Shown here piece by piece: positions 1 to 64,000 of a stretch of DNA of 64,000 bases (its first letter is position 1; every line of letters starts with the position of its first letter). The stretch spans positions 1-64,000 of the forward strand of contig JHVD01000007.1 in NCBI GenBank assembly GCA_000619965.1, written 5' to 3'. Under the pieces are notes generated by a model, which saw only the letters and a program-made list of their open reading frames with translations, made no database searches and was not told where the DNA came from. Both the position numbers and the translations under genes were made by a program. This DNA is from Propionibacteriaceae bacterium P6A17. Lineage in GTDB: Bacteria > Actinomycetota > Actinomycetes > Propionibacteriales > Propionibacteriaceae.

Positions 1-308
1 GGCCGGTCGAGCTCCTTCGCGAACAACACGCTCGCAGCCTTGAGGATCTCATTCGCCTTTCGCAGCTCGGCCACCTCGCGGCGCAGGCGCTTGTTCTCCT
101 CAGCGACATCGCTCGGGACACCGGGCTTCGCGCCGGCGTCGACCTCGCGGCAGCGATGCCACACCCGCAGCGTCTCCGCGCTCATGCCGAGGAGCCCCGC
201 AACATGCCGCACGGCGGACATCAGATTCGAGTGCTCACCGGAGGCCTTGGCCTCATCGAGCATCCGCAGCGCGCGCTCGCGCATCTCGGGAGAGTACTTC
301 TGGTTCAT
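1..308 (-). CDS. IS3-family transposase OrfA (3' end outside window)
   Basis: Read on the minus strand from the ATG at 308-306, the protein begins [20 protein letters not shown] and contains a helix-turn-helix (about residues 8-60, including [15 protein letters not shown]). It ends at the window edge in a leucine-zipper-like coiled coil ([20 protein letters not shown]). This layout is that of OrfA of IS3-family elements, which binds the IS ends and is fused to the DDE catalytic OrfB by programmed -1 frameshifting. About 102 residues are visible, close to full OrfA length. The stop and any slippery site lie beyond the edge. Confidence 0.85.
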
Positions 309-346
309 CGTGTTCCATCCTTGCTTCAAGAACGGAACGAAACCCA
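1..346 (-). mobile_element. IS3-family insertion sequence, left part (runs off window)
   Basis: Only the left part of an IS3-family element is in the window. It contains a minus-strand orfA that runs off the left edge. The left terminus is inferred at about position 346, where the minus strand begins TGGGTTTCGTTC; IS3-family ends usually start with TG. To its right the sequence becomes, within a base or so, the 3' part of an IS256-type transposase gene, so this element probably inserted into, or recombined with, an older IS256 copy. The right end, orfB and any target duplication lie outside the window. Confidence 0.6.
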
Positions 347-705
347 GGCCGATTCAGCTCGACCACACCACCGAGAAGCACCCCGACGTTGCAGAACACC
401 TCGAAACCGCCCGGGCAGACATGCTCGCGTTCACCGGCTTCCCCAAGGACGTGTGGACCCAGATCTGGTCGAACAACCCCGCCGAACGCCTGAACCGTGA
501 GATCCGCCGCCGCACCGACTCCGTCAGGATCTTCCCCAACCGGGAAGCGATCATCCGCCTCGTCGGCGCTGTCCTGGCCGAGCAGACCGACGAATGGGCA
601 GAAGGACGGCGCTACCTCGACCTCGACGCCCTCGCACGATGCCGACTCACCACCATCACCAACGCCGTTGAGGAGGTGACCGAACCCCTCGCCCTCACCG
701 CCTAG
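347..705 (+). pseudogene. IS256-family (mutator) transposase, C-terminal remnant
   Basis: This stretch encodes roughly the last 118 residues of an IS256/mutator transposase. The diagnostic block [20 protein letters not shown] is followed by [19 protein letters not shown] and a DEW motif. IS256 transposases are about 400 residues, so about two thirds of the gene, including the first catalytic Asp residues, is missing. An open frame continues leftward into antisense orfA of the IS3 element, which I take as chance. The sequence just after the stop (about 712-745, ending near gggcttgacc) probably holds the old right terminal repeat. The remainder up to 850 shows nothing I recognise. Confidence 0.85.
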
Positions 706-850
706 ACGAAGGAACCGCTACACCACTCCACTGGGCTTGACCTGAGCCAGCCCCACCGACGACATCCCTCGGCCCCGACAAGCCCGGCGCACAGGGCTCA
801 ACCCCGACACTCATCCCAACCCATCGACAACGGAAGGCTACCGTCGCACC

Positions 851-1237
851 ATGACCACCACCCTCGACCGCAACAAAGACACCGTCAAGGCGTTCTACGA
901 CCTCATGTTCAACCAGTGCCGCCCCCGGGAAGCGATCGAACGCTACGCGGGAGCCACCTATCGGCAACACAATCCACACGTCGCCGACGGCAAGGAGGCC
1001 TTCATCGAGTACTTCGAGCGCATGGCCCGCGAGTACCCGGGCAAGCATGTGGAGTTCGTCCGGTGCTTCGCCGAAGGCGACCACGTCGTGCTCCACTGCC
1101 ACCAGACCTGGCCCGGCTCCGACAACTACGCAGGCATCGACATCTTCCGCCTCGACGAGCAGGGTCGGATCGTCGAACACTGGGACGTCCTGCAAGTGAT
1201 TCCGCCCACCTCCGCCAACGACAACGGCATGTTCTGA
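851..1237 (+). CDS. SnoaL-like / NTF2-fold protein
   Basis: This 128-residue protein matches the SnoaL-like polyketide cyclase / nuclear transport factor 2 fold. It has an N-terminal helix ([15 protein letters not shown]), the [15 protein letters not shown] segment typical of this family, and a C-terminal sheet with [20 protein letters not shown]. Family members are small single-domain cytoplasmic proteins, some of them isomerases or cyclases and many of unknown substrate. It stands alone between the IS remnant and the restriction locus, so context gives no pathway. The ATG at 851 fits the usual start of the first helix. The precise reaction is unknown. Confidence 0.85.
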
Positions 1238-1386
1238 GCACCCGGCCACGGCCCGGAGGCTCGACGAGGCGAAGGGCGTCGTCGAGTGTGCACGGCGTCG
1301 TCGGCGCACACCCCCACGGTGGCAGAAAGTGTGAGAGCCTGCCGATACGGTGTGTGGTGAGAACAACGCAAGAAGGAGCGGCGACG

Positions 1387-2955
1387 ATGACGCCCACGAC
1401 GAAGGAAGCCCAGCGGGCCGAGCTGCACAAAACCATCTGGCGCATCGCAAACGACCTGCGGGGCTCCGTCGACGGCTGGGACTTCAAGGCCTACGTGCTC
1501 GGCATGTTGTTCTACCGCTTCATCTCCGAGCATCTGACCACCTACATCAACCGCTCCGAGCACGAGGCCGGCAACACCGACTTCGACTACACCTTCCTCC
1601 CCGACGACATCGCCGCGGAGGGCGAGTCCGAGACGGTCAGTGAGAAGGGCTTCTACATCTACCCATCCGAGCTGTTCGCGAACGTTCGTCGTCGGGCCCC
1701 GAAGGATGAGAACCTCAACGAGACACTGGCCCGGGTCTTCAAGAACATCGAGGGTTCGGCCATCGGCACCGAGTCGGAGGACGACCTCAAGGGCCTGTTC
1801 GACGACCTCGACGTCAACAGCTCCAAGCTCGGCTCGACGGTCGCCGCCCGCAACGCGAAGCTGGTGAAGCTGCTGGACGCCGTCGGGGACATGCCGCTCG
1901 GCAACTACGAGGACAACTCGATCGACCTGTTCGGGGACGCCTACGAGTACCTCATGCAAATGTATGCGTCACAGGCCGGCAAGTCCGGCGGCGAGTACTA
2001 CACGCCCCAAGAGGTCTCCGAGCTGCTCGCCCACATCACCGTACACGGCAAGACCGCGGTTAACAGGGTCTACGATCCGGCCGTCGGCTCTGGTTCGCTG
2101 TTGCTGAAGTTCGCGAAGGTGCTAGGCAAGGACAACGTCCGCGGTTTCTTCGGCCAGGAGATCAACCTGACGACGTACAACCTCGCGCGAATCAACATGT
2201 TCCTGCACGGGATCAACTACGAGAAGTTCAACATCGCCCACGGCGACACCCTGCTCGACCCTGCGCACTGGGACGATGAGCCGTTCGAGGCGATTGTTTC
2301 CAATCCGCCGTACTCCATCAAGTGGGACGGCGACGCCAATCCCCTGCTCATCAACGACCCCCGGTTCGCCCCCGCGGGCGTGCTCGCACCGAAGTCGAAG
2401 GCCGATCTGGCGTTCACCATGCACATCCTGTCGTGGCTGGCCGTCGACGGCACTGCGGCGATCGTCGAGTTTCCCGGCGTGCTCTACCGCGGCGGCGCTG
2501 AGCGGAAGATCCGCAAGTACCTGATCGACAATAACTACGTCGACACCGTCATCCAGCTCCCGCCGGACCTCTTCTTCGGCACGACGATCGCCACCTGCAT
2601 CATCGTGCTCAAGAAGTCGAAGGCGGACAGCTCGGTGCTGTTCATCGACGCGTCGGCGGAGTTCGAGCGTCACGGCAACAAGAACAAGCTCACCGACGAC
2701 AACCGCGCCCGAATCTTGGGGCTGTACGTCGACCGCAAGCCAGTCGACTACCTGGCCGCCCTCGTCACGGGCGAGGAGATCGCCGCCAACGACTACAACA
2801 TCGCCGTCTCCTCCTACGTCGAGAAGGAGGACACCCGCGAAGTCATCGACATCACGGAGCTCAACGCCGAGATCGCCCGCATCGTCGCCCGTCAGCAGGA
2901 GCTTCGGACGGCCATTGATGCGATTGTTGCTGATTTGGAAGGTGCAGAACAGTGA
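1387..2955 (+). CDS. hsdM: Type I restriction-modification DNA methyltransferase subunit HsdM
   Basis: This is the 522-residue M subunit of a type I system; with HsdS it forms the N6-adenine methyltransferase. The N-terminal HsdM helical domain (LHKTIWRIANDLRGSVDGWDF) is followed by the SAM-binding motif YDPAVGSGSLLLKF near residue 229 and the catalytic motif IV NPPY at 306-309. The open frame extends far upstream, but homology begins at the ATG at 1387, which follows an AAGGAG ribosome binding site at 1373-1378. Its TGA overlaps the next gene's GTG (GTGA), so the locus is translationally coupled. Length is normal and both catalytic motifs are intact. Confidence 0.96.
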   Translation: MTPTTKEAQRAELHKTIWRIANDLRGSVDGWDFKAYVLGMLFYRFISEHLTTYINRSEHEAGNTDFDYTFLPDDIAAEGESETVSEKGFYIYPSELFANVRRRAPKDENLNETLARVFKNIEGSAIGTESEDDLKGLFDDLDVNSSKLGSTVAARNAKLVKLLDAVGDMPLGNYEDNSIDLFGDAYEYLMQMYASQAGKSGGEYYTPQEVSELLAHITVHGKTAVNRVYDPAVGSGSLLLKFAKVLGKDNVRGFFGQEINLTTYNLARINMFLHGINYEKFNIAHGDTLLDPAHWDDEPFEAIVSNPPYSIKWDGDANPLLINDPRFAPAGVLAPKSKADLAFTMHILSWLAVDGTAAIVEFPGVLYRGGAERKIRKYLIDNNYVDTVIQLPPDLFFGTTIATCIIVLKKSKADSSVLFIDASAEFERHGNKNKLTDDNRARILGLYVDRKPVDYLAALVTGEEIAANDYNIAVSSYVEKEDTREVIDITELNAEIARIVARQQELRTAIDAIVADLEGAEQ

Positions 2956-3875
2956 ACCAAATGCCCACGTGGGAGGAGTTCATGGTTCCCGTGTTGCGGG
3001 CCCTTCGCGACGGCGAACTCAGGCACCGGCGAGAATTTCAGACGCTCGTCGCTGACGCAGTCGGGCTCACTCCCGACCAGCGTGCCGAGACCCTGCCTTC
3101 GGGGACCCAACTCAAGTTCGAAAACCGAATCGGCTGGGCGGCCTCGTTCCTCTGCAACGTTGGCGCGCTGGAGCGACCCCGTCGGGGCCACTACAAGATT
3201 ACCGATGCGGGACGCGAGGTCCTGACGCGGTTTCCTCAAGGAGCTTCCGAGCGGGATCTCGAGGCGCTGGGAAGCGACCCAGCTTCCAGAATCCGGCCGT
3301 ACGAATCGACTGGCCCCCGAACGAAGAGGTCAGTCTCGGCCCCGAGGGACGCTGCGGAAGAGATGACGCCCATCGAACAGGTACAGGCAGGCATCTCCCG
3401 CATCGACGGCGATGTCGCGATCGAATTGCTTAATCGACTGAAGGGAAAACAGCCGGGATTCTTCGAGCAGGCGGTGGTCGATCTCCTCTTGGCAATGGGA
3501 TACGGAGGCGTGAACGGAACGGGGCGAGCGACGCAGGCCTCCCACGACGGCGGCATCGACGGCGTCATCGATCAGGACGTGCTAGGAGTAAGCCGGGTCT
3601 ACGTTCAGGCCAAGCGCTACGCGGACGGCAACCCGGTTGGCAGGCAGGACCTCCAGGCATTCGTCGGCGCGCTGAGCGGTCGGGCTGACAGCGGCGTGTT
3701 CTTCACCACGAGCCGCTTCACGGACGGGGCACGGCAGTACGCCGAGTCAGTCCCGACGCGCATCATCCTCATCGACGGAGAGCGCCTCACCAAGCTCATG
3801 ATCCGCTACGGAGTAGGTGTGCAGGTGAAGCAGACCTTCCACGCAGTCGAGATCGACGAGGACTTCTTCGCATGA
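2952..3875 (+). CDS. mrr: Mrr-like restriction endonuclease
   Basis: This 307-residue protein has the two-domain layout of Mrr. An N-terminal winged-helix region (residues 1-95, PTWEEFMVPVLRALRDGE through HYKITDAGREVL) is followed by a linker and a C-terminal PD-(D/E)xK-type Mrr catalytic domain (about 165-290). That domain contains FFEQAVVDLLLAMGYGG, SHDGGIDGVIDQDVLG and VYVQAKRY, giving the D-x(n)-QAK catalytic signature. Mrr proteins cut modified DNA. Here the gene sits inside a type I operon, overlapping hsdM (GTGA) and the next gene (ATGA). A start at ATG 2961 is also possible. It may act as a companion nuclease or as an independent type IV enzyme; the data do not decide. Confidence 0.9.
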   Translation: MNQMPTWEEFMVPVLRALRDGELRHRREFQTLVADAVGLTPDQRAETLPSGTQLKFENRIGWAASFLCNVGALERPRRGHYKITDAGREVLTRFPQGASERDLEALGSDPASRIRPYESTGPRTKRSVSAPRDAAEEMTPIEQVQAGISRIDGDVAIELLNRLKGKQPGFFEQAVVDLLLAMGYGGVNGTGRATQASHDGGIDGVIDQDVLGVSRVYVQAKRYADGNPVGRQDLQAFVGALSGRADSGVFFTTSRFTDGARQYAESVPTRIILIDGERLTKLMIRYGVGVQVKQTFHAVEIDEDFFA

Positions 3876-4285
3876 ACGAGCCCAAGGGCGAGATCCTCGT
3901 CTACCGGCGCGACGACGGGACGCCCGCCGTCGAGGTGCAGCTCGTCGACGAGACGCTTTGGCTGTCGCAGCAGCAGATCGCTGACCTGTTCCAGACGTCG
4001 CGCACGAATGTCGTCGAGCACGTCCAGAACGTGTACGCCGACGGCGAGCTCGCTCCCGAGGCAACCTGTCGGGATTTCCGACAGGTTCGGCAGGAGGGCT
4101 CTCGTCAGGTCACACGAACGCTGCCGTTCTACTACCTCGACTTGGTCATCTCGGTCGGCTACCGCGTGAAGAGTATGCTCGCGACGAGGTTCCGCATCTG
4201 GGCGACGGAGCGGCTTCGCGAGTACCTCGTCAAGGGCTTCACGATGGACGACGAGAAGCTGAAGCAGTTGGAGGGCAAGCAATGA
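3872..4285 (+). CDS. RhuM-family protein, C-terminally truncated
   Basis: The 137-residue product matches the N-terminal half of RhuM-family proteins, often annotated as virulence or cell-filamentation proteins: LVYRRDDGTPAVEVQLVDET, LWLSQQQIADLFQTSRTNV, an HTH-like segment, then DLVISVGYRVKS and FRIWATERLREYLVKGF. Full-length members have about 330 residues; this one stops at DDEKLKQLEGKQ, before the part that usually continues. Both ends overlap neighbours by ATGA, so it is embedded between the Mrr-like gene and hsdS. RhuM genes are commonly found near type I systems, but their role is not established. Truncation may mean a DNA-binding-only remnant. Confidence 0.8.
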   Translation: MNEPKGEILVYRRDDGTPAVEVQLVDETLWLSQQQIADLFQTSRTNVVEHVQNVYADGELAPEATCRDFRQVRQEGSRQVTRTLPFYYLDLVISVGYRVKSMLATRFRIWATERLREYLVKGFTMDDEKLKQLEGKQ

Positions 4286-4932
4286 ACCGGATCGAACGAC
4301 TGCTCGCCGAGCTTGCCCCCGACGGGGTAGCGTACATGGAGATCGGTGACGTCGCTGTCAAGGGTGACACCATCCGGTGGAACGACGTCGGCGACCGGGA
4401 GTTCCGCTACGTGGACCTCTCATCCATCGACGGACTGACCCACCGACTTCTAGATGGAGAGCCCATCACGGCAGCGACAGCTCCAAGTCGAGCACAGCAG
4501 CTTGTCCGGGCGGGCGACGTCATCTTCGCCACGACAAGACCGACTCAGCTGCGTTGGGCGCTCATCCCGCCAGATGTGCAGGATTTGGTTGTGAGCACGG
4601 GTTTCTGCGTGATCCGCTCTGACCGTTCAAAGATCCTTCCAGGTTTCTTGGGGCATTTGCTGGGCACGCAACGGTTCCGAAATTACGTTGAGCGCTTCCA
4701 GGTACAAGGGAACTACCCTTCGATCCCTGACTCACGCGTCCGCGCCTTCAAGTTGCCAGTGCCCCCGCTGGAAGTGCAGCGTGAAATCGTCGGGATTCTG
4801 GACAAGTTCACCGAGCTGGAAGCGGAGCTGGAAGCGGAGCTGGAAGCGCGACGAAGGCAGTTCACTTTCTACCGTGATCAGCTCTTGAGCTTCGAGAGAG
4901 AGAGAGAGAGAGAGTCAGATGGGCTCGCCTGA
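4282..4932 (+). CDS. hsdS: Type I specificity subunit HsdS, first half (present reading frame)
   Basis: HsdS reads the DNA target for the methylase and nuclease subunits. The present frame gives 216 residues: one target-recognition domain (about 15-165, including RAGDVIFATTRPTQLRWALI and GNYPSIPDSRVRAF) and the central conserved helix (KFTELEAELEAELEARRRQF, FYRDQLLSF). It then enters a (GA)10 tract at 4894-4914 and ends at ESDGLA. The rest of a normal two-domain HsdS continues in another frame to 5513. Loss of one GA unit, or gain of two, would give an approximately 409-residue protein. In the present state it is a half-HsdS, which might still dimerise. The start ATG overlaps the preceding stop. 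Confidence 0.93.
   Translation: MNRIERLLAELAPDGVAYMEIGDVAVKGDTIRWNDVGDREFRYVDLSSIDGLTHRLLDGEPITAATAPSRAQQLVRAGDVIFATTRPTQLRWALIPPDVQDLVVSTGFCVIRSDRSKILPGFLGHLLGTQRFRNYVERFQVQGNYPSIPDSRVRAFKLPVPPLEVQREIVGILDKFTELEAELEAELEARRRQFTFYRDQLLSFERERERESDGLA
4813..4848 (+). repeat. Three tandem 12-bp units in the hsdS inter-TRD linker
   Basis: GAGCTGGAAGCG occurs three times back to back (4813-4824, 4825-4836, 4837-4848) and encodes ELEA x3 in the helix linking the two recognition domains. In EcoR124-type enzymes, a change in the number of a four-residue repeat (TAEL) at this place changes the spacer length of the bipartite target. These perfect 12-bp repeats are therefore a likely second source of specificity change. 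Confidence 0.9.
4894..4914 (+). repeat. (GA)10 dinucleotide tract in hsdS, probable phase-variation site
   Basis: The tract is ten GA units plus a final G, coding E-R-E-R-E-R-E in the upstream frame. It lies just after FYRDQLLSF, where the second recognition domain should begin. Simple dinucleotide tracts like this slip during replication. With 10 units the frame closes 18 nt later. With 9 or 12 units it joins the frame that encodes the second recognition domain. With 11 units it reaches a different early stop (GAG TGA). Confidence 0.92.
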
Positions 4933-5513
4933 GTGACATCGGCGCGTTCTTCAGGGGCCGCAGATTCACCAAGGCGGACTACCAGCCCACTGGTATCCCG
5001 GCAATCCACTACGGCGACATCTACACATCGCTCGGAACCGCGACAAGTGCGGTTGTCACTCATGTGCGCCCCGATCTGAAACCGACACTCCGCTTCGCGA
5101 ACACTGGCGACCTGATTTTCGCGGGGGTCGGCGAGACGGTCGAGGACGTGGGTCGCTCCGTTGCGTGGCTGGGCGACGCGCCCGTCGCGGTACATGACGA
5201 TTGCTTCGTGTTCAGGTCGGACATGGACCCGACCTTCTTGGCCTACGTGACACAGACAGCACGCTTCAACCAGGCGAAGGATCGCCACGTGTCTCGGGCC
5301 AAGGTCAAGAGACTGTCCGCTACTGGGCTTGGACAGATCGAAGTGCCCGTGCCAGCATTGAGCAGCCAGCGGCAAATCGTCACTCAGTTCAACCAGTTCG
5401 ACGCGCTCGTCAACGACATCAGCATCGGCCTCCCCGCCGAGCTGGCCGCCCGTCGGAAGCAGTACGAGTACTACCGCGACAATCTGCTGACATTCCCGGA
5501 ACAGCGGTCGTGA
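4918..5513 (+). pseudogene. hsdS: HsdS second half, out of frame with the first
   Basis: In the frame shifted by the GA tract, the DNA encodes WARLSDIGAFFRGRRFTKAD, then GIPAIHYGDIYTSLGTATSA, GDLIFAGVGETVEDVGRSVA, a conserved region QIEVPVPALSSQRQIVTQFN, and a second copy of the linker helix (ELAARRKQYEYYRDNLLTF). It is a complete target-recognition domain plus distal conserved region with no damage of its own. No good start codon with a ribosome binding site serves it; the first in-frame Met is 5064, inside the domain. It is therefore probably expressed only when slippage restores the frame. I call it a silent half-gene rather than decayed DNA. Confidence 0.85.
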
Positions 5514-5568
5514 TCAGCCGCTCGGCGCGAAGATAGATATCGGTAGACCTCACATCTACACTTGAATC

Positions 5569-5823
5569 ATCAAGACGATCACCGTCGCACAGCTTCGCCA
5601 GAACTCGACGCAGGCGCTGGCAGACGTCGAGGCTGGAGAGACCTACGTCGACACGAAGCACCGGCACCCCGTCGCGCTGCTGACGCCGGCCGAAGGTGAA
5701 GCTCCCGAAGTCATCCCCCCTCGCAACCTAGGGCCAGTGCGCTACACCGATTGGCCGAGCCGTCGCGCCCGTACGCGAGCTCAGATCGACGAACTCGTCA
5801 AGTGGGTGAAGGGCGACCGTTGA
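5569..5823 (+). pseudogene. Phd/YefM-type antitoxin, start codon lost
   Basis: The frame reads KTITVAQLRQNSTQALADVE, then VDTKHRHPVALLTPAE and a C-terminal toxin-binding stretch ending DELVKWVKGDR. This is a complete, about 84-residue Phd/YefM-type antitoxin: an N-terminal DNA-binding fold and a charged C-terminal tail. The codon expected to be ATG is ATC at 5569-5571, preceded by another ATC and then an in-frame TGA, so no ATG, GTG or TTG can start it in full. It overlaps the VapC-like toxin remnant (TTGA). Either it is translated from ATC, which is rare, or it is a fossil. Confidence 0.75.
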
Positions 5824-6212
5824 GCAGCTACCTGGACACGTCGGTTGCGGTCGCGGTCCTCGCCGGCGATCCTGCCGCACGCGAATGGTTCGCCCGCGCG
5901 GTCGCCAAGGGCGGTGTGGTGTAGTAGCGCCTCCTCCAGACGGAGCTGACGCGCGTGCTTCGTCGCGAAGGACTGCCAGTGCAGGATCGGGAGTTGCTGC
6001 TGCAGCACGTGGGCTCGTCCCCATCAGGGACGCGATTCTGACTGTCGCCGAAGCCCCCCATCATGTTCGCTCCCTCGACGCCATCCACCTCGCCCCAGCG
6101 CTCCAGCTCGGCGGACGGTGCGTCGTCGTGAGTCACGACCAACGCTTGCTGGCCGCCGCCCAAGACCCTCGGCCTGCCCGCCATCGATCCCGTGGAGGAG
6201 CAGCATGGCTGA
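5820..6212 (+). pseudogene. VapC-family PIN-domain toxin, multiply disrupted
   Basis: From a TTG overlapping the antitoxin stop the frame reads SSYLDTSVAVAVLAGDPAAR, with the first PIN-domain Asp in YLDTS. It then hits two consecutive TAG codons at 5922-5927. Reading on gives LLQTELTRVLRREG, then a frame change near 6010 to VRSLDAIHLAPALQLG (the second acidic cluster), VVVSHDQRLLAAA, and another frame change before LGLPAIDPVEEQHG and the TGA at 6210-6212. VapC toxins are tRNA- or mRNA-cleaving RNases of about 130 residues. All parts are present, but at least two stops and two frameshifts make it a pseudogene. Confidence 0.85.
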
Positions 6213-6330
6213 GGCGTCCTCGCCGCGTGAGTACGATCCGATCACGATCGCGCCGGAGGTCACCGTGGTGGCCGCGTACGAGCCGGACCCGCACGTGGGG
6301 CGGCCTAGCAGTCGGAGGCGCAGTTCGGCA
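6205..6330 (+). pseudogene. Remnant of an hsdR 5' end
   Basis: From ATG 6205 the peptide MAEASSPREYDPITIAPE, then TVVAAYEPDPHV closely follows the first 40 residues of the intact HsdR at 7084 (KYDPIAVSSESTVVAEYEPD). At about 6297 a frame change occurs, although the nucleotide match (cggcct, then agtcggaggcgcag) continues to about 6330. After that it is unrelated. The ATG overlaps the vapC remnant's stop (ATGGCTGA), suggesting an ancestral order hsdS-phd-vapC-hsdR with coupled translation. Confidence 0.85.
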
Positions 6331-6361
6331 ATGACTCATCGAGACTTTGTAAGACGATGGC

Positions 6362-6377
6362 TGTACAATGTCGTACA
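6362..6377. promoter_or_regulatory. Palindromic operator/promoter of the relB-like gene
   Basis: TGTAC-N6-GTACA is a perfect 5-bp inverted repeat centred just upstream of the antitoxin. It contains a -10-like TACAAT (6364-6369). Antitoxins of this family repress their own operon by binding such palindromes. No clear -35 is visible. The ribosome binding site AGGAGG follows directly. Confidence 0.55.
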
Positions 6378-6389
6378 GGAGGTGTCGCC

Positions 6390-6656
6390 ATGTCATCCGT
6401 CACGGTCCGCGTCGATCAAGAAACGAAGGAAGCCGCCATGAAGGTGGTGGAGGACTTCGGTTTCGATCTCTCATCCGTCACTCGCGCCTTCTACCGCCAG
6501 ATCGTGCGGGAACAGCGGATCCCTCTGCATCTGTCGTACCCCGAGCCGAACGAAGGGAGCACGCGCAGCATCCGCGACGCCGATGCTCGCCTTGCCGAAG
6601 GCGGTGGCGGCTATCGGACTGCGCGCGAACTGCTCGACGCCGCGCTGCAGGCCTAG
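6390..6656 (+). CDS. RelB/DinJ-family antitoxin
   Basis: This 88-residue ribbon-helix-helix antitoxin begins MSSVTVRVDQETKEAAMKVV, the beta-strand and helix of the RHH fold, and continues FGFDLSSVTRAFYRQIVREQ and RIPLHLSYPEPNEGS as in RelB/DinJ. The tail ending ARELLDAALQA should wrap the toxin. I place the start at ATG 6390, after AGGAGG and the palindrome, rather than at the in-frame GTG/ATG upstream. It precedes a YafQ-like toxin gene by 2 nt. Because the toxin is frameshifted, this may be an orphan antitoxin that still represses its promoter or neutralises a relative elsewhere. Confidence 0.88.
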   Translation: MSSVTVRVDQETKEAAMKVVEDFGFDLSSVTRAFYRQIVREQRIPLHLSYPEPNEGSTRSIRDADARLAEGGGGYRTARELLDAALQA

Positions 6657-6658
6657 GC

Positions 6659-6954
6659 ATGGGGCGACTTCGGGCCGACTTTACGCCAGCGTTTGCGCGC
6701 GATCTCAAGCGGCTTGCCCGCAGACACGTAGATGACGCCCCGCTCGCCGAGGTCATCGAGCTGATCCTGGACAACTCGTTGGAGAGTCATGCGAGACTCA
6801 GACAGCGGCATCGCATGCACACGCTGAACGCAGCTTGGCAGGCAGCCACGAGTGCCACGTCGCCAATCCCGGTGACTGGCTGCTGATCTGGCGCACCAGC
6901 GAGACACTGGCCGTCTTCCAACGCACCGGGAGCCACGACGAACTGTTCCGATGA
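6659..6954 (+). pseudogene. YafQ/RelE-family mRNA interferase toxin, frameshifted
   Basis: The first 61 codons (RADFTPAFARDLKRLARRHV, then EVIELILDNS and RHRMHTLNAAW) match YafQ-type RelE-superfamily toxins, which cleave mRNA at the ribosome. After W-Q at about 6841 the expected continuation (GSHECHVANPGDWLLIWRTS, then VFQRTGSHDELFR) lies one frame away and ends at TGA 6952-6954. One missing G in cag(G)gcagc explains the shift. The unshifted frame ends early after ATSATSPIPVTGC. The catalytic C-terminal half is therefore lost unless the base is a sequencing error. Confidence 0.85.
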
Positions 6955-6995
6955 TCCGACGCGACCCGCAGAAACCGTCAGACGCGATCTCTACG

Positions 6996-7091
6996 ATGAG
7001 TGGAATGAAGCCAAACCAGTACGTGACCCAGCAGCGAGCGGGAGGGTCGCTGTCGGGGCTCCTCAAGAATCTCAGAGAGAGCGATGACTGA
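6996..7091 (+). CDS. Possible 31-residue leader ORF before hsdR
   Basis: A short frame, MSGMKPNQYVTQQRAGGSLS then GLLKNLRESDD, ends at the TGA at 7089-7091 and overlaps the hsdR ATG (ATGACTGA). The overlap is the same kind as others in this locus, so it could couple hsdR translation. There is no recognisable homology and no strong ribosome binding site, so coding status is uncertain. Confidence 0.3.
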   Translation: MSGMKPNQYVTQQRAGGSLSGLLKNLRESDD

Positions 7092-10000
7092 CGCCCCAGC
7101 GCCGCGCAAGTACGATCCGATCGCGGTCTCGTCGGAGAGCACGGTGGTGGCCGAGTACGAGCCGGACTTGCACGTCGAGGCGGCCTACCAGTCGGAGGCG
7201 CAGCTCGAACAACAGCTCATCGAGACGCTCGAGTCCCAGGCCTACGAACGGCTGGACATCCACACGGAGGCGGACCTCGTCGCGAACCTTCGACGGCAGC
7301 TCGAAGCGCTCAACCACATCACGTTCTCGGACAGCGAGTGGAAGCAGTTCTTCACCAAGCAGATCGCGAGCGCCAACGAGGGCATCGAGGAGAAGACCGT
7401 CCGCATCCAGGAGGACCACGTCCAGCTCCTTCGCCGCGACGACGGAACCATCAAGAACATCCTGCTCGTCGACAAGCAGCACATCCACAACAACCGGCTG
7501 CAGGTGATCAACCAGTACGCGATCGGCAGAGGCGAAGGCGGCGCGAGGTTTGCCAACCGCTACGACGTCACGATCCTCGTCAACGGCCTGCCGATGGTGC
7601 ACGTCGAGCTCAAACGCCGCGGCGTCGACCTGCGCGAGGCGTTCAACCAGATCGACCGATACCAGCGCGACAGCTTCTGGGCAGGATCGGGCCTGTTCGA
7701 GTACGTGCAGCTCTTCGTCATCTCCAACGGCACCCTGACGAAGTACTACTCCAACACGACGCGCCAACAGCACATCAAGGAGAAGTCCGGCTCGGCGCGC
7801 GTGCGCAAGACGTCCAACTCCTTCGAGTTCACGTCGTGGTGGGCCGACGCGCAGAACCGCCCTATCCAGGACCTGCGGGCGTTCGCGAAGACATTCTTCG
7901 CCAAGCACACGCTGCTCAACATCCTGACACGCTACTGCGTCCTCACCGCCGACCGGCTCCTGCTCGTGATGCGGCCCTACCAGATCGTCGCCACCGAACG
8001 GATCCTGCAGAAGATCCAGATCTCCACCAACTACAAGCAGCTGGGCACCATCGCCGCCGGCGGCTACGTCTGGCACACCACCGGCTCGGGCAAGACACTC
8101 ACGTCCTTCAAGGCCGCGCAACTCGCGACGGCGATGGACGGCGTCGAGAAGGTGCTCTTCGTCGTCGACCGCAAGGACCTCGACTACCAGACCATGCGCG
8201 AATACGACCGCTTCCAAGAGGGCGCGGCCAACTCCAACACCTCCACCGCCGCCCTCAAACGTCAGCTCGAGGACCCGAGCGCACGCATCATCATCACGAC
8301 GATCCAGAAGCTCAGCAAGTTCATCTCCGCGAATCGTGGGCACGAGATCTTCGGCGGCCACGTCGTCATCATCTTCGACGAATGCCACAGGTCGCAGTTC
8401 GGGGACATGCACACCGCAATCACGAAGGCATTTCGTCGATACCACCTCTTCGGTTTCACCGGCACACCCATTTTCGCCGAGAATTCCTCCGGCAGCGGCG
8501 GGAATCCGCAGCTGAAGACCACCGAGCAGGCCTTCGGCGAGAAGCTGCACACCTACACGATCGTCGACGCGATCACCGACAAGAACGTGCTGCCGTTCCG
8601 CATCGACTACGTCAACACCATCAAGGTCGGCACCGTCGTGGACAAGCAGGTCTCGGCCATCGACACCGAGCGGGCGCTGCTGGCGCCAGAACGCATCCGG
8701 CAAATCGCCACATACACGCTCGAACACTTCGACCAGAAAACCAAACGCGCCGAGCACTACAAGCTCGGCCAACGGCGCGTCCACGGATTCAACGCGCTCT
8801 TCGCGACGGCATCCATCGCCGCCGCCAGGTCCTACTACACCACCTTCCAGCTCCTCCAGCAGGAGCTGCCGCCCGAGCGTCGGCTGAAGGTGGGCATCAT
8901 CTACTCCTTCGGGGCCAACGCCGCGATCGACGAGGAGGAGCTCGACGACGAACCCGGCGGCGGCGCGTGGCCGGCGGACGCGAGACAGTTCCTCGAGGAG
9001 GCCATCCAGGACTACAACGCTCTCTACGGGACCTCCTTCGACACCGACGGCGACAACTTCCACAACTACTACAAGGACCTCTCGCACCGGCTCAAGAACC
9101 GCGAAATCGACCTCGTGATCGTTGTGAACATGTTCCTGACCGGCTTCGACGCGACGACGCTCAACACCCTGTTCGTCGACAAGAACCTGCGCTCCCACGG
9201 GCTCATTCAGGCCTACTCGCGCACCAACCGCATCCTCAACTCGGTGAAGACCTACGGCAACATCGTGAGCTTCCGCAACCTCGAGCAGGAGACCAACGAC
9301 GCAATCGCGCTGTTCGGCAACAAGGACGCCCGCGGCATCGTCCTGCTGAAGCCCTACCCCGACTACTTCGCCGAATACGCGGCCAAGGTGGAGGAACTCG
9401 TCGCGACGTACGACCCGCACACGCCCATCGTCGGCGAGCAGACGCAGAAGGCATTCATCCAGCTCTTCGGCACCGTCCTGCGGCTGCGCAACATCCTCAC
9501 CTCCTTCGACGATTTCGCCGGCAACGACCCCCTCACGGACCGCGACGCGCAGGACTACCAGAGCCGCTACCTGGACCTGCACCGGGAGTTTCGCCAGCAG
9601 CGCGAGTCGGACCGCGAGGCGATCAACGACGACGTGGTGTTCGAGATCGAGCTGATCAAGCAGGTCGAGGTGGGCGTCGACTACATCCTCATGCTCGTGC
9701 AGCGCTACCGCGAGCAGCGCGGCGACGGCGAGGACAAGGAACTCCGCGCCGAAATCTCACGCGCCGTCAGCTCGAGCCCGACGCTGCGCAACAAACGCGA
9801 CCTCATCGAGGCCTTCGTCGACAACGTCTCCGCCCACGGCGACGTCGACGACGAATGGCGCACCTACATCGCAGCCCGGCGCGAGGCCGAGCTGGAGGCG
9901 ATCATCGCCGACGAGAAGCTGCGCCCCGCAGAGGCGAGGGACTTCGTCGCTGCCGCCCTGCGCGACGGCCAAGTGCGGGCCACCGGTACGGCCATCACCA

Positions 10001-10131
10001 AGGTGCTGCCGCCGGTGTCGCGCTTTGCCGCAGGCGGCGCACACGCCGAACGCAAGCGGCGAGTGCTCAGCAAGCTGCGGGCCTTCGTCGAACGGTTCTT
10101 CGAGCTGAGCGCGCCGTCCCCACTCGATTGA
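7084..10131 (+). CDS. hsdR: Type I restriction endonuclease motor subunit HsdR
   Basis: This 1015-residue subunit translocates and cuts unmethylated DNA. The N-terminal nuclease domain shows D161 and E175-L-K177 (YDVTILVNG, then HVELKRRG). The SF2 motor has Walker A HTTGSGKT at 331-338, the DECH box at 432-435, the FTGTPIF motif and the late helicase motif TGFDATTLNTLFVDK. The C-terminal helical region follows normally. Length and all motifs fit EcoR124-like HsdR, so the enzyme looks functional. It is separated from hsdS by about 1.6 kb of toxin-antitoxin debris, which holds a second copy of its own first 40 codons. Confidence 0.97.
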   Translation: MTDAPAPRKYDPIAVSSESTVVAEYEPDLHVEAAYQSEAQLEQQLIETLESQAYERLDIHTEADLVANLRRQLEALNHITFSDSEWKQFFTKQIASANEGIEEKTVRIQEDHVQLLRRDDGTIKNILLVDKQHIHNNRLQVINQYAIGRGEGGARFANRYDVTILVNGLPMVHVELKRRGVDLREAFNQIDRYQRDSFWAGSGLFEYVQLFVISNGTLTKYYSNTTRQQHIKEKSGSARVRKTSNSFEFTSWWADAQNRPIQDLRAFAKTFFAKHTLLNILTRYCVLTADRLLLVMRPYQIVATERILQKIQISTNYKQLGTIAAGGYVWHTTGSGKTLTSFKAAQLATAMDGVEKVLFVVDRKDLDYQTMREYDRFQEGAANSNTSTAALKRQLEDPSARIIITTIQKLSKFISANRGHEIFGGHVVIIFDECHRSQFGDMHTAITKAFRRYHLFGFTGTPIFAENSSGSGGNPQLKTTEQAFGEKLHTYTIVDAITDKNVLPFRIDYVNTIKVGTVVDKQVSAIDTERALLAPERIRQIATYTLEHFDQKTKRAEHYKLGQRRVHGFNALFATASIAAARSYYTTFQLLQQELPPERRLKVGIIYSFGANAAIDEEELDDEPGGGAWPADARQFLEEAIQDYNALYGTSFDTDGDNFHNYYKDLSHRLKNREIDLVIVVNMFLTGFDATTLNTLFVDKNLRSHGLIQAYSRTNRILNSVKTYGNIVSFRNLEQETNDAIALFGNKDARGIVLLKPYPDYFAEYAAKVEELVATYDPHTPIVGEQTQKAFIQLFGTVLRLRNILTSFDDFAGNDPLTDRDAQDYQSRYLDLHREFRQQRESDREAINDDVVFEIELIKQVEVGVDYILMLVQRYREQRGDGEDKELRAEISRAVSSSPTLRNKRDLIEAFVDNVSAHGDVDDEWRTYIAARREAELEAIIADEKLRPAEARDFVAAALRDGQVRATGTAITKVLPPVSRFAAGGAHAERKRRVLSKLRAFVERFFELSAPSPLD

Positions 10132-10159
10132 CGCCCCGCGCCGCGCCGTGGCGCCGACG

Positions 10160-10783
10160 TCACAGCTCGACGGACTCCCCGTCGCGCAGCTCGATGGCCT
10201 CCGCGCCCACGTCGTCGGCCAACCGCCGCAGCGTGTGCATGGCGAAGCCGACGCCCAGGTCGTTGAGGATCGCGTCGTGAATTGGCACGATCCGCTTCGT
10301 CGGGTGCCGTCGCAGCGCCTTCTGCCTGTCGAGCGTGCTCGCCCAAGGGGCCTCCATGGCCAGCAGCAGCACGTCCACCTCGATCTGGGGCAACGCATCG
10401 CCAGGATGGAAGACCTTGTCGGCGACGAGATACCCGACATTCGGAATCGGCGGATCGTCGAGGTCCGCGACGGCCTGCACGTGCCCGACCACCTCGACGG
10501 CCACACCGTTCACGTCGAAGCGGTCACCGCCGTCGACCACCGTGACCGGAACATCGGTCGCATCCGCGAGCGCCTGGGGCCCGACGATCACCAGCGACGG
10601 GGCTGCGGCGTGGGCTGCACGCAGGGCAGCGTGATCGACGTGGTCGAAGTGGTCGTGCGTGATGAGCACCGCATCGACGCTGGCGAGATCGGGGTGCGTC
10701 CCGAACTCCCCCGGATCGATGACCAAGCGCGTGCCGTCGACGTCGAGCTGCACACAGGCATGCGCGAATCTCGTGAGCCTCAT
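10160..10783 (-). CDS. Metallo-beta-lactamase-fold hydrolase (UlaG-like)
   Basis: This 207-residue protein has the metal-binding motif ITHDHFDHVDH at about residues 41-51, a second His in GHVQAVADL, an Asp in VFHPGDALP and a final His in IVPIHDAIL. Together these form the single-domain UlaG/YcfP-like beta-lactamase fold (N-terminal TRFAHACVQLDVDGTRLVID). Such proteins are cytosolic hydrolases of phospho-lactones or other small esters; the substrate here is unknown. It starts 2 nt after the stop of the amidohydrolase gene in the same direction, so it is probably the last gene of a three-gene operon with the MFS transporter. Confidence 0.88.
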   Translation of the reverse strand: MRLTRFAHACVQLDVDGTRLVIDPGEFGTHPDLASVDAVLITHDHFDHVDHAALRAAHAAAPSLVIVGPQALADATDVPVTVVDGGDRFDVNGVAVEVVGHVQAVADLDDPPIPNVGYLVADKVFHPGDALPQIEVDVLLLAMEAPWASTLDRQKALRRHPTKRIVPIHDAILNDLGVGFAMHTLRRLADDVGAEAIELRDGESVEL

Positions 10784-10785
10784 GG

Positions 10786-11747
10786 TCAAGCCCCCAGCCC
10801 GTACAGCGCCCTCGCGTTGCCTGAGAGGACGGCCTCCTTGGCCCCTCCTCCAAACCGCTGCCACGGATGTACTCGAAGGCGCGCACATACTGCTCACCCT
10901 GGAAGTAGGGCATGTCGGAGCCTGCCAGGAGCTGCCGGTGCCCGTACACCTCGGCCGCCAACCGCAGCGACGGCTCGAAGAAGTTGGCGGCATCGAACCA
11001 CATGCCGCGCAGCGACTCCAACGGCGATCGCGCGAACGCACCCCAGCCGCGGTAGTTGTCCTCCAACCGCTGCGTCATGAACGGCAGGTCACCGCCCAGG
11101 TGCGCGGCGTGGAACCGCACACGCGGGTACGTCGCCGGAAGATCCATCTTGAGGAGCTGGAGTACCGCCGTCGCGTCCTCGATGAGCGCCCCGTTGACCC
11201 ATTCGAGCCCGAAGTCCGTGACCTGCGCCGCCCCGAGCCCGCCCCCTGTGGGATGGATGTTCACGACGACACCCCCGGCGTCCAGCCCCTCCCAGACGGG
11301 CGCCAGTGCATCGTCGGTGAGCGACATGCCGCCGGGCAGGAAGGTCGGCACCGAGATCCCGACGAACCCCTCCCGCCCCAGCACACGCTCGAGCTCCGCC
11401 AACGACTCCGCCACGTGCGGCAAGGGCAGTGCGGCGTAGGCGAGGAAGCGTCCCGGATGGGCGCGCATCACCTCCGCATAGGCGTCGTTGATCCAGCGCG
11501 CAGCCTCAGCGGATGCCCTCGCATCAGGCAGGGAGGGGCTCTGCGGCGTCACGGCCAAGACCTGCGTGCGCACTCCCGCCTTGTCCATCCACTCGAGACG
11601 CTGCGCGAGGTCCTCCTCGGTGAGATCCGCGCGGATGTGGCGCGCCACCGCCGTCGTCTCGGGCGAGGCACCACCACGCTCCAGCAGATCCAGATACTCC
11701 GCGGGATAGATGTGCGCGTGGGTGTCCAGCGCAGTGGGCTCAGTCAT
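10786..11747 (-). pseudogene. Amidohydrolase (ACMSD/decarboxylase-like), frameshifted near C-terminus
   Basis: The protein starts TEPTALDTHAHIYPAEYLDL with the metal-binding HAH motif. It continues with AYAALPLPHVAESLAELERV, GISVPTFLPGG, NIHPTGGG, FHAAHLGGDLPFM and GSDMPYF, placing it in the amidohydrolase_2 superfamily (ACMSD-like hydrolases and decarboxylases). After IRGSGLEEG the frame changes. The expected ending AKEAVLSGNARALYGLGA and its TGA (10788-10786) lie one frame away, across a four-C run at 10842-10845 where one base seems missing. Only about 18 residues are affected, so a partly active protein or a sequencing error is possible. It overlaps the MFS gene by 8 nt. Confidence 0.85.
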
Positions 11748-13173
11748 GTCCAGCCTCCGATCGCCTCGAATCGCGCGCCAGCATCGACACCATGCACGCC
11801 ACCGCGGACAGCGTGACGCCGAGCAGCGCCAAGACCCGCAGTGCCACAGCGCTCGGCACCATGCGTCCGTCGAACGGCACCGCAAGCCCTGACACGATCG
11901 TAGCCACCACCGCGCTGGCCACGGCAGTCCCGACGGTGCGCATCAGGGCGTTGACCCCATTGGCCGAGCCCATCTCACGCAGCGGAGCGTGCGCGACGAT
12001 GAGCATCGGCAACGCCGCATACCCGATACCCACGCCGAAGCCGATGATCGTCGCCCACACGATCGTCCACGCCGCCGACGGCGAGATTGCGGCCCGCAGA
12101 AGGTAGCCCAGGCCGGTCACGACCGTGCCGATCACCAACGTCCAGCGCGGCCCGAGCCGTCCAGCGAGGCGGGCCGTGACCGGCGCGACGACGAACATCG
12201 CCGCAGCATTGGGCAGCATCGCCAACCCAGCCGCAGCCGCACCCCAGGCGAAGCCGCCGTGCGCCAGCGGATTCTGGAGCTGGATCGTCGTGGTCAGGAG
12301 GTTGGCGAACATGAGGACGCCCAGCAGCAACGACGCGAGGTTGGTGAACAGCAGCGCCCGGGTGCCGCTGACTCGCAGATCGACGATCGGCGAGGCCTGG
12401 CCGAGCTCAAAGCGGCCCCACACGATCAGCACGACCGCGCCCGCCCCCAGCGCAACGACGGTCCGCACGTCGCTCCAGCCCCAGGCACCCCCTTGGGAGA
12501 TGCCAAGCAACAGCGCGAGCAGGCCCACCCCAAGGCCGACGGCGCCCGGCACGTCGACGGTGCCGTCGTCGTCGGCATGGTTGGCCGGCATGAAACGCAC
12601 GATCAGCGCGATGGAGAGGACCGACAGCAGCGCGGACAGCCAGAACATCCACCGCCACCCCAGGTGGGCGATGATCTGCCCACCCAGCGGGATGCCGATG
12701 CCGCCGCCCACTCCGAGCGTGGAGCTGAGCGCAGCAAGCGCCGGCCCGACCCGCTTCGGGTCGAGGCTGTCTCGCAGCTGCGCCATCGCCACGGGCACGA
12801 GCGCGGTGCCCATGCCCTGCAAGACACGACCCGCGATGACCATGCCGATCCCGCCAAGCAGTGCGAGCAGCGAACCGACGAGCACGAGCGCCATCGACAG
12901 GAGCATCATGCGTCGCTTGCCGAACAGGTCGGCCAACCGCCCGAAGACCGGCGTAGCGATCGCGCCGGCCACCAGCGTGGCGGTGACCATCCAGGACACG
13001 GCGGCGGGCCTCGTCCCGAGCAGTTGCGGGAAGCGCGGCACTGCGGGCACGACGAGCGTCTGCTGCAGCGCCACCACTAGGCAGGCGATGCCGGCGACGA
13101 CCACCAGCGCCGTGTCCGAGGACGCGGCTCGCCCGCGCCGCAGCGTGACGTCGCTGACGATGGTCTCGGCCAT
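11740..13173 (-). CDS. MFS multidrug efflux transporter (DHA2-like)
   Basis: This 477-residue membrane protein has about 14 hydrophobic segments, as in DHA2 drug:proton antiporters. The motif-A loop GRLADLFGKRRMM between helices 2 and 3 and the helix-5 segment GVGGGIGIPLGG (motif C-like) are visible. I prefer the start at ATG 13173 (MAETIVSDVTLRRG); an in-frame ATG at 13239 would add 22 unremarkable residues. The stop overlaps the amidohydrolase start, and the operon is divergent from an Lrp-type regulator, which probably controls it. The substrate is unknown. Confidence 0.88.
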   Translation of the reverse strand: MAETIVSDVTLRRGRAASSDTALVVVAGIACLVVALQQTLVVPAVPRFPQLLGTRPAAVSWMVTATLVAGAIATPVFGRLADLFGKRRMMLLSMALVLVGSLLALLGGIGMVIAGRVLQGMGTALVPVAMAQLRDSLDPKRVGPALAALSSTLGVGGGIGIPLGGQIIAHLGWRWMFWLSALLSVLSIALIVRFMPANHADDDGTVDVPGAVGLGVGLLALLLGISQGGAWGWSDVRTVVALGAGAVVLIVWGRFELGQASPIVDLRVSGTRALLFTNLASLLLGVLMFANLLTTTIQLQNPLAHGGFAWGAAAAGLAMLPNAAAMFVVAPVTARLAGRLGPRWTLVIGTVVTGLGYLLRAAISPSAAWTIVWATIIGFGVGIGYAALPMLIVAHAPLREMGSANGVNALMRTVGTAVASAVVATIVSGLAVPFDGRMVPSAVALRVLALLGVTLSAVACMVSMLARDSRRSEAGHD

Positions 13174-13352
13174 TCGTGGCGCAGGGCGCGAGGTTTCAAG
13201 GATGTCTTCGTGGTGCACCGGACCACTCCAGCAGAGCATCCCTCCATCGCGTCAGTGACTGCAACATCCTGCTGGATCACGTGTCACAATCCATGCGATA
13301 GGACAACGAATCGGCATGATCCGCAACACTCGAGTGATCGGAGGTCGGCATC

Positions 13353-14276
13353 GTGGCAGCGCCCGAGACCTGGGGCAAGTTGCGCACTCCCCTGGACCCC
13401 CTGGACCGCCAGCTCCTGCTGCTCATCGACGCCGACCCGGGCGCGACGACGGGCCAGTACGCCGCCCAGCTCGGCCTCTCGGCACGCAGCGTGGCCCGTC
13501 GCTTCGCCCGCCTCCAACAGCGAGGCGTCGTGCACGTGCTCGCGCGCACCCTTCCCGCAGGGCGCGCTCGGCTGGCCCACCTGCTGCGCATCCACGGCGA
13601 GCCCGCAGCGCTGCGCGCACTCGCCACCGCCCTCGCACCGCAGCCCGTGACGTCGTGGGTGAGGCTCTCGCGCGACGGGACCGAGCTCATCTGCGGCACC
13701 GTCACCGCCGCAGGAGCACCCGACGATCGGCTCTTCGGCAGCATCGCGACCCACGTCGGAGTGCGATCCACCAGCATCCACGAGCTGCTCCAGGTGTGGT
13801 CGCGATCGCCCCTGCCGCCCGCCCCCGACGGCGTCCGCGACGCCTTGGACCGCGCCATCTGCGCCACGCTGGCACCCGACGGCCGCATGCCGGTGCGTGA
13901 GCTGGCGCGCCGAGTGGGCGTCGACCCGAGCACGGCCTCGCGCCGACGCCGTCGCCTGCTGGAGGACGGCACCCTGCATCTCGAGGCGGACATCCATCCC
14001 GACGCGTTGCACGGAGCGGGCGACGTCATGGTGTGGATGGCCGTACGTCCCGGCACGATCGGACGGCTCGGCGCCAGGCTCCGCGCACTGCCGACCGTCC
14101 GCTTCACGGCAGCCATCACCGGGGCGAGCAACCTCGTCGCGCACGTGATCGTCCCCGAGGGGTCCACAGTCGTCTCGTTCATCGACGAGCACGTCCCGGG
14201 CGACGACGTCACCCACGTCGAGATCGTGACGATGGGCACGCTGTTCAAACGCATCAACCCGGCCCAGCCGAGCTGA
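13353..14276 (+). CDS. Lrp/AsnC-family regulator with two HTH modules
   Basis: This 307-residue protein carries two AsnC-type helix-turn-helix segments, at about residues 15-60 (LDPLDRQLLLLIDADPGATT, then GLSARSVARRFARLQQ) and about 163-205 (LDRAICATLAPDGRMPVREL, then VGVDPSTASRRRRRL). Each is followed by a ligand-binding-like region. The duplicated layout is about twice the length of classic Lrp and is common in actinobacteria. The start is GTG 13353, 6 nt after GGAGGT. It is divergent from the MFS-amidohydrolase-MBL operon across 179 bp, so it is the obvious candidate to sense that pathway's substrate. Confidence 0.9.
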   Translation: MAAPETWGKLRTPLDPLDRQLLLLIDADPGATTGQYAAQLGLSARSVARRFARLQQRGVVHVLARTLPAGRARLAHLLRIHGEPAALRALATALAPQPVTSWVRLSRDGTELICGTVTAAGAPDDRLFGSIATHVGVRSTSIHELLQVWSRSPLPPAPDGVRDALDRAICATLAPDGRMPVRELARRVGVDPSTASRRRRRLLEDGTLHLEADIHPDALHGAGDVMVWMAVRPGTIGRLGARLRALPTVRFTAAITGASNLVAHVIVPEGSTVVSFIDEHVPGDDVTHVEIVTMGTLFKRINPAQPS

Positions 14277-14397
14277 CCCGTCGAACGCGCCGGCCGTCGA
14301 CCTGCCCATAGCGCCGAAGCCGGAGGGGCCCCGTCGCATTCGCCCACCGCGGAGTTGGCTTTTGCGCACAGGCTGCCAGAATGGCTCCATAAGCGAT

Positions 14398-15320
14398 GTG
14401 CAGGTCATTTCTCCGCGCCTTGTCCCCCTCAGCGACCAAGCGACGATGCAGGTACGCCGGACGTTGCCGAGCCGCCATCGCGCCTTCATCGGCGCCTGGT
14501 GCTTTGCCGACCACTACGGCCCCACCCCGGTGCGCGAGCAGAAGGACGGCATGGACGTGCCGCCCCATCCGCACACCGGGCTCCAGACGGTGAGTTGGCT
14601 GTTCGACGGCCACATCGAGCACCACGACTCCGGCGGTGTCCACGCCGTCATCCACCCGGCGAGATCAACCTCATGACCAGCGGCCACGGCATCGCCCACT
14701 CCGAGGTGTCGACCCCCGAGACGGACCTCCTGCACGGCGTCCAGCTCTGGATCGCACTGCCCGAACGATTCCGCGACACAGCTCGGGCGTTCCAGCACCA
14801 CGCCCCGTGCGAGGTCCAGCTCGAAGGCGCGACGGCGCTGGTGTTCGTCGGCGAGCTGCCCGGCGTCGACGCCTCCCCCATCGTCACGCACACGCCGCTG
14901 CTCGGCGTCGAGCTGTGCATCGAGGCGGAACAGACCGTCACCCTGCAAGTCGACGACACCTTCGAACACGGGCTGCTCATCGACTCCGGGCACGTCGGCT
15001 TCGAAGGGCAGGAGCTGGCGCGCGGCGAGCTCGGCTACGTCCCAGAAGGGCGCGGGCAGCTCACGATCACCGCAGCCGAACATCCGGTGCGGGCCGTCCT
15101 CCTCGGAGGCACACCGTTCGACGACGAAATCGTCATGTGGTGGAACTTCATCGGCCCGGACCACGAGTACGTCGCCCTCGCACGGGAGGAGTACGAGGCC
15201 GGCAGCGAGCGGTTCGGGGTGGTCGAGGGCTACGAGGGCGAGGTCGAGCGCATCCCGGCACCGCCCCTGCCGCCGGTGCGCCTGCGCCCCCGCTCCCGGC
15301 ACGGGCGCCTGCTGGACTGA
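14398..15320 (+). pseudogene. Pirin-family protein, single-base frameshift
   Basis: The first part (LPSRHRAFIGAWCFADHYGP, then PPHPHTGLQTVSWLFDG with the metal-binding HPH) and the second part (MTSGHGIAHSEVSTPE, then GVQLWIALPERFRD and the C-terminal cupin) together make a normal pirin. They are in different frames. At about 14658 the coding for HPGEINL lacks one G, so translation ends at IHPARSTS. The second part has an internal ATG at 14674 but no obvious ribosome binding site. Pirins are metal-bound bicupins, some with quercetinase activity. The start GTG 14398 is the best fit; TTG 14362 is possible. Confidence 0.87.
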
Positions 15321-15335
15321 CCCGGGCCGCGGGCC

Positions 15336-15374
15336 GTCACCCGACGACGACGCCGCGGGCCGTCGTCGGGTGAC
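15336..15374. terminator. Bidirectional hairpin between pirin and GNAT genes
   Basis: GTCACCCGACGACG (15336-15349) is exactly complementary to CGTCGTCGGGTGAC (15361-15374), an 11-nt loop apart. It lies between two convergent genes, 16 nt after one stop and 3 nt after the other. There is no T-tract, as usual in this GC-rich genome. Confidence 0.85.
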
Positions 15375-15376
15375 GA

Positions 15377-15679
15377 TCAGTGGTCGGTGGGCTTGTTGTA
15401 CGCGAGGTCGGCGTACTCGGGATGCTTCTCCATATACGCCTTGATGAACGGGCACAGCGGCATGACGGAACGCTCAGCGCTCGCGCGCACGTCGCCGAGG
15501 GCGCCCTTCGCGAGCGCGCTGCCCACGCCCTGTCCCTCGAAGTCGGGGCTCACCTCGGTGTGCGTGAAGACGATCATGTCGTCGATGAGCATGTACTCAG
15601 CGAAGCCGGCCACCTGGCCGTCGACGACGGCTTCGTAGCGGGATGCGTCGGGATTGTTGGAGACAGTCACGGTAGCCAT
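15377..15679 (-). CDS. Small GNAT-fold N-acetyltransferase (YjdJ-like)
   Basis: This 100-residue protein belongs to the short Gcn5-related N-acetyltransferases (YjdJ/Gtf-like, cd_acetyltransf_CG). It has the acetyl-CoA-binding core EVSPDFEGQGVGSALAKGAL and the family C-terminus MPLCPFIKAYMEKHPEYADL. Such proteins are cytoplasmic and mostly of unknown acceptor. The gene is monocistronic, faces the pirin gene and shares its hairpin terminator. Confidence 0.9.
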   Translation of the reverse strand: MATVTVSNNPDASRYEAVVDGQVAGFAEYMLIDDMIVFTHTEVSPDFEGQGVGSALAKGALGDVRASAERSVMPLCPFIKAYMEKHPEYADLAYNKPTDH

Positions 15680-15723
15680 GCACCGAGCCTACCCAGCGCT
15701 GCCCAACGGCGTGCCGGATTCCG

Positions 15724-15751
15724 TTGAGTTAGTTGAATCTTCATCTATACT
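15724..15751 (+). promoter_or_regulatory. Sigma-70-type promoter for the dinucleotide-binding oxidoreductase gene
   Basis: TTGAGT (15724-15729), 16 nt, then TATACT (15746-15751) is a near-consensus housekeeping promoter in an AT-rich patch unusual for this window. It implies a leader of about 95 nt before ATG 15854. Confidence 0.65.
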
Positions 15752-15853
15752 GGTGATGACGCCCCACCCGACGGCCGGCTCGCTCCCGCGACGTCCGAGC
15801 CTCGGCCGCGGAGCCGGACGCCACGCACCGCACTCCAGGAAAGGGGTCACGAC

Positions 15854-16501
15854 ATGACCACCATCGCACTCATCGGCGTCGGCAAGATCGGCATGGGCCT
15901 CGCACGACGGCTGACCCGGGGAGGCGTCGACGTGCTCGTCGCCTTGTCCACGCTGGACAAGGCCCGCACGGCCGCCGCCGAACTCGGCGACCACGCGCAG
16001 GCTGCCGACGTGGCCGACGCGCTCGCCGCCGCCGACATCGCCATCCTGGCAACGCCGTTCGCCACCATCAAGGAGCTGCTCACGACGCACGCGGACGCAC
16101 TCGCCGGGACGATCGTCGTCGACCCCTCCAACAACGTCGCACTCCGCCCCGACGGCACCCTCGCGAACCTGAACCCCGACGGAGTCTCCGCCGCCAGCCA
16201 ACTCGTCCCCCTCCTCGGCCCCGACACGCGCTACGTCAAGGCCTTCGGCGCGCTCGGAGCCGACCAACTCGCCACGGAGCGGGCCGCGGACGGCGAGGTC
16301 GCGGCACTCCTGTACGCCACCGACGACGACACCGCAGGCGACGCCGTCGCCGAAGTCATCCGCCGCGGCGGCTGGGATGCGCTCAAGGTGGGCGGCGTGG
16401 ACCAGGCCGCACGCATCGAGGTCTTCGGCGACCTGCACACCTACGGGGGGCTCGCCGGCAATATCCCGTCGGCCTCGTCCGTCTCGGCCCTCATCCACTG
16501 A
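15854..16501 (+). CDS. NAD(P)-binding reductase, F420-dependent-NADP-reductase-like
   Basis: This 215-residue Rossmann protein starts MTTIALIGVGKIGMGLARRL, with the dinucleotide-binding GxGxxG. It continues with ADIAILATPFATIKELL, VVDPSNNVALRPDG, LGPDTRYVKAFGALGADQLA and the C-terminal RIEVFGDLHTYGGLAG. That is the layout of the NADPH-dependent F420 reductase / NADP oxidoreductase family, whose members transfer hydride to F420 or other acceptors. Many actinobacterial homologues lack proven F420 use. A good promoter lies upstream, and a hairpin and a flavoprotein remnant follow. Confidence 0.85.
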   Translation: MTTIALIGVGKIGMGLARRLTRGGVDVLVALSTLDKARTAAAELGDHAQAADVADALAAADIAILATPFATIKELLTTHADALAGTIVVDPSNNVALRPDGTLANLNPDGVSAASQLVPLLGPDTRYVKAFGALGADQLATERAADGEVAALLYATDDDTAGDAVAEVIRRGGWDALKVGGVDQAARIEVFGDLHTYGGLAGNIPSASSVSALIH

Positions 16502-16517
16502 GCCTGCACCTCAAGGC

Positions 16518-16546
16518 GGCGTCGGCCACCATCACACGCCGACGCC
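16518..16546. terminator. Hairpin after the NAD(P)-binding reductase gene
   Basis: GGCGTCGGC (16518-16526) pairs with GCCGACGCC (16538-16546) 17 nt after the stop codon. It would act as a terminator. The disulfide-reductase remnant begins inside its right arm. Confidence 0.6.
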
Positions 16547-17158
16547 GTCCTGCTCGCCACCGGGCGTGCCCCTGCCACCGCCGGCCTCGGACTCGACGCG
16601 GCAGGCATCGCCGTCGACGACCGCGGGTACATCGTCGTCGACGACCACCTGCGCACCAGCGTCGACCACGTGTGGGCCGTCGGTGACGTCAACGGCGGCC
16701 CACAGTTCACCTACGTCTCGCTCGACGACCACCGCATCGTGCTCGACCAAATCCTGGGCGACGGCACCCGCTCCCGCGCCGACCGCGTGGCCGTCCCCAC
16801 GACGACGTTCCTCACGCCGCCGCTGGCCAACGTCGGCATGGGCCCCGACGAGGCACGCTCCGCCGGGCACCGGGTGCTGCACGCGACAAAGAAGGTGTCC
16901 GCCATCGCCGCGATGCCCCGGCCCAAGATCGTCGGCGTCACCGACGGGGTCATCACGGTCACCGTCGACGCAGACACCGACCGCATCCTGGGCGCAACCA
17001 TTCTCGCCACCGACGCACAGGAGGGCATCAACCTCATCGCGCTCGCCATGCGCCTCGGCGCCACCGCATCCCAGCTCCGCGACGGCATCTGGACCCACCC
17101 CTCCAGCACCGAGGCACTCAACGAAGTCCTCGGCGAATTGCGCCCCTACGAGGGGTGA
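16541..17158 (+). pseudogene. Pyridine nucleotide-disulfide oxidoreductase, C-terminal remnant
   Basis: From about 16541 the frame reads DAVLLATGRAPATAGLGLDA, then VDHVWAVGDVNGG (the FAD-binding ATG and GD motifs), then VPTTTFLTPPLANVGMGPDE and the dimerisation domain ending WTHPSSTEALNEVLGELRPY. This is the C-terminal 205 or so residues of a RclA/YkgC- or MerA-like flavoprotein of about 450 residues. The N-terminal FAD domain and redox CxxxxC are absent, and no start with a ribosome binding site is visible; the first in-frame GTG is 16670. The upstream gene replaces the missing part, suggesting a deletion. Confidence 0.82.
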
Positions 17159-17344
17159 CGCGACACAACCGCTGCAGTCGGGCCCGACCGGCGTCAGCCC
17201 CTCGAGAGCCCGAGGGCCGTCGTCGGGCTGCCCGCCGTCGCTCCCGCGCGCGAATACACCACGACCACGCATCCGCATAACGAAAGGGTCACATTCTCCC
17301 CAGGGTCTTTTCAATGACCCCCACTGTCGTTAACCTCTGCTGGC

Positions 17345-18118
17345 ATGAACGACACGCATGTGCCGGCGGAAGGGGGCCTTGGCAAGCCCCTCGTCGTCCT
17401 CACCGACGTCAACAAGCACTTCGGCGACCTCCACGTACTCAAGGACATCAACCTGACCGTCCGCGAGGGCGAGGTCGTCGTCGTCATCGGGCCCTCCGGC
17501 TCGGGCAAGTCGACGCTGTGCCGCACCATCAACCGCCTGGAGACGTTCGAGTCCGGCTCGATCACGATCCACGGCACCCCCCTGCCAGAAGAAGGCAAGG
17601 AGCTGGCCAAGCTGAGGGCCGACGTCGGCATGGTGTTCCAGGGCTTCCACCTGTTCCACCACAAGACCATCCTCGACAACGTCACGCTCGGCCCCATCAA
17701 GGTCCGCAAGATGGAGCGCAAGGTGGCCGAGGAGAAGGCCATGGCGCTGCTGAAGCGCGTCGGCGTCGCCGAACAGGCACACAAATACCCCGCCCAACTC
17801 TCCGGTGGCCAGCAGCAGCGCGTCGCCATCGCGCGATCGCTCGCCATGGATCCGGTGGTGATGCTCTTCGACGAGCCCACCTCCGCCCTCGACCCGGAGA
17901 TGATCAACGAAGTGCTCGACGTCATGACCCAGCTCGCCAAGTCGGGCATGACCATGATCGTCGTCACCCATGAAATGGGATTCGCCCGCAGAGCTGCGGA
18001 CCGAGTCGTGTTCATGGCCGACGGCGCCATCGTCGAGGAGAACACCCCCGAGGAGTTCTTCACCAACCCCCAATCGGATCGCGCCAAGGACTTCCTCGGC
18101 AAGATCCTCACCCACTGA
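17345..18118 (+). CDS. gluA: Glutamate/polar amino-acid ABC transporter ATPase
   Basis: This 257-residue cytoplasmic ATPase has Walker [10 protein letters not shown] from residue 49, the signature [15 protein letters not shown] near 150, Walker B with DEPTSALD near 178 and the switch His in THEMGF. Sequence and order match GluA of GluABCD-type glutamate importers. It is the first gene of a four-gene operon. The 186-bp region before it holds a short hairpin (GGGTC-N8-GACCC, 17301-17318) just ahead of the start, possibly an operator. Confidence 0.93.
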
Positions 18119-18169
18119 CCCCACCGAGACCACTGAGACCATTCCCGCACCAGAAGGAGAACGATCCCA

Positions 18170-19003
18170 ATGCGCAAGACCACCTACCGCATCGCCGCAG
18201 CCGTCGCCGCCGCCGCACTCGCCCTCACCGCCTGTGGCGGCGACTCCGGCAGCTCCGCCGGCGGCGACTCGAAGAAGATCAAGATCGGCACGAAGTTCGA
18301 CCAGCCCGGCCTCGGCCTCAAGGAAGGCGACAACATGACGGGCTTCGACGTCGACGTCGCCAAGGCCGTCGCGAAGAAGCTCGGCTACGAGGAGAACCAG
18401 ATCGAGTGGGTCGAGTCGCCGTCGCCGCAGCGCGAGACCATGCTCGACGCCGGCACCGTCGACCTCATCTTCGCCACCTACTCCATCACCGACAAGCGCA
18501 AGGAGAAGGTGCAGTTCGGCGGGCCGTACCTCGTCGCAGGCCAGGACCTGCTCGTGCGCGCCGACGACACCGAGATCACCGGCCCCGACGCCCTCACCGG
18601 CAAGGTGCTGTGCTCCGTCTCCGGCTCCACCCCTGCCGAGAAGATCGCCAAGGAATACCCCGGCGTCCAGCTCCAGGAATACGACACCTACTCGCTGTGC
18701 GTCGAGGCGCTCGCCGCAGGCCAGGTGCAGGCGCTCACCACCGACGACGCGATCCTCGCCGGCTACGCGGCCCAGGAGAAGTGGGCCGGGCAGTTCAAGC
18801 TCGTCGGCAAGCCCTTCTCGGAAGAGCTCTACGGCGTCGGCGTCAAGAAGGGCTCCGACCTCTGCGAGAAGGTCAACACCGCCCTGACCGAACTGTTCGA
18901 CGACGGCTCCATGGACAAGATCGTCGCCGACAACCTCGGCCCCGCCAACTACACCCCCAACCCGGCCACCAACCCGGCCAAGCCCGGCGGCCACTGCGGC
19001 TGA
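18170..19003 (+). CDS. gluB: Glutamate ABC transporter substrate-binding lipoprotein
   Basis: This 277-residue exported binding protein has a lipoprotein signal peptide ending in the lipobox LTAC (Cys22), then a Ser/Gly linker and the periplasmic-binding fold SBP_bac_3 (IGTKFDQPGLGLKEG, then TGFDVDVAKAVAKKLG and ETMLDAGTVDLIFATYSITD). It would be anchored to the outer face of the membrane and deliver an acidic amino acid to GluCD. The ATG follows an AAGGAG site. Two extra Cys near the C-terminus and a proline-rich tail (NPATNPAKPGGHCG) are typical of actinobacterial GluB. Confidence 0.93.
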   Translation: MRKTTYRIAAAVAAAALALTACGGDSGSSAGGDSKKIKIGTKFDQPGLGLKEGDNMTGFDVDVAKAVAKKLGYEENQIEWVESPSPQRETMLDAGTVDLIFATYSITDKRKEKVQFGGPYLVAGQDLLVRADDTEITGPDALTGKVLCSVSGSTPAEKIAKEYPGVQLQEYDTYSLCVEALAAGQVQALTTDDAILAGYAAQEKWAGQFKLVGKPFSEELYGVGVKKGSDLCEKVNTALTELFDDGSMDKIVADNLGPANYTPNPATNPAKPGGHCG

Positions 19004-19110
19004 CCCAACGTGAGGGGGCGTCGCCGCGGCACCGCCCGGCGGCGCCCCCGACCGCGACGTGACCCGTCGGCTCGCCGCGGGGAGGCGTCGAAGATCGAGA
19101 AGGAGGTCCC

Positions 19111-19791
19111 GTGCTCGAGACCATTCAGGAATACGACTACTGGGCGGCAGTGGTCAACACCCTGGAGCTGACGCTCTGGGGCGCGCTGTGGGCACTGGTG
19201 CTCGGCACCGTACTCGCCATCATGCGGCTGTCCCCCGTCCGCGTGCTGCAATGGGCCGGCGCCGCCTACGTCACGATCGTGCGCAACACGCCGCTGACGA
19301 TGATCGTCGTCGCCGCCAACCTCATCATCTGGACCCAGCTCAAGATCAACCTCGCCGACCCGCAGTCGTCGACGTACATCGTCGACAACGGCATGCGGCT
19401 CGGCATCCTCGCCGTCGCCGTCTACCACGCGGCCTTCGTCTGCGAGGCGCTCCGCGCAGGCGTCAACACCATCCCCCTCGGGCAGGCCGAAGCGGCACGC
19501 TCGCTGGGCATGACCTTCCCGCAGAGCCTCACCCAGGTGATCCTCCCGCAGGCATTCCGCGGCGCCATCACCCCCCTCGGCAACGCCCTCATCGCACTGA
19601 CGAAGAACACGACGGTCGTCGTCGCCATCGGCGTGGCGCAGGTGTCGCACGCGATGCGGCGCATGATCGAGTTCAGGCCTGACCTCCTCTTCCAGATCTT
19701 CGGGCTCGTCGCACTCACCTTCGTCGCCATCACCCTGCCCATGGGCCTCGTCACCGGATGGGCCGCCAAGAAGTGGGCGGTGCAGCGATGA
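19111..19791 (+). CDS. gluC: Glutamate ABC transporter permease GluC
   Basis: This 226-residue inner-membrane permease of the HisM/GluC type has about five helices and the EAA loop EAARSLGMTFPQSLTQVILP, which docks the ATPase. It starts at GTG 19111, preceded by AAGGAGG. The stop overlaps the gluD start (ATGA), so translation is coupled. Confidence 0.93.
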   Translation: MLETIQEYDYWAAVVNTLELTLWGALWALVLGTVLAIMRLSPVRVLQWAGAAYVTIVRNTPLTMIVVAANLIIWTQLKINLADPQSSTYIVDNGMRLGILAVAVYHAAFVCEALRAGVNTIPLGQAEAARSLGMTFPQSLTQVILPQAFRGAITPLGNALIALTKNTTVVVAIGVAQVSHAMRRMIEFRPDLLFQIFGLVALTFVAITLPMGLVTGWAAKKWAVQR

Positions 19792-20678
19792 GCACCCAGG
19801 CAGTCCTGTTCGACGCACCCGGGCCGCGCACCCGGCGCCGCCACCTCCTCTACACGCTGATCGCAGGGGCCGCAGTCCTCGGGCTGGTCGGCTACGTCCT
19901 CGCCGTGCTGTGGCGCAACGGCCAGATCACACCCGACCGCTGGGCGCCCATCGTCGGGGCCGAAGCGTGGACGTCGTACCTCCTCCCCGGGCTCCAAGCC
20001 ACGCTGCTCGGCGCCCTGATCTCCATCGTGCTCGCGTTCCTGCTCGGCCTCGTGCTGGCGATGGCCCGCATGTCCGACATGCGCTGGCTGCGCGCCGTGG
20101 CGGCGGTCGTCGTCGAGTTCTTCCGCGCCGTGCCCGTGCTCATCATGATGCTGTTCGTGTTCTACCTCCTCACCTACCTGACCGACGTCGAGGGCATGTG
20201 GCCAAGCCTCATCGGCGTCGTCGTGGGGCTGGTGCTCTACAACGCGGCAGTGATCGCGGAAGTGGTGCGCAGCGGCGTCAACGCGCTCCCCAAGGGACAA
20301 GGCGAGGCGGGACTGTCCATCGGGCTCAGCTCGCTGCAGGTGCGGTCCATGATCCTGCTCCCCCAGGCGCTCACCGCAATGATGCCGACGCTCGTGAGCC
20401 AGCTCGTCGTCGTCCTCAAGGACACGGCGCTCGGCTACATCATCCTCTACCCCGAACTGCTGAACTCAGTGCGCCAGATGGGCACCCGATTCGGCAACGT
20501 CACCGTGGCGTTCATCGTCGGCGCCGCCGTGTTCATCCTCGTCAACTGGCTCATCACCGTCGTCGCCCACCGCCTCGAGCGCCGACTCCAGCGTCGCGGA
20601 CACATCGCAGCCGTCGTCATCAACCACGTCGAGCAGCCGCTCGAACACCAACCAGGCGGCAAGACGACGGACCAGTGA
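19788..20678 (+). CDS. gluD: Glutamate ABC transporter permease GluD
   Basis: This 296-residue partner permease has an N-terminal helix (residues 22-42), then the conserved core with the EAA-type loop GEAGLSIGLSSLQVRSMILL. The C-terminal charged tail (LEQPLEH-like, ending GGKTTDQ) is variable in this family. It is the last gene of gluABCD. The 258 bp that follow, up to 20936, contain a small hairpin (AGCCC-tacg-GGGCT near 20688) and a (CGAC)4 run, and I see no gene there. Confidence 0.93.
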   Translation: MSTQAVLFDAPGPRTRRRHLLYTLIAGAAVLGLVGYVLAVLWRNGQITPDRWAPIVGAEAWTSYLLPGLQATLLGALISIVLAFLLGLVLAMARMSDMRWLRAVAAVVVEFFRAVPVLIMMLFVFYLLTYLTDVEGMWPSLIGVVVGLVLYNAAVIAEVVRSGVNALPKGQGEAGLSIGLSSLQVRSMILLPQALTAMMPTLVSQLVVVLKDTALGYIILYPELLNSVRQMGTRFGNVTVAFIVGAAVFILVNWLITVVAHRLERRLQRRGHIAAVVINHVEQPLEHQPGGKTTDQ

Positions 20679-20936
20679 GGGGCCCCAGCCCTACGGGGCT
20701 CGGCTCCTGCCGGGCTTGGGTCCCACCGGGCTCGGGTCCGACGCGCGGTTTGGCTCGCGCTGATGGCCGCCGTGTCCCTCGCTTCCGCGCATCACTGGTA
20801 CGTGCGGCCAAGCGTGGTGGATGGGGAGCCGCCAGCGGTCGCTGCGGTGAAGCGTGGTGAATTCGACCGACCGACCGACGCCGGACCCCACCCAACCCAT
20901 CGAACAGCCGAGCTCAACCCGTCGGGCACACGTGGA

Positions 20937-21665
20937 CTATTCGCCGACGACGCGCGGCAGCAGGGTCGAGTGCTCCTCGGGGGCGTCGTCGGGGTGGTCG
21001 GCCGTTGGGACGAACGGGGTGTCCGCGACGACGGGGGCAGACAAGTCGATCGTGCGGACGGTGCGCGGCACCAGCGGCTGCTGTACGTAGGTCGCGGCGG
21101 TGACGGGCACCGGGTCCCAGAAGACGCCGCGGTCGGCCGGCGCGGACAGGTCGATTGAGAACTCCGACGACAACGCCTGCTCCTCCACGAGCTCGATTCG
21201 AGTCGTGTCCTCGTCCTCCCGGAATCCCGCGTCGAGACCCGCGGCGTAGGCGTCCAGCCGTCGGTGCATCTGCACGACGGTGACCCTTGCGATGCCGAGG
21301 AACACCGTCGCCAGTCCGCCGGGGATGGCGATCGTCCACCAGGGCACGATCGACAGCCCCGCGAGCACCGCGAGCACGACGGCGGCAGCGAACAGCACGG
21401 CCAGGACCGTGAGGCGACGCCGGGCCGCTCGTCGGGCGGACATGTGCAGACCGTAGAACTCGGAAGCCCTGGTCAGCGGCGTGGAGACGACGCTCGGATC
21501 CCCAAACTCGATGACGTCGCGCTTGAGGATGCGCATCGACTCGGAGAAGCGTTCGTCCGGCTCATCGGCCAGTTCGCCGGGGCTCTGGCGCTGTTCGCCG
21601 ATCCACGGCAGCGCGTACCAGAGACCGACCACGAGGATGGCGGCGATCAGGATTCCGGCGAGCAT
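20937..21665 (-). CDS. glpR: GlpR/SepX-like divisome membrane protein
   Basis: This 242-residue protein has one N-terminal helix (residues 2-22), a cytosolic segment (ADEPDERFSESMRILKRDVI), two closely spaced helices (about 85-128) and an acidic, Asp/Pro-rich C-terminal tail. That layout, and the position next to a MoeA-like gene near galU and the 5-formyl-THF ligase gene, match GLPR of Corynebacterium and SepX of Streptomyces, membrane partners of the divisome. In Corynebacterium GLPR binds the gephyrin-like protein GLP, which binds FtsZ. The assignment rests on architecture and synteny. Confidence 0.75.
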   Translation of the reverse strand: MLAGILIAAILVVGLWYALPWIGEQRQSPGELADEPDERFSESMRILKRDVIEFGDPSVVSTPLTRASEFYGLHMSARRAARRRLTVLAVLFAAAVVLAVLAGLSIVPWWTIAIPGGLATVFLGIARVTVVQMHRRLDAYAAGLDAGFREDEDTTRIELVEEQALSSEFSIDLSAPADRGVFWDPVPVTAATYVQQPLVPRTVRTIDLSAPVVADTPFVPTADHPDDAPEEHSTLLPRVVGE

Positions 21666-21680
21666 GGGAACACGCTAACA

Positions 21681-21690
21681 ACATCGATGT
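21681..21690. promoter_or_regulatory. Palindrome in the glpR leader
   Basis: ACATCGATGT is a perfect 10-bp palindrome in a locally AT-rich patch 16 nt upstream of glpR. It may be an operator or part of its promoter (aattACAT-like -10 on the minus strand). The evidence is weak. Confidence 0.25.
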
Positions 21691-21747
21691 AATTTGGCTC
21701 GGGCCGCGCCGAGCGTCGCGGCAAAAGATCGAACGATTCCCGGCAGG

Positions 21748-23034
21748 TCAGCCGAGCGGCCAGTAGTGCACCGACTGCCCGGCCCGCACCGAGGCGGTGG
21801 ACTCGTCGAGGATCACCAGCGCATTGGCCTCCGCCAGCTCCGACAGCGCGTGCGGGCGCGACACGGGCGTCACCCGGTGAATCCCCGACTCCGCCTCGAC
21901 GTGCGCGCGCAACAGGTGCGTCTGCCCCTCCAACGAACGCATGCCGGCGGTCGCGATACCCCGCAGCTGTCGTCGCGACGGGTCACCCCCGGCGAGCTTG
22001 CGGATCAGCGGCCAGCCGAACGCCTGGAAGGACACGTAGGCGCTGACGGGGTTGCCCGGAAGCATGATCATCGGGATGTGGTCCTCGCCGATCAGCCCAA
22101 ACGTCTGGGTGCGCCCCGGGGTCATCGCCACCTGCGCAGAATCGACGAGCCCGAGCCCCGTCATGGCCTCGACCATCGCCTCGTAGTCCTCGCGGCGGCC
22201 GCCGGTGGTGGAGATCACGAGGTCGGCGCGGATGAGCTGGTCGGTGATGACGCGCTCGAGCTCGGCCCGATCATTCGTGCCGACGACCGCGTGGAACACC
22301 TGCGCCCCCGCTGCGCGGGCCGCGGCAGCGATGAGGAAGGAGTTGGCGTCGATCGACTGCCCGTCGGCGAGCGACCGCCCGGGCTCGACGAGACCCTCCC
22401 CTGAGCCCACGACGACGACCCTGGGCCTGGGGCGCACGAACACCTTGTCGATCCCCGCACTCGCCAGCAGGCCGATGCCGCGCTCGTCGAGCGAATCCCC
22501 CTCGTGCAGCAGGCACGTGCCGGCGGCGAGGTGCTCACCGGCGCTGCGCACGTACTCGCCGTCGCGCACCCGTTCGAACACGCGCACCAACTCACCCTCG
22601 CGGGCGCAGTAGACATCCGGCAGCACCGCTGTGGCTCCGGGCGGCAGGCGATCCCCGACGTGCACCGCGCGCACCGCACCCACCGGCAGGCGCGCGGCCC
22701 CGCTGTCGAGCTGGAGGGTTTCCGCAGGCTCGCCCGCGAGATCGGTGAGATCCGCGACGCGCACCGCATACCCGTCGACGAGCGCCGTCGAATGGGCGGG
22801 GACGTCGACGAGTGACGTCAGGTCCTCGCAGCTCACCTGCCCCCAGGCCTCGAGCAGCCCCATCCCGAAGGGGGGCAACGGCTCGACGAGGCCCAGGAGG
22901 TAGTCGGTGTGGTCCTGCATGGTGCGCAGGCCTGCCGCATTGGGCGCGGGAGGCTCCGGGAGCGCAGGAGCCGTCTCCTCCACCGCAGCCTCGACCTCGA
23001 CGGGGGCCACCTTCTTGCTGCCAAACCAAGCCAT
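21748..23034 (-). CDS. glp: MoeA/gephyrin-like protein (Glp)
   Basis: This 428-residue protein has a MoeA fold: MoeA_N (residues 35-190, including DVPAHSTALVDGYAV with the conserved DGYAV), the MoCF-binding domain (about 195-340) and MoeA_C (350-428). An unusual N-terminal extension starts MAWFGSKK and is rich in Glu, Ala and Pro. In the molybdopterin-binding domain the usual GGxSxGxxD is GGRREDYEA, so molybdate insertion may be impaired. In Corynebacterium a MoeA paralogue in this neighbourhood, GLP, serves cell division by binding FtsZ and GLPR. The gene lies just upstream of a glpR-like gene, so I favour that role. Confidence 0.82.
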   Translation of the reverse strand: MAWFGSKKVAPVEVEAAVEETAPALPEPPAPNAAGLRTMQDHTDYLLGLVEPLPPFGMGLLEAWGQVSCEDLTSLVDVPAHSTALVDGYAVRVADLTDLAGEPAETLQLDSGAARLPVGAVRAVHVGDRLPPGATAVLPDVYCAREGELVRVFERVRDGEYVRSAGEHLAAGTCLLHEGDSLDERGIGLLASAGIDKVFVRPRPRVVVVGSGEGLVEPGRSLADGQSIDANSFLIAAAARAAGAQVFHAVVGTNDRAELERVITDQLIRADLVISTTGGRREDYEAMVEAMTGLGLVDSAQVAMTPGRTQTFGLIGEDHIPMIMLPGNPVSAYVSFQAFGWPLIRKLAGGDPSRRQLRGIATAGMRSLEGQTHLLRAHVEAESGIHRVTPVSRPHALSELAEANALVILDESTASVRAGQSVHYWPLG

Positions 23035-23051
23035 GCTCCTACGATAGACGG

Positions 23052-23648
23052 ATGGACCTCAGCAAGGCCGCACTCCGCGCCGCGGCGCGCAACTCGCGCG
23101 ACCCGGATGCGATGGCCGCGGAGGACGCTCGTCGCCTGCGCCACTTCCTCGGCTGGCTGCCCCCCGCCCCCGGCATCCTCGCGGTCTACGTGGGCGTCCC
23201 CGGCGAGCCCGACACGTCGGGCCTCATCGACGCGGCACGGGAGCGGGGGTGGGAAGTGCGCGCCCCAATCTTGGGCCGGTCTCCCGACTGGGCGCGGTTC
23301 GACGGCTGGGACGGGCTGCGCCCGGCATGGCGGGGAATCCCCGAGCCGACGGGGACCCGACTGGGTGCCCAGTCACTGGCGGAGGCGGACATCGTCGTCG
23401 CATCCTGCCTTGCCGTGGACGAGGAGGGGTATCGACTGGGGGTGGGCGGCGGCTGGTACGACCGGGCGCTGCTGCACCGACGAAGTGACGCGGTCGTCGT
23501 CGCGTGGGCGCGGGACGCGGAAGTGGTGCCCCGCCTGCCCCGCGAGCCGTTCGACGTGCCCGTCGACCATTGGTGCACCGAAACCGGCATGCACTCCCCG
23601 CTCGGGACGCAGCCGCCACCGGCTGCCGCTCCGGGGCCCTCCGTCTGA
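23052..23648 (+). CDS. 5-formyltetrahydrofolate cyclo-ligase
   Basis: This 198-residue enzyme converts 5-formyl-THF and ATP to 5,10-methenyl-THF. It has an N-terminal MDLSKAALRAAARNSRDPDA and the family's VPAL/CLAVDEEGYRLGVGGGWYDR block, where GxGGGxYDR binds ATP and Mg. The length is normal, and the C-terminus is extended by a Pro/Ala tail (GTQPPPAAAPGPSV). It starts 17 nt from the divergent glp gene, a synteny shared by many actinobacteria. Confidence 0.93.
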   Translation: MDLSKAALRAAARNSRDPDAMAAEDARRLRHFLGWLPPAPGILAVYVGVPGEPDTSGLIDAARERGWEVRAPILGRSPDWARFDGWDGLRPAWRGIPEPTGTRLGAQSLAEADIVVASCLAVDEEGYRLGVGGGWYDRALLHRRSDAVVVAWARDAEVVPRLPREPFDVPVDHWCTETGMHSPLGTQPPPAAAPGPSV

Positions 23649-23692
23649 CGCCGAGTCCCTCGCGTCCTGCCCTGCGCAGGAGAGGCGGCCAG

Positions 23693-23792
23693 TCTCGTGG
23701 CGTCCGGCATCGTGGCGTCCGGCCCCGTGGCCTCCGGTCTCGCGGCGTCCGGTCTCGTGGCCTCCGGTCCCGTAGCTTCCGGTCCCGTGGCG
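23693..23792. repeat. 15-bp minisatellite, about 6.7 copies
   Basis: Unit tctcgtggcgtccgg and variants (catcgtggcgtccgg, ccccgtggcctccgg, tcccgtagcttccgg) are repeated head to tail from 23693 to 23792. It lies in the 275-bp space between the cyclo-ligase and zinc-ribbon genes. On the minus strand it reads as a pentapeptide repeat (ATGPE-like), but only in a frame that shadows real genes. Confidence 0.9.
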
Positions 23793-23923
23793 TAGCGGCC
23801 CCTGTACCCGGGGTTGCGGCCCTCCAGGAGCGCCGGGCCCTGCGCAGGATGGCGCTGGGCGCCGGGCCGAGGCGCTTGCGAATTGGCGTACACTGGCGAC
23901 GTTTGTCCAACCGGAGGAATCCC

Positions 23924-24238
23924 GTGCCCAAGTACCAGTACCGTTGCGCCGACTGCGGCGCCGACCTCGAGGTGCAGCAGAAGTTCACCGACGACGCCCT
24001 GACCGTCTGCCCCGAGTGCGAGGGGCGCCTCAACAAGGTGTTCAGCGCGGTGGGCGTGGTGTTCAAGGGTTCCGGGTTCTACAAGACGGACTCGCGCGGC
24101 GATCGCACGTCGCCGAAGGCCTCGTCCACCGCGAGCAGCTCGACGAACGCGTCGTCGTCCAGCTCCGCCGCTGGCACCTCTGGCACCGCGTCGAGCAGTT
24201 CGACGAGCAGCTCCGGCGCGGCCGCCGCGGCAAGCTGA
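23924..24238 (+). CDS. FmdB-family zinc-ribbon protein
   Basis: This 104-residue protein begins MPKYQYRCADCGADLEVQQK and has a second pair of Cys in VCPECEGRLNKVFSAVG, the four-Cys zinc ribbon of the FmdB/CxxC_CXXC_SSSS family (a regulator-like domain of uncertain role). FKGSGFYKTD is the usual end of the core. The tail from residue 65 is almost pure Ser, Thr, Ala and Gly, as is typical. Start GTG 23924 follows GGAGGAA; a -10-like TACACT lies at 23889. Confidence 0.92.
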   Translation: MPKYQYRCADCGADLEVQQKFTDDALTVCPECEGRLNKVFSAVGVVFKGSGFYKTDSRGDRTSPKASSTASSSTNASSSSSAAGTSGTASSSSTSSSGAAAAAS

Positions 24239-24305
24239 TTGGGGCCCCGAAAATCCCCCTGTGGAAAACCGGGATTCGGGCAGTTGCCCGTCCCAATACT
24301 GAGGC

Positions 24306-24926
24306 GTGCAGTTCCCATCTCGTGTCGCTTCCTTCATCCGCTGGCATCGCCGCCTGATCGCCGCCTGCCTGGCCGCACTGGTCGTCGCGGGCATCGTCCA
24401 GGCAGCGACGGCGCGTCCGCCCGAAGGCGAGCCGGTCGTCGCGCTCACCCGTCATGTCCCGGCTGGGCAGCCCATTCCCGACGACGCCCTCGGTCTCGTC
24501 CACCTGCCGGCTGCCGCCATCTCCGACGACACGCTGCGGGATCCGACGCAAGTGGCAGGGGCGCAGGCGGCCGTCGCGCTCGGGGAGGGCCAGGTGCTCA
24601 CGCAGGCCATGCTGCTGCGAGGAGGCGTGGCGGCCGAGGGCAAGTCGCTCGTGCCCATCGCCGTCGAGCGTCCGGAGCTGCGTTCCCTGCTGGCGCCCGG
24701 AGCGGTGGTGCGGCTCGTGGTCGCGCTGGGCGACGTGCCAGAAGTGGTGTGCACGGCCCGCATCGCCACTCTGCCCGCAGAACGCGACGGCACCGTCGCG
24801 ACCGCGCGCGCTGGGTCCGGGATGGTGGTCGTCGAGGTCCCGACGGACGTCGCGCCGGTCGTCGCCACCCTCGGGCAGGGCGGCCAGCTCTCCGTCGTGC
24901 TGGGCGACGACGGCGGTCCACCCTGA
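24306..24926 (+). CDS. SAF-domain membrane-anchored protein (CpaB-like)
   Basis: This 206-residue protein has an N-terminal membrane anchor (residues 14-34), then a SAF domain (VVALTRHVPAGQPIPDDALG, then GAQAAVALGEGQVLTQAML) and a second beta-rich part (PIAVERPELRSLLAPGAVVR). SAF domains occur in the Flp pilus protein CpaB and in FlgA-like chaperones. There is no pilus gene nearby, and in many actinobacteria this lone gene lies next to fmdB and mscL, as here. Start is GTG 24306. Its last codons lie inside the first copy of a 60-bp tandem repeat, so the C-terminus may be repeat-derived. Confidence 0.8.
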   Translation: MQFPSRVASFIRWHRRLIAACLAALVVAGIVQAATARPPEGEPVVALTRHVPAGQPIPDDALGLVHLPAAAISDDTLRDPTQVAGAQAAVALGEGQVLTQAMLLRGGVAAEGKSLVPIAVERPELRSLLAPGAVVRLVVALGDVPEVVCTARIATLPAERDGTVATARAGSGMVVVEVPTDVAPVVATLGQGGQLSVVLGDDGGPP

Positions 24927-25058
24927 CGCACGTGGTTGGGAGGGCTGTTGGCCCACGTGCCGAAGTAGCGCACTGGTCCACCCGACGCACACGGTTGGGA
25001 GGGCTGTTGGCCCACGTGCCGAGGTGGCGAACTGGTCCACCCGACGCACACGGCGGGG
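24915..25058. repeat. About 60-bp tandem direct repeat, 2.4 copies
   Basis: Copies 24915-24974, 24975-25033 and the partial 25034-25058 each start ggtccaccc and contain ggttgggagggctgttggcc and cacgtgccga. Each full copy carries a small hairpin (GGGC-tgttg-GCCC) between CACGTG motifs, so it could terminate transcription. The first copy covers the stop codon of the SAF gene. The rest of the gap to mscL holds a weak promoter (TTGGGC 25108, TAGACT 25133). Confidence 0.85.
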
Positions 25059-25235
25059 AAGCGCCTCGACAACGGAGAAGAAACGTTTCCGCACGAAGCG
25101 CCGACGATTGGGCGGATCGTTCAGGCCCGAACTAGACTGGCAGCAGCCAGAGAGGGCCGGTGGTGAACTTCCGTTGCCCCTGGCAGTCTCTCCCCCCGTT
25201 CTCCCGCGTCCAGCGGAACACAGAAAGACCACAAC

Positions 25236-25604
25236 ATGCAGGGTTTCAAGGACTTCATCATGCGCGGCAATCTCGTCGAGCTCGCCGTCGCGTTCATCAT
25301 CGGCGGCGCCTTCGCGACGGTGGTCGAGGCATTCACCAAGATCATGCTCGACCTCATCGGCAAGCTCGGCGGCACCCCCGACTTCTCTTCCTTCAACCCC
25401 GGCGGTGTCAGCGTTGGCCCGTTCCTGACGGCCCTCATCGCCTTCCTCATCCTGGCCTTCGTGGTGTACTTCGGCGTCGTGAAGCCGTACAACTTCGCCA
25501 AGGAGCGCATGGCCAAGTCCGAGGAGGAGGCTCCCGCCGAGCCCACCGCCGAGGAGAAGCTGCTCGTCGAGATCCGCGACCTGCTGAAGGCGCAGCGCGC
25601 CTGA
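25236..25604 (+). CDS. mscL: Large-conductance mechanosensitive channel MscL
   Basis: This 122-residue channel has the amphipathic N-terminal helix (MQGFKDFIMRGNLVELAVAF), TM1 with the Gly/Ala-rich gate (AFIIGGAFATVVEAF), a short periplasmic loop, TM2 (LTALIAFLILAFVVYFGVV) and a charged C-terminal bundle (EEKLLVEIRDLLKAQ). It releases solutes on hypo-osmotic shock as a pentamer in the inner membrane. The gene stands alone with a possible promoter about 100 nt upstream. Confidence 0.96.
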   Translation: MQGFKDFIMRGNLVELAVAFIIGGAFATVVEAFTKIMLDLIGKLGGTPDFSSFNPGGVSVGPFLTALIAFLILAFVVYFGVVKPYNFAKERMAKSEEEAPAEPTAEEKLLVEIRDLLKAQRA

Positions 25605-25759
25605 TCGTCGCTCGACACGCGTTCGAGGCGTCGCCCAGCATGGGCGGCGCCTCGTTGCCTTCCCCGGGCCGCCCGCCCATGCGTGGGGCCGGACCGCAAG
25701 CGGGCGAACAGCCGAAGGGCACCCGTCTGGGACCTCTGAAGACGGGCCTCCAGGCCTAC

Positions 25760-25829
25760 GAAGGGATCCCGTCGGGCCCGACGAAGACCGGACAGGGCAC
25801 AGCCGAAGGGATCCCGTCGGGGACCCTTC
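25760..25829. repeat. Two 45-bp-spaced direct repeats with a terminator-like hairpin
   Basis: gaagggatcccgtcggg occurs at 25760-25776 and 25805-25821, with a further match in the following accgga. The second copy forms a long near-perfect hairpin (25803-25829: cgaagggatccc pairs with ggggacccttcg). It lies in the 295-bp region between convergent mscL and the small gene at 25900 and probably terminates both. I see no gene in 25605-25899. Confidence 0.7.
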
Positions 25830-25899
25830 GCAGACCGGACCGGACCGCAAGCCTGCGCACGACGGACGAGGTCCCACCGCGCCCCAACCCGGGTGATAC

Positions 25900-26262
25900 T
25901 CAGCCCCAGTGGGGCGGGCGGTCGGCGACCAGCCGGCGCTCGTCGACGTTGAGCGGTCGGCGCGCGGGCCGGGTGGGCACGAGCCCCGTGAGCCCGAGCA
26001 GTTCCCGCACTGCCTGCAGACGCGCGTGGAAGACGGCGAAGCCGATGTCGGCCACTGCTTCCCGCTCGACGGGAAACGGCCACGGCTCCCCCGCCTCCTG
26101 TTGACGGGTGCGCACGTCGGCCAGCGCGGCCGGGCCGAGGCCGAGCTCCTCGAGCGCCGCAGCGACGTCGTCGGGGCTCGGCGAAGTGAGCGGCAGCTCG
26201 CGGCCCGTCAGCGCGCGCCCCAATTCGACGGCGAACCTCGCCTGGCGCCCGGGATCGGTCAC
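25900..26262 (-). CDS. Conserved small hypothetical protein after UGPase
   Basis: This 120-residue protein of unknown function begins TDPGRQARFAVELGRALTGR, with alpha-helical content and the segment DDVAAALEELGLGPAALADV. The C-terminal half is rich in Arg and Pro, and there is no membrane segment or signal. Its GTG overlaps the UGPase stop (GTGA), so the two are co-translated, which supports its being real. I recognise no domain. Confidence 0.7.
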   Translation of the reverse strand: MTDPGRQARFAVELGRALTGRELPLTSPSPDDVAAALEELGLGPAALADVRTRQQEAGEPWPFPVEREAVADIGFAVFHARLQAVRELLGLTGLVPTRPARRPLNVDERRLVADRPPHWG

Positions 26263-27638
26263 TGGCCGAGCTCAGCCCCGTCAGCGACACGCTGCGGGAC
26301 GCCGCGATCGTCGAGCACGGCGTCGCCGACGACGCGCACGTCGCGCCCGAACGTCCAATCGCCGCGCACCTTCAGGCTCGTCGCGTCCCGCAGACTGGGC
26401 GCGTGCGGGATGCGCTCGTCGAACTTCGCGATCGTCTTGAAGTGCGCGGAGTCGAGCGAAATCTCGGGCGAATGCCCGGTGCGCGCGACGAGGTGCCCGC
26501 CCTCGTCGAGGTCGTAGACGTCGGAGCGCAGCAGGAGCAGCTCGTTGGTGGTCTTGACCGGCAGGAAGCGGTCGCGGCCCACGCAGATGGCGGTGGCGCC
26601 CTCGAACACCTCGATCGCCGCACCCATCGCGGATTCGATCTGCACGACCGGAGTCGAGGAGGAGTCGGTGGGGTCCACGGTCTTCTCGTTGCGGATCAGC
26701 GGCAGCCCCAGCACGGAATTGCGCTCGACGAGCGCCTCCTTCAACCGCACGAGATCAAACCACAGGTTGTTGGTGTGGAAGAACGGATGGCGGAACTCGT
26801 CGGTGAAGAAGTCCATCTCCTCCGGTGCGGTCTGGGCGGTGTCGCGCAGGATGAGCTGTCCGTCCACCTTGCGAATCGCGAGGTGACCGCCCTTCTTGTC
26901 GTTGACCGTCCGGCGGCACAACTCGGCAGCGTACGGGGCGCCCGACTGTGCAAACCAACCAGCGATGCGCGCACTCGGCGCGGCCCCGAGGTTGTCGCCA
27001 TTCGAGACGCAGGCGTAGCGGTAGCCGGCGGCCAGGAGCTGATCGAGCACCCCCGAGCCCTCGAGTGCCGGGTAGAGGTCACCGTGCCCGGGCGGGCACC
27101 ACTCCAGCGACGGGTCATCCGGCCACTCGACGGGGGTGAGGTCGTCGGCGCGCAGCTTCGGCTCCTGATTCTGCAGGAACGTCAGCGGCAGGCCGTCGAC
27201 GGCCAACTCCGGGTAGCGCGTCAGGAAGTCACGCGTGTCGGCGTCGGTGCGGAAGCTCGTCATGAACAGCACGGGCAGACGCGCCCCGTGCTCGGCGCGC
27301 GCCGACAGCACTTGGCGGGCGATGAGGTCGAGGAAGTTGAGCCCATCGCGCACCTCGAGCAGGGTCTTGGCCTTGTCAAGCCCCATCGACGTGCCGAGGC
27401 CGCCGTTGAGCTTGATGACCACCAATTGGTCGAGCGCAGCGCGGGCCTGCTCGTCGGAGACCGCGACGTCGTCGAGCATCGGCGGATCCGTCAGCGGCTC
27501 GATGCTCTCCTCCCGGATGACGCCCGTGGCTCCGGACTCCAACTGCGTGTAGAAGCTCGAGAACACTTCGATGGCCGGGGCGGCGACGCCGGCGGCCTCC
27601 ATCTTCGCTCGGGCGGCCTCGAGGCCTGCTCGGGACAT
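26259..27638 (-). CDS. UTP-glucose-1-phosphate uridylyltransferase (UDPGP family)
   Basis: This 459-residue enzyme makes UDP-glucose from UTP and glucose-1-phosphate. It belongs to the eukaryotic-type UDPGP family: the nucleotide loop VVIKLNGGLGTSMGLDKAKT, LFMTSFRTDADTRDFL, NQEPKLRADD, PPGHGDLYPALEGSG, VSNGDNLGA, and a C-terminal beta-helix. Bacterial GalU is a different, shorter family, so the symbol galU does not strictly apply. The start is ATG 27638 after GGAGGACG. An upstream in-frame Met lacks a ribosome binding site. Confidence 0.94.
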   Translation of the reverse strand: MSRAGLEAARAKMEAAGVAAPAIEVFSSFYTQLESGATGVIREESIEPLTDPPMLDDVAVSDEQARAALDQLVVIKLNGGLGTSMGLDKAKTLLEVRDGLNFLDLIARQVLSARAEHGARLPVLFMTSFRTDADTRDFLTRYPELAVDGLPLTFLQNQEPKLRADDLTPVEWPDDPSLEWCPPGHGDLYPALEGSGVLDQLLAAGYRYACVSNGDNLGAAPSARIAGWFAQSGAPYAAELCRRTVNDKKGGHLAIRKVDGQLILRDTAQTAPEEMDFFTDEFRHPFFHTNNLWFDLVRLKEALVERNSVLGLPLIRNEKTVDPTDSSSTPVVQIESAMGAAIEVFEGATAICVGRDRFLPVKTTNELLLLRSDVYDLDEGGHLVARTGHSPEISLDSAHFKTIAKFDERIPHAPSLRDATSLKVRGDWTFGRDVRVVGDAVLDDRGVPQRVADGAELGQ

Positions 27639-27786
27639 ACGACGTCCTCCTTGGGGTTGGCTCGGCTCCAACGCTACCGCGCGCCAAGCCACAGGTGCCC
27701 CGTCGGGGCGGCAAACGCGCAGCCGATGCGCGCACGCCGACGGGGAATCGTCGCTTTCACGGGGAACGGCTAGAATCGCTCACGTT

Positions 27787-27860
27787 GACCTCGTAGCTCA
27801 GCTGGATAGAGCACCGCTCTCCTAAAGCGGGTGTCGTTGGTTCGAATCCAATCGGGGTCG
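27787..27860 (+). tRNA. tRNA-Arg (anticodon CCT)
   Basis: The cloverleaf is complete. The acceptor arms GACCTCG and CGGGGTC pair with one G-T. The D-arm contains AGCTCAGCTGGATAGAGC, the anticodon stem CCGCT/AGCGG holds loop CTCCTAA with anticodon CCT at 27821-27823, and the T-arm has GGTTCGAATCC. No CCA is encoded. A terminator hairpin follows within 9 nt. Confidence 0.97.
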
Positions 27861-27868
27861 CGCACGGA

Positions 27869-27894
27869 GGGCCCAATCAGTCTCGACTGGGCCC
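27869..27894 (+). terminator. tRNA-Arg terminator
   Basis: GGGCCCA (27869-27875) pairs with TGGGCCC (27888-27894) and is followed by TTCGTCAT. It is placed exactly where the tRNA transcript should end. Confidence 0.85.
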
Positions 27895-27918
27895 TTCGTC
27901 ATACCTCGACGACGACCC

Positions 27919-27942
27919 TCCGCCGGGTCCTGGTCCGGCGGA
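27919..27942. terminator. Second hairpin after tRNA-Arg
   Basis: TCCGCCGG (27919-27926) and CCGGCGGA (27935-27942) form an 8-bp stem with an 8-nt loop. It could end the convergent uracil permease transcript. Confidence 0.5.
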
Positions 27943-27983
27943 CCCGTGCCCGTGCCCGCGGACAGACCGCGCCGTCGGACCCA

Positions 27984-28050
27984 CTCTTCGATTTCGCCCG
28001 GCCTATCGAGACCCCAACACGGACTCTTCGACTTCGCCCGGCCTATAGAG
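27984..28050. repeat. 27-bp imperfect direct repeat, 40-bp period
   Basis: ctcttcgatttcgcccggcc at 27984 and ctcttcgacttcgcccggcc at 28024 each continue with tatcgag or tatagag. The copies differ at 2 of 27 positions. They sit in the intergenic space between tRNA-Arg and the uracil permease gene, with no coding evidence. Confidence 0.8.
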
Positions 28051-28084
28051 CGGGCAAACTCCCACAGCCCGGGCAAACCGTCGG

Positions 28085-29428
28085 TCAATGCCCTTCGAGC
28101 TCACTGCCCGCAGGCGCCGACGCCGGGCTGGCCGGCTCCCACCGGGTTCCGCGCCAACGCGAGATCCAGCGCATCGCGTGGTAGATGCCGATGGCGGCGA
28201 ACGAGCCCAGCGCGATGCCTTCGAAGGTCATGTCGCCTGCGGTCCACGTGAAGTTGGCGATGGCGATGATCATGGCCACGGCGGCAGTGTTGAGGTTCAC
28301 GGGGTCGGAGAAGCTCACCCGGTTCTGCACCCAGATGCGCACGCCGAGCATGCCGATCATGCCGTAGAGGACCGTCGCGGCGCCGCCGAGCACACCAGCC
28401 GGGATCGTGTTGATGAGCTGCCCGAACTTCGGCAGCATCGACAGCGAAATCGCGATGAGCGCGGCGACGACGTAGGCCGCCGTCGAGTACACCTTCGTAG
28501 CCGCCATGACGCCGATGTTCTCCGCGTAGGTCGTGGTGCCGGAGCCACCGCCGGAGCCGGCGAACATCGTCGAGAGACCATCGGCGAAGAGTGCGCGCCC
28601 GGTGACGTCGTCGAGGTCCTTGCCGGTCATCGCGGATACCGACTTCACGTGCCCGATGTTCTCAGCGACGAGCACCAGCACCACCGGCACGAACAGGCCG
28701 AGCAGGGTCACGTCGAATGCCGGCGCGCGGAACTCGGGCAGGCCCACCCAGCCGGCCTGCGCGATCGCCGAGAAGTCGACCTCGCCGCGGATGACGGCCG
28801 TCACGTAGCCGACGAGCACGCCGATGAGGATCGACAGGCGACCGATCAGGCCCCGGAAGAACACCGTCGTGAAGAGGATCGCGGCGATGGTGACGACGGC
28901 CGTCACGGGCGCGAGCTTGACGTTGTTCCACGCGGCCGGGGCGAGGTTGAAGCCGATGAGCGCGACGATCGCGCCGGTCACCACCGGCGGCATCAGCTTG
29001 TCGATCCAGCGCGCGCCGGCGAAGTGGACGATGATGCCCACCAGCGCGAGCGCCGCACCGGTGGCGATGATGCCGCCCTGCGCGAGGGCCGCCTTGTGGG
29101 GATCCAGGATGGCGCCCGGCTCGGCGACGTAGCCCGTCACCGCACCGATGGGCGCGAGCAGCGCGAACGACGAACCGAGGTAGCTCGGCAGGCGGCCCGC
29201 GGTGATGAGGATGAACAAGATGGTGCCGATGCCGGTGAAGAACAGCGTTGTCGCGGGGTTGAAGCCCGTGATCAGCGGGACGAGGAACGTCGCACCGAAC
29301 ATCGCGACGACGTGCTGCGCGCCAATGCCTATCGTCTGCGGCCAGGCGAGCCGCTCGTCGGGCTGCACCACTGCACCCTGCTCGATGTGCCTGCCGTCGC
29401 CGTGCAGCCGCCAGCCCAACCCTGCCAT
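28085..29428 (-). CDS. uraA: Uracil permease (NCS2 / UraA-like)
   Basis: This 447-residue NCS2 transporter has about 14 helices, the first after LAWPQTIGIGAQHVVAMFGA. The conserved substrate region is VAENIGHVKSVSAMTGKDLD, where the Glu binds uracil in E. coli UraA, and SGGGSGTTTYAENIGVMAAT is the second signature. It would import uracil with protons. I chose ATG 29428 (MAGLGWRLHGDGRHIEQG), since the longer frame lacks a hydrophobic start. Convergent with tRNA-Arg and its hairpins. Confidence 0.92.
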   Translation of the reverse strand: MAGLGWRLHGDGRHIEQGAVVQPDERLAWPQTIGIGAQHVVAMFGATFLVPLITGFNPATTLFFTGIGTILFILITAGRLPSYLGSSFALLAPIGAVTGYVAEPGAILDPHKAALAQGGIIATGAALALVGIIVHFAGARWIDKLMPPVVTGAIVALIGFNLAPAAWNNVKLAPVTAVVTIAAILFTTVFFRGLIGRLSILIGVLVGYVTAVIRGEVDFSAIAQAGWVGLPEFRAPAFDVTLLGLFVPVVLVLVAENIGHVKSVSAMTGKDLDDVTGRALFADGLSTMFAGSGGGSGTTTYAENIGVMAATKVYSTAAYVVAALIAISLSMLPKFGQLINTIPAGVLGGAATVLYGMIGMLGVRIWVQNRVSFSDPVNLNTAAVAMIIAIANFTWTAGDMTFEGIALGSFAAIGIYHAMRWISRWRGTRWEPASPASAPAGSELEGH

Positions 29429-29594
29429 GTTCGCTCCTCGCGTCGAGATCCGAGGGGAGTCTATTCCCGACGATCTCCCTCCGGGAAGGCGGTCCGCGGG
29501 AGGGGCCCGCGACGGGCACACACGACGAACACACACCACAAGCCCACACGACGAAGGGCCGCCGCACCGCAGCGCGACGGCCCCGTCGTTTCGA

Positions 29595-29611
29595 CAGGCC
29601 CTCCGGGCCTG
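29595..29611. repeat. Palindromic REP-like element / terminator
   Basis: CAGGCCC-tcc-GGGCCTG is flanked by gtttcga on the left and ctcaacgag on the right. The GTTTCGACAGGC...CTCAACGA motif is a short palindromic repeat often seen between actinobacterial genes. It lies 17 nt after the DHOD-like gene and could terminate that operon. The rest of 29429-29627 contains GC-rich short repeats, and I see no gene there. Confidence 0.6.
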
Positions 29612-29627
29612 CTCAACGAGCCGAACG

Positions 29628-30638
29628 TCAGACGAGCGAACCGTACGTCGACTTGGCCTTCTGCAGCGCGTCGACGTAGCCCGCCCGCTCGTAGCGGTCT
29701 GCGGCCATGTCCTTCGGCACGGCGAGCATGCCCCGGGCCTGATCGAGCGTGAGCCCGCGAGCCTCCAGCCAGCGCTCGAGCCCGTCGACGAGGACCTGCG
29801 CGTGACCCGCCCCATGGCGCACCAGCGACGACGTCGTCATCACGACGTCCGCGCCGGCGAGGATGTACTTGATGACGTCCTCGGCCTGGTCGACGCCCGT
29901 CGTCGCGGCCAGCGACGCGCGGACGTGGTCGCGCAGGATCGCGATCCAGGTGCGCGGCAGCCGAGCCTCGTTCGGCTGCGACAACGTCACCCCGGACTGC
30001 ACGGTCATGCGCTCCAGATCGATGTCCGGCTGCAGGAAGCGGTTGAACAGCACCAAGGCATCCGCCCCGGCCCGGTCCAACCGGGTGCACATGTGGCCCA
30101 CCGACGAGAAGTACGGGCTCAGCTTCACCGCGACGGGCACGTCGACCGACTGCTTGACCGCCTCCACGATGTCGAGGTGGCGCTGCTCGACGTCGATGCC
30201 GACCGTCGCGAGGTCGCCCGGCACGAAGTAGATGTTCAGCTCGATGCCCGCCGCGCCGGCCTCCTGGAGGCGACGCGCCGTCTCGATCCACGAGCCCAGC
30301 CGGACACCGTTGAGCGACGCGATCACCGGCACCTCCGACACCTTGACGGCGTCCTCGATCAACTCGAGGTAGTGGCGGCTCGGATCGTTGTCGAGGGTGA
30401 TCGTCGACGGGAAGAACGACGTCGCCTCCCCGAACATGTCCTCGAACTCCGCCTCCAGCTCCGTCACCCGCTCCGCCTCGCGGCGCAGCTGTTCCTCGAA
30501 CAGCGAGTACACGACGACGGCGCCCACGCCCCCGTCGCCGAGCGCGCGGATGTCGTCGGGGGTCTGGCTGAGCGGCCCCGCGGAGGCGACGACGGGATTG
30601 CGCAGCGTCAGCCCCATGTATGTGGTCTCGAGGTTCAT
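29628..30638 (-). CDS. Dihydroorotate dehydrogenase-like protein, PFOR-associated
   Basis: This 336-residue TIM-barrel flavoprotein of the DHOD superfamily begins MNLETTYMGLTLRNPVVASA. It has NIYFVPGDLATVG where PyrD proteins have their substrate Asn, then AVKLSPYFSS and phosphate-binding glycines near AGADVVMTTSSLVRHG. The usual PyrD Ser/Cys base motif is not evident, so pyrimidine synthesis is doubtful. The ATG shares one base with the PFOR stop (TGATG), and PFOR-adjacent DHOD-like genes recur in anaerobes. The substrate is unknown. Confidence 0.88.
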   Translation of the reverse strand: MNLETTYMGLTLRNPVVASAGPLSQTPDDIRALGDGGVGAVVVYSLFEEQLRREAERVTELEAEFEDMFGEATSFFPSTITLDNDPSRHYLELIEDAVKVSEVPVIASLNGVRLGSWIETARRLQEAGAAGIELNIYFVPGDLATVGIDVEQRHLDIVEAVKQSVDVPVAVKLSPYFSSVGHMCTRLDRAGADALVLFNRFLQPDIDLERMTVQSGVTLSQPNEARLPRTWIAILRDHVRASLAATTGVDQAEDVIKYILAGADVVMTTSSLVRHGAGHAQVLVDGLERWLEARGLTLDQARGMLAVPKDMAADRYERAGYVDALQKAKSTYGSLV

Positions 30639-33600
30639 CAGTGCTCCCTACTGTCCTTCGCGAACTTCTCCGCGGCCTGCGTGGCCAGGTCCTCGTACTC
30701 GCGCCAGCGCCGCTCCACCTGCGCCTGTCCCAGGTCGGTGAGCCGCTCGGCCTCCTTCGGGTTGCTCGCCCACAGCGCCTTGTAGCGCAGCTCCTTGCCC
30801 TGGTACTCCTTGAGCGGCAGACGCGGCCGCGGGGAGTCGAGCAGGAACGGGTTGCCGCCCTGGTCTCGGATGACCGGGTTGTAGCGCATCAGCGGCCAGT
30901 GGCCGGAGTTGACGGCCTTGTACTGCTGGTCGAGCCCGTTGCGCAGGTCGTAGCCGTGGGCGATGCAGTGGCTGTAGGCGATGATGAGGCTCGGCCCGTC
31001 GTAGGCCTCCGCCTCCCGGAACGCCTTCAGCGTCTGCTGCGGGTCCGCGCCCAGCGCGACCCTGGCCACGTACACCGTGCCGTAGGCGGTCGCCTGCAAC
31101 GCCAGATCCTTCTTGTACGTCGTCTTGCCGCTGGCGGCGAACTTCGCGACGGCGCCCAGCGGCGTCGACTTCGACGACTGCCCGCCGGTGTTGGAGTACA
31201 CCTCGGTGTCGAGGACGAGCACGTTGATGTTGCGCCCCGAGGCGAGCACGTGGTCGAGGCCACCCGAGCCGATGTCATAGGCCCAGCCGTCGCCACCGAC
31301 GATCCACACCGAACGCCGCAGGAGGTGGTCGGCGACGCTCAGCAGATCCTGCACCTTCGGCCCCTCGAGCTGCAGGAGGCGATCCATCAGCCGGTCCACC
31401 AGGCCCTGCTGCTCGACGAGGTCCGAGCCGGAAAGCTGCTCGTTGGCGAGCAGCCGGTCGACGAGGTCGTCGTCGGCGATCTCTCCCCGCAGCTCCTCCA
31501 GCCGGGTGCGCGCCAAGCCGGCATGCACGTCGGCGGCGAGCCGCATGCCGAGACCGAACTCGGCGTTGTCCTCGAAGAGCGAGTTGGACCAGGCCGGGCC
31601 GCGACCGTTGCCGTTCTTCGCCCAGGGCGTCGTCGGGAGGTTGCCGCCGTAGATCGACGAGCAGCCCGTCGCGTTCGCGACCATCAGCCGATCACCGAAG
31701 AGCTGGGTGAGCAGCTTCAGGTACGGCGTCTCGCCACAGCCGGAGCAGGCGCCGGAGAACTCGAACAACGGCTCAAGGAACTGCGTGCCGCGCACGGTGC
31801 CGAAGTCGACCCGCTCGCGGGCGTTGTACGGGATCTCCTCGAAGAACTTGACCGCCTCGCGCTCCTTCGTGCGATCCAGCTTCGGCTCAAGGTTGATGGC
31901 GCGACGGTGCGGCTGCCCGATGGGCCGCACCGGGCACGCCTCGACGCACAGTCCGCAGCCCGTGCAGTCCTCCGCGTACACCTGCAGCGTGTAGTTCGTG
32001 TCGGGCAGGCCCGCCGCGTTGAGGGGTGCCGTGAGGAACCCGTCGGGCGCACCCTCGGCCACGCTCGTCGGGTACGACTTCGCGCGCAGTACCGCGTGCG
32101 GGCAGACGAAGGCGCAGTTGCCGCACTGGATGCAGGACTCGTTGTCCCAGACCGCGATGATGTCGGAGATGTTGCGCTTCTCGTAGCGGGTGGTGCCCGA
32201 CGGGTAGGAGCCGTCGACGGGCAGCGCCGACACCGGCAGGCTGTCGCCGCGGTCGGCGAGCATCTCGGCGGTGACGGTGCGCACGAACTCCGGCGCGTCG
32301 GCCGGGACGGGGGCGAGGAGTTCCTTCGACGAGACCACGCCCGGCGTGACCTCGATGAGGTTCTCCAGCGCGGAGTCGACGGCGACGTGGTTCTTGCGCA
32401 CCACCTCGGCCGACTTGCGCATGTACGTCTTCGTGATCGAATCCTTGATCTCCTGGATCGCCTCCTCGCGCGGAAGGACGCCGGAGATCGCGAAGAAGCA
32501 GGTCTGCAGGATCGTGTTGGTGCGCGAGCCGAGACCCGCGGCCCGAGCGACGGTGCCCGCGTCGATCGCGTACACCTTCAGGCCCAGTTCGGTGATGCCG
32601 CGCTGCAGCGGCCCCGGCAGATGGTCCCACGTCTCGGCGCCGTACGGCGAGTTCAGCAGCAGCGTCGCACCCGGCTTCGCGAAGGCGAGGATGTCGACCC
32701 GTTCCAGGATGGACCAGTGGTGGCAGCCGATGAAACCGGCCCGCCCGACGAGGTACGGCGCCTGGATCGGGTTCGGGCCGAACCGCAGGTGCGAGACCGT
32801 GCGCGATCCGGACTTCTTGGAGTCGTAGACGAAGTAGCCCTGCGCGTAGGTGCCGTCGCGGTGGCCGAGGATCTTGATCGTGTTCTTGTTGGCGCCGACG
32901 GTGCCGTCCGAGCCCATGCCGTAGAACACCGCGGCGAGGGTCTGAGGATCCGACAGGTCGAAGCTCGGGTCGTAGTCGAGCGAGAGGTGGGTGACGTCGT
33001 CGTTGATGCCGACGGTGAACCTCGGCTTCGGCTCGTCCTTGGCCAGCTCGTCGAACACGGCCTTCGCCATCGCCGGCGTGAACTCCTTGCTGGAGAGGCC
33101 ATAGCGGCCGCCGATGATGCGCGGCAGCACCTCGCGTCGCCCGGTGGCCACCGCCTCGGACAGCGCCGAGGCGACATCGAGGAACAGCGGCTCGCCGCCC
33201 GCGCCCGACTCCTTCGTGCGGTCGAGCACTGCGATGCGCCGGACCGTCTCGGGCAGGATCTTGAGGATCTGCTCGACGGGGAACGGCCGGTAGAGCCGCA
33301 CGAAGATCACGCCCGTCTTCTCGCCCGCCGCATTGAGGTGGTCGACGACGGGCCGCACCGTCTCGATGCCCGAGCCCATGATGACGACGACACGCTCCGC
33401 GTCCTCGGCGCCGTGGTACTCGGCGAGCGCATACTTGCGCCCCGTCATCTCCTCGAACTCGGCCATGACCTTCTCGACGATGCCCGGCACGGCGAGGTAG
33501 TACGGGTTGGCCGTCTCGCGCGACTGGAAGTACGTGTCCGGATTCTGGGCCGTGCCGCGGATGAACGGGTGCGCAGGGCTCAGCGCGCGTTCGCGGTGGG

Positions 33601-34195
33601 CGCGCACCAGCTCCGGGGGCACGAACAGCCGCAGTTGCTCGTCGGAGAGCTTGGTGAGGGTGTTGAGCTCGTGGGAGGTGCGGAAGCCGTCGAAGAAGTG
33701 CACGAACGGCACCCGCGCCTCCAGGGTGGCGCGGTGGGCGATGGCCGCCATGTCGTGCGCCTCCTGGACGCTCGCCGAGCTGAGCATGCACACGCCCGTC
33801 TGCCGCACGGCCATGACGTCCTGGTGGTCGCCGAAGATCGACAGCCCCTGCGTGGCGAGCGAGCGCGCGGCGACGTGGAACACCGTCGAGGTGAGCTCGC
33901 CGGCGATGCGGTACATGTTGGGGATCATCAGCAGGAGGCCCTGCGACGCGGTGAACGTCGTCGAGAGCGCACCGGCCTGCAACGCGCCGTGCATCGCACC
34001 TGCCGCGCCGCCCTCGGACTGCATCTCGATGACGGTCGGGATGGTGCCGTAGACGTTGCGCCGCTGCCTGGCCGTCCACTCGTCGGCGAGCTCCGCCATC
34101 GTGGAGCTGGGCGTGATCGGGTAGATGGAGCACAGTTCGCTCAGGCGGTAGGCGACGTCGACCGCCGCCTCGTTGCCGTCGATGATTGCCTTCAT
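30638..34195 (-). CDS. nifJ: Pyruvate:ferredoxin (flavodoxin) oxidoreductase
   Basis: This 1185-residue single-chain PFOR converts pyruvate and CoA to acetyl-CoA, CO2 and reduced ferredoxin. Domains I and II start AIIDGNEAAVDVAYRLSELC, then IYPITPSSTMAELADEW. The two-[4Fe-4S] domain has CIQCGNCAFVCP near residue 687 and CTGCGLCVEACP near 742. The TPP domain has CSGCGETPYLKLL, IVGGDGWAYDIGSGG and DTEVYSNTGGQ. Its ATG shares a base with the previous stop (TGATG); GTG 34198 is an alternative start. It is the middle gene of a three-gene operon for anaerobic pyruvate use. Confidence 0.97.
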   Translation of the reverse strand: MKAIIDGNEAAVDVAYRLSELCSIYPITPSSTMAELADEWTARQRRNVYGTIPTVIEMQSEGGAAGAMHGALQAGALSTTFTASQGLLLMIPNMYRIAGELTSTVFHVAARSLATQGLSIFGDHQDVMAVRQTGVCMLSSASVQEAHDMAAIAHRATLEARVPFVHFFDGFRTSHELNTLTKLSDEQLRLFVPPELVRAHRERALSPAHPFIRGTAQNPDTYFQSRETANPYYLAVPGIVEKVMAEFEEMTGRKYALAEYHGAEDAERVVVIMGSGIETVRPVVDHLNAAGEKTGVIFVRLYRPFPVEQILKILPETVRRIAVLDRTKESGAGGEPLFLDVASALSEAVATGRREVLPRIIGGRYGLSSKEFTPAMAKAVFDELAKDEPKPRFTVGINDDVTHLSLDYDPSFDLSDPQTLAAVFYGMGSDGTVGANKNTIKILGHRDGTYAQGYFVYDSKKSGSRTVSHLRFGPNPIQAPYLVGRAGFIGCHHWSILERVDILAFAKPGATLLLNSPYGAETWDHLPGPLQRGITELGLKVYAIDAGTVARAAGLGSRTNTILQTCFFAISGVLPREEAIQEIKDSITKTYMRKSAEVVRKNHVAVDSALENLIEVTPGVVSSKELLAPVPADAPEFVRTVTAEMLADRGDSLPVSALPVDGSYPSGTTRYEKRNISDIIAVWDNESCIQCGNCAFVCPHAVLRAKSYPTSVAEGAPDGFLTAPLNAAGLPDTNYTLQVYAEDCTGCGLCVEACPVRPIGQPHRRAINLEPKLDRTKEREAVKFFEEIPYNARERVDFGTVRGTQFLEPLFEFSGACSGCGETPYLKLLTQLFGDRLMVANATGCSSIYGGNLPTTPWAKNGNGRGPAWSNSLFEDNAEFGLGMRLAADVHAGLARTRLEELRGEIADDDLVDRLLANEQLSGSDLVEQQGLVDRLMDRLLQLEGPKVQDLLSVADHLLRRSVWIVGGDGWAYDIGSGGLDHVLASGRNINVLVLDTEVYSNTGGQSSKSTPLGAVAKFAASGKTTYKKDLALQATAYGTVYVARVALGADPQQTLKAFREAEAYDGPSLIIAYSHCIAHGYDLRNGLDQQYKAVNSGHWPLMRYNPVIRDQGGNPFLLDSPRPRLPLKEYQGKELRYKALWASNPKEAERLTDLGQAQVERRWREYEDLATQAAEKFAKDSREH

Positions 34196-35826
34196 CACAT
34201 GCCCTCCGGGATCATTTCGATGGCGTGCACGGGGCACTGCTCGTAGCAGGTGGCACATCCGGTGCATCGTTCGTAGTCAAAGCGGTATCGGTTGCCCGGG
34301 CCGAGCTTGATGACGGCGTCCTCCGGGCAGGCGCCGTAGCAGCCGTCGCATTCGAAGCAGTTGCCGCACGACAGGCACCGTTGCGCCTCGAAGCGGGCCT
34401 CCTCGGCGCTCAGCGAGCCGACGATCTCCTGGAAGTCGGAGACGCGCTGCTCGACGTCGGCCTCCGCCTGCTTGCGCCGCTCGTGCCCGCCGAAGTACCA
34501 GATGTTCATCTGGTCGAGCTTGACGAGTGGATGCTTCGGCGTGGGCGTGTGTACCTCCATGTTGAGCCACGCGTCGATGCGGCGGGCGGCGCGCTTGCCG
34601 TGCCCGGTGCCGATGGTGACGGTGCGGTCCGACGGGACGGCGTCGCCGCCGGCGAAGATGCCGGGGACCGCGGTCATCAGCGTGTCCGGGTCGACGTCGA
34701 CGACGTCGTCGTGGAAGGCCATGCCGGGGATGCCGTGCAGGAACGCGGTGTCGGCGCGCTGCCCGAGCGCCAGGATGACGGTGTCGGCCTCGAGCTTCTC
34801 GAAGCGCCCGGTGCCGCGGGCCTGACCGTTCTCGTCGAGCTCCATGATCTCGACGGTGAGGTCCTCGTCGCCCATCTCCTTGATGGTGCGCAGCCAGTTC
34901 ATCTTGACACCCTCGCGTTCGGCGTCGACGCGCTCCTCCTCGTGCGCGGGCATCTGCTCCATCGTGCGCCGGTAGACCACCACCGACTCCTCCGCCCCGA
35001 GGCGTCGGGCGACGCGGGCGGCGTCCATGGCGGTGTTGCCGCCGCCGTAGACGGCGACGCGACGCCCGATGATGGGCCGCTCGCCCGAGGCGACGTCGCG
35101 CAGGAAGCTCACGGCGTCGACCATCTTCGACGCATCCTGGCTGGGGATGTCGACGCGCTTGGAGATGTGCGCGCCGACGGCGACGAACACCGCATCGAAG
35201 CGGCCGGCCTTCTGCTCGGCGAGCAGGTCCTTCACTGGGCGGTTCTGGTGGATGACGACGCCGAGCTTCACCAGCCGCGCAATCTCCGCGTCCAGCACGT
35301 CGCGGGGCAGCCGGTACTCGGGGATGCCGTAGCGCATCATGCCGCCGGGCTTGTCCCCGGCGTCGAAGATCTCGACCTCGTGGCCGAGCCTCGTGAGGTG
35401 GTAGGCGGCGGAGAGCCCCGACGGCCCGGAGCCGACGACCATCACCCGGCGCCCCGAGCGGCGGGCAGGCTCCGGGTACTCCCAGCCCTCGGCGATCGCC
35501 AGGTCGCCCAAGTAGCGCTCGACGGAGCGGATGGAGACGGAGGAGTCGAGGTCGCCGCGATTGCACGAGGTCTCGCACGGGTGATAGCAGACGCGGCCGT
35601 GGATAGCTGGGAACGGGTTGTCCTGGACGAGCTGCAGCCAAGCCTCCTTGGCCTTGCCAGCCTTCACCAGGCGCAGCCACTCCTGGATGTTCTCACCAGC
35701 AGGACACGCCTGATTGCAGGGCGGGAGCATGTCCAGATAGACCGGCTTGCGCTCCCGGACGGGGCCGACTCGCCCTCGCGACGATGCGAGGTCCGGAAGG
35801 ATCGTCATGTCCTTGCGGTGCTCCAT
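34195..35826 (-). CDS. GltD-like Fe-S flavoprotein oxidoreductase
   Basis: This 543-residue protein combines an N-terminal Fe-S helical domain (PCNQACPAGENIQEWLRLVK, then CYHPCETSCNRGDLD), an FAD/NAD(P)-binding GltD-like core (VMVVGSGPSGLSAAYHLTRL and a second nucleotide site AVYGGGNTAMDAARVARRLG) and a C-terminal ferredoxin domain (CLSCGNCFECDGCYGACPED, then CTGCATCYEQCPVHAIEM). It is first in the operon with PFOR and the DHOD-like gene, so it probably passes electrons between NAD(P)H and ferredoxin. A strong AGGAGG lies before ATG 35826. The 193 bp upstream, shared with the divergent GH31 gene, show no clear -35/-10 pair. Confidence 0.92.
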   Translation of the reverse strand: MEHRKDMTILPDLASSRGRVGPVRERKPVYLDMLPPCNQACPAGENIQEWLRLVKAGKAKEAWLQLVQDNPFPAIHGRVCYHPCETSCNRGDLDSSVSIRSVERYLGDLAIAEGWEYPEPARRSGRRVMVVGSGPSGLSAAYHLTRLGHEVEIFDAGDKPGGMMRYGIPEYRLPRDVLDAEIARLVKLGVVIHQNRPVKDLLAEQKAGRFDAVFVAVGAHISKRVDIPSQDASKMVDAVSFLRDVASGERPIIGRRVAVYGGGNTAMDAARVARRLGAEESVVVYRRTMEQMPAHEEERVDAEREGVKMNWLRTIKEMGDEDLTVEIMELDENGQARGTGRFEKLEADTVILALGQRADTAFLHGIPGMAFHDDVVDVDPDTLMTAVPGIFAGGDAVPSDRTVTIGTGHGKRAARRIDAWLNMEVHTPTPKHPLVKLDQMNIWYFGGHERRKQAEADVEQRVSDFQEIVGSLSAEEARFEAQRCLSCGNCFECDGCYGACPEDAVIKLGPGNRYRFDYERCTGCATCYEQCPVHAIEMIPEGM

Positions 35827-36019
35827 TGATGCCTCCTACGACACGATGTAGCACCCACTCTAGCCCCCACCGGTTCGACCAACCATCCCACCCTTCAACA
35901 TTGAACGACGCACGTCCGGCCGCCCTCGGGGCCCTTGCGCGGACTACCCGCGACGCGCCGACGGCCCCCGCCGGAGCGGCCACTAGGCTGTTCCCCACGC
36001 ACGACTGCGAGGAGCCCCA

Positions 36020-38320
36020 ATGACCCCCACCCCCCAAGAACTGCTCGGCCCCACCTGGCGCATCCAAGTGCTCGGCGCGCACCTCGTGCGCTTCGAATGG
36101 GACCCCGCGGGCGAGTTCGTCGACGCGCCGACGCAGGTCGTCGTCGCCCGGCCCGCCAGCCCCGCACGGGTGAGGGTCGATCGTCGGGGCGACGCGGTCC
36201 AGATCATCACCGACGGCTTCCAGCTCGACTACGACGGCGCCGCCCCGTCCGCGTCCGGCCTCACCGTGAAGGCCCGCGGCGGCTACCACTCCGTGTGGCG
36301 ATTTGGGCAGCCGTTCGAGAACAAGTTCGCGGGGCTGTTCGGCAAGCCCGTGAACCTCGGCGGCACGACGCGCACCCTCGACACCGTCGATGGCCGGTGC
36401 GACCTCGACGACGGCATCCTGAGTGACCTCGGCATCGCCATCCTCGACGACTCCGCCTCGTTCTCGCTCGTCGGCGACGACATCCTGCCGCCCAGGCCGG
36501 GCCACGTCGACGTGTACGTGTTCACGCACGGGCACGACCACCCGGCGGCGCTGGCCGACCTCGCCGCCCTGACCGGCCCGACGCCGCTCGTCCCACGCTG
36601 GGCGCTCGGCAACTGGTGGAGCCGCTACCACCGCTACACGGCCGAGACCTATCTGGCGCTCATGGACCGCTTCGCCGCCGAGCGGCTGCCGTTCAGCGTC
36701 GCCGTCATCGACATGGACTGGCACATCACCGAGGTGGACCCGAAGTACGGGCACGGCTGGACCGGCTACTCGTGGAACCGCGAGCTGTTCCCCGACCCGG
36801 AGGCCTTCCTCGCCGCCCTCCACGAGCGCGGGCTCGCCACCAGCCTCAACGTGCATCCCGCCGACGGCATCCGCGCCTTCGAGGACGCCTATCCGCGAGT
36901 CAGCGAGCTGCTGGGCCGCGACCCAGCCGACGAGCTGCCGGCCGACTTCGACCTCACCGACGACGCCTTCGTGCGCGCCTACTTCGAGGGCGTCCACCAC
37001 CCGCTCGAGGACCAGGGCGTCGACTTCTGGTGGCTCGACTGGCAGCAGGGCGCCACGAGCCGCACCGGCATCGACCCGCTCTGGCTGCTCAACCACCTCC
37101 ACATCCGGGACATGGCCCGACGCGGCCGCCGCCCGCTGATCCTGTCGCGCTACTCCGGCCCCGGCTCGCACCGCTTCCCCGTCGGATTCTCCGGCGACAC
37201 CGTCGCCTCGTGGGCATCCCTCGCCTTCCAGCCGGAGTTCACCGCCACCGCAGCCAACATCGGCTACGGCACGTGGAGCCACGACATCGGCGGGCACCTG
37301 CTCGGTGTGCGCGACGACGAGCTCGCCCTGCGCTGGCTGCAGTTCGGGGTGTTCTCCCCCATCAACCGCCTCCACTCCTCCAACGACGAGTTCTCCGGCA
37401 AGGAGCCGTGGAAGTTCGGCCGCGAGGCCGCCGACGTGATGGGCACCTTCCTGCGGCTGCGCCACGCGCTCGTGCCCTACCTCTACACCGAGTGGGCCAC
37501 GGGAACGCCCCTCGTGAAGCCCATGTACCACGGCTGGCCCGACGAGCCCCTCGCGTACGAGGTGCCCGGCCAGTACACGTTCGGGCGCGAGCTGCTCGTC
37601 GCGCCCATCGTCACGCCCGCCGACGACGACACTCGCCTCGGCGCGGTGCAGGTGTGGCTGCCCGCCGGACGGTGGGTGGACGTGTTCACCGGGCTTCGCT
37701 ACACCGGAGCGCGGCTCATCACGATGCACCGCGGCCTCGGCTCGATCCCCGTGCTGGCCCGCGACGGCGCGATCATCCCGCTGGCCGCCGACGGCGAACG
37801 CCCGGCCGATCTCCCTGCCGAGCTGGAGGTGTGGATCGCCCCCGGCGCCGACGGCCGCTACGAGCTGGTGGAGGACGACGGTGCGCTCGAACCGGCCCGC
37901 GTGACCACGGTGCTCACCTGGGACGATGCGGAGGCGACGTTGACCGTCGGCGCCCCGGAAGGCGCGACGGAACTGCTGCCCGAGCGCCGGGTGTGGCGCG
38001 TGCGTCGGCTCGGCACCGACGCCGAAGCACCGCTGCCTGCCGGCGAGTCCAGTCGCACAGCGGGCTGCGTCGTGCACGCACCCGCGACGGGTCCCGCAGC
38101 CGCACCGCTGGCCAGGGCGAGGGACATCGTCGACGATGCGCGCACCGCCGTCGCCAACAAGATGGTGGCCGCGCACGTCCTCGACACCGAGCCCTCGCCG
38201 CTCCGGGCAGTCCAGGCCCTGCGCGAAGCGCCCGTGCGTGGAGCCGTGCCGGGCCGGGTGACTGCGTTGCCGGAGGCCCTCGTCGGGGCGCTCACGGAGG
38301 TGCTGACCGCGCAGGCCTGA
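36020..38320 (+). CDS. Glycoside hydrolase family 31 (alpha-glucosidase/alpha-xylosidase type)
   Basis: This 766-residue intracellular enzyme (no signal peptide) has an N-terminal beta-sandwich (1-190) and the GH31 barrel. The catalytic nucleophile is D340 in FWWLDWQQG, and the likely acid/base is D393 in GFSGDTVASW. It also has RWALGNWWSRYHRYT, VIDMDWHIT and the late SHDIGGHLLG motif. The C-terminal beta domains are followed by an Ala-rich extension. GH31 enzymes of this type hydrolyse alpha-linked glucosides or xylosides. There is no transporter next to it. It may serve the arabinan/xylan program seen further right (inference). Confidence 0.93.
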   Translation: MTPTPQELLGPTWRIQVLGAHLVRFEWDPAGEFVDAPTQVVVARPASPARVRVDRRGDAVQIITDGFQLDYDGAAPSASGLTVKARGGYHSVWRFGQPFENKFAGLFGKPVNLGGTTRTLDTVDGRCDLDDGILSDLGIAILDDSASFSLVGDDILPPRPGHVDVYVFTHGHDHPAALADLAALTGPTPLVPRWALGNWWSRYHRYTAETYLALMDRFAAERLPFSVAVIDMDWHITEVDPKYGHGWTGYSWNRELFPDPEAFLAALHERGLATSLNVHPADGIRAFEDAYPRVSELLGRDPADELPADFDLTDDAFVRAYFEGVHHPLEDQGVDFWWLDWQQGATSRTGIDPLWLLNHLHIRDMARRGRRPLILSRYSGPGSHRFPVGFSGDTVASWASLAFQPEFTATAANIGYGTWSHDIGGHLLGVRDDELALRWLQFGVFSPINRLHSSNDEFSGKEPWKFGREAADVMGTFLRLRHALVPYLYTEWATGTPLVKPMYHGWPDEPLAYEVPGQYTFGRELLVAPIVTPADDDTRLGAVQVWLPAGRWVDVFTGLRYTGARLITMHRGLGSIPVLARDGAIIPLAADGERPADLPAELEVWIAPGADGRYELVEDDGALEPARVTTVLTWDDAEATLTVGAPEGATELLPERRVWRVRRLGTDAEAPLPAGESSRTAGCVVHAPATGPAAAPLARARDIVDDARTAVANKMVAAHVLDTEPSPLRAVQALREAPVRGAVPGRVTALPEALVGALTEVLTAQA

Positions 38321-38475
38321 CCGGCGCCCGCACCCGGGCAGCACGCACGCCACGCCGGCGGAGGGGTCACAGGAAGGCATGGCTGGAGGATTTGCCACCG
38401 ACCTCGGTGATGGATCCTTCATCCAGGCGCGCACGGACTGCGGCCCCGTCGCGGCGCGCCGGGGCTGGAAACGGT

Positions 38476-38539
38476 CACGACCCGCGCAGCCCGACCGTCG
38501 CCCGATCACCGGGCAGAAGGGCGGGCCACGCGGGTCGTG
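38476..38539. terminator. Nested hairpin between GH31 and thioredoxin genes
   Basis: CACGACCCGCG (38476-38486) is exactly complementary to CGCGGGTCGTG (38529-38539), and the 42-nt loop contains a second stem (GCCCG-atcac-CGGGC). It sits between convergent genes, so a bidirectional terminator is likely. I see nothing else in 38321-38475. Confidence 0.7.
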
Positions 38540-38555
38540 GGCCAGGGGCGCAGGC

Positions 38556-38921
38556 TCAGTCGCGCGGCTGCTTGTCGGCCTCAGCGAGGAGGGCGTCGAT
38601 GTCGAGCTCCTTGATCTGCTCGACGAGCGAGTCCACCTGCTTGCCGGACAGCAGCCCGGCCTGGCGGAACACGAGCTGGCCACGCCGGAAACCCATCACC
38701 GTCGGGATGGACTGGATCTCGAGCGCGGCGGCCAGGTCGCGCGCGTCCTCCGTGTCGACCTTCCCGAACACGACATCACCGTGCCGCTCGGAGGCCTCCT
38801 CGTAGATGGGGCCGAACCGCTTGCAGGGACCGCACCAATCGGCCCAGAAGTCCACGAGGACGACCTCGTTCTCCTCGACCGTGGACGCGAAGTTCTCGGC
38901 AGTCAGGGCTTTGGTGGTCAT
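38556..38921 (-). CDS. trxA: Thioredoxin
   Basis: This 121-residue thioredoxin has active site WCGPCK (Cys30 and Cys33), strand VVLVDFWAD, and cis-Pro in QSIPTVMGFRRGQLVFRQAG. It is cytoplasmic (no signal) and 10-15 residues longer than E. coli TrxA at the C-terminus (IDALLAEADKQPRD). It reduces protein disulfides with NADPH through thioredoxin reductase, which is not in this window. It is a single gene convergent with GH31. Confidence 0.96.
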   Translation of the reverse strand: MTTKALTAENFASTVEENEVVLVDFWADWCGPCKRFGPIYEEASERHGDVVFGKVDTEDARDLAAALEIQSIPTVMGFRRGQLVFRQAGLLSGKQVDSLVEQIKELDIDALLAEADKQPRD

Positions 38922-39030
38922 GGCTTCCTTCCGTCAGTTGCCTCGTCTGGTGCAACGCAGGCGCAGCCCACTGTATTCCACGGCTCCAGCAGCGGCCGGC
39001 GCCGCGGATCGGCGCAGCGCGCGACGGGGC

Positions 39031-39777
39031 TCACTTCAGCGCGAGAATCCGCCGAAACGGCAGCGGCACCCGCAGCTCCTCCTCTGCGGCGAGTTCGGCG
39101 AGATGCCCGACGGCTTCCCTCGCCCGGTCCACGTCCGACGTGGCGCGCAGCCCGGCGACGAGCAGCTCGGCGTCACGCTGGTTGCGGACGGTGAAGTAGA
39201 ACTTCGCCCGCGAGTCCTCGGCCTTCTGCAGCCCGACGTAGCCCAGCAGCCGCCGCGCGCGAAACTCCGTCTGGCCGGGCACCTGCGGCAGCTTCCGCAG
39301 GGCCCGCGCGAGCATCGCCATGCGTCGAAGATCGTCCATGTTCATCGGCCGCATCGACGGCGCCAGCCCGGCGAACATGCCCCCCGGCCGCAGCACGCGC
39401 GCGGCCTCGGACAGCATCAGCGCGCGGTTCTCGTTGACCGCGAGCCCAACGTCGCTCACCACCGCGTCGAAGGTCTCGGGGCCGAACGGCAGGTAGTTGG
39501 CGTCCCCCTGCACCAGCTCGCTGCGGCCCCGGCGCGCGGCCTCCGCGAGCGAACTCTCGGACCAGTCCAACCCGACGACCAGCCGCCCCTGACGGCGCAG
39601 CCGCTCGACCATGCCGCCCGACCCGCAGGCCACCACCAACACCCGGCTCGCCGCGGCCGACACGGAGCGGGCCAGCCAGTCGTAGGGGGTGCGGGAGCCG
39701 CCGTAGCTGTTGGACATCACGGCCTCGATCGCCCCGGGGCGAAGCTTCATGAGCGGACCGAGGCTGTCCGTGGACAC
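39031..39777 (-). CDS. Class I SAM-dependent methyltransferase
   Basis: This 248-residue protein has motif I VLVVACGSGGMVERL, an acidic motif in VVGLDWSESSLAEAARRG, GDANYLPFGPETFDAVVSDV and post-motif RALMLSEAARVLRPGG, as in UbiE/COQ5-type methyltransferases. It starts at GTG 39777, one nt after the stop of dtxR; ATG 39750 (MKLRPGAIEAV) is a reasonable alternative. The substrate is unknown. Co-transcription with dtxR suggests metal-dependent expression, which is an inference. Confidence 0.87.
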   Translation of the reverse strand: MSTDSLGPLMKLRPGAIEAVMSNSYGGSRTPYDWLARSVSAAASRVLVVACGSGGMVERLRRQGRLVVGLDWSESSLAEAARRGRSELVQGDANYLPFGPETFDAVVSDVGLAVNENRALMLSEAARVLRPGGMFAGLAPSMRPMNMDDLRRMAMLARALRKLPQVPGQTEFRARRLLGYVGLQKAEDSRAKFYFTVRNQRDAELLVAGLRATSDVDRAREAVGHLAELAAEEELRVPLPFRRILALK

Positions 39778-39778
39778 G

Positions 39779-40459
39779 TCAGAGCACCGCCACGAAGAGC
39801 AGTTCGGCGTCGGCCGCGGTGAGTTCGAGGACCAGCCCGCCGTGCTCGATGGCGAGCTGGCCGGGCGTGACGTCGAACTCGACCCCCGGCAGCAACTCAC
39901 ACTCAGCCAGCGCATCCAGGAGCTCGGGGCGGGCCTGCAGGTGCTCGCTCATGCGCACGATGCGCACGCGAGTCGCGCCCTCGTCGACGGCCTCCCGCAG
40001 CGTCATCACGCCCTCCAGGAACGGCTCCGGTCGCGCGTCGACGCCCAGCTCGTCCAGCGCAGGGATCGGGTTGCCGTACGGCGACGACGTCGGCGAGCCG
40101 AGGATCTCGACCATGCGCCGCTCCACGTCCTCGGAGATGACGTGCTCCCAGCGGCAGGCCTCGTCGTGCGCCTTCTCCCAGTCGAGGCCGATCACGTCGG
40201 TGAGGAGCCGCTCGGCCAACCGATGCTTGCGCATCACCCCGCGCGCGAGCTCGAAGCCCTGCGGGGTGAGCTGGATGCGACGATCGGGGTGCACGACGAG
40301 CAACCCGTCGCGTTCCATGCGCGCGACCGTCTGGGACACCGTCGGCCCCGACTGGTGCAGCCGTTCCGCGATGCGCGCGCGAAGGGGCGGCACGCCCTCC
40401 TCGAGGAGTTCGTACACCGTCCTCAGGTACATTTCGGTGGTGTCAATCAGGTCGCTCAT
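39779..40459 (-). CDS. DtxR/IdeR-family metal-dependent repressor
   Basis: This 226-residue regulator has a winged helix (MYLRTVYELLEEGVPPLRAR, then QSGPTVSQTVARMERDGLL), the metal-binding and dimerisation domain (RLLTDVIGLDWEKAHDEACR, then WEHVISEDVERRM with the expected Cys, Glu and His ligands) and a C-terminal SH3/FeoA-like domain (EFDVTPGQLAIEHGGL). It should bind Fe2+ or Mn2+ and repress uptake genes. I prefer ATG 40459; GTG 40465 lies 6 nt upstream in frame. The methyltransferase gene follows directly. Confidence 0.93.
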   Translation of the reverse strand: MSDLIDTTEMYLRTVYELLEEGVPPLRARIAERLHQSGPTVSQTVARMERDGLLVVHPDRRIQLTPQGFELARGVMRKHRLAERLLTDVIGLDWEKAHDEACRWEHVISEDVERRMVEILGSPTSSPYGNPIPALDELGVDARPEPFLEGVMTLREAVDEGATRVRIVRMSEHLQARPELLDALAECELLPGVEFDVTPGQLAIEHGGLVLELTAADAELLFVAVL

Positions 40460-40501
40460 CAGCACCCAGCATAGTGCGAGATGACACGCCCCGACGGCCG
40501 C

Positions 40502-41638
40502 TCAGGCCACGCGCTGGCCGTCCTTCCAGACCTCCTGCAGCACGCCCTCGTCGTCGACGAGGCAGACGTTGGCCAACTTGCCGACGACGAGCTCGCCCAC
40601 GTCGGTGAGGCCGTGGTAACGGGCGGGCGTCGTCGCTGCCATGCGGGCCACCTCCGGGATGGGGAGACCGGCCTGCTGCACACAGAAGCGGAACGCACCG
40701 GCCATGGTCAGCGTCGAGCCCGCGATGGCGCCCTCGGAGCCGTCGTCGGTGGCCAGTCGCGCCACCTGGTCGCGCACCTCGACGGCGAGCGTGCCCAGCA
40801 TGTAGCGCCCGTCTGCGGAACCGGTGGCGCTCATCGCGTCGGTGACGAGGCAGATGCGCTCGGGGCCGGCCGCCTCGAACGCCAGCCGCACGATGTCGGC
40901 GTCGAGGTGCACCCCGTCGCAGATCAGCTCGATGAGCACGCGCTCGTCGTCGAGCAGCACCGGCACCGGGCCGGGCTTGCGGTGGTGGATGGGGTTCATG
41001 GCGTTGAACAGGTGCGTGGCCGCAGTCACACCCGCCTGGATGGACGCCCGGCAGGTGGCGGCGTCGGCGTTCGAATGTCCGAAGGCGGCGACGACGCCCG
41101 CGTCCGCGAAACGGCGGATGGCGTCGAGCGCGTGGGCACGTTCGGGCGCGATGGTGATCATCCGCAGCGCCTCGCCCCCGGCGGCGATGAACCGCTCCAC
41201 CAGCTCGGGCTCCGGGTCGATGAGCAGCGCCACGGGGTGCGCGCCCTTTTTCTCCGGAGCGAGGAACGGCCCCTCCAGGTGGATGCCGTCGAGCGTCCCC
41301 TCCTCGACGAGCGCCCTCAGCACCTCCTCCTGCCGGACCACCTCGTCGGGCGCGAGCGTGACCGTGCTGGCGAACAGCGTCGTCGAGCCGTGCGCGAGGT
41401 GGTGGGCGCGGGCGCGGCGGTTGGCGTCGAGGTCCGGGTCGCCGAAGGCCACCTGCACCGCGCCGTGGCAGTGGGTGTCGACGAAGCCCGGAACCGCCCA
41501 CAGCGGCCGGGCGTCGGGGGCGCCCGCGGAGATGTCGACGATGCGCCCACCGGCCATGCCGATCCTGGCGCCGTCGACGACCCCGTCGGGGGTCACCGCG
41601 TGCGCGACGACGAGCTCTTGCCTTGTCTCGGTAGCCAT
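40502..41638 (-). CDS. nagA: N-acetylglucosamine-6-phosphate deacetylase
   Basis: This 378-residue amidohydrolase removes acetate from GlcNAc-6-phosphate, feeding amino sugar use and cell-wall recycling. Visible sites are VPGFVDTHCHGA (metal His pair), IHLEGPFLAPEKKGAH (metal Glu), AFGHSNADAAT (metal His), THLFNAMNPIHHR and LVTDAMSATG with the catalytic Asp. The start at ATG 41638 fits the family; the 19-residue upstream extension is unsupported. It is divergent from serC across 73 bp. Confidence 0.95.
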   Translation of the reverse strand: MATETRQELVVAHAVTPDGVVDGARIGMAGGRIVDISAGAPDARPLWAVPGFVDTHCHGAVQVAFGDPDLDANRRARAHHLAHGSTTLFASTVTLAPDEVVRQEEVLRALVEEGTLDGIHLEGPFLAPEKKGAHPVALLIDPEPELVERFIAAGGEALRMITIAPERAHALDAIRRFADAGVVAAFGHSNADAATCRASIQAGVTAATHLFNAMNPIHHRKPGPVPVLLDDERVLIELICDGVHLDADIVRLAFEAAGPERICLVTDAMSATGSADGRYMLGTLAVEVRDQVARLATDDGSEGAIAGSTLTMAGAFRFCVQQAGLPIPEVARMAATTPARYHGLTDVGELVVGKLANVCLVDDEGVLQEVWKDGQRVA

Positions 41639-41711
41639 GAGGTCATTCAACCAGCCGCGCCGACCCTCACCCGCACCAGCCGCCGAAGCGATCAAGTGGG
41701 ATGATTGGACC

Positions 41712-42800
41712 GTGCAGATTCCCCATCATCTCCTCCCGCGCGACGGCAGGTTCGGCTCCGGGCCGGCGAAGATTCGACCCGAGGCCGTGCGGCATCTCGC
41801 CGAGTCCCCCATCCTCGGCACCTCGCACCGCAAGCCGCCGGTCAGGCAACTCGTCGGGCGCATCCAGGGCATGCTCGCCGAGCTGTACCGGCTGCCCGAC
41901 GGCTACGAGGTCGTGCTCGGCAACGGCGGTGCGTCACTGGTGTGGGACATGGCGACGTTCGCGTTGATCGAGCGCAAGTCGTCGCACGGCGTCTACGGGG
42001 AGTTCAGCCGGAAGTTCGCCGTCGCCTCCAGGCAGGCCCCGTGGCTCGAGGCCCCGGACACCGCCGAGGGCGCGGCCGGGACGGTGGCGTTGCCCGTCGT
42101 CGGCGACGCCGACGTCCTCGCATGGGCACACAACGAGACCTCGACGGGCGTCGTCGCCCCCGTCGAACGGCTCGGGGAGGGGCTGATGTTCGTCGACGGC
42201 ACCTCCGCCGCCGGCGGCATCGACGTCGACGTGGCCCAGACCGACCTCTACTACTTCGCCCCGCAGAAGAACTTCGCCTCCGACGGCGGCCTGTGGCTCG
42301 CGTTCGCGTCGCCGGCGCTGCTGGAACGCTCCGCGGCGATCGCGGCCACCGGGCGCCACATCCCGTCGATGCTGAGCTTCGAACAGGCCGTCGCCAACTC
42401 ACGCAAGCAGCAGACGCTCAACACCCCGTCGATCGCGACCCTCCTCCTGTTGGAGGCGCAGCTCGAGTGGATGCTGGAGCTCGGCGGCATGGACGCGGTG
42501 GCCGCGCGTTGCCGTCGCAGCTCGGATCTGCTCTACGCGTGGGCGCAGCGGCACGACTACGCGACCCCGTTCGTCCAGGACCCGGCGCAGCGCTCCCCCG
42601 TCGTCGCCACGATCGACCTCGACGAGAGTCTCGACGCCAGCTTCCTCATCTCGGTGCTGCGCGACAACGGCATCGTCGACGTCGACCCCTACCGGTCGCT
42701 CGGCCGCAACCAGTTGCGCGTGGGCTGCTACGCGTCGGTGGATCCGGACGACGTCGAGGCCCTCGTCGACTGCCTCAACCACGTGATCGAGCGTCTCTGA
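41712..42800 (+). CDS. serC: Phosphoserine aminotransferase
   Basis: This 362-residue PLP enzyme makes phosphoserine from 3-phosphohydroxypyruvate and glutamate. It has the N-terminal RFGSGPAKIRPEAV, LGTSHRKPPV, VLGNGGASLVWDM, FVDGTSAAGGIDVD and YFAPQKNFASDGG, where K186 binds PLP. It belongs to the actinobacterial SerC type. Start is GTG 41712, the only start that fits the family N-terminus. It is convergent with the nuclease gene across a perfect terminator. Confidence 0.94.
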   Translation: MQIPHHLLPRDGRFGSGPAKIRPEAVRHLAESPILGTSHRKPPVRQLVGRIQGMLAELYRLPDGYEVVLGNGGASLVWDMATFALIERKSSHGVYGEFSRKFAVASRQAPWLEAPDTAEGAAGTVALPVVGDADVLAWAHNETSTGVVAPVERLGEGLMFVDGTSAAGGIDVDVAQTDLYYFAPQKNFASDGGLWLAFASPALLERSAAIAATGRHIPSMLSFEQAVANSRKQQTLNTPSIATLLLLEAQLEWMLELGGMDAVAARCRRSSDLLYAWAQRHDYATPFVQDPAQRSPVVATIDLDESLDASFLISVLRDNGIVDVDPYRSLGRNQLRVGCYASVDPDDVEALVDCLNHVIERL

Positions 42801-42820
42801 CCGCTTGGGCACCGACGCGC

Positions 42821-42855
42821 TGTGGGGCCGGACCCAAGGAAGGTCCGGCCCCACA
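42821..42855. terminator. Bidirectional terminator between serC and nuclease gene
   Basis: TGTGGGGCCGGACC (42821-42834) and GGTCCGGCCCCACA (42842-42855) form a perfect 14-bp stem with a 7-nt loop, 20 nt after one stop and 27 nt after the other. Confidence 0.92.
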
Positions 42856-42881
42856 GGCGTCTCAGTGCGACGTTTCGGCGC

Positions 42882-45362
42882 TCACTCGCCCGTGCTGGGC
42901 AGCCCGGGGCGAACGACGGGCTCCGTCGGCTCCGTCGGGGTCGGCTCCGTGGGCGTCGGCTCCGTCGGGGTCGGCTCCGTGGGCGTCGGCTCCGTCGGGG
43001 TCGGCTCCGTGGGTTCGGGCTCGATCGGCTCCGGCTCGACGGGCTCTTCGCCGAACTGGATGCCGACGACGACCGGGTCGTGATCGGAGGAGCGGTAGGC
43101 GTCGGGCGCGAAGAGGGCGCGCTCCGCATCCGCCTTGTACTGCATCGTGTAGTCGATGAGCGGCAGCTCGGTGGAGTTGATGTGCCAGTCGGCCGCCCCG
43201 ACGATCTTCGCCTTGATGGCGTCGTTGGCCAGGACGTAGTCGAGGTACCCGAGCTGACCATCGAAGACGTACGAGTACGCCTTGTCACCGTGGAAGTGCT
43301 TGACCATGTCGGTGTAGCCGTTGGTCTCGTAGACCTTGATGGGCTCCTCGTGGTCGTAGCTGTTCATGTCGCCGATGACCAAGATGTGCTCCGACTTCTC
43401 GACGCCGATGGCGTCGCCGGCCAGCCAGTCGGTGAGCGCCTCGACGGCGGCCACGCGGGTCTCCTGGCAGTTGCCGACGAGGTGACCCATCGTCGCCTCC
43501 GACGGGTCACCGCACGCCGAGCCCTTCGACTTCAGGTGGTTGACGGCGACCGTGACAGTCTCGCCGGAGGCGAGGTGCCGGAAAGTCTGCGCGAGCGTCG
43601 GACGGTTGCGGGTGTCGACGAAGCGGGGGTCGTCGTCGCTGGTCAGCGTGTCGAAGGCGCCAACCGGCTCGACGAGGGCCGGCTGGTAGATGAGCGCGGT
43701 GGTGATCGCGTCGGTACCGATGACGCCGGTCTTGAGCGCCGCCCACTTGGTGGAGCCAGCCGCCTCGTTGAGGGCCGAGACGAGTGCTTCGACGGCGGTG
43801 CCGTTGTTCTCGATCTCGTTGAGTCCGACGATGCCCGCGTCGAGCGCGTTGAGCTCCGCGACGATCTTCGCCTCCTGACGCTCGAACTCCTCGGGGGTCT
43901 TCGCGCCGCGGGCGTCCGGGTCCTCGGAGGTGAGCGTGGTGAAGTAGTTGAGGACGTTCGCGCTGGCCACCTGCAGGTCGCCGCCCACCTCGGGGCGCTC
44001 CTCGCGCGGCAGCGCGTCGGTCATCGTGCCCGCCTGGGTCGGCTGGATGCGCCACAGGTCGAAGCGGTAGTCCAGCACACCGGCCATGCCGCTGATCTCG
44101 TCGCCGACGCTGAACAGGGTCTCCATGGTGAGCGGCTGCAGCGTCGCCGGGTTGAGCGCCGGCGTCGGGTTCTGGGCACTGCGGCCGTCGTCGATCGTGA
44201 CGCGGTTGGTGCGGTTGGCCTCGTAGAGCGCCGCGGCCTCCTCGGAGTCCGCCGCGTGGAGCGCCGTCGGCTGGAACTGCAGCTCGGGGCCCACCGCGAT
44301 CTCACCGTAGCGGCCGAAGTTGTAGACCTCGAGCACGGTCAGCGGGCTCGCGAACGTGACCAGCATCCCCTCGTAGGCCTCGAAACCCGTGTTGGGGAAG
44401 TCGATCACGGTGGCGGCCGGGAGCTCCGCGGTGCCGCACTCGACGGCCTTCACCGACGGCGTGAGCTGCGTCATGCCCTTGAAGTCGCTGACCTTGCCGG
44501 TCAGGCGCACGACGTCGCCTGCGGCCACGTCGCCCGAGAGCTTCGAGCTGTCGTAGACGAAGATGCCGTCCGAGGTGGCCGGGTTGTCGTCGCCGGCGTC
44601 CTGCAGGAAGTAGCCGTTGAAGCCGCCCGACTGGAAGTCGCCGACCACGGTGCCCTGGATGGTGACCGTCTTGCCAGCCATCGCCGCAGCGTCGGCAGTG
44701 CCCTGCACGGCACCGATGGCCGTGGCGGGCAGGTCGCACTCGTCCGCCGGATCCGTCGGCTCCGGGTCGGTCGGCTCCGGATCGACGGGGTCCCCGCCGC
44801 CCATCGTGTGGGAGCCGAGGTGGGAGACGTCGTCCTTGGCGAACACATCCCACTGGAGGGCGCGGTCGAAGGCATCGTTCGGATCGACGTCACCCGTCGT
44901 CACCGACGCCTTGCGCACCAGCGTCACGTCCGTGCCGAACTTCGCGGTGGAGCCGATCTGTCCGATGGAGTCGACGACGGTCCCGGCCTTCTTCAGCACG
45001 AGCACATCGTCGCCGTTGAAGTTGGTCACGCTGCTGGTCAAGTCCGGCGTCACGGCAAGAGAGGCCTGCGAATTGGCGATGACGAGCGTCTTCCCCGCAG
45101 CCAGCGTGCCGGACAGTGGCTGCACGTTGTTCGCCGAGGTCCCGCCATTGGAGTACAGCTCCACCGAGTACAGCGAGAGGTCGACGTCGGCGCCCGTGCC
45201 GTTGTACAGCTCGATGTACTTGTTGTTGGAGGAGCCCTCCACGTACTCGCTGAAGATGAGGTCCGTCGCGGGGGCCGCCTCGGCCGCCGTCGCACCAAAC
45301 CACGAGCTCGCTGCGAGGCTTGCGGCGATCAGGCCGGCCGCCAGCCGAGTAGTTGGTCGCAC
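42882..45362 (-). CDS. Secreted ExeM/NucH-type extracellular endonuclease
   Basis: This 826-residue exported protein has a signal peptide (RLAAGLIAASLAASSWFGAT, ending near AEAAPA), then a lamin-tail domain (ATDLIFSEYVEGSSNNKYIE), a middle OB-fold region (VTIQGTVVGDFQSGGFNGYF) and an endonuclease/exonuclease/phosphatase domain (VASANVLNYFTTL, VGLNEIENNG, VNHLKSKGS, VIGDMNSYDHEEPI and a final SSDHDP). This is the ExeM/NucH family of extracellular DNases, used for nutrient or biofilm DNA. The C-terminus is a PTEP repeat and RPGLPSTGE with no membrane helix. Start GTG 45362 follows AAGGA. Confidence 0.92.
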   Translation of the reverse strand: MRPTTRLAAGLIAASLAASSWFGATAAEAAPATDLIFSEYVEGSSNNKYIELYNGTGADVDLSLYSVELYSNGGTSANNVQPLSGTLAAGKTLVIANSQASLAVTPDLTSSVTNFNGDDVLVLKKAGTVVDSIGQIGSTAKFGTDVTLVRKASVTTGDVDPNDAFDRALQWDVFAKDDVSHLGSHTMGGGDPVDPEPTDPEPTDPADECDLPATAIGAVQGTADAAAMAGKTVTIQGTVVGDFQSGGFNGYFLQDAGDDNPATSDGIFVYDSSKLSGDVAAGDVVRLTGKVSDFKGMTQLTPSVKAVECGTAELPAATVIDFPNTGFEAYEGMLVTFASPLTVLEVYNFGRYGEIAVGPELQFQPTALHAADSEEAAALYEANRTNRVTIDDGRSAQNPTPALNPATLQPLTMETLFSVGDEISGMAGVLDYRFDLWRIQPTQAGTMTDALPREERPEVGGDLQVASANVLNYFTTLTSEDPDARGAKTPEEFERQEAKIVAELNALDAGIVGLNEIENNGTAVEALVSALNEAAGSTKWAALKTGVIGTDAITTALIYQPALVEPVGAFDTLTSDDDPRFVDTRNRPTLAQTFRHLASGETVTVAVNHLKSKGSACGDPSEATMGHLVGNCQETRVAAVEALTDWLAGDAIGVEKSEHILVIGDMNSYDHEEPIKVYETNGYTDMVKHFHGDKAYSYVFDGQLGYLDYVLANDAIKAKIVGAADWHINSTELPLIDYTMQYKADAERALFAPDAYRSSDHDPVVVGIQFGEEPVEPEPIEPEPTEPTPTEPTPTEPTPTEPTPTEPTPTEPTEPVVRPGLPSTGE
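42931..43014 (-). repeat. 30-bp tandem repeat encoding the PTEP stalk of the nuclease
   Basis: On the plus strand the unit is tccgtcggggtcggc plus tccgtgggcgtcggc, repeated about 2.8 times from 42931. It encodes EPTPTEPTPT on the minus strand. Copy number probably varies between strains and changes stalk length before the terminal LPSTG. Confidence 0.88.
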
Positions 45363-45478
45363 AGTCTTGTTCCTTCTGTCGGGGTCGGTTGGCCCGGGAG
45401 GGCACTGGGCCAAGCTAATACGTGAAGGGTGACGGATGCAGCGAAACACGGTGAACAAATGGTGAACGACCGCGCGCG

Positions 45479-46477
45479 TCAGCGGATCACGTACGTCGTA
45501 ATCCCGGCGACCAGCGCCACCAAACCCGCCACGGCAAGGGCGATCAGCGTGCCAGTGTTGCGCGGCGACGAGGTCGTCTCCCCCGGAGGGGTGGCCAGCG
45601 CCGTGGGGGTCGCATCCGGCGCCTCCGACGGAGCCGGAGTCTGCCCGTCGGGGCTGGCGCTCGTCGTCGCTTCCGGGCTCGGGCTCTCGGACGGCTCGGG
45701 GGGAGGCGTCGGTGCCGTCGTGTCGTTGCGGGTGGGCACGGCAGCCTGGCGCAGGGCCGTGCTCGCCAGCCAGAGCCCGTCGTCGCCGTCGACGGTGAGG
45801 GACTCCTCCCCGAGGTCCGTGGTGATCGTCTCGCGCACCACCGCCCGCCAGGAGTACGCGTCGATCACCTCGACGCCCCGGGCACTGCGCAAGGCGACGC
45901 GTCGACCGCCCGGCAGGAATACGCCGTCGGTGACGCCCGCGGGCGCGTCCGCGACCCGCGTCAGCCTCGCCGATCCGCGTCGGGTCCCCGGCGGCACGCG
46001 GTAGATGCCCGCGTCCTCCCCGCGGGTGACGAGATAGATGTTGCCCTTCGGCGACACCATCATCGCCGCCGCATCGTGGGCCTCACCGCCTGGATAGGTG
46101 AGCGTGATCTCGGTGGCTTCCTGCGAACCGGGCTCGAGGCCGGCCAGCCGCAGGACGGAGATGGCGTCGCGGTTGCCCTCCGGGTCGCCGATGTCGCCGA
46201 CGTAGAGCTCGCCGTCGTGGATGGCCAGCGCCTGCACCGACTGCACCCGGCCACCCATGCGCATCTCGCGCCGGGTGCCGTCGGCGTCGACGCCGACGAG
46301 CGTGCCGTCCGAGACCCCGTCGCCGGCGACCCACAGTCGTCGTGCGGAATCGTCCCACGCCAAGCCGACGGCCGTGCCCGTCTCGGGCGGCAGCGGCGTC
46401 CAATCGTCGGCGGCGGCGGGCAGCGCGACGATCGCGAGCGCGAGGCCCGCAGCGGCGACAGTGGTACTTCGTTGCAT
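45479..46477 (-). CDS. Exported membrane-anchored beta-propeller-like protein
   Basis: This 332-residue protein has a signal peptide (residues 1-23, STTVAAAGLALAIVALPAAA), then a repetitive beta region (GLAWDDSARRLWVAGDGVSD, LAIHDGELYVGDIGDPEGNR, SPKGNIYLVTRG) like NHL/SMP-30 propellers. A long Pro/Thr/Ser stalk follows (about 245-300), and the C-terminal helix (TLIALAVAGLVALVAGITTY) ends in IR. It should sit outside the cell, tethered by its C-terminus. The function is unknown. It is probably co-transcribed with the small membrane ORF at 46488. Confidence 0.8.
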   Translation of the reverse strand: MQRSTTVAAAGLALAIVALPAAADDWTPLPPETGTAVGLAWDDSARRLWVAGDGVSDGTLVGVDADGTRREMRMGGRVQSVQALAIHDGELYVGDIGDPEGNRDAISVLRLAGLEPGSQEATEITLTYPGGEAHDAAAMMVSPKGNIYLVTRGEDAGIYRVPPGTRRGSARLTRVADAPAGVTDGVFLPGGRRVALRSARGVEVIDAYSWRAVVRETITTDLGEESLTVDGDDGLWLASTALRQAAVPTRNDTTAPTPPPEPSESPSPEATTSASPDGQTPAPSEAPDATPTALATPPGETTSSPRNTGTLIALAVAGLVALVAGITTYVIR

Positions 46478-46487
46478 CGGGGGCAGC

Positions 46488-46580
46488 CTACAACGCCTGT
46501 GCCAGCGCGCCGACGATCGCCACCAGGATGACGACCACCAGCACGAGCGAGACGATCTTGCGTTGGGTTCTCGGGTCCAT
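46488..46580 (-). CDS. Small single-helix membrane protein (30 residues)
   Basis: The frame MDPRTQRKIVSLVLVVVILV, then AIVGALAQAL has a basic N-terminus and one clear membrane helix, ending at TAG 46488. It lies 11 nt upstream of the propeller gene on the same strand. Tiny proteins of this shape (charged start, IVALVVVVIL-like helix) are frequent in actinobacteria. The ribosome binding site is weak. Confidence 0.55.
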   Translation of the reverse strand: MDPRTQRKIVSLVLVVVILVAIVGALAQAL

Positions 46581-46652
46581 CGTCGAGAGTCTACGCCGAG
46601 ACATTGCGGGGTTCCCCCTGCGCCCCGGGCTCCGCTCGGATAGCCTCGGACC

Positions 46653-47249
46653 ATGGTGGATCTGTACGCGGTCTCCATCGACGACGTCCGCGCCATGTTC
46701 GGCGCCGATGCCGGGCTCGCTGCCGAGCTCACGGGGGCGGCACAGGCCGCTTTCCCGGCGCCCACCCCCAGGCCGAGGCCGTTCCTGCCGCTCATGCGGC
46801 GGCCACGCGAGTTCCGCGTGGACCCGGCGCAGCCCACCCGCGAGGACCTCACGCGGCTGCTGGCCGGCGGCTTCGTCCCCCCGGAGCGCATGGCGGCATC
46901 GTGGAAGCTGTTTCGCGCGCTACTGGAGCATCGAGCCGCCAGGCACTCCCACGTCGAAATGGACGCGCACACCCTGGAGGCCGCCGAGTTCGACCTGGCC
47001 CGCCACGGCCTCGACAGCTACCACTGCCTGCGCAAACTGGGCGAGCGGCCCCTCGGGATCCCACTGCACGGGAGGCCCGACGCCATCGACGGCTACGCCA
47101 AACACGTCCACGTCGTCGGGACCCGCGACGCGCTCCGGGAGGTGCTGCCCGGCGTCGATGACGCGACCCGCACCATCGTCGAGCCCGTGCTCGAGGTGTG
47201 CGAGACGGCCGCGGAGCGCGGCCTGGACGTCGTGACCCTCACCTCCTGA
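46653..47249 (+). CDS. Hypothetical protein
   Basis: This 198-residue cytoplasmic protein (no signal or membrane helix) begins MVDLYAVSIDDVRAMFGADA and contains RPFLPLMRRPREFRVDPAQP, HVEMDAHTLEAAEFDLARHG and YAKHVHVVGTRDALREVLPG. I recognise no domain. A -10-like GATAGCC lies about 15 nt before ATG 46653. It is convergent with pyc across a long inverted repeat. Confidence 0.75.
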   Translation: MVDLYAVSIDDVRAMFGADAGLAAELTGAAQAAFPAPTPRPRPFLPLMRRPREFRVDPAQPTREDLTRLLAGGFVPPERMAASWKLFRALLEHRAARHSHVEMDAHTLEAAEFDLARHGLDSYHCLRKLGERPLGIPLHGRPDAIDGYAKHVHVVGTRDALREVLPGVDDATRTIVEPVLEVCETAAERGLDVVTLTS

Positions 47250-47267
47250 CAGGGGGCTGCGGCCCGA

Positions 47268-47350
47268 GGCGTGACTGATTGCGATCCAGATGCACCTCGC
47301 AGGCGAAGGCCCGCGGGCCCCACCCCATCTGGATCGCAACCAGTCACGCC
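47268..47350. repeat. 83-bp element with 25-bp near-perfect inverted repeats
   Basis: The left arm (47268-47292, ggcgtgactgattgcgatcc...) and right arm (47326-47350, catctggatcgcaaccagtc...) are complementary at 24 of 25 positions around a 33-nt GC-rich loop. It lies between two convergent genes, 18 nt after one stop and 13 nt after the pyc stop, and would terminate both. The arms are much longer than other terminators here, so it may be a mobile miniature element or a dispersed repeat. Confidence 0.85.
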
Positions 47351-47363
47351 AAGGGCGAGCACC

Positions 47364-50300
47364 TCAGGCGATCACGAGGACGAGATCGCCGCCTGAGAGC
47401 TGCGTCGTCGAGTGGATGGCCAGCCGCTGCACCGTGCCCGCCACCGGGGCGTTGATGCTGGCCTCCATCTTCATCGCCTCGATCATCGCCACCGGCTGCC
47501 CGGCCGCGACCTCGTCGCCGACCGCCACCGTCGGCGTCACCGTGCCCGAGAACGGGACCGAGACGTGGCCCTTGTTCGCGGGGTCCGCCTTCTCCGCGGT
47601 GGGCACCTCGCTCTCCAGCGACTCGTCGCGCACCCGCACCGGGCGAAGCTGGCCATTCATCGTCGTCATCACCGAACGCTTCGCGCGCTTGTCGGGTGCG
47701 CCGATGGACTCCAGCCCCATGAGCAGGGTCACGCCCTTGTCGATCGTGACGGCGTATTCCGCGCCAGGCTCCATGCCGTAGAGGAACGGCACCGTCGGGA
47801 TCACCGACACGTCGCCGAAGTCGTCCCTGAGCTGCTGGAACTCCTTCGACGGACCGGGGAACAGCAGCCTGTTGAGCGTCTCCTGCCGCTCGCGCCCGGG
47901 CTGCGCGAGCCGGGGGACGTCGTCGGCGGGCACCTCGGTGATGCGCAGCGGCTGCTTGCGACCCTCGAGCGCCTTCGTGCGGAACGGCTCGGGCCAACCG
48001 CCTGCGGGAGTGCCGAGCTCGCCGTTCAGGAAGCCGATCACGGAGTCGGGGATGTCGAAGCGCTGCGGATCCGACTCGAACTCGGACGGGTCCGCGCCCA
48101 CCGCGACGAGGTGCAGCGCCAGGTCGCCCACCACCTTCGACGACGGGGTCACCTTCGTCGGGCGGCCGAGGATCTTGTCGGCGGCCGCGTACATGTCCTC
48201 GATGGCTTCGAAGCGGTCGCCGAGGCCGAGCGCGATGGCCTGCTGGCGCAGGTTGGACAGCTGCCCGCCCGGGATCTCGTGGGTGTAGACGCGCCCCGTC
48301 GGTGCGGGCAGGCCGGACTCGAACGGCTTGTAGAGGCGACGCACCGCCTCCCAGTACGGCTCGAGGTCGAGGACGGCGCGGGGGTCCAGCTCGGGGGCTC
48401 GCGGCGTGCCCTCGAGCGCGGCGAGCAGCGCCGACATCGGGGGCTGCGACGTCGTCGAGCTGAGCGCCGAGTTGGCGACATCGACCGCGTCGACGCCCGC
48501 CTCGATGGCGGCCACGAGCGTCGCGATCTGCCCGCCCGTCGTGTCGTGGGTGTGTAGGTGCACGGGCAGCTCGAAGCGTTCACGCAGCGCTGCGACGAGG
48601 CGACGGGCCGCCTCGGGGCGCAGCAGGCCGGCCATGTCCTTGATGGCGAGGACGTGCGCGCCGGCGTCGACAATGCGCTCGGCGAGACGCAGGTAGTGGT
48701 CGAGGGTGTAGGTGGTCTCTGCCGGGTCGAGCAGGTTCGACGTGTAGCACAGCGCCACCTCGGCGACGGCGTTCGTGCCGCGCACGGCGTCGATGGCGGG
48801 CCGCATCTGCTCGACGTCGTTGAGCGCGTCGAAGATGCGGAAGATGTCGATGCCGACGAGGGCCGCCTCCTCGACGAACGCCTCGGTCACCTGCGTCGGG
48901 TAGGGCGTGTAGCCGACGGTGTTGCGGCCGCGCAGCAGCATCTGCAGGTTCTGGTTCGGCATGGCCTCGCGCAGCTTGGCGAGCCGCTCCCACGGGTCCT
49001 CCCCGAGGAAGCGCAGCGCGACGTCGTAGGTGGCTCCACCCCAGCACTCGACGGACAGCATCCGCGGCAGCAGGCGCGCCTGGTGGGGGGCGACGGCGAG
49101 CAGGTCACGGGTGCGCACGCGCGTGGCGAGCAGCGACTGGTGCGCGTCGCGGAAGGTGGTGTCGGTCACCTGCACGGCCTCGGTCGCGCGCAGTGCGCGG
49201 GCGAAGCCCTCGGGGCCGAGTTCGAGGAGGCGCTGGCGCGACCCCGCCGGCGCCGGGGCGCCCAGGTCCACCGTCGGGAGCTTCGCGCTGGGGTCCAACT
49301 GCGTCGGGGCCGGGCCGTGCGGGTGGTTGACGGTCTGGGAGGCCACCCATCGCAGCAGCTTCGTCGCGCGATCCGCGGGCGTGCGGGCCGACAGCAGGTA
49401 CGGGCGCTCGTCGATGAAGGAGGTCGTCATGCCCGGCTGCGCGAAGTCGGGGTCGTCGAGCAGGGCACGCAGGAAGGCGATGTTGGTGGCCACGCCGCGC
49501 ACCCGGAACTCCGCCAGCGCACGCCGGGCGCGGGCGATCGCCATCGGCAGGTCCCGCCCGCGGGCCGTCAGCTTCACGAGGAGCGAGTCGAAGTGCGGGG
49601 AGATCTCGACGCCGGTGCCGGTGGTGCCGCCGTCGAGCCGGATGCCGGAGCCGTTGGCCGAACGGTAGGCGGTGATGAGGCCAGTGTCGGGGCGGAAGGC
49701 GTTCGACGGGTCCTCGGTGGTGATGCGGCACTGCAGCGCGGCACCGCGGATGCGCAGCTCGTCCTGACGGATGCCGAGGTCCTCCAGCGACTCGCCGTTG
49801 GCGATCCGCATCTGCGCTTGGACGAGGTCGACGTCGGTGATCTCCTCGGTGACCGTGTGCTCCACCTGGATGCGGGGGTTCATCTCGATGAAGACGTGCT
49901 CACCTGCGCGGGGCCCCTGAGTCTCGACGAGGAACTCGACGGTGCCCGCGCAGGTGTAGTCGATGGCCTGGGCGAACTTCACCGCGTCGGCGGTGATGGC
50001 CGCGCGCTGCTCGTCGGTGATGAACGGCGCGGGGGCCAGCTCGACGACCTTCTGGTGACGGCGCTGGATGGAGCAGTCGCGCTCGAAGAGGTGGACGATG
50101 TTGCCCTGCGTGTCGCCGAGGATCTGCACCTCGATGTGGCGCGGGCCCTGCACCGCCTGCTCGACGAAGACCGTCGGGTCGCCGAAGGCGCCCTCGGCCT
50201 CGCGCATGGCCGCGTGCAGTTCGTCGCGGAAGCGCGCCTTGTCGTCGACGCGTCGCATGCCGCGCCCGCCGCCGCCCAGCACGGCCTTGATGAAGACGGG

Positions 50301-50759
50301 AAAGCCGATCTCCTCGGCAGCCGCGACGAGCACCTCCGGGTCGGTGCCGGGTGCCGACGAACGCAGCGTCGGCACGCCCGCACGACGGGCGGCCTCGACG
50401 GCGCGCACCTTGTTGCCCGCCATCGTGAGCACCTCGGCCGACGGGCCGATGAATGTGATGCCGTTGTCGGCGCACGCCTGGGCCAGGTCGGGGTTTTCGG
50501 AGAGGAAGCCGTAGCCGGGGTAGATCGCGTCCGCGCCGGATTCCTTCGCGACGCGGATCATCTCGGCGATGCTGAGGTAGGCCTGCACCGGGTGCCCCAC
50601 TTCACCGATCAGGTAGGCCTCGTCGGCCTTGATGCGGTGGTCCGCGTTGCGATCCTCGTGGGTGAACACCGCGACCGTCCGGAACCCGAGCTCGTAGGCT
50701 GCGCGGAACGCGCGGATGGCGATCTCGCCGCGGTTGGCGACCAATACCTTGCTGACCAT
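47364..50759 (-). CDS. pyc: Pyruvate carboxylase
   Basis: This 1131-residue biotin enzyme carboxylates pyruvate to oxaloacetate. The biotin carboxylase domain (1-450) has KVLVANRGEIAIRAFRAAYE and the ATP loop KAVLGGGGRGMRRV. The carboxyltransferase barrel (about 530-800) has DTTFRDAHQSLLATRVRTRD and IKDMAGLLRP. The C-terminal carrier has EAMKMEASI with the biotin Lys near residue 1096. Length and order are those of single-chain Pyc. Start is ATG 50759. In a fermenting actinobacterium it would replenish oxaloacetate beside PFOR. Confidence 0.97.
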   Translation of the reverse strand: MVSKVLVANRGEIAIRAFRAAYELGFRTVAVFTHEDRNADHRIKADEAYLIGEVGHPVQAYLSIAEMIRVAKESGADAIYPGYGFLSENPDLAQACADNGITFIGPSAEVLTMAGNKVRAVEAARRAGVPTLRSSAPGTDPEVLVAAAEEIGFPVFIKAVLGGGGRGMRRVDDKARFRDELHAAMREAEGAFGDPTVFVEQAVQGPRHIEVQILGDTQGNIVHLFERDCSIQRRHQKVVELAPAPFITDEQRAAITADAVKFAQAIDYTCAGTVEFLVETQGPRAGEHVFIEMNPRIQVEHTVTEEITDVDLVQAQMRIANGESLEDLGIRQDELRIRGAALQCRITTEDPSNAFRPDTGLITAYRSANGSGIRLDGGTTGTGVEISPHFDSLLVKLTARGRDLPMAIARARRALAEFRVRGVATNIAFLRALLDDPDFAQPGMTTSFIDERPYLLSARTPADRATKLLRWVASQTVNHPHGPAPTQLDPSAKLPTVDLGAPAPAGSRQRLLELGPEGFARALRATEAVQVTDTTFRDAHQSLLATRVRTRDLLAVAPHQARLLPRMLSVECWGGATYDVALRFLGEDPWERLAKLREAMPNQNLQMLLRGRNTVGYTPYPTQVTEAFVEEAALVGIDIFRIFDALNDVEQMRPAIDAVRGTNAVAEVALCYTSNLLDPAETTYTLDHYLRLAERIVDAGAHVLAIKDMAGLLRPEAARRLVAALRERFELPVHLHTHDTTGGQIATLVAAIEAGVDAVDVANSALSSTTSQPPMSALLAALEGTPRAPELDPRAVLDLEPYWEAVRRLYKPFESGLPAPTGRVYTHEIPGGQLSNLRQQAIALGLGDRFEAIEDMYAAADKILGRPTKVTPSSKVVGDLALHLVAVGADPSEFESDPQRFDIPDSVIGFLNGELGTPAGGWPEPFRTKALEGRKQPLRITEVPADDVPRLAQPGRERQETLNRLLFPGPSKEFQQLRDDFGDVSVIPTVPFLYGMEPGAEYAVTIDKGVTLLMGLESIGAPDKRAKRSVMTTMNGQLRPVRVRDESLESEVPTAEKADPANKGHVSVPFSGTVTPTVAVGDEVAAGQPVAMIEAMKMEASINAPVAGTVQRLAIHSTTQLSGGDLVLVIA

Positions 50760-50883
50760 GGCGCAACCCTACAAGCGCACCCCCTCCGCGCAGAAGGCCC
50801 CGTCTCACCCCTCTCCCCGACGATCGGTCGCCGTCTGCGCCGGCCGGCTCCGGTGATCGACCCGATGCGGGTAGGGTCTTTCC

Positions 50884-51888
50884 ATGCGAAAGGCGGGCAG
50901 GGCGACCATCAAGGACGTCGCCGAGGCGGCGGGCGTCTCGATGGGGACGGTGTCGCGCTATCTCAACGGCGCGCACTGGGTGTCGCAGCATGCCCAGCAC
51001 GCCATCGCCCGCGCGATCGAGACCACCGGCTACACCGCCAACCAGTCGGCCCGCTCACTGGTGACCGGCCGCACCAACTCGATCGCCTACCTGCTCACCG
51101 AGACCTCGCAGATGCTGTTCGCCGACCCGACGTACGCGCTCATCCTGCGCGGGACGGCCGTGGAGATGGCCCGCCGCGGCCTGACGCTGGTGGTGCTCGT
51201 CGCAGGCACCGACGAGGAGCGCACCAACGTCAGCCGGTACGTGCGCGCGGGCCACGTCGACGGCGTCCTGCTCATCTCACCCCACGAGGGCGACCCGCTC
51301 GTGCGCGAGCTGCTCGACCAAGGCGTTCCGCTGGTCTCGAGCGGCACGCCGCTCGGTTTCGAGGATCGGGCGCACTACGTCACGATCGACGAGGCCGAGG
51401 GTGGGGCGCTCGCGGCCCGCCGCTTCCGGACGCTCGGGCGGCGCACCGTCGCGATGATCGCGGGCCCGCCGGACACTCCCGGTGGGCGCTTCCGCAGGGA
51501 GGGTTTCGTCGGTGAGATGGGCGATGGGCTACGCCCGGAGCTCATCGTCGAGGGCGACTTCGGCCTCCACTCCGGCGAGGACGCGATGCGCGAACTGCTG
51601 CGCAGGGAGCCCGCGGTCGACGCCGTGTTCGCCGCCTCCGACGCCATGGCGGTCGGCGCGATCACGGTGCTGCGCGAGGCGGGTCGCAGGGTGCCGGAGG
51701 ACGTCGTCGTGATCGGGTTCGACGACTCCGGGCTCGCCGCCGACGCCGATCCGCCGCTGACCACGATCCGGCAGCCGTGGGAGGACCTCACCGGCGCGCT
51801 CGTCGAGCTCATCCTGGATGCCATCGACGGCGCCCCGCTCGCCCACCGCATGCTGCGCACTCGCCTCGTGCAGCGGGAGTCCTGCTGA
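50884..51888 (+). CDS. LacI-family transcriptional regulator
   Basis: This 334-residue regulator has a LacI HTH (residues 8-30, TIKDVAEAAGVSMGTVSRYL, with the hinge GYTANQSARSLVTGRTN) and a periplasmic-binding-like sugar domain (AYLLTETSQMLF, DGVLLISPHEGD, VIGFDDSGLAADADPPLTTI). It is oriented away from pyc and 4 kb from the GH43-type genes. A LacI-type operator lies before the largest of these (61777-61798), so it is a candidate controller, though this is not shown. The start is the first Met, 124 nt from divergent pyc. Confidence 0.92.
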   Translation: MRKAGRATIKDVAEAAGVSMGTVSRYLNGAHWVSQHAQHAIARAIETTGYTANQSARSLVTGRTNSIAYLLTETSQMLFADPTYALILRGTAVEMARRGLTLVVLVAGTDEERTNVSRYVRAGHVDGVLLISPHEGDPLVRELLDQGVPLVSSGTPLGFEDRAHYVTIDEAEGGALAARRFRTLGRRTVAMIAGPPDTPGGRFRREGFVGEMGDGLRPELIVEGDFGLHSGEDAMRELLRREPAVDAVFAASDAMAVGAITVLREAGRRVPEDVVVIGFDDSGLAADADPPLTTIRQPWEDLTGALVELILDAIDGAPLAHRMLRTRLVQRESC

Positions 51889-51954
51889 GCCCCGACGACG
51901 TCCCTCGGCTCCGACGCGTCCCGGCACGTCGCGCCAGAGGGTAGTGTGCTCGGC

Positions 51955-52440
51955 ATGAGCCTGCCCGACCCCCGGATCATCGAGTTCGCCGGCTGCCCCA
52001 CCGTCGTCGTCAAGGGCAAGGACCTGCCGCGCGACGAGCTCGTCCGCTTCATGGACGAGAGCTTCACGGCCTTGGGCGAGGCCATCCGCGACGGGCTCTT
52101 CGCTCCCGTCGGCCCAGGCTTCAGCCGCTACGACACCCCGCTGACGACGACGGTAACCCTCGAGGTCGGGTTTCCCGTGGCCGAGGAGTGGGGGCGCTTC
52201 GCGAAGGTCGGCGACGTGACCGTCCAGGGCTCGGAGTTGCCTGCCGGCACCACCGCCGTCGCGCGCTACAAGGGCGACTTCGCCGAGATCCCCGGCGCTT
52301 GGCACGAGCTGCTCGAGCGGCTCGCCCAACGCGGCTACAGCAGCCGACGCCCCCATTGGGAGTACTACGACGTGCCACCCACGCCCGGGCGCGAGCCGGA
52401 GGACTACATCACCAGACTCTGCGTACCGGTTGCGCGGTGA
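51955..52440 (+). CDS. GyrI-like / SOUL-type small-molecule-binding protein
   Basis: This 161-residue protein shows the GyrI-like domain (VVVKGKDLPRDELVRFMDES, LTTTVTLEVGFPVAEEWG and TTAVARYKGDFAEIPGAWHE), ending EPEDYITRLCVPVAR. Such stand-alone domains bind small molecules or modulate gyrase. Here there is no HTH. ATG 51955 is preferred; the GTG at 51946 is possible. It lies 66 nt after the lacI stop in the same direction, so the two may be co-transcribed. Confidence 0.82.
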   Translation: MSLPDPRIIEFAGCPTVVVKGKDLPRDELVRFMDESFTALGEAIRDGLFAPVGPGFSRYDTPLTTTVTLEVGFPVAEEWGRFAKVGDVTVQGSELPAGTTAVARYKGDFAEIPGAWHELLERLAQRGYSSRRPHWEYYDVPPTPGREPEDYITRLCVPVAR

Positions 52441-52494
52441 CGTCACGGGCGCCGGACCCGCCGCTCGCCGTCGGGCTTTCCTGACGGCAATGAC

Positions 52495-52540
52495 GACAGT
52501 GCCGGGCCGGACCCTTCGGAGGGCCCAGCCCGGCACTGTC
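52495..52540. terminator. Bidirectional terminator between the GyrI-like and GH43-type genes
   Basis: GACAGTGCCGGGC (52495-52507) is exactly complementary to GCCCGGCACTGTC (52528-52540), and the loop holds a second stem (CCCT-tcgg-AGGG). It lies between convergent genes. Confidence 0.9.
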
Positions 52541-52567
52541 ACACCGGAACCTGTGGTCAGCCGCCGA

Positions 52568-55500
52568 TCACGGGCGGGTCATGCCTCGCCACGTCGTCAC
52601 GTCGACAACCCCGGTCCGGGGCAGTCCCGGCCTCGGCGCGACGTTCTCCCCCGGCCTCGGCTCGACGGTCGCCCCCGGCTTCACCGTGGGCTCGGGCCCC
52701 GACGGCGGCTCGGGTGACGCGTCGCCCGCCGGCAGGACCGTGATGGTGAGTTCGGCGACGGCATCGCTCGCCACCTCCTGGTCGGCGCTCATGTCCAGCA
52801 CCGGCAGCCCGTCGGCTGCCCAGTGCACCCGCCGGACGTACATGTCGCGCCCGGAGAAGTTGCCGTAGCCCTCAGTCTGCGGGGCATACGCGTGGAAGAC
52901 GTAGAGCAGTTCGCCTTGTTCGTCCTCCGACCACATGCCGTGGCCTGTGCCCAGCTGCCAGGCGCCGTCGAAGATCGACGACTTCTGGATCGGGTAGTTG
53001 AGCTTGTGCCATGCCGACGGGTCGAGCAGGTTCGTCGCTCCCGAGGCGTCGGCCATGGCGAGCCCTGTCGTGTAGGTGACGCCCACCGCCGAGCCGGAGT
53101 ACAGCATGTACAGCTTGCCGTCCTTGTTCAGCACGTTGGGGCCCTCGGCAATGGAGTTGTCCCACGCGTACTCGGGCGACACGATCAGCACCGGGTCCGA
53201 AGTGACGGTGGTGGGGTCGGCGGGGTCCACGGTGGCGATGTAGGTGGCTCCGAGCTGTTGCCAGGTGTAGTAGGACTGGCCGGCGTCGTCGAGGAAGTAG
53301 CTCATGTCCAGCGACATGCCTTGACCGCCTGCGGCGTTGATGCTCAGGGGTCGCCCGTCTGCTCGCTTGACCGTCTGGGGCTTGGTCCAGTTCTCCGCCT
53401 TCGTGGGATCCAGATCGTCACCGTCGCCATCCTGCTTGAGTTGCATGATCGCTGCGGCGCCGTCGGTCCAGACGTTGTTGTAGCTCGGCATGAACAGGAT
53501 CGACAGCCGTCCCCCGATCTCGTGGAACTCGGGCGCCCAGAAGCTGCCGGTCATGGCCTGGCCGTCGGCGTTCACGTCGCCCTTCTCGAGCAGCGTCGAT
53601 TCCTTGGGGTTGAACCCGTTGCCGTCGATCAGACCGGCCTTGTCACCCGGAGTGTCGGCCAACGCCATGATGCTGTCCGCCATGCGGATCGGCATGTGGG
53701 GGGTGCCGTGTTGCCAGACGTTGTCCCCGTGGATGTCGTTGGTGGCGATCATCAGGTACTTCGTCTCGGACACGCCGTCGCGTTCCCACTCCCACTTGTA
53801 GACGCTGGGGTCGGCGCGATCCTCCGCGAACGGCAATGGGTACGGTTGCTGCCTGTCGATGTGCCCTGTGAGCGAGAAGGTCCCGGCTTGGGCGAAGGTG
53901 TCCTCGTCGGGCGCGAGCGCTGGCGTCAGGCCACTCTGGTCCCAGCCGGTGATCGACTTTCTCGCGGTTGACCCGTCCGAGTAACCGAGTTCCACTCGTT
54001 GGGGCAGTGCCAGGTCCGACAGCCGGTCGCCGACGCGTACGGTCACGGGCTCGAACTGCTGCACCGAGGTGTTGTGCACCGGCAGGAAGCGGATGTCCAG
54101 ACCTTGGACGATCGAGCGTTCGACCGGCAGCGAGTGTCCGACGACGTAGTCCCCGATCCCGGAGTCCTCCGCGGAGACCTCCCCCGACAGCCACACCTCG
54201 CCGAGCCGAATACCGTCGCCCACCTCGTCGTGCCCGAGCTGCGCGAAGGTGGTGTACTTCGCGATCCCGGCGTCGTCTCGCCATCCCACGACGTAGCGCT
54301 GCTTCGACGAGTCGTAGACGGCGTACGGATCGTTGACGCCGTTGTCCTCCCCGAGATGCAGCAGTGAGGCGCCGTTGGGTGCTTCCTCGTAGGAAAGGAG
54401 GTCGTCGGACGTGGCGAACAGCACCGTACCCGCCGGGTCGTCCGGATGGGGGTTCGACGTCCCCCTGGCGGTCCGCACGGCGACGATGCCGAAGGTCCCA
54501 TCGGCGAGGCGGAACAGATGTGGGTCACGCAGGGAACGGTTGTCGAGGCGAACGTCGACCGCGTTCGTCGGTTCCTGGGCCGTCCGGGCAAAGAAGATGC
54601 CGTAGTTGTCGTTGTAGGGGGTCCACGTGTCGCCGTCCGCCTTGGCGAGGTGCATCGAGTATGCGATGTCACCGTTGTTGGCCTCGCTGGCGGTGGTGGG
54701 CGTGCGATGGTAGGCAAGGATCTCGGTCGCGGCACTCGGGCCGAGCGCTCGGACTCTGAACGCCTTGGTGATGGTCACCTCGCCGTGCACCAGCGTGGCG
54801 GTGATGGTTCCCTCCGCCTGATCGGTATCGATCGTGAGCTCTCGCCCGTCGACGTGGAGTGCGTCGTCGCCCGCGAGCGTCAGGGTGAAGCCATCGGGGG
54901 CCGGCGGCAACTGCTCCCCAGCCGACACCACGGGGGCGATGACGTAGCGGTCCGCCGCCTCCCGCACGAGCTCCTCGTGCGTCTTGTCGCTCGGTTGCAC
55001 CTCGACGATGAACCTGCGTTCGCTCTCGTACCCGCGATGGGTCGCAACTGCAGTCAGCTCCACCGACACGGGCTCCTCGCCCTTGGCGGGTTGCGTGACT
55101 CGTCCGTCCGTGGCGATCACCTCGGGGTCGGACGACTGCCACGTCACGGCGCCGTTCATCGTCGGCAGTCCCAGATGGACCGTGCTCACCGTGGAGGGGA
55201 TCGTGAGCCCTTCGAGGATCGACTGGGCACGGGCCTGCATGGCCTCGGGATGCAGCGCAGCATCCGCGTCCGACAATTCGGCGATCTGCTCGGCGTCGAG
55301 CGCTTGATCGTAGACCCTGAATGTCGAGACCGCCCCGGCAAACAGCTCGTCGGGCCACGGTGAGCGACCGATCGTGTTGAGCGACTGATCGGCAACCTGG
55401 GAGACGACCGCGGAGAGGTCCCCCTCAGCCACTCGGCGTCCGTTGACGTAGAGCTCGCCGCGGTGATCGGAGTGGGAGACCGCGGTCACCGAGAGCCACT

Positions 55501-56038
55501 CGTCGGGCTGCCACCCGCAGCCGAACTCGCCGGCTTGGACGAGGTGCTCACCGGCCCCGGTCTTCAACCCGACGAGCGGCGAGCGCCCCTCGCCCGCGCA
55601 CTTCAGCGAGGAGAAGAAGTACTCGCCGTTGCTGTCGTTGCCGATGTTGAACAGGAAGTGGAACCGACTCCGCATCGCCTCGCTGGCCCGCACCTCCAGC
55701 TGCACGGTGGCGGCGGTGGCGTCGGCGAGCAGGCTGTCGGGAAGCCGTACCCAGGTGCCAGTCCCGTCCTTGCCCCCGCCAGGGAGGACCAGCGACGCAT
55801 CCTCATAGTCGGCATGCTCCGCGTTGATGATCTCGGCCGGGCCGAACGGGCTTCCTTCGGCGAGGTTGGGCACGAGCGAACCGTTCGTTGGCGCGCTCGT
55901 GAAGGCGTACTCGACGATGGCGTCAGGCAGCGACGCCGCCTGCGCGGACGGAGCGGTCACCAGCCCCGTCGCGGTGAGGGCCACCGAAGCGGCGAGGCCC
56001 GCGGCCCACCGTCGACGGCTGTTCGTGTGTGGTTGCAT
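52568..56038 (-). CDS. Large secreted GH43-type arabinan/xylan-degrading protein
   Basis: This 1156-residue exported protein has a signal peptide (residues 1-34, ending near PSAQAA), then a LamG/concanavalin-like domain (IVEYAFTSAPTNGSLVPNLA, then SLNTIGRSPWPDELFAGAVS), an Ig-like BIg domain (VTWQSSDPEVIATDGRVTQP) and a GH43-type five-blade propeller region (YSMHLAKADGD, NRSLRDPHLFRLADGTFGIV, GSFWAPEFHEIGGRLSILFM, SIAEGPNVLNKDGKLYMLYS). The Asp in RDPH and the Glu in AEGPNV are the likely catalytic acids. It ends with a Pro stalk, RPGLPRTG and 13 more residues, no helix. Probable substrate is arabinan. Confidence 0.88.
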   Translation of the reverse strand: MQPHTNSRRRWAAGLAASVALTATGLVTAPSAQAASLPDAIVEYAFTSAPTNGSLVPNLAEGSPFGPAEIINAEHADYEDASLVLPGGGKDGTGTWVRLPDSLLADATAATVQLEVRASEAMRSRFHFLFNIGNDSNGEYFFSSLKCAGEGRSPLVGLKTGAGEHLVQAGEFGCGWQPDEWLSVTAVSHSDHRGELYVNGRRVAEGDLSAVVSQVADQSLNTIGRSPWPDELFAGAVSTFRVYDQALDAEQIAELSDADAALHPEAMQARAQSILEGLTIPSTVSTVHLGLPTMNGAVTWQSSDPEVIATDGRVTQPAKGEEPVSVELTAVATHRGYESERRFIVEVQPSDKTHEELVREAADRYVIAPVVSAGEQLPPAPDGFTLTLAGDDALHVDGRELTIDTDQAEGTITATLVHGEVTITKAFRVRALGPSAATEILAYHRTPTTASEANNGDIAYSMHLAKADGDTWTPYNDNYGIFFARTAQEPTNAVDVRLDNRSLRDPHLFRLADGTFGIVAVRTARGTSNPHPDDPAGTVLFATSDDLLSYEEAPNGASLLHLGEDNGVNDPYAVYDSSKQRYVVGWRDDAGIAKYTTFAQLGHDEVGDGIRLGEVWLSGEVSAEDSGIGDYVVGHSLPVERSIVQGLDIRFLPVHNTSVQQFEPVTVRVGDRLSDLALPQRVELGYSDGSTARKSITGWDQSGLTPALAPDEDTFAQAGTFSLTGHIDRQQPYPLPFAEDRADPSVYKWEWERDGVSETKYLMIATNDIHGDNVWQHGTPHMPIRMADSIMALADTPGDKAGLIDGNGFNPKESTLLEKGDVNADGQAMTGSFWAPEFHEIGGRLSILFMPSYNNVWTDGAAAIMQLKQDGDGDDLDPTKAENWTKPQTVKRADGRPLSINAAGGQGMSLDMSYFLDDAGQSYYTWQQLGATYIATVDPADPTTVTSDPVLIVSPEYAWDNSIAEGPNVLNKDGKLYMLYSGSAVGVTYTTGLAMADASGATNLLDPSAWHKLNYPIQKSSIFDGAWQLGTGHGMWSEDEQGELLYVFHAYAPQTEGYGNFSGRDMYVRRVHWAADGLPVLDMSADQEVASDAVAELTITVLPAGDASPEPPSGPEPTVKPGATVEPRPGENVAPRPGLPRTGVVDVTTWRGMTRP

Positions 56039-56079
56039 GGATGGTTGCTCACTTCCCTGATTCGACGCTGATGGGATGT

Positions 56080-56120
56080 CCGAGGCCGGACGTGCTCCAC
56101 GGAACAGGTCCGGGCCTCGG
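56080..56120 (-). terminator. Terminator between the two GH43-type genes
   Basis: CCGAGGCCGGAC (56080-56091) and GTCCGGGCCTCGG (56108-56120) pair with one bulge. It lies 39 nt after the stop of the longer gene and before the start of the next, so the shorter gene may have its own weak promoter or depend on readthrough. Confidence 0.65.
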
Positions 56121-56158
56121 GATTTTGATGGTGGGACTCCTCCGGAGTCACCAGTGAG

Positions 56159-59100
56159 TCACGCGCTGACGGTGACCCATCGACGGCACTGCTCGGCCAG
56201 CGCCGAGCCCTCCACCGAGGCGACGAGGCGGGAGTACCCCAGCGGTCCGCCGACGCCAGTGCGCGGCAGGCCGGGCCTCGGCGTCTCGGAAGCGCTCGGC
56301 GTCGGCTCGGTCGGCGCTCCCGGCGCAGGCGACACGGTCGGCTCCGACGACGACGGCCCCGCTGTCGGCTCCGACGACGGCCCCACAGTCGGCTCCGGCT
56401 TGGGGGTCGATCCCTCGGTGACCGTCACCTCGGCTTCCACCGGAGCGCGCGAGTCGTCCTGGGCCGTCCCTCGCACGGTGACGGTGCCCGCCTCGGCATA
56501 CGCCGCGGCATCGACCGCCTCCCAGACGACGTCCACCAGGTGCGTGTCACCGTCCACCATGGTCAGCTCGAGCTGATCGGGCAACGCGGGCGCGACGCCC
56601 ACCTTCGTCTCGACGGCCACGGCCTCCACCGATGCGACGGCGATGCTCGGCTGGTATGCCCTCAGCACCCGCTCGTACTCCGCGCGCGTCACGGGGATGA
56701 CCGTGCCGTGACGAGGTTTGCCACCATCCGCGTTCTCGGGAAGATTTGCGCTGAGCTTGGCTCCCAGTGGATCCCACGACTCGGCGTCGATGTCCTTGAG
56801 TGCGTCGGTGGTCCCGAAGGGCACATAGTGGTTCGGGCCGCCGTGGTAGTTGGGCTGGTCGATGAACAGATACCAGTCGTAGCCGTTGACGTCGCCGGGG
56901 TTCGCCGGGAAGATGCTCGGCCCCTCACCGCTCTTGAAGGTGCCGCCGGCACCATTGGGCAGGCCTGCTGCGATCTCTTCCTGGATCAGGCTCCACTTGG
57001 CCGTGTCCGGTTGGGGCACGGGCAGGGAATCGTCCCCGACGAAGGTGTCGAGCAGGTCGGTGCTCCGCTCCAGACGGACGGTCATGTCCTTGTCCTCGTC
57101 CTTGTAGAAGCGGTAGTAGACCCCATCTTCCTTGGCCACCGTGACGTCGATGGTGCCCCACTGGTTGTCGCTGCGCATGTCGATCCACACTTGCGGCTCC
57201 GAGAACGTCACGAAGTCGTCGGTGACGGCGTAGAGCATCCGGTTGTACGTCGGCCCACGGCGGTCTGCGACGTCGGCGGACTCGTGGAGATTCGACGCCT
57301 AATAGACGACGTACTTGCCGATCTCGTCATCGAAGTAGGCCTCCGGCGCCCAGGTGTTGCCCGCGACGTCCGGGGAGACCCGCACATGGCGTTGCTGCGA
57401 CCAATGCACCAGGTCGTCCGACTCCCAGATCTCGAGATGGAGGGACCCGTTGGTCTGCGCACCGGCGAAGTCGGTGTTGTTGCGGGCCGACATCTTGAGG
57501 TCCGTCGCCAGCAAGTAGAACCGGTCGCCGTCCTTGGAACGGATGATGAACGGGTCGCGAAGCCCCTCCTCGCCCAGGCTCGAGGAGAAGATCGGCTGAC
57601 CATCGTTGAGGGTATTCCAGGCCAACGCATCGTTGCCCTTCGAGGCGGCGAGAGAGACCCGCTCCGCGCCGTCGCCCTCCCCCGTGAAGAAGGACCAGAT
57701 GTAGGCCTCGTATTCGCCCTCCTGCTGGGCGATGGCAGGCACGGTGATGGCGATGTCCTTGGTGAGTGTCACGTCGCCGTTGCGCACGCGGGCGCGAAGG
57801 ACGATCGACGAGTCCTCGCCCCCCGCGGCGGGGCGGCGGAGTTCGACGGTCTGCGCGCCGTCACGGACTCCGTCGGTGAGCACGGCCCCGGTCGTCCCGG
57901 CGTCGAGCACCTCCCAGGTGATCGTCGATCCCTCATCGCCCACCAGCGGGACGGAGAAGTTGGAGCGCATGTTGTCCTGGTTGTGGACGGCCAGCGCATC
58001 GAGATCCAGCCGCGCCTTCGCCTCCGAAGTCAGCTCGGGCTCCACCGTGACCGCGAAGTCGCGAGTGGCCTCCTGGCCGCGGACCTTCGCAATGGCCGTG
58101 AGGGTGACGGTGACCGCAGCCTCACCAGCAGCCGGGCGCCGCACCGTGCCGTCGACGTCGATCACGGACGGGTCCGACGACGTCCAGCGGACGTCCTCAT
58201 CCCGCGGCAGAGCCAGGGTGTCCGCCGCCACGCTCGTCGGCACCTTGAACGCGGCGAGCCTCTTGGCCGCCGAGGCGGCGATCTCGTCGGCGTGCAGCTT
58301 GGCGTCCTCGTCCGAGATCCTCGCGATCTGGTCGGCCGTCAGGGGTTCGTCCCACACCCGGAAGTTGGCGACGGCCCCGGCGAAGAGTTCGTCGGGCCAG
58401 GGAGATCGTCCGATGGTGTTGAGCGACTGGTCGTCGACGCCCGCGACCGACTGATCGCCGATGGTCCCCGAGGCCACCTCGACACCGTTGACGTGGAGCC
58501 GCAACTGGTGCGGAGTCGTCTCCGCGTCGACGACCGCGGTGACCGACAGCCACTCGTCGGCACGGAAGTCGCAGCTACCGTTGCGGAAGAAGTAGTCATG
58601 AGCGCTGTCGGTGAGCAGCCCGACGGCGGATGCCCTCCCGCCCGCACAGGTCAGGGATGCGAAGAGGTACTCCCGGTTCGCGTCGTTGCCGACGTTCCAC
58701 AGGAAGTGGTACTTGTTCCGCATGGCCTCGCTGGCCTTGATCTCTGTCTGGACTGTGGCGGAGGTGGCGCCCTTCAGGATGTCGTCGGGCAGACGCACCC
58801 ACGTACCCGTCGAGTTCTTGGACCCGCCGGGCAGCAGCAGGGAACCGTCGTCGAACTTCGCAGTGTCCGGGTTCTGGACGATCGCGGCACCCAGTGGGGA
58901 GCCCCCAGCCAGGTTGGGAACGGTCCTGCCGTCGGCGGGCGCTTCGGCGAAGCTGTACTCCGCGATCGGGGCGGCCTGGGGCACGGTGTCATCATTGCCT
59001 TCTGGCGTGAACGACGTGTTCGACGGTGAGACCAGGTTGTCCCGGTAGCCGAGGTAGCGCAGCTGGAGGGCCCCGGTCTCCGCCTCCGGGACCTCGAAGG

Positions 59101-61720
59101 TCGCGCGACCGTCATCGAGGCGAATGGTCAGGTCGGTGTGGGCGCCGGTGACCTTGACGTTGCCCACGACCTGCCCCTGGTCGGCGGCGGCGACCTCCAC
59201 GGTGACCGCTCGGCCGGCGCCCTGGCTGGCCGTGATGGAGGAGCTGACGGGCTCGATTGCCCGCCACCCGGCCATCGCGTCGAGCACCTGCTGGGGCACG
59301 TTCACGAACGAGCCGTGTCTCGGCCGCTCGGGCAGCCCGGACTTGCCGTCGACGGCCGGGTCGTAGACCTTCCAGTCGGCGCGCTCGGACAGGCGGTCGG
59401 ATCGGCTGGAATCGGCGATCGCCTCGCCGGTGGTGACGAAGCCCTTGTAGCCGCCCGATCCGTAGTTGTCGACCAGGACGACGTAGCCGTCGCCGGATGC
59501 ATTGTTCGGGTCACCCTCGTTCAGCCTGACGACCTGCGGCCCCTCGCCTGCTTGTCCGGTGACCTTGGTGGTCATCGCCGTGTCGATCAGTTGCCACGTC
59601 TGCGACGGATCGGCCTCCCAATCGCTGCGATGGGTCGGGGCGGTCAGGACGGACGACCGTTCCAAGAAGATGTCCTTGCCGCGTTCGAGGCCGAGGGCGC
59701 CGTCGCCCTCCTCGTTCTTGGTGAACCGATAGTAGAACTCGCCGATCTTCATGACGGTGGAGTCGATGCGCGACTTGCCGGTGTCCTGCCAGATGACGGG
59801 CGGCTGCGTGAACGTCTTGAAGTCCCTGGTCAAGACCATCTGGATCCGGGAGTGGTAGGACTCGATCGACGTGTGCGAGGCATCGTCGTAGAGGCGCGAC
59901 GAGAAGTGCACGACGTAGGACTGCAGGTCGTCGTCCCAGTAGGCCTCGGGAGCCCACGTCATGCCAGCCTCGGGCCGATTGACCGTGATGCCCGTGTCCT
60001 CGGATGCATTCGTCCGAGTCCAGTGCACCAAGTCCTGGGACTCCCAGACCATGATCTTGAGCGATCCTTGCGACTGCGCCTCACTCCAGCTCTGACCACA
60101 GCCGATGCACAGGTCCGTGGCCAACATGTAGTACCGGTCACCGTCGTGTGAGCGCAGAATGTACGGATCCCGCAGCCCCTTCTTGTCCGTGGTGGAGGTG
60201 ATCACGGGCTGCCGGTCGTTGGCCTCGACGAACGTGAAGAAGTCATTGCCGGTGGTGTAGGCCTCGTAGATCTTCTCGTCGGCTCGAGGGCTGGCCGAGT
60301 CTCCCATGAAATACGCGGCCGCGTACCCGGCGTCGGGCGCCCGCCGACCCTGCTCCTCCACGATCACCTGGAACGTTCGGGATGCGGTCAGGCCGCCGCG
60401 CGTGGCGGTCGCGGTGAGCGTCACCGGGACGTCTCCGTCCCCGTAGGCCGGGCGGCTGATCTGGCCGCCGTCGGCGAAGGGGTCGGCAAGTCCGACCGAC
60501 GGCGCGACGTAGTCGGGGTTCGACGGGGTGACCACGGCAGGGTCGGACGAGGTCCATGAGATGTCGGAGCCGTATTGCTGCCCCTTGACGAACAGTGGGA
60601 GATGCTCGTGGGCCCGCTCGGGAATGTCCAGGGCGTCGAGGTCCGCGTCGAGGGCGTTCTGGTCGTTCAACGCGAGCACGAGGAGCTCGTAGTGGTACTC
60701 GCGGCCCGTGGTTCGAGTCGCCGTCATCGTGACCCGCGTGTCCGCGTCGGACGGGCGCGTCACCACGCCGTCGTGGCCGATCACCGACGGGTTGGAGCTC
60801 TCCCAGGTGAGGGGCACGCCGTCGATCACGGCCGGCGGTGTGAGATTCGAGCTGATTGCCTGCGCCGAGGGATTGTCACCGAGCAGCGCCGGCAGGAGCT
60901 TCGGCTCGATGATGGCGTCGAGTGCTGCGTTCCTCTCCTCGTCGGAGGGCATGGACGCCTTGATCTGCTCGGGATCCAGCGCTTCGTCCCAGAACTTCAC
61001 GTCGAGCAGCGTCCCCTCGAAGCGCGGGTCTGGGCTGTAGAGGGATCGGGCAAGGTAACCCAGCACGTCACCACTCGGGACGATCTGGGACATCGTGTAG
61101 GGGTGGGTCTGCGAGGCGATCTCATCGCCATTGAGGTAGAGCTTGATCGTGTCGTCCCTCGACACCATCGTGACGGTGTTCACCACGTCGGGTTCCAGCG
61201 TGCGACCGGACAGGATGCGGACTTCGCCGTTGCCGCTGCCCGTCTTCACACGGATGCCACCGAAGACCTGGTGCCGCTCGTTGCCGGACGCGGCCGGATT
61301 CAGGAAGACGTGGCTGCCGAGCTGGGTGGTGTTCCACTGGCCGATGCCGTCGCCGATCACCCATGCGAACTGGTTCTGCTGCTTCGCTGCAGTGAGGCTG
61401 ATCTCCACGGCGAAGTCGTTGTCCTCGGGGGTCACGAGCCCCTGGGGCAACGTGGCGTACCCATCGCCGTCGAAGGTGAGGGTCGTGATGCCGTCGTGGC
61501 TGGCGAAGTCCGACGCCTCCACGTCGACGAGGTGCGCGTCGCGCCCGTTGCCGGAGACATCGAGCAGCGATGCCCCTCGATGGGACATGTCGTAGTGCGC
61601 CGACGGGGTCGGGACCTCCACCCCCGCGCCGCGCGCAGCGCCGAAGGGGATCATCGACACCGCCAACCCCAACGTGAGGACGCCTGCCAGGTGCCCCTGC
61701 CATCTACTCTTCAACGCCAC
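56159..61720 (-). pseudogene. Very large two-module GH43 enzyme gene, interrupted by an in-frame TAG
   Basis: From GTG 61720 (signal peptide LAGVLTLGLAVSMIPFGAAR) to 56159 the frame codes about 1850 residues in one phase. The order is LamG (SHRGASLLDVSGNGRDAHLV), BIg (LTWESSNPSVIGHDGVVTRP), GH43 module 1 (KKGLRDPYILRSHDGDRYYM, WAPEAYWDDDLQSYVVHFSS), LamG 2, BIg 2, GH43 module 2 (EEGLRDPFIIRSKDGDRFYL, WAPEAYFDDEIGKYVVY), BIg-like and a Pro stalk with RPGLPRTG. A TAG at 57299-57301 replaces the Trp expected in YWASNL, cutting module 2. The frame is otherwise intact on both sides. The truncated product keeps module 1. Confidence 0.85.
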
Positions 61721-61776
61721 TGTGCCACTCCTTCGGGACGCGCTGCATGCCACTGGTGACCGGACAGATCACCCAT

Positions 61777-61798
61777 GAAATGTGACCGGTATCATTTC
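61777..61798. promoter_or_regulatory. LacI-type operator before the large GH43 gene
   Basis: GAAATG-N2-ACCGGT-N2-CATTTC is a palindrome with a CG-centred core (ACCGGT), typical of LacI-family binding sites. It lies 57 nt upstream of GTG 61720. A second half-like match (tggtgaccgg) occurs at about 61754. Confidence 0.6.
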
Positions 61799-61888
61799 GT
61801 GTCCCGGCTACAGTAGCACGCCGGACCCGGGTGAGGGCAAGGGTTGGGCGAGACTCAGTTCGTGACCGATCACACCCCAAGCAGCAAA

Positions 61889-61936
61889 CAGGGTGTTGGG
61901 TCGGGACCCAGCCATGGGCCCCGACCCAACACCCTG
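61889..61936. terminator. Terminator after the purine permease gene
   Basis: CAGGGTGTTGGGTCGGG (61889-61905) and CCCGACCCAACACCCTG (61920-61936) form a perfect 17-bp stem, 17 nt after the permease stop codon. Confidence 0.93.
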
Positions 61937-61953
61937 CGATGCGGAGCCGGAGG

Positions 61954-63477
61954 TCAGCCGCCGATCAGGTCGAGCAGCGGCCCTTGGACGAAGTAGACGA
62001 TGAACATCGCCGCCACGACGTACATCAGCGGGTGGATCCGCTTCGCGTGGCCCATCACGAGGCTCAGGAAGACGTAGCCGAGGAAGCCGATGCCGATGCC
62101 GGTGGTGATGGAGTAGGCGAACGGCATGAAGATGATCGTGAAGAACGCCGGGATGCCGAGCTCCGGCTTCGACCACTCGATGTCGGTCACCTGCGAGATC
62201 ATCAGGAAGCCGACGAACGCCAGCGCGGGAGCTGCGGCCTCGGACGGCACCATGTTGATGATCGGGGCGAGGAAGATCGCGACGAGGAACGCCAGGCCCG
62301 TTACGACCGACGAGAGGCCCGTCCGCGCGCCCTCCGCGACGCCCGTCGTCGACTCGACGTAGCAGGTGTTCGACGACACGGAGCCGAGGCCACCGGCGAC
62401 GGCGCCGAGCGAGTCGACGAGGAGGATCTCGGTGGTGCGCTCCGGCATGCCGTCCTCGTCGAGCAGGCCACCCTCGGAGCCGACGGCCACGACGGTGCCC
62501 ATCGTGTCGAAGAAGTCGGCCAGCAGCAGGGAGAAGACGAGCACGATGAGCGCGATCGTGTGCGTGAGCGAGAACTGCCCGTCGGGAAAGAACGCCCCGA
62601 TCATGTCGACGTTGCCGAGCAGCGACAGGTCCGGCAGGTGGAAGTCGGTCAGCGTGGGCACGTTCAGTGACCAACCGGTGGGGTTGGAGCCGTCCGGGGC
62701 CTGCGCGCCGAGCTTCGCGAACGACTCGACGATGATCGCGAGCACGGTGGCGGCGACGATCGAGATGAGGATCGCGCCCTTGACCTTGCGCGCGTGCAGC
62801 GCGATCAGGAGCAGGAAGCCGAAGAGGAAGATGAAGATGGGCCAGCCCTTGAGCGAGCCGCCGATGCCGAGCTCGACGGCGGTCCCGCCGCCGGGGCGCA
62901 CCACGCCGGCGTTGATGAGGCCGATGAAGGCGATGAACAAGCCGATGCCGACGGAGATGGCGCTGCGCAGCGTGTGCGGGACCGCCCGGAACACGGCGGT
63001 GCGGAAGCCGGTGAGCACGAGGATGCCGATGAGGATGCCCTCCCAGACGACGAGGCCCATCGCCTGACCCCACGTCATCTGCGGAGCCAGCACGTAGGCG
63101 ACGAGCGCGTTGAGGCCGAGCCCTGCGGCCAGACCCATCGGGAAGCGTCCGACGACACCCATGCAGATGGTGAGCAGGCCTGCGATGAGGGCCGTCGCGG
63201 CCGCCACCATGCCGATCGACGCGGCGACGGCGGCCGAGTCGATCTCGCCGCCGACCATCTGGGGTGCGCCCGAGATGAGGTTGCCGTTCTTGTCCACGGC
63301 GGTGCCGAGGATGAGGGGGTTGAGCGCGATGATGTAGGCCATCGCGAAGAAGGTCACCAGTCCGCCGCGAATCTCCTGGGAGATCGACGAGCCGCGGCGG
63401 GTGATGCCGAAGTAGCGGTCGAGGGCCGAGCCCTCGGCGCGCGGAGCCGTTTCAGTGTTCGTAACCACGGCAGGCAT
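61954..63477 (-). CDS. NCS2-family purine permease (AzgA/AdeP-like)
   Basis: This 507-residue transporter has about 12-14 helices. It begins LDRYFGITRRGSSISQEIRG, then LVTFFAMAYIIALNPLILG, and has the family signature LLADFFDTMGTVVAVGSEGG. The Asp and Glu there match residues that bind purines in AzgA-type proteins (adenine/guanine/hypoxanthine permeases). SSNTCYVESTTGVAEGARTG follows. An insertion of about 70 residues between helices 2 and 3 (NLISGAPQMVGGEIDSAAVA) is usual in actinobacteria. ATG 63477 fits; the longer frame does not. Confidence 0.92.
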   Translation of the reverse strand: MPAVVTNTETAPRAEGSALDRYFGITRRGSSISQEIRGGLVTFFAMAYIIALNPLILGTAVDKNGNLISGAPQMVGGEIDSAAVAASIGMVAAATALIAGLLTICMGVVGRFPMGLAAGLGLNALVAYVLAPQMTWGQAMGLVVWEGILIGILVLTGFRTAVFRAVPHTLRSAISVGIGLFIAFIGLINAGVVRPGGGTAVELGIGGSLKGWPIFIFLFGFLLLIALHARKVKGAILISIVAATVLAIIVESFAKLGAQAPDGSNPTGWSLNVPTLTDFHLPDLSLLGNVDMIGAFFPDGQFSLTHTIALIVLVFSLLLADFFDTMGTVVAVGSEGGLLDEDGMPERTTEILLVDSLGAVAGGLGSVSSNTCYVESTTGVAEGARTGLSSVVTGLAFLVAIFLAPIINMVPSEAAAPALAFVGFLMISQVTDIEWSKPELGIPAFFTIIFMPFAYSITTGIGIGFLGYVFLSLVMGHAKRIHPLMYVVAAMFIVYFVQGPLLDLIGG

Positions 63478-63544
63478 CGTAGTGCGCCACCTTGCGGCGA
63501 CCCGAACCAGACCGAGTCGCAAACACCGTCATGCATGACCGGCC

Positions 63545-63559
63545 CGCGTGTGCCACGCG
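63545..63559 (-). terminator. Short hairpin after the DUF3027 gene
   Basis: CGCGTG-tgc-CACGCG forms a 6-bp stem directly at the stop of the DUF3027 gene. It is short, so its function is uncertain. Confidence 0.45.
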
Positions 63560-64000
63560 TCAGTCGAACAGGACCTCGTCGACGCCGATCGTGTCGAAGA
63601 CGGGGGCCGGCAGCTCACGCGCCCGTGACTGCTCGACGACGTCCGAGTGCCCGCCACAGCCGTGGTCGAGATGGACGACGCGGCCGTCGGACTTGGAGTA
63701 GGCGTTCGCGCAGGCACCGAACAGGGTGCCGAGCGAGCCACGCAGCGGGACGAAGTAGCCACAGGTGGCGCAGTTGGCGGGTGCTTCGCGCGAGCCGTCG
63801 TCCGACGGGCCCGGGGCGCCGGCGAGCCAACGCTCGGCGGCCTGGTCGCGCCCCTCGAGGCTCAGCACACGCTCGCGGCCGAGCCCCAGCTCGGCGACGG
63901 TGGTGCGCAACTGCACCCACTCCGCGGTGTCGGCATCGGCGGGCAGGTCCGTCGCCGCGAAACCGGGCTCGAGACGCGGGTCGTTGTCGGGGGTGGCCAT
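63560..64000 (-). CDS. DUF3027 family protein (start possibly outside the window)
   Basis: 146 residues are visible. The C-terminal half has CATCGYFVPLRGSLGTLFGA, CANAYSKSDGRVVHLDHGCG and GHSDV, the Cys/His-rich core of DUF3027, a family of unknown function in actinobacteria. The four Cys could bind zinc. An ATG lies at the very edge of the window (64000-63998), but many DUF3027 proteins are about 250 residues, so the true start may be further upstream. Confidence 0.85.
   Translation of the reverse strand: MATPDNDPRLEPGFAATDLPADADTAEWVQLRTTVAELGLGRERVLSLEGRDQAAERWLAGAPGPSDDGSREAPANCATCGYFVPLRGSLGTLFGACANAYSKSDGRVVHLDHGCGGHSDVVEQSRARELPAPVFDTIGVDEVLFD

Follow-up and report, generated by a model that had tools for sequence, protein, structure and literature searches.

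We analysed the whole 64,000-nucleotide stretch at positions 1 to 64,000 of contig JHVD01000007.1 of Propionibacteriaceae bacterium P6A17, called here the window. The following features carry the argument (window coordinates; the basis of each assignment is in brackets).

20937..21665, minus strand: GlpR (SepX), a 242-aa three-helix membrane protein with a short acidic loop and an acidic disordered tail (NCBIfam, hydropathy)
21042..21119, minus strand: conserved GlpR tail motif WDPVPVTAATYVQQPLVPRTVRTIDL, residues 183-208, a candidate Glp-docking motif (alignment)
21276..21665, minus strand: membrane part of GlpR, predicted helices 1-19, 89-107 and 112-130 (hydropathy)
21748..23034, minus strand: Glp, a gephyrin-like, catalytically degenerate MoeA-family protein of 428 aa (Pfam, NCBIfam, tree, active-site alignment, fold)
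21868..21924, minus strand: beta-hairpin of Glp domain IV, residues 371-389, counterpart of the FtsZ/GlpR-binding loop of C. glutamicum (alignment, model)
22423..22437, minus strand: proline-rich hinge 2 of Glp, RPRPR, residues 200-204 (alignment)
23052..23648, plus strand: 5-formyltetrahydrofolate cyclo-ligase (5-FCL), PF01812, divergent neighbour (Pfam)
23924..24238, plus strand: FmdB-type zinc-ribbon protein, conserved neighbour (NCBIfam, synteny)
24306..24926, plus strand: SAF-domain/CpaB-like protein, conserved neighbour (Pfam, NCBIfam, synteny)
25236..25604, plus strand: MscL mechanosensitive channel, conserved neighbour (Pfam, synteny)
26259..27692, minus strand: UTP-glucose-1-phosphate uridylyltransferase (UGPase), UDPGP type (PF01704, synteny)

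A preliminary description had placed a MoeA-like reading frame and a three-helix, acidic-tailed membrane protein beside the 5-FCL gene and near UGPase, and these positions were right; UGPase lies 3.2 kb from glp. The gene order UGPase, MscL, SAF/CpaB, FmdB, 5-FCL, then glp and glpR, recurs across Propionibacteriaceae at most of the family glp loci retrieved with sufficient flanking sequence, in genomes both with and without MoaC. In the window, glp and glpR are separated by 82 bp, and this gap contains no GNAT gene. The gap is wider in relatives, and in the one relative that was read (G013) it encloses a GNAT acetyltransferase. In C. glutamicum, rimJ lies between the two. The divergent start codons of glp and 5-FCL are just 18 bp apart (23034-23052), so that one of the two true starts probably lies further inside and the glp start codon is uncertain; residues 1-18 of Glp have low confidence in the structure model. 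On the other side, amino-acid ABC transporter genes (by sequence, an ATPase, a binding protein and two permeases; 17345-20678) are convergent with glpR and are not kept at other glp loci.

The glp reading frame encodes MoeA_N, MoCF_biosynth and MoeA_C domains (Pfam). Among NCBIfam models it scores highest against Glp_gephyrin (357 bits, E 9e-107, under the curated cut-off of 475), followed by MoeA_actino (243 bits). The neighbouring frame matches SepX_GlpR_2 (E 5e-27; 95 bits, under the cut-off of 150) and is the sole match to the SepX/GlpR model in the host genome. Both proteins score under their cut-offs throughout the genus, and the Glp of every other genus member likewise falls below 475. 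The relatives of Glp were recovered by an alignment-based contig search; a single-sequence search with the window Glp gave no match. In a quick tree with some long branches, the Glp clade (SH-aLRT 99) takes in C. glutamicum Glp at its base and leaves out the 22 MoeA-type proteins of the family and E. coli MoeA, and the window Glp groups with Glp, apart from the MoeA of its own genus. Among named organisms, Tessaracoccus oleiagri (75%) and Tessaracoccus sp. OH4464 have the Glp closest to it; Arachnia propionica falls into their group, and the host belongs to the Tessaracoccus/Arachnia group of Propionibacteriaceae. A proline-rich hinge joins domains I and III of the window Glp (hinge 1 is EPLPPFG). 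The hinge signature RP[RKH]P[RK] marks 76 of the 82 Glp of the family and none of 22 MoeA.

The four-domain MoeA fold is present by Pfam domains, model and fold comparison, and the window Glp resembles MoeA, the gephyrin E domain and Cnx1E in fold and domain order (Z 32-35). Unlike them, it has lost catalytic residues and carries a proline-rich hinge, in a host without MoaC. The modelled monomer was tied between Glp (8bve, Z 35.4) and the Mo-insertase Cnx1E (Z 35.3); because of this tie between Glp and MoeA/Cnx1E structures we dropped the fold as proof of an open Glp conformation. Compared with T. oleiagri, dN/dS was 0.20 for Glp and 0.34 for GlpR, with FtsZ (0.16) as control; by this codon-level measure both window proteins are under purifying selection. 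The tree branches of the window Glp and of its MoaC-bearing sister in T. oleiagri are equal (0.18 and 0.18).

From hydropathy alone, GlpR has three hydrophobic segments and two predicted cytoplasmic disordered regions, the first of them short; the acidic tail comprises 112 residues with a pI of 4.3. Within the tail, the consensus W[DE]PxP[VI]TxPTYV[SQ]xPLxPR[TS]VRTIDL occurs, with variants, across nearly the whole of Propionibacteriaceae. Several further families of actinomycetes have it in the form WDPVPVPLPTYV, and it is not present in the GlpR of the Mycobacteriales-type family f5 (this and the family labels below were read from sequence and genome size, not from names). The f5 tails (L258-L263) carry DEDPxFEHL in place of the W-P-PTYV motif. 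Many GlpR end in R-[AV]-[AV]-G-x, and that of the window ends in RVVGE; a universal C-terminal RAVGx motif was rejected, as it was found in just 36 of 85 family members. The conserved tail motif is the obvious candidate for the contact with Glp. Around its proline it resembles the FtsZ tail (I/V-x-x-P-T-Y-V vs L-D-V-P-D-F-L/M), a likeness that would explain why deletion of one Glp hairpin in C. glutamicum abolished the interactions with both FtsZ and GlpR (PMC10522489).

Next, we considered the molybdenum cofactor status of the host, whose genome (2.73 Mb) is 100% complete. MoaC was not found in it. The one MoCF_biosynth gene is glp itself, and the same search returned no second MoeA, MogA or MoaB. 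A single protein matched PF00384; its gene sits directly before NuoH, so that this match was rejected as a molybdoenzyme and assigned to NuoG of complex I, and the PF00384 search gave no NarG. MoaC, a separate MoeA and PF00384 proteins of NarG size are present in each of the seven congeners sampled. At the positions of the E. coli MoeA mutants named in PDB titles (D59, T100, R137, D142, E188, D228, R350 and S371), the window Glp carries T100V, D142H, E188G, D228N and S371P, while D59, R137, P298 and P301 are retained; judged from these residues, its MoeA active site is dead. Most likely, the host has lost molybdenum-cofactor synthesis and has kept Glp for another job, cell division, a case that is built on searches for MoaC, MoCF_biosynth and PF00384. 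In a host lacking this synthesis, a relative of MoeA must serve some other job. The preliminary description had envisaged that loss of the pair might cause only molybdoenzyme defects; such an outcome is very unlikely, since the host has no MoaC, no second MoeA-family or Mog-type gene and no NarG.

The same pattern extends over the family. Glp and GlpR are present in all 94 near-complete Propionibacteriaceae genomes and MoaC in 65 of them. Exactly one MoeA/Glp-family gene was found in 28 of the 29 MoaC-less genomes, whereas the MoaC-bearing ones have at least two in 45 of 65 cases and one in 20 (Fisher p 6e-10, uncorrected for relatedness). Mapped onto the Glp tree, the MoaC-less state requires 13 changes, of which well-supported branches force at least seven. 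These counts and changes indicate that MoeA goes together with the pathway and Glp stays. The state of the active site differs among Glp of the three backgrounds. A Glp that is the sole MoeA-family gene of a MoaC-bearing genome retains all 11 active-site positions (22/22, two of these genomes being incomplete). With a separate MoeA in the genome, a mean of 5.6 of the 11 positions is kept; in MoaC-less genomes the mean is 4.6 and none of 27 Glp is fully intact, T100 being kept in 1/28 and S371 in 0/28. Thus, three states exist within Propionibacteriaceae: one gene that is both enzyme and partner, one gene for each, and, once MoaC has been lost, only the partner.

We extended the comparison to the class with 118 genomes, 100 of them near-complete. 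Exactly one match to the Glp/MoeA model was present in 36 of these 100, and we examined the loci of 20 of the 36 (L288-L307). The single-copy Glp lies beside moaC in all 20 and also beside mog in 19, it keeps 10 or 11 of 11 active-site residues in all 20, and GlpR is on the same contig in most of these genomes. A 2025 paper (PMC11733289) states that bacteria with Glp possess two or more MoeA genes and that the enzymatic role of Glp is lost. As given there, this view fits Mycobacteriales, not most of the lineages sampled here. The opposite extreme was observed in f27, a family with small genomes (1.3-2.2 Mb), in seven genomes (G160, G193, G141, G178, G207, G219 and G230; loci L308-L314) whose Glp of about 310 residues lacks domain II through a clean deletion of ~100 residues between DAHGATL and AEDIYAG. 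The hinge and domains III and IV are kept and GlpR is close by; no moaC or mog lies beside Glp at any of the seven loci. Without domain II, enzymatic activity of a MoeA would not be expected.

As for the division machinery, the C-terminal tail of the host FtsZ, DDDELDVPDFMK, keeps LDVPDF. SepF is encoded just downstream of ftsZ and is followed by a Wag31 homologue, which was recognised by reading the ftsZ region; its N-terminal DivIVA domain is divergent, and the PF05103 search missed it. A second DivIVA-domain protein (366-aa frame, L257) lies outside the ftsZ cluster on contig 17 of G000 (12635-12952). It outscores the ftsZ-cluster protein on PF05103; this match was rejected as Wag31, which is encoded in the ftsZ cluster.

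The FtsZ-binding loop of Glp, bounded by M361 and Y369, was defined on Corynebacteriales (PMC10522489). At these two positions the window Glp has E and H, and its hairpin is two residues shorter. M361, Y369 and the longer hairpin occur together only in C. glutamicum Glp and in the f5 Glp; no other Glp in the class-wide list, nor that of the window, has both residues. We therefore treat the loop as a lineage feature and not as one that defines the family. It is exactly the f5 lineage, whose GlpR is devoid of the tail motif, that has the long-hairpin Glp, so that receptor and adaptor appear to have changed together. The published FtsZ-binding side chains are, by this alignment, not transferable to the window Glp, and the preliminary proposal that Glp bridges FtsZ to the membrane receptor was borne out in part: the hinge, the clade and the LDVPDF tail fit it, but M361 and Y369 are replaced and the hairpin is shorter.

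Family models, tree, synteny and co-occurrence agree with the preliminary assignment of a Glp/GlpR pair. The identity is secure, and a septal function is likely; we have good confidence in reading the pair as the divisome adaptor Glp of actinobacteria and its membrane receptor, GlpR/SepX. In C. glutamicum, the FtsZ C-terminal tail and GlpR bind an overlapping site on domain IV of Glp, GlpR binds to Wag31, and localisation to the septum occurs early (PMC10522489). By analogy, a catalytically dead MoeA-fold dimer that makes no molybdenum cofactor would serve as a septal adaptor. GlpR, anchored by its three helices, would capture it at the membrane by the cytoplasmic tail, probably via the conserved motif; Glp would contact the early division ring (in C. 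glutamicum, via the FtsZ C-terminal tail) and GlpR the polar scaffold Wag31/DivIVA. Both identities, the loss of catalytic residues, the gene losses, the retention of the pair with and without MoaC, the GlpR motif and the presence of FtsZ, SepF and Wag31 were computed here, and septal localisation, Glp-GlpR binding and the contacts with FtsZ and Wag31 are expected by comparison with C. glutamicum and Streptomyces. Contact with FtsZ is the weakest link of this explanation, because the contact side chains of C. glutamicum are missing here. Further points that weigh against the explanation are the scores of both proteins under the NCBIfam cut-offs, the acidic GlpR tail where IDR2 of C. glutamicum is basic, the tie in the fold comparison, and the report that SepX of Streptomyces bound none of the divisome proteins tested other than itself and DynB (PMC8748795).

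We tentatively propose a broader scheme, to which we give somewhat less than an even chance. Glp would be ancestrally bifunctional and, in most Actinomycetes, still a working MoeA (glp-moaC-mog) that is also the partner of GlpR; decay of the active site or loss of domain II would follow only after gain of a second MoeA or loss of the cofactor. The GlpR tail peptide W-x-P-x-P-[VI]-x-x-P-T-Y-V, with its likeness to the FtsZ tail (L-D-V-P-D-F), would dock on Glp and compete for, or pair with, the site on domain IV of Glp that the FtsZ tail uses, and Mycobacteriales would have a variant hairpin and tail.

Alternatively, the pair could be a divisome module in which Glp outside Mycobacteriales does not bind the FtsZ tail and acts only via GlpR together with DynB, DivIVA or another protein, the FtsZ loop being a Mycobacteriales innovation. 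The restriction of M361, Y369 and the longer hairpin to C. glutamicum and f5 Glp suits this, as do the joint shift of both proteins (f5 lacks the GlpR motif that Propionibacteriaceae and others have) and the presence of DynB among the SepX partners in Streptomyces (PMC8748795). Still, the host FtsZ tail is conserved, and a change of side chains need not prevent binding, as the main chain makes some of the FtsZ contact seen in the Glp crystal (PMC10522489); we consider this alternative rather unlikely. A retained enzymatic role on another substrate, such as a nucleotide or a salvaged pterin, in place of a scaffold would agree with the persistence of D59, R137, P298 and P301, but it is very improbable given the free drift of the active site in MoaC-less genomes, where T100 and S371 are practically gone, and the absence of domain II in f27. 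Least credible of all is that an ordinary molybdopterin molybdotransferase lies beside an unrelated membrane protein: the complete MoeA domain set and a fold equally near plant Cnx1E and Glp speak for it, against five altered catalytic positions, a grouping with Glp and not with the MoeA of the genus, GlpR in every near-complete family genome, and a host without MoaC, another MoCF-domain gene or NarG.

The divisome adaptor reading places the window beside two known systems. As in C. glutamicum (Cgl0883/Cgl0885, PDB 8bve/8bvf; PMC10522489), the genes are paired among similar neighbours, a MoeA fold with a proline-rich hinge is combined with a three-helix receptor with cytoplasmic disorder, and FtsZ, SepF and Wag31 are present in the host. 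Unlike there, no GNAT separates glp from glpR, M361 and Y369 are absent, and both disordered parts of GlpR, the short loop and the tail, are acidic, compared with an acidic IDR1 and a basic IDR2 in C. glutamicum (PMC10522489). C. glutamicum has two further MoeA, whereas the host has neither MoaC nor a second MoeA-family gene. SepX is known from Streptomyces, where it is reported to bind itself and DynB and no other divisome protein tested (PMC8748795); the S. venezuelae protein (PMC8748795) belongs to the same NCBIfam SepX/GlpR family and has three helices. The GlpR of the Streptomyces-like family f20 (9-Mb genomes) carries the same tail motif (WDPVPVPLPTYV vs WDPVPVTAATYV). Unlike the host, f20 genomes combine a second MoeA-family gene with a Glp that is intact and encoded in a glp-moaC-mog cluster, and Streptomyces has a hyphal life cycle.

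The earlier suggestion of an extension of the module to a further family has been anticipated: co-localisation and co-occurrence of glp and glpr across Actinomycetes are described (PMC10522489), SepX is described from Streptomyces (PMC8748795), and NCBIfam holds models for both proteins. What is new here is the comparison (the pair without cofactor synthesis, the sole-copy Glp and f27), not the occurrence of the pair beyond Corynebacterium. In the open-licence literature we found no report of Glp kept without cofactor synthesis, of a sole-copy intact Glp as a common state, or of a domain-II-less Glp or the GlpR tail motif.

The three states of Glp and MoeA within one family constitute a natural experiment on the separability of scaffold and enzyme functions. 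In MoaC-less hosts, a division phenotype of a glp mutant would not be attributable to molybdoenzymes, and the conserved GlpR tail motif offers a short candidate sequence through which the receptor may contact the scaffold.
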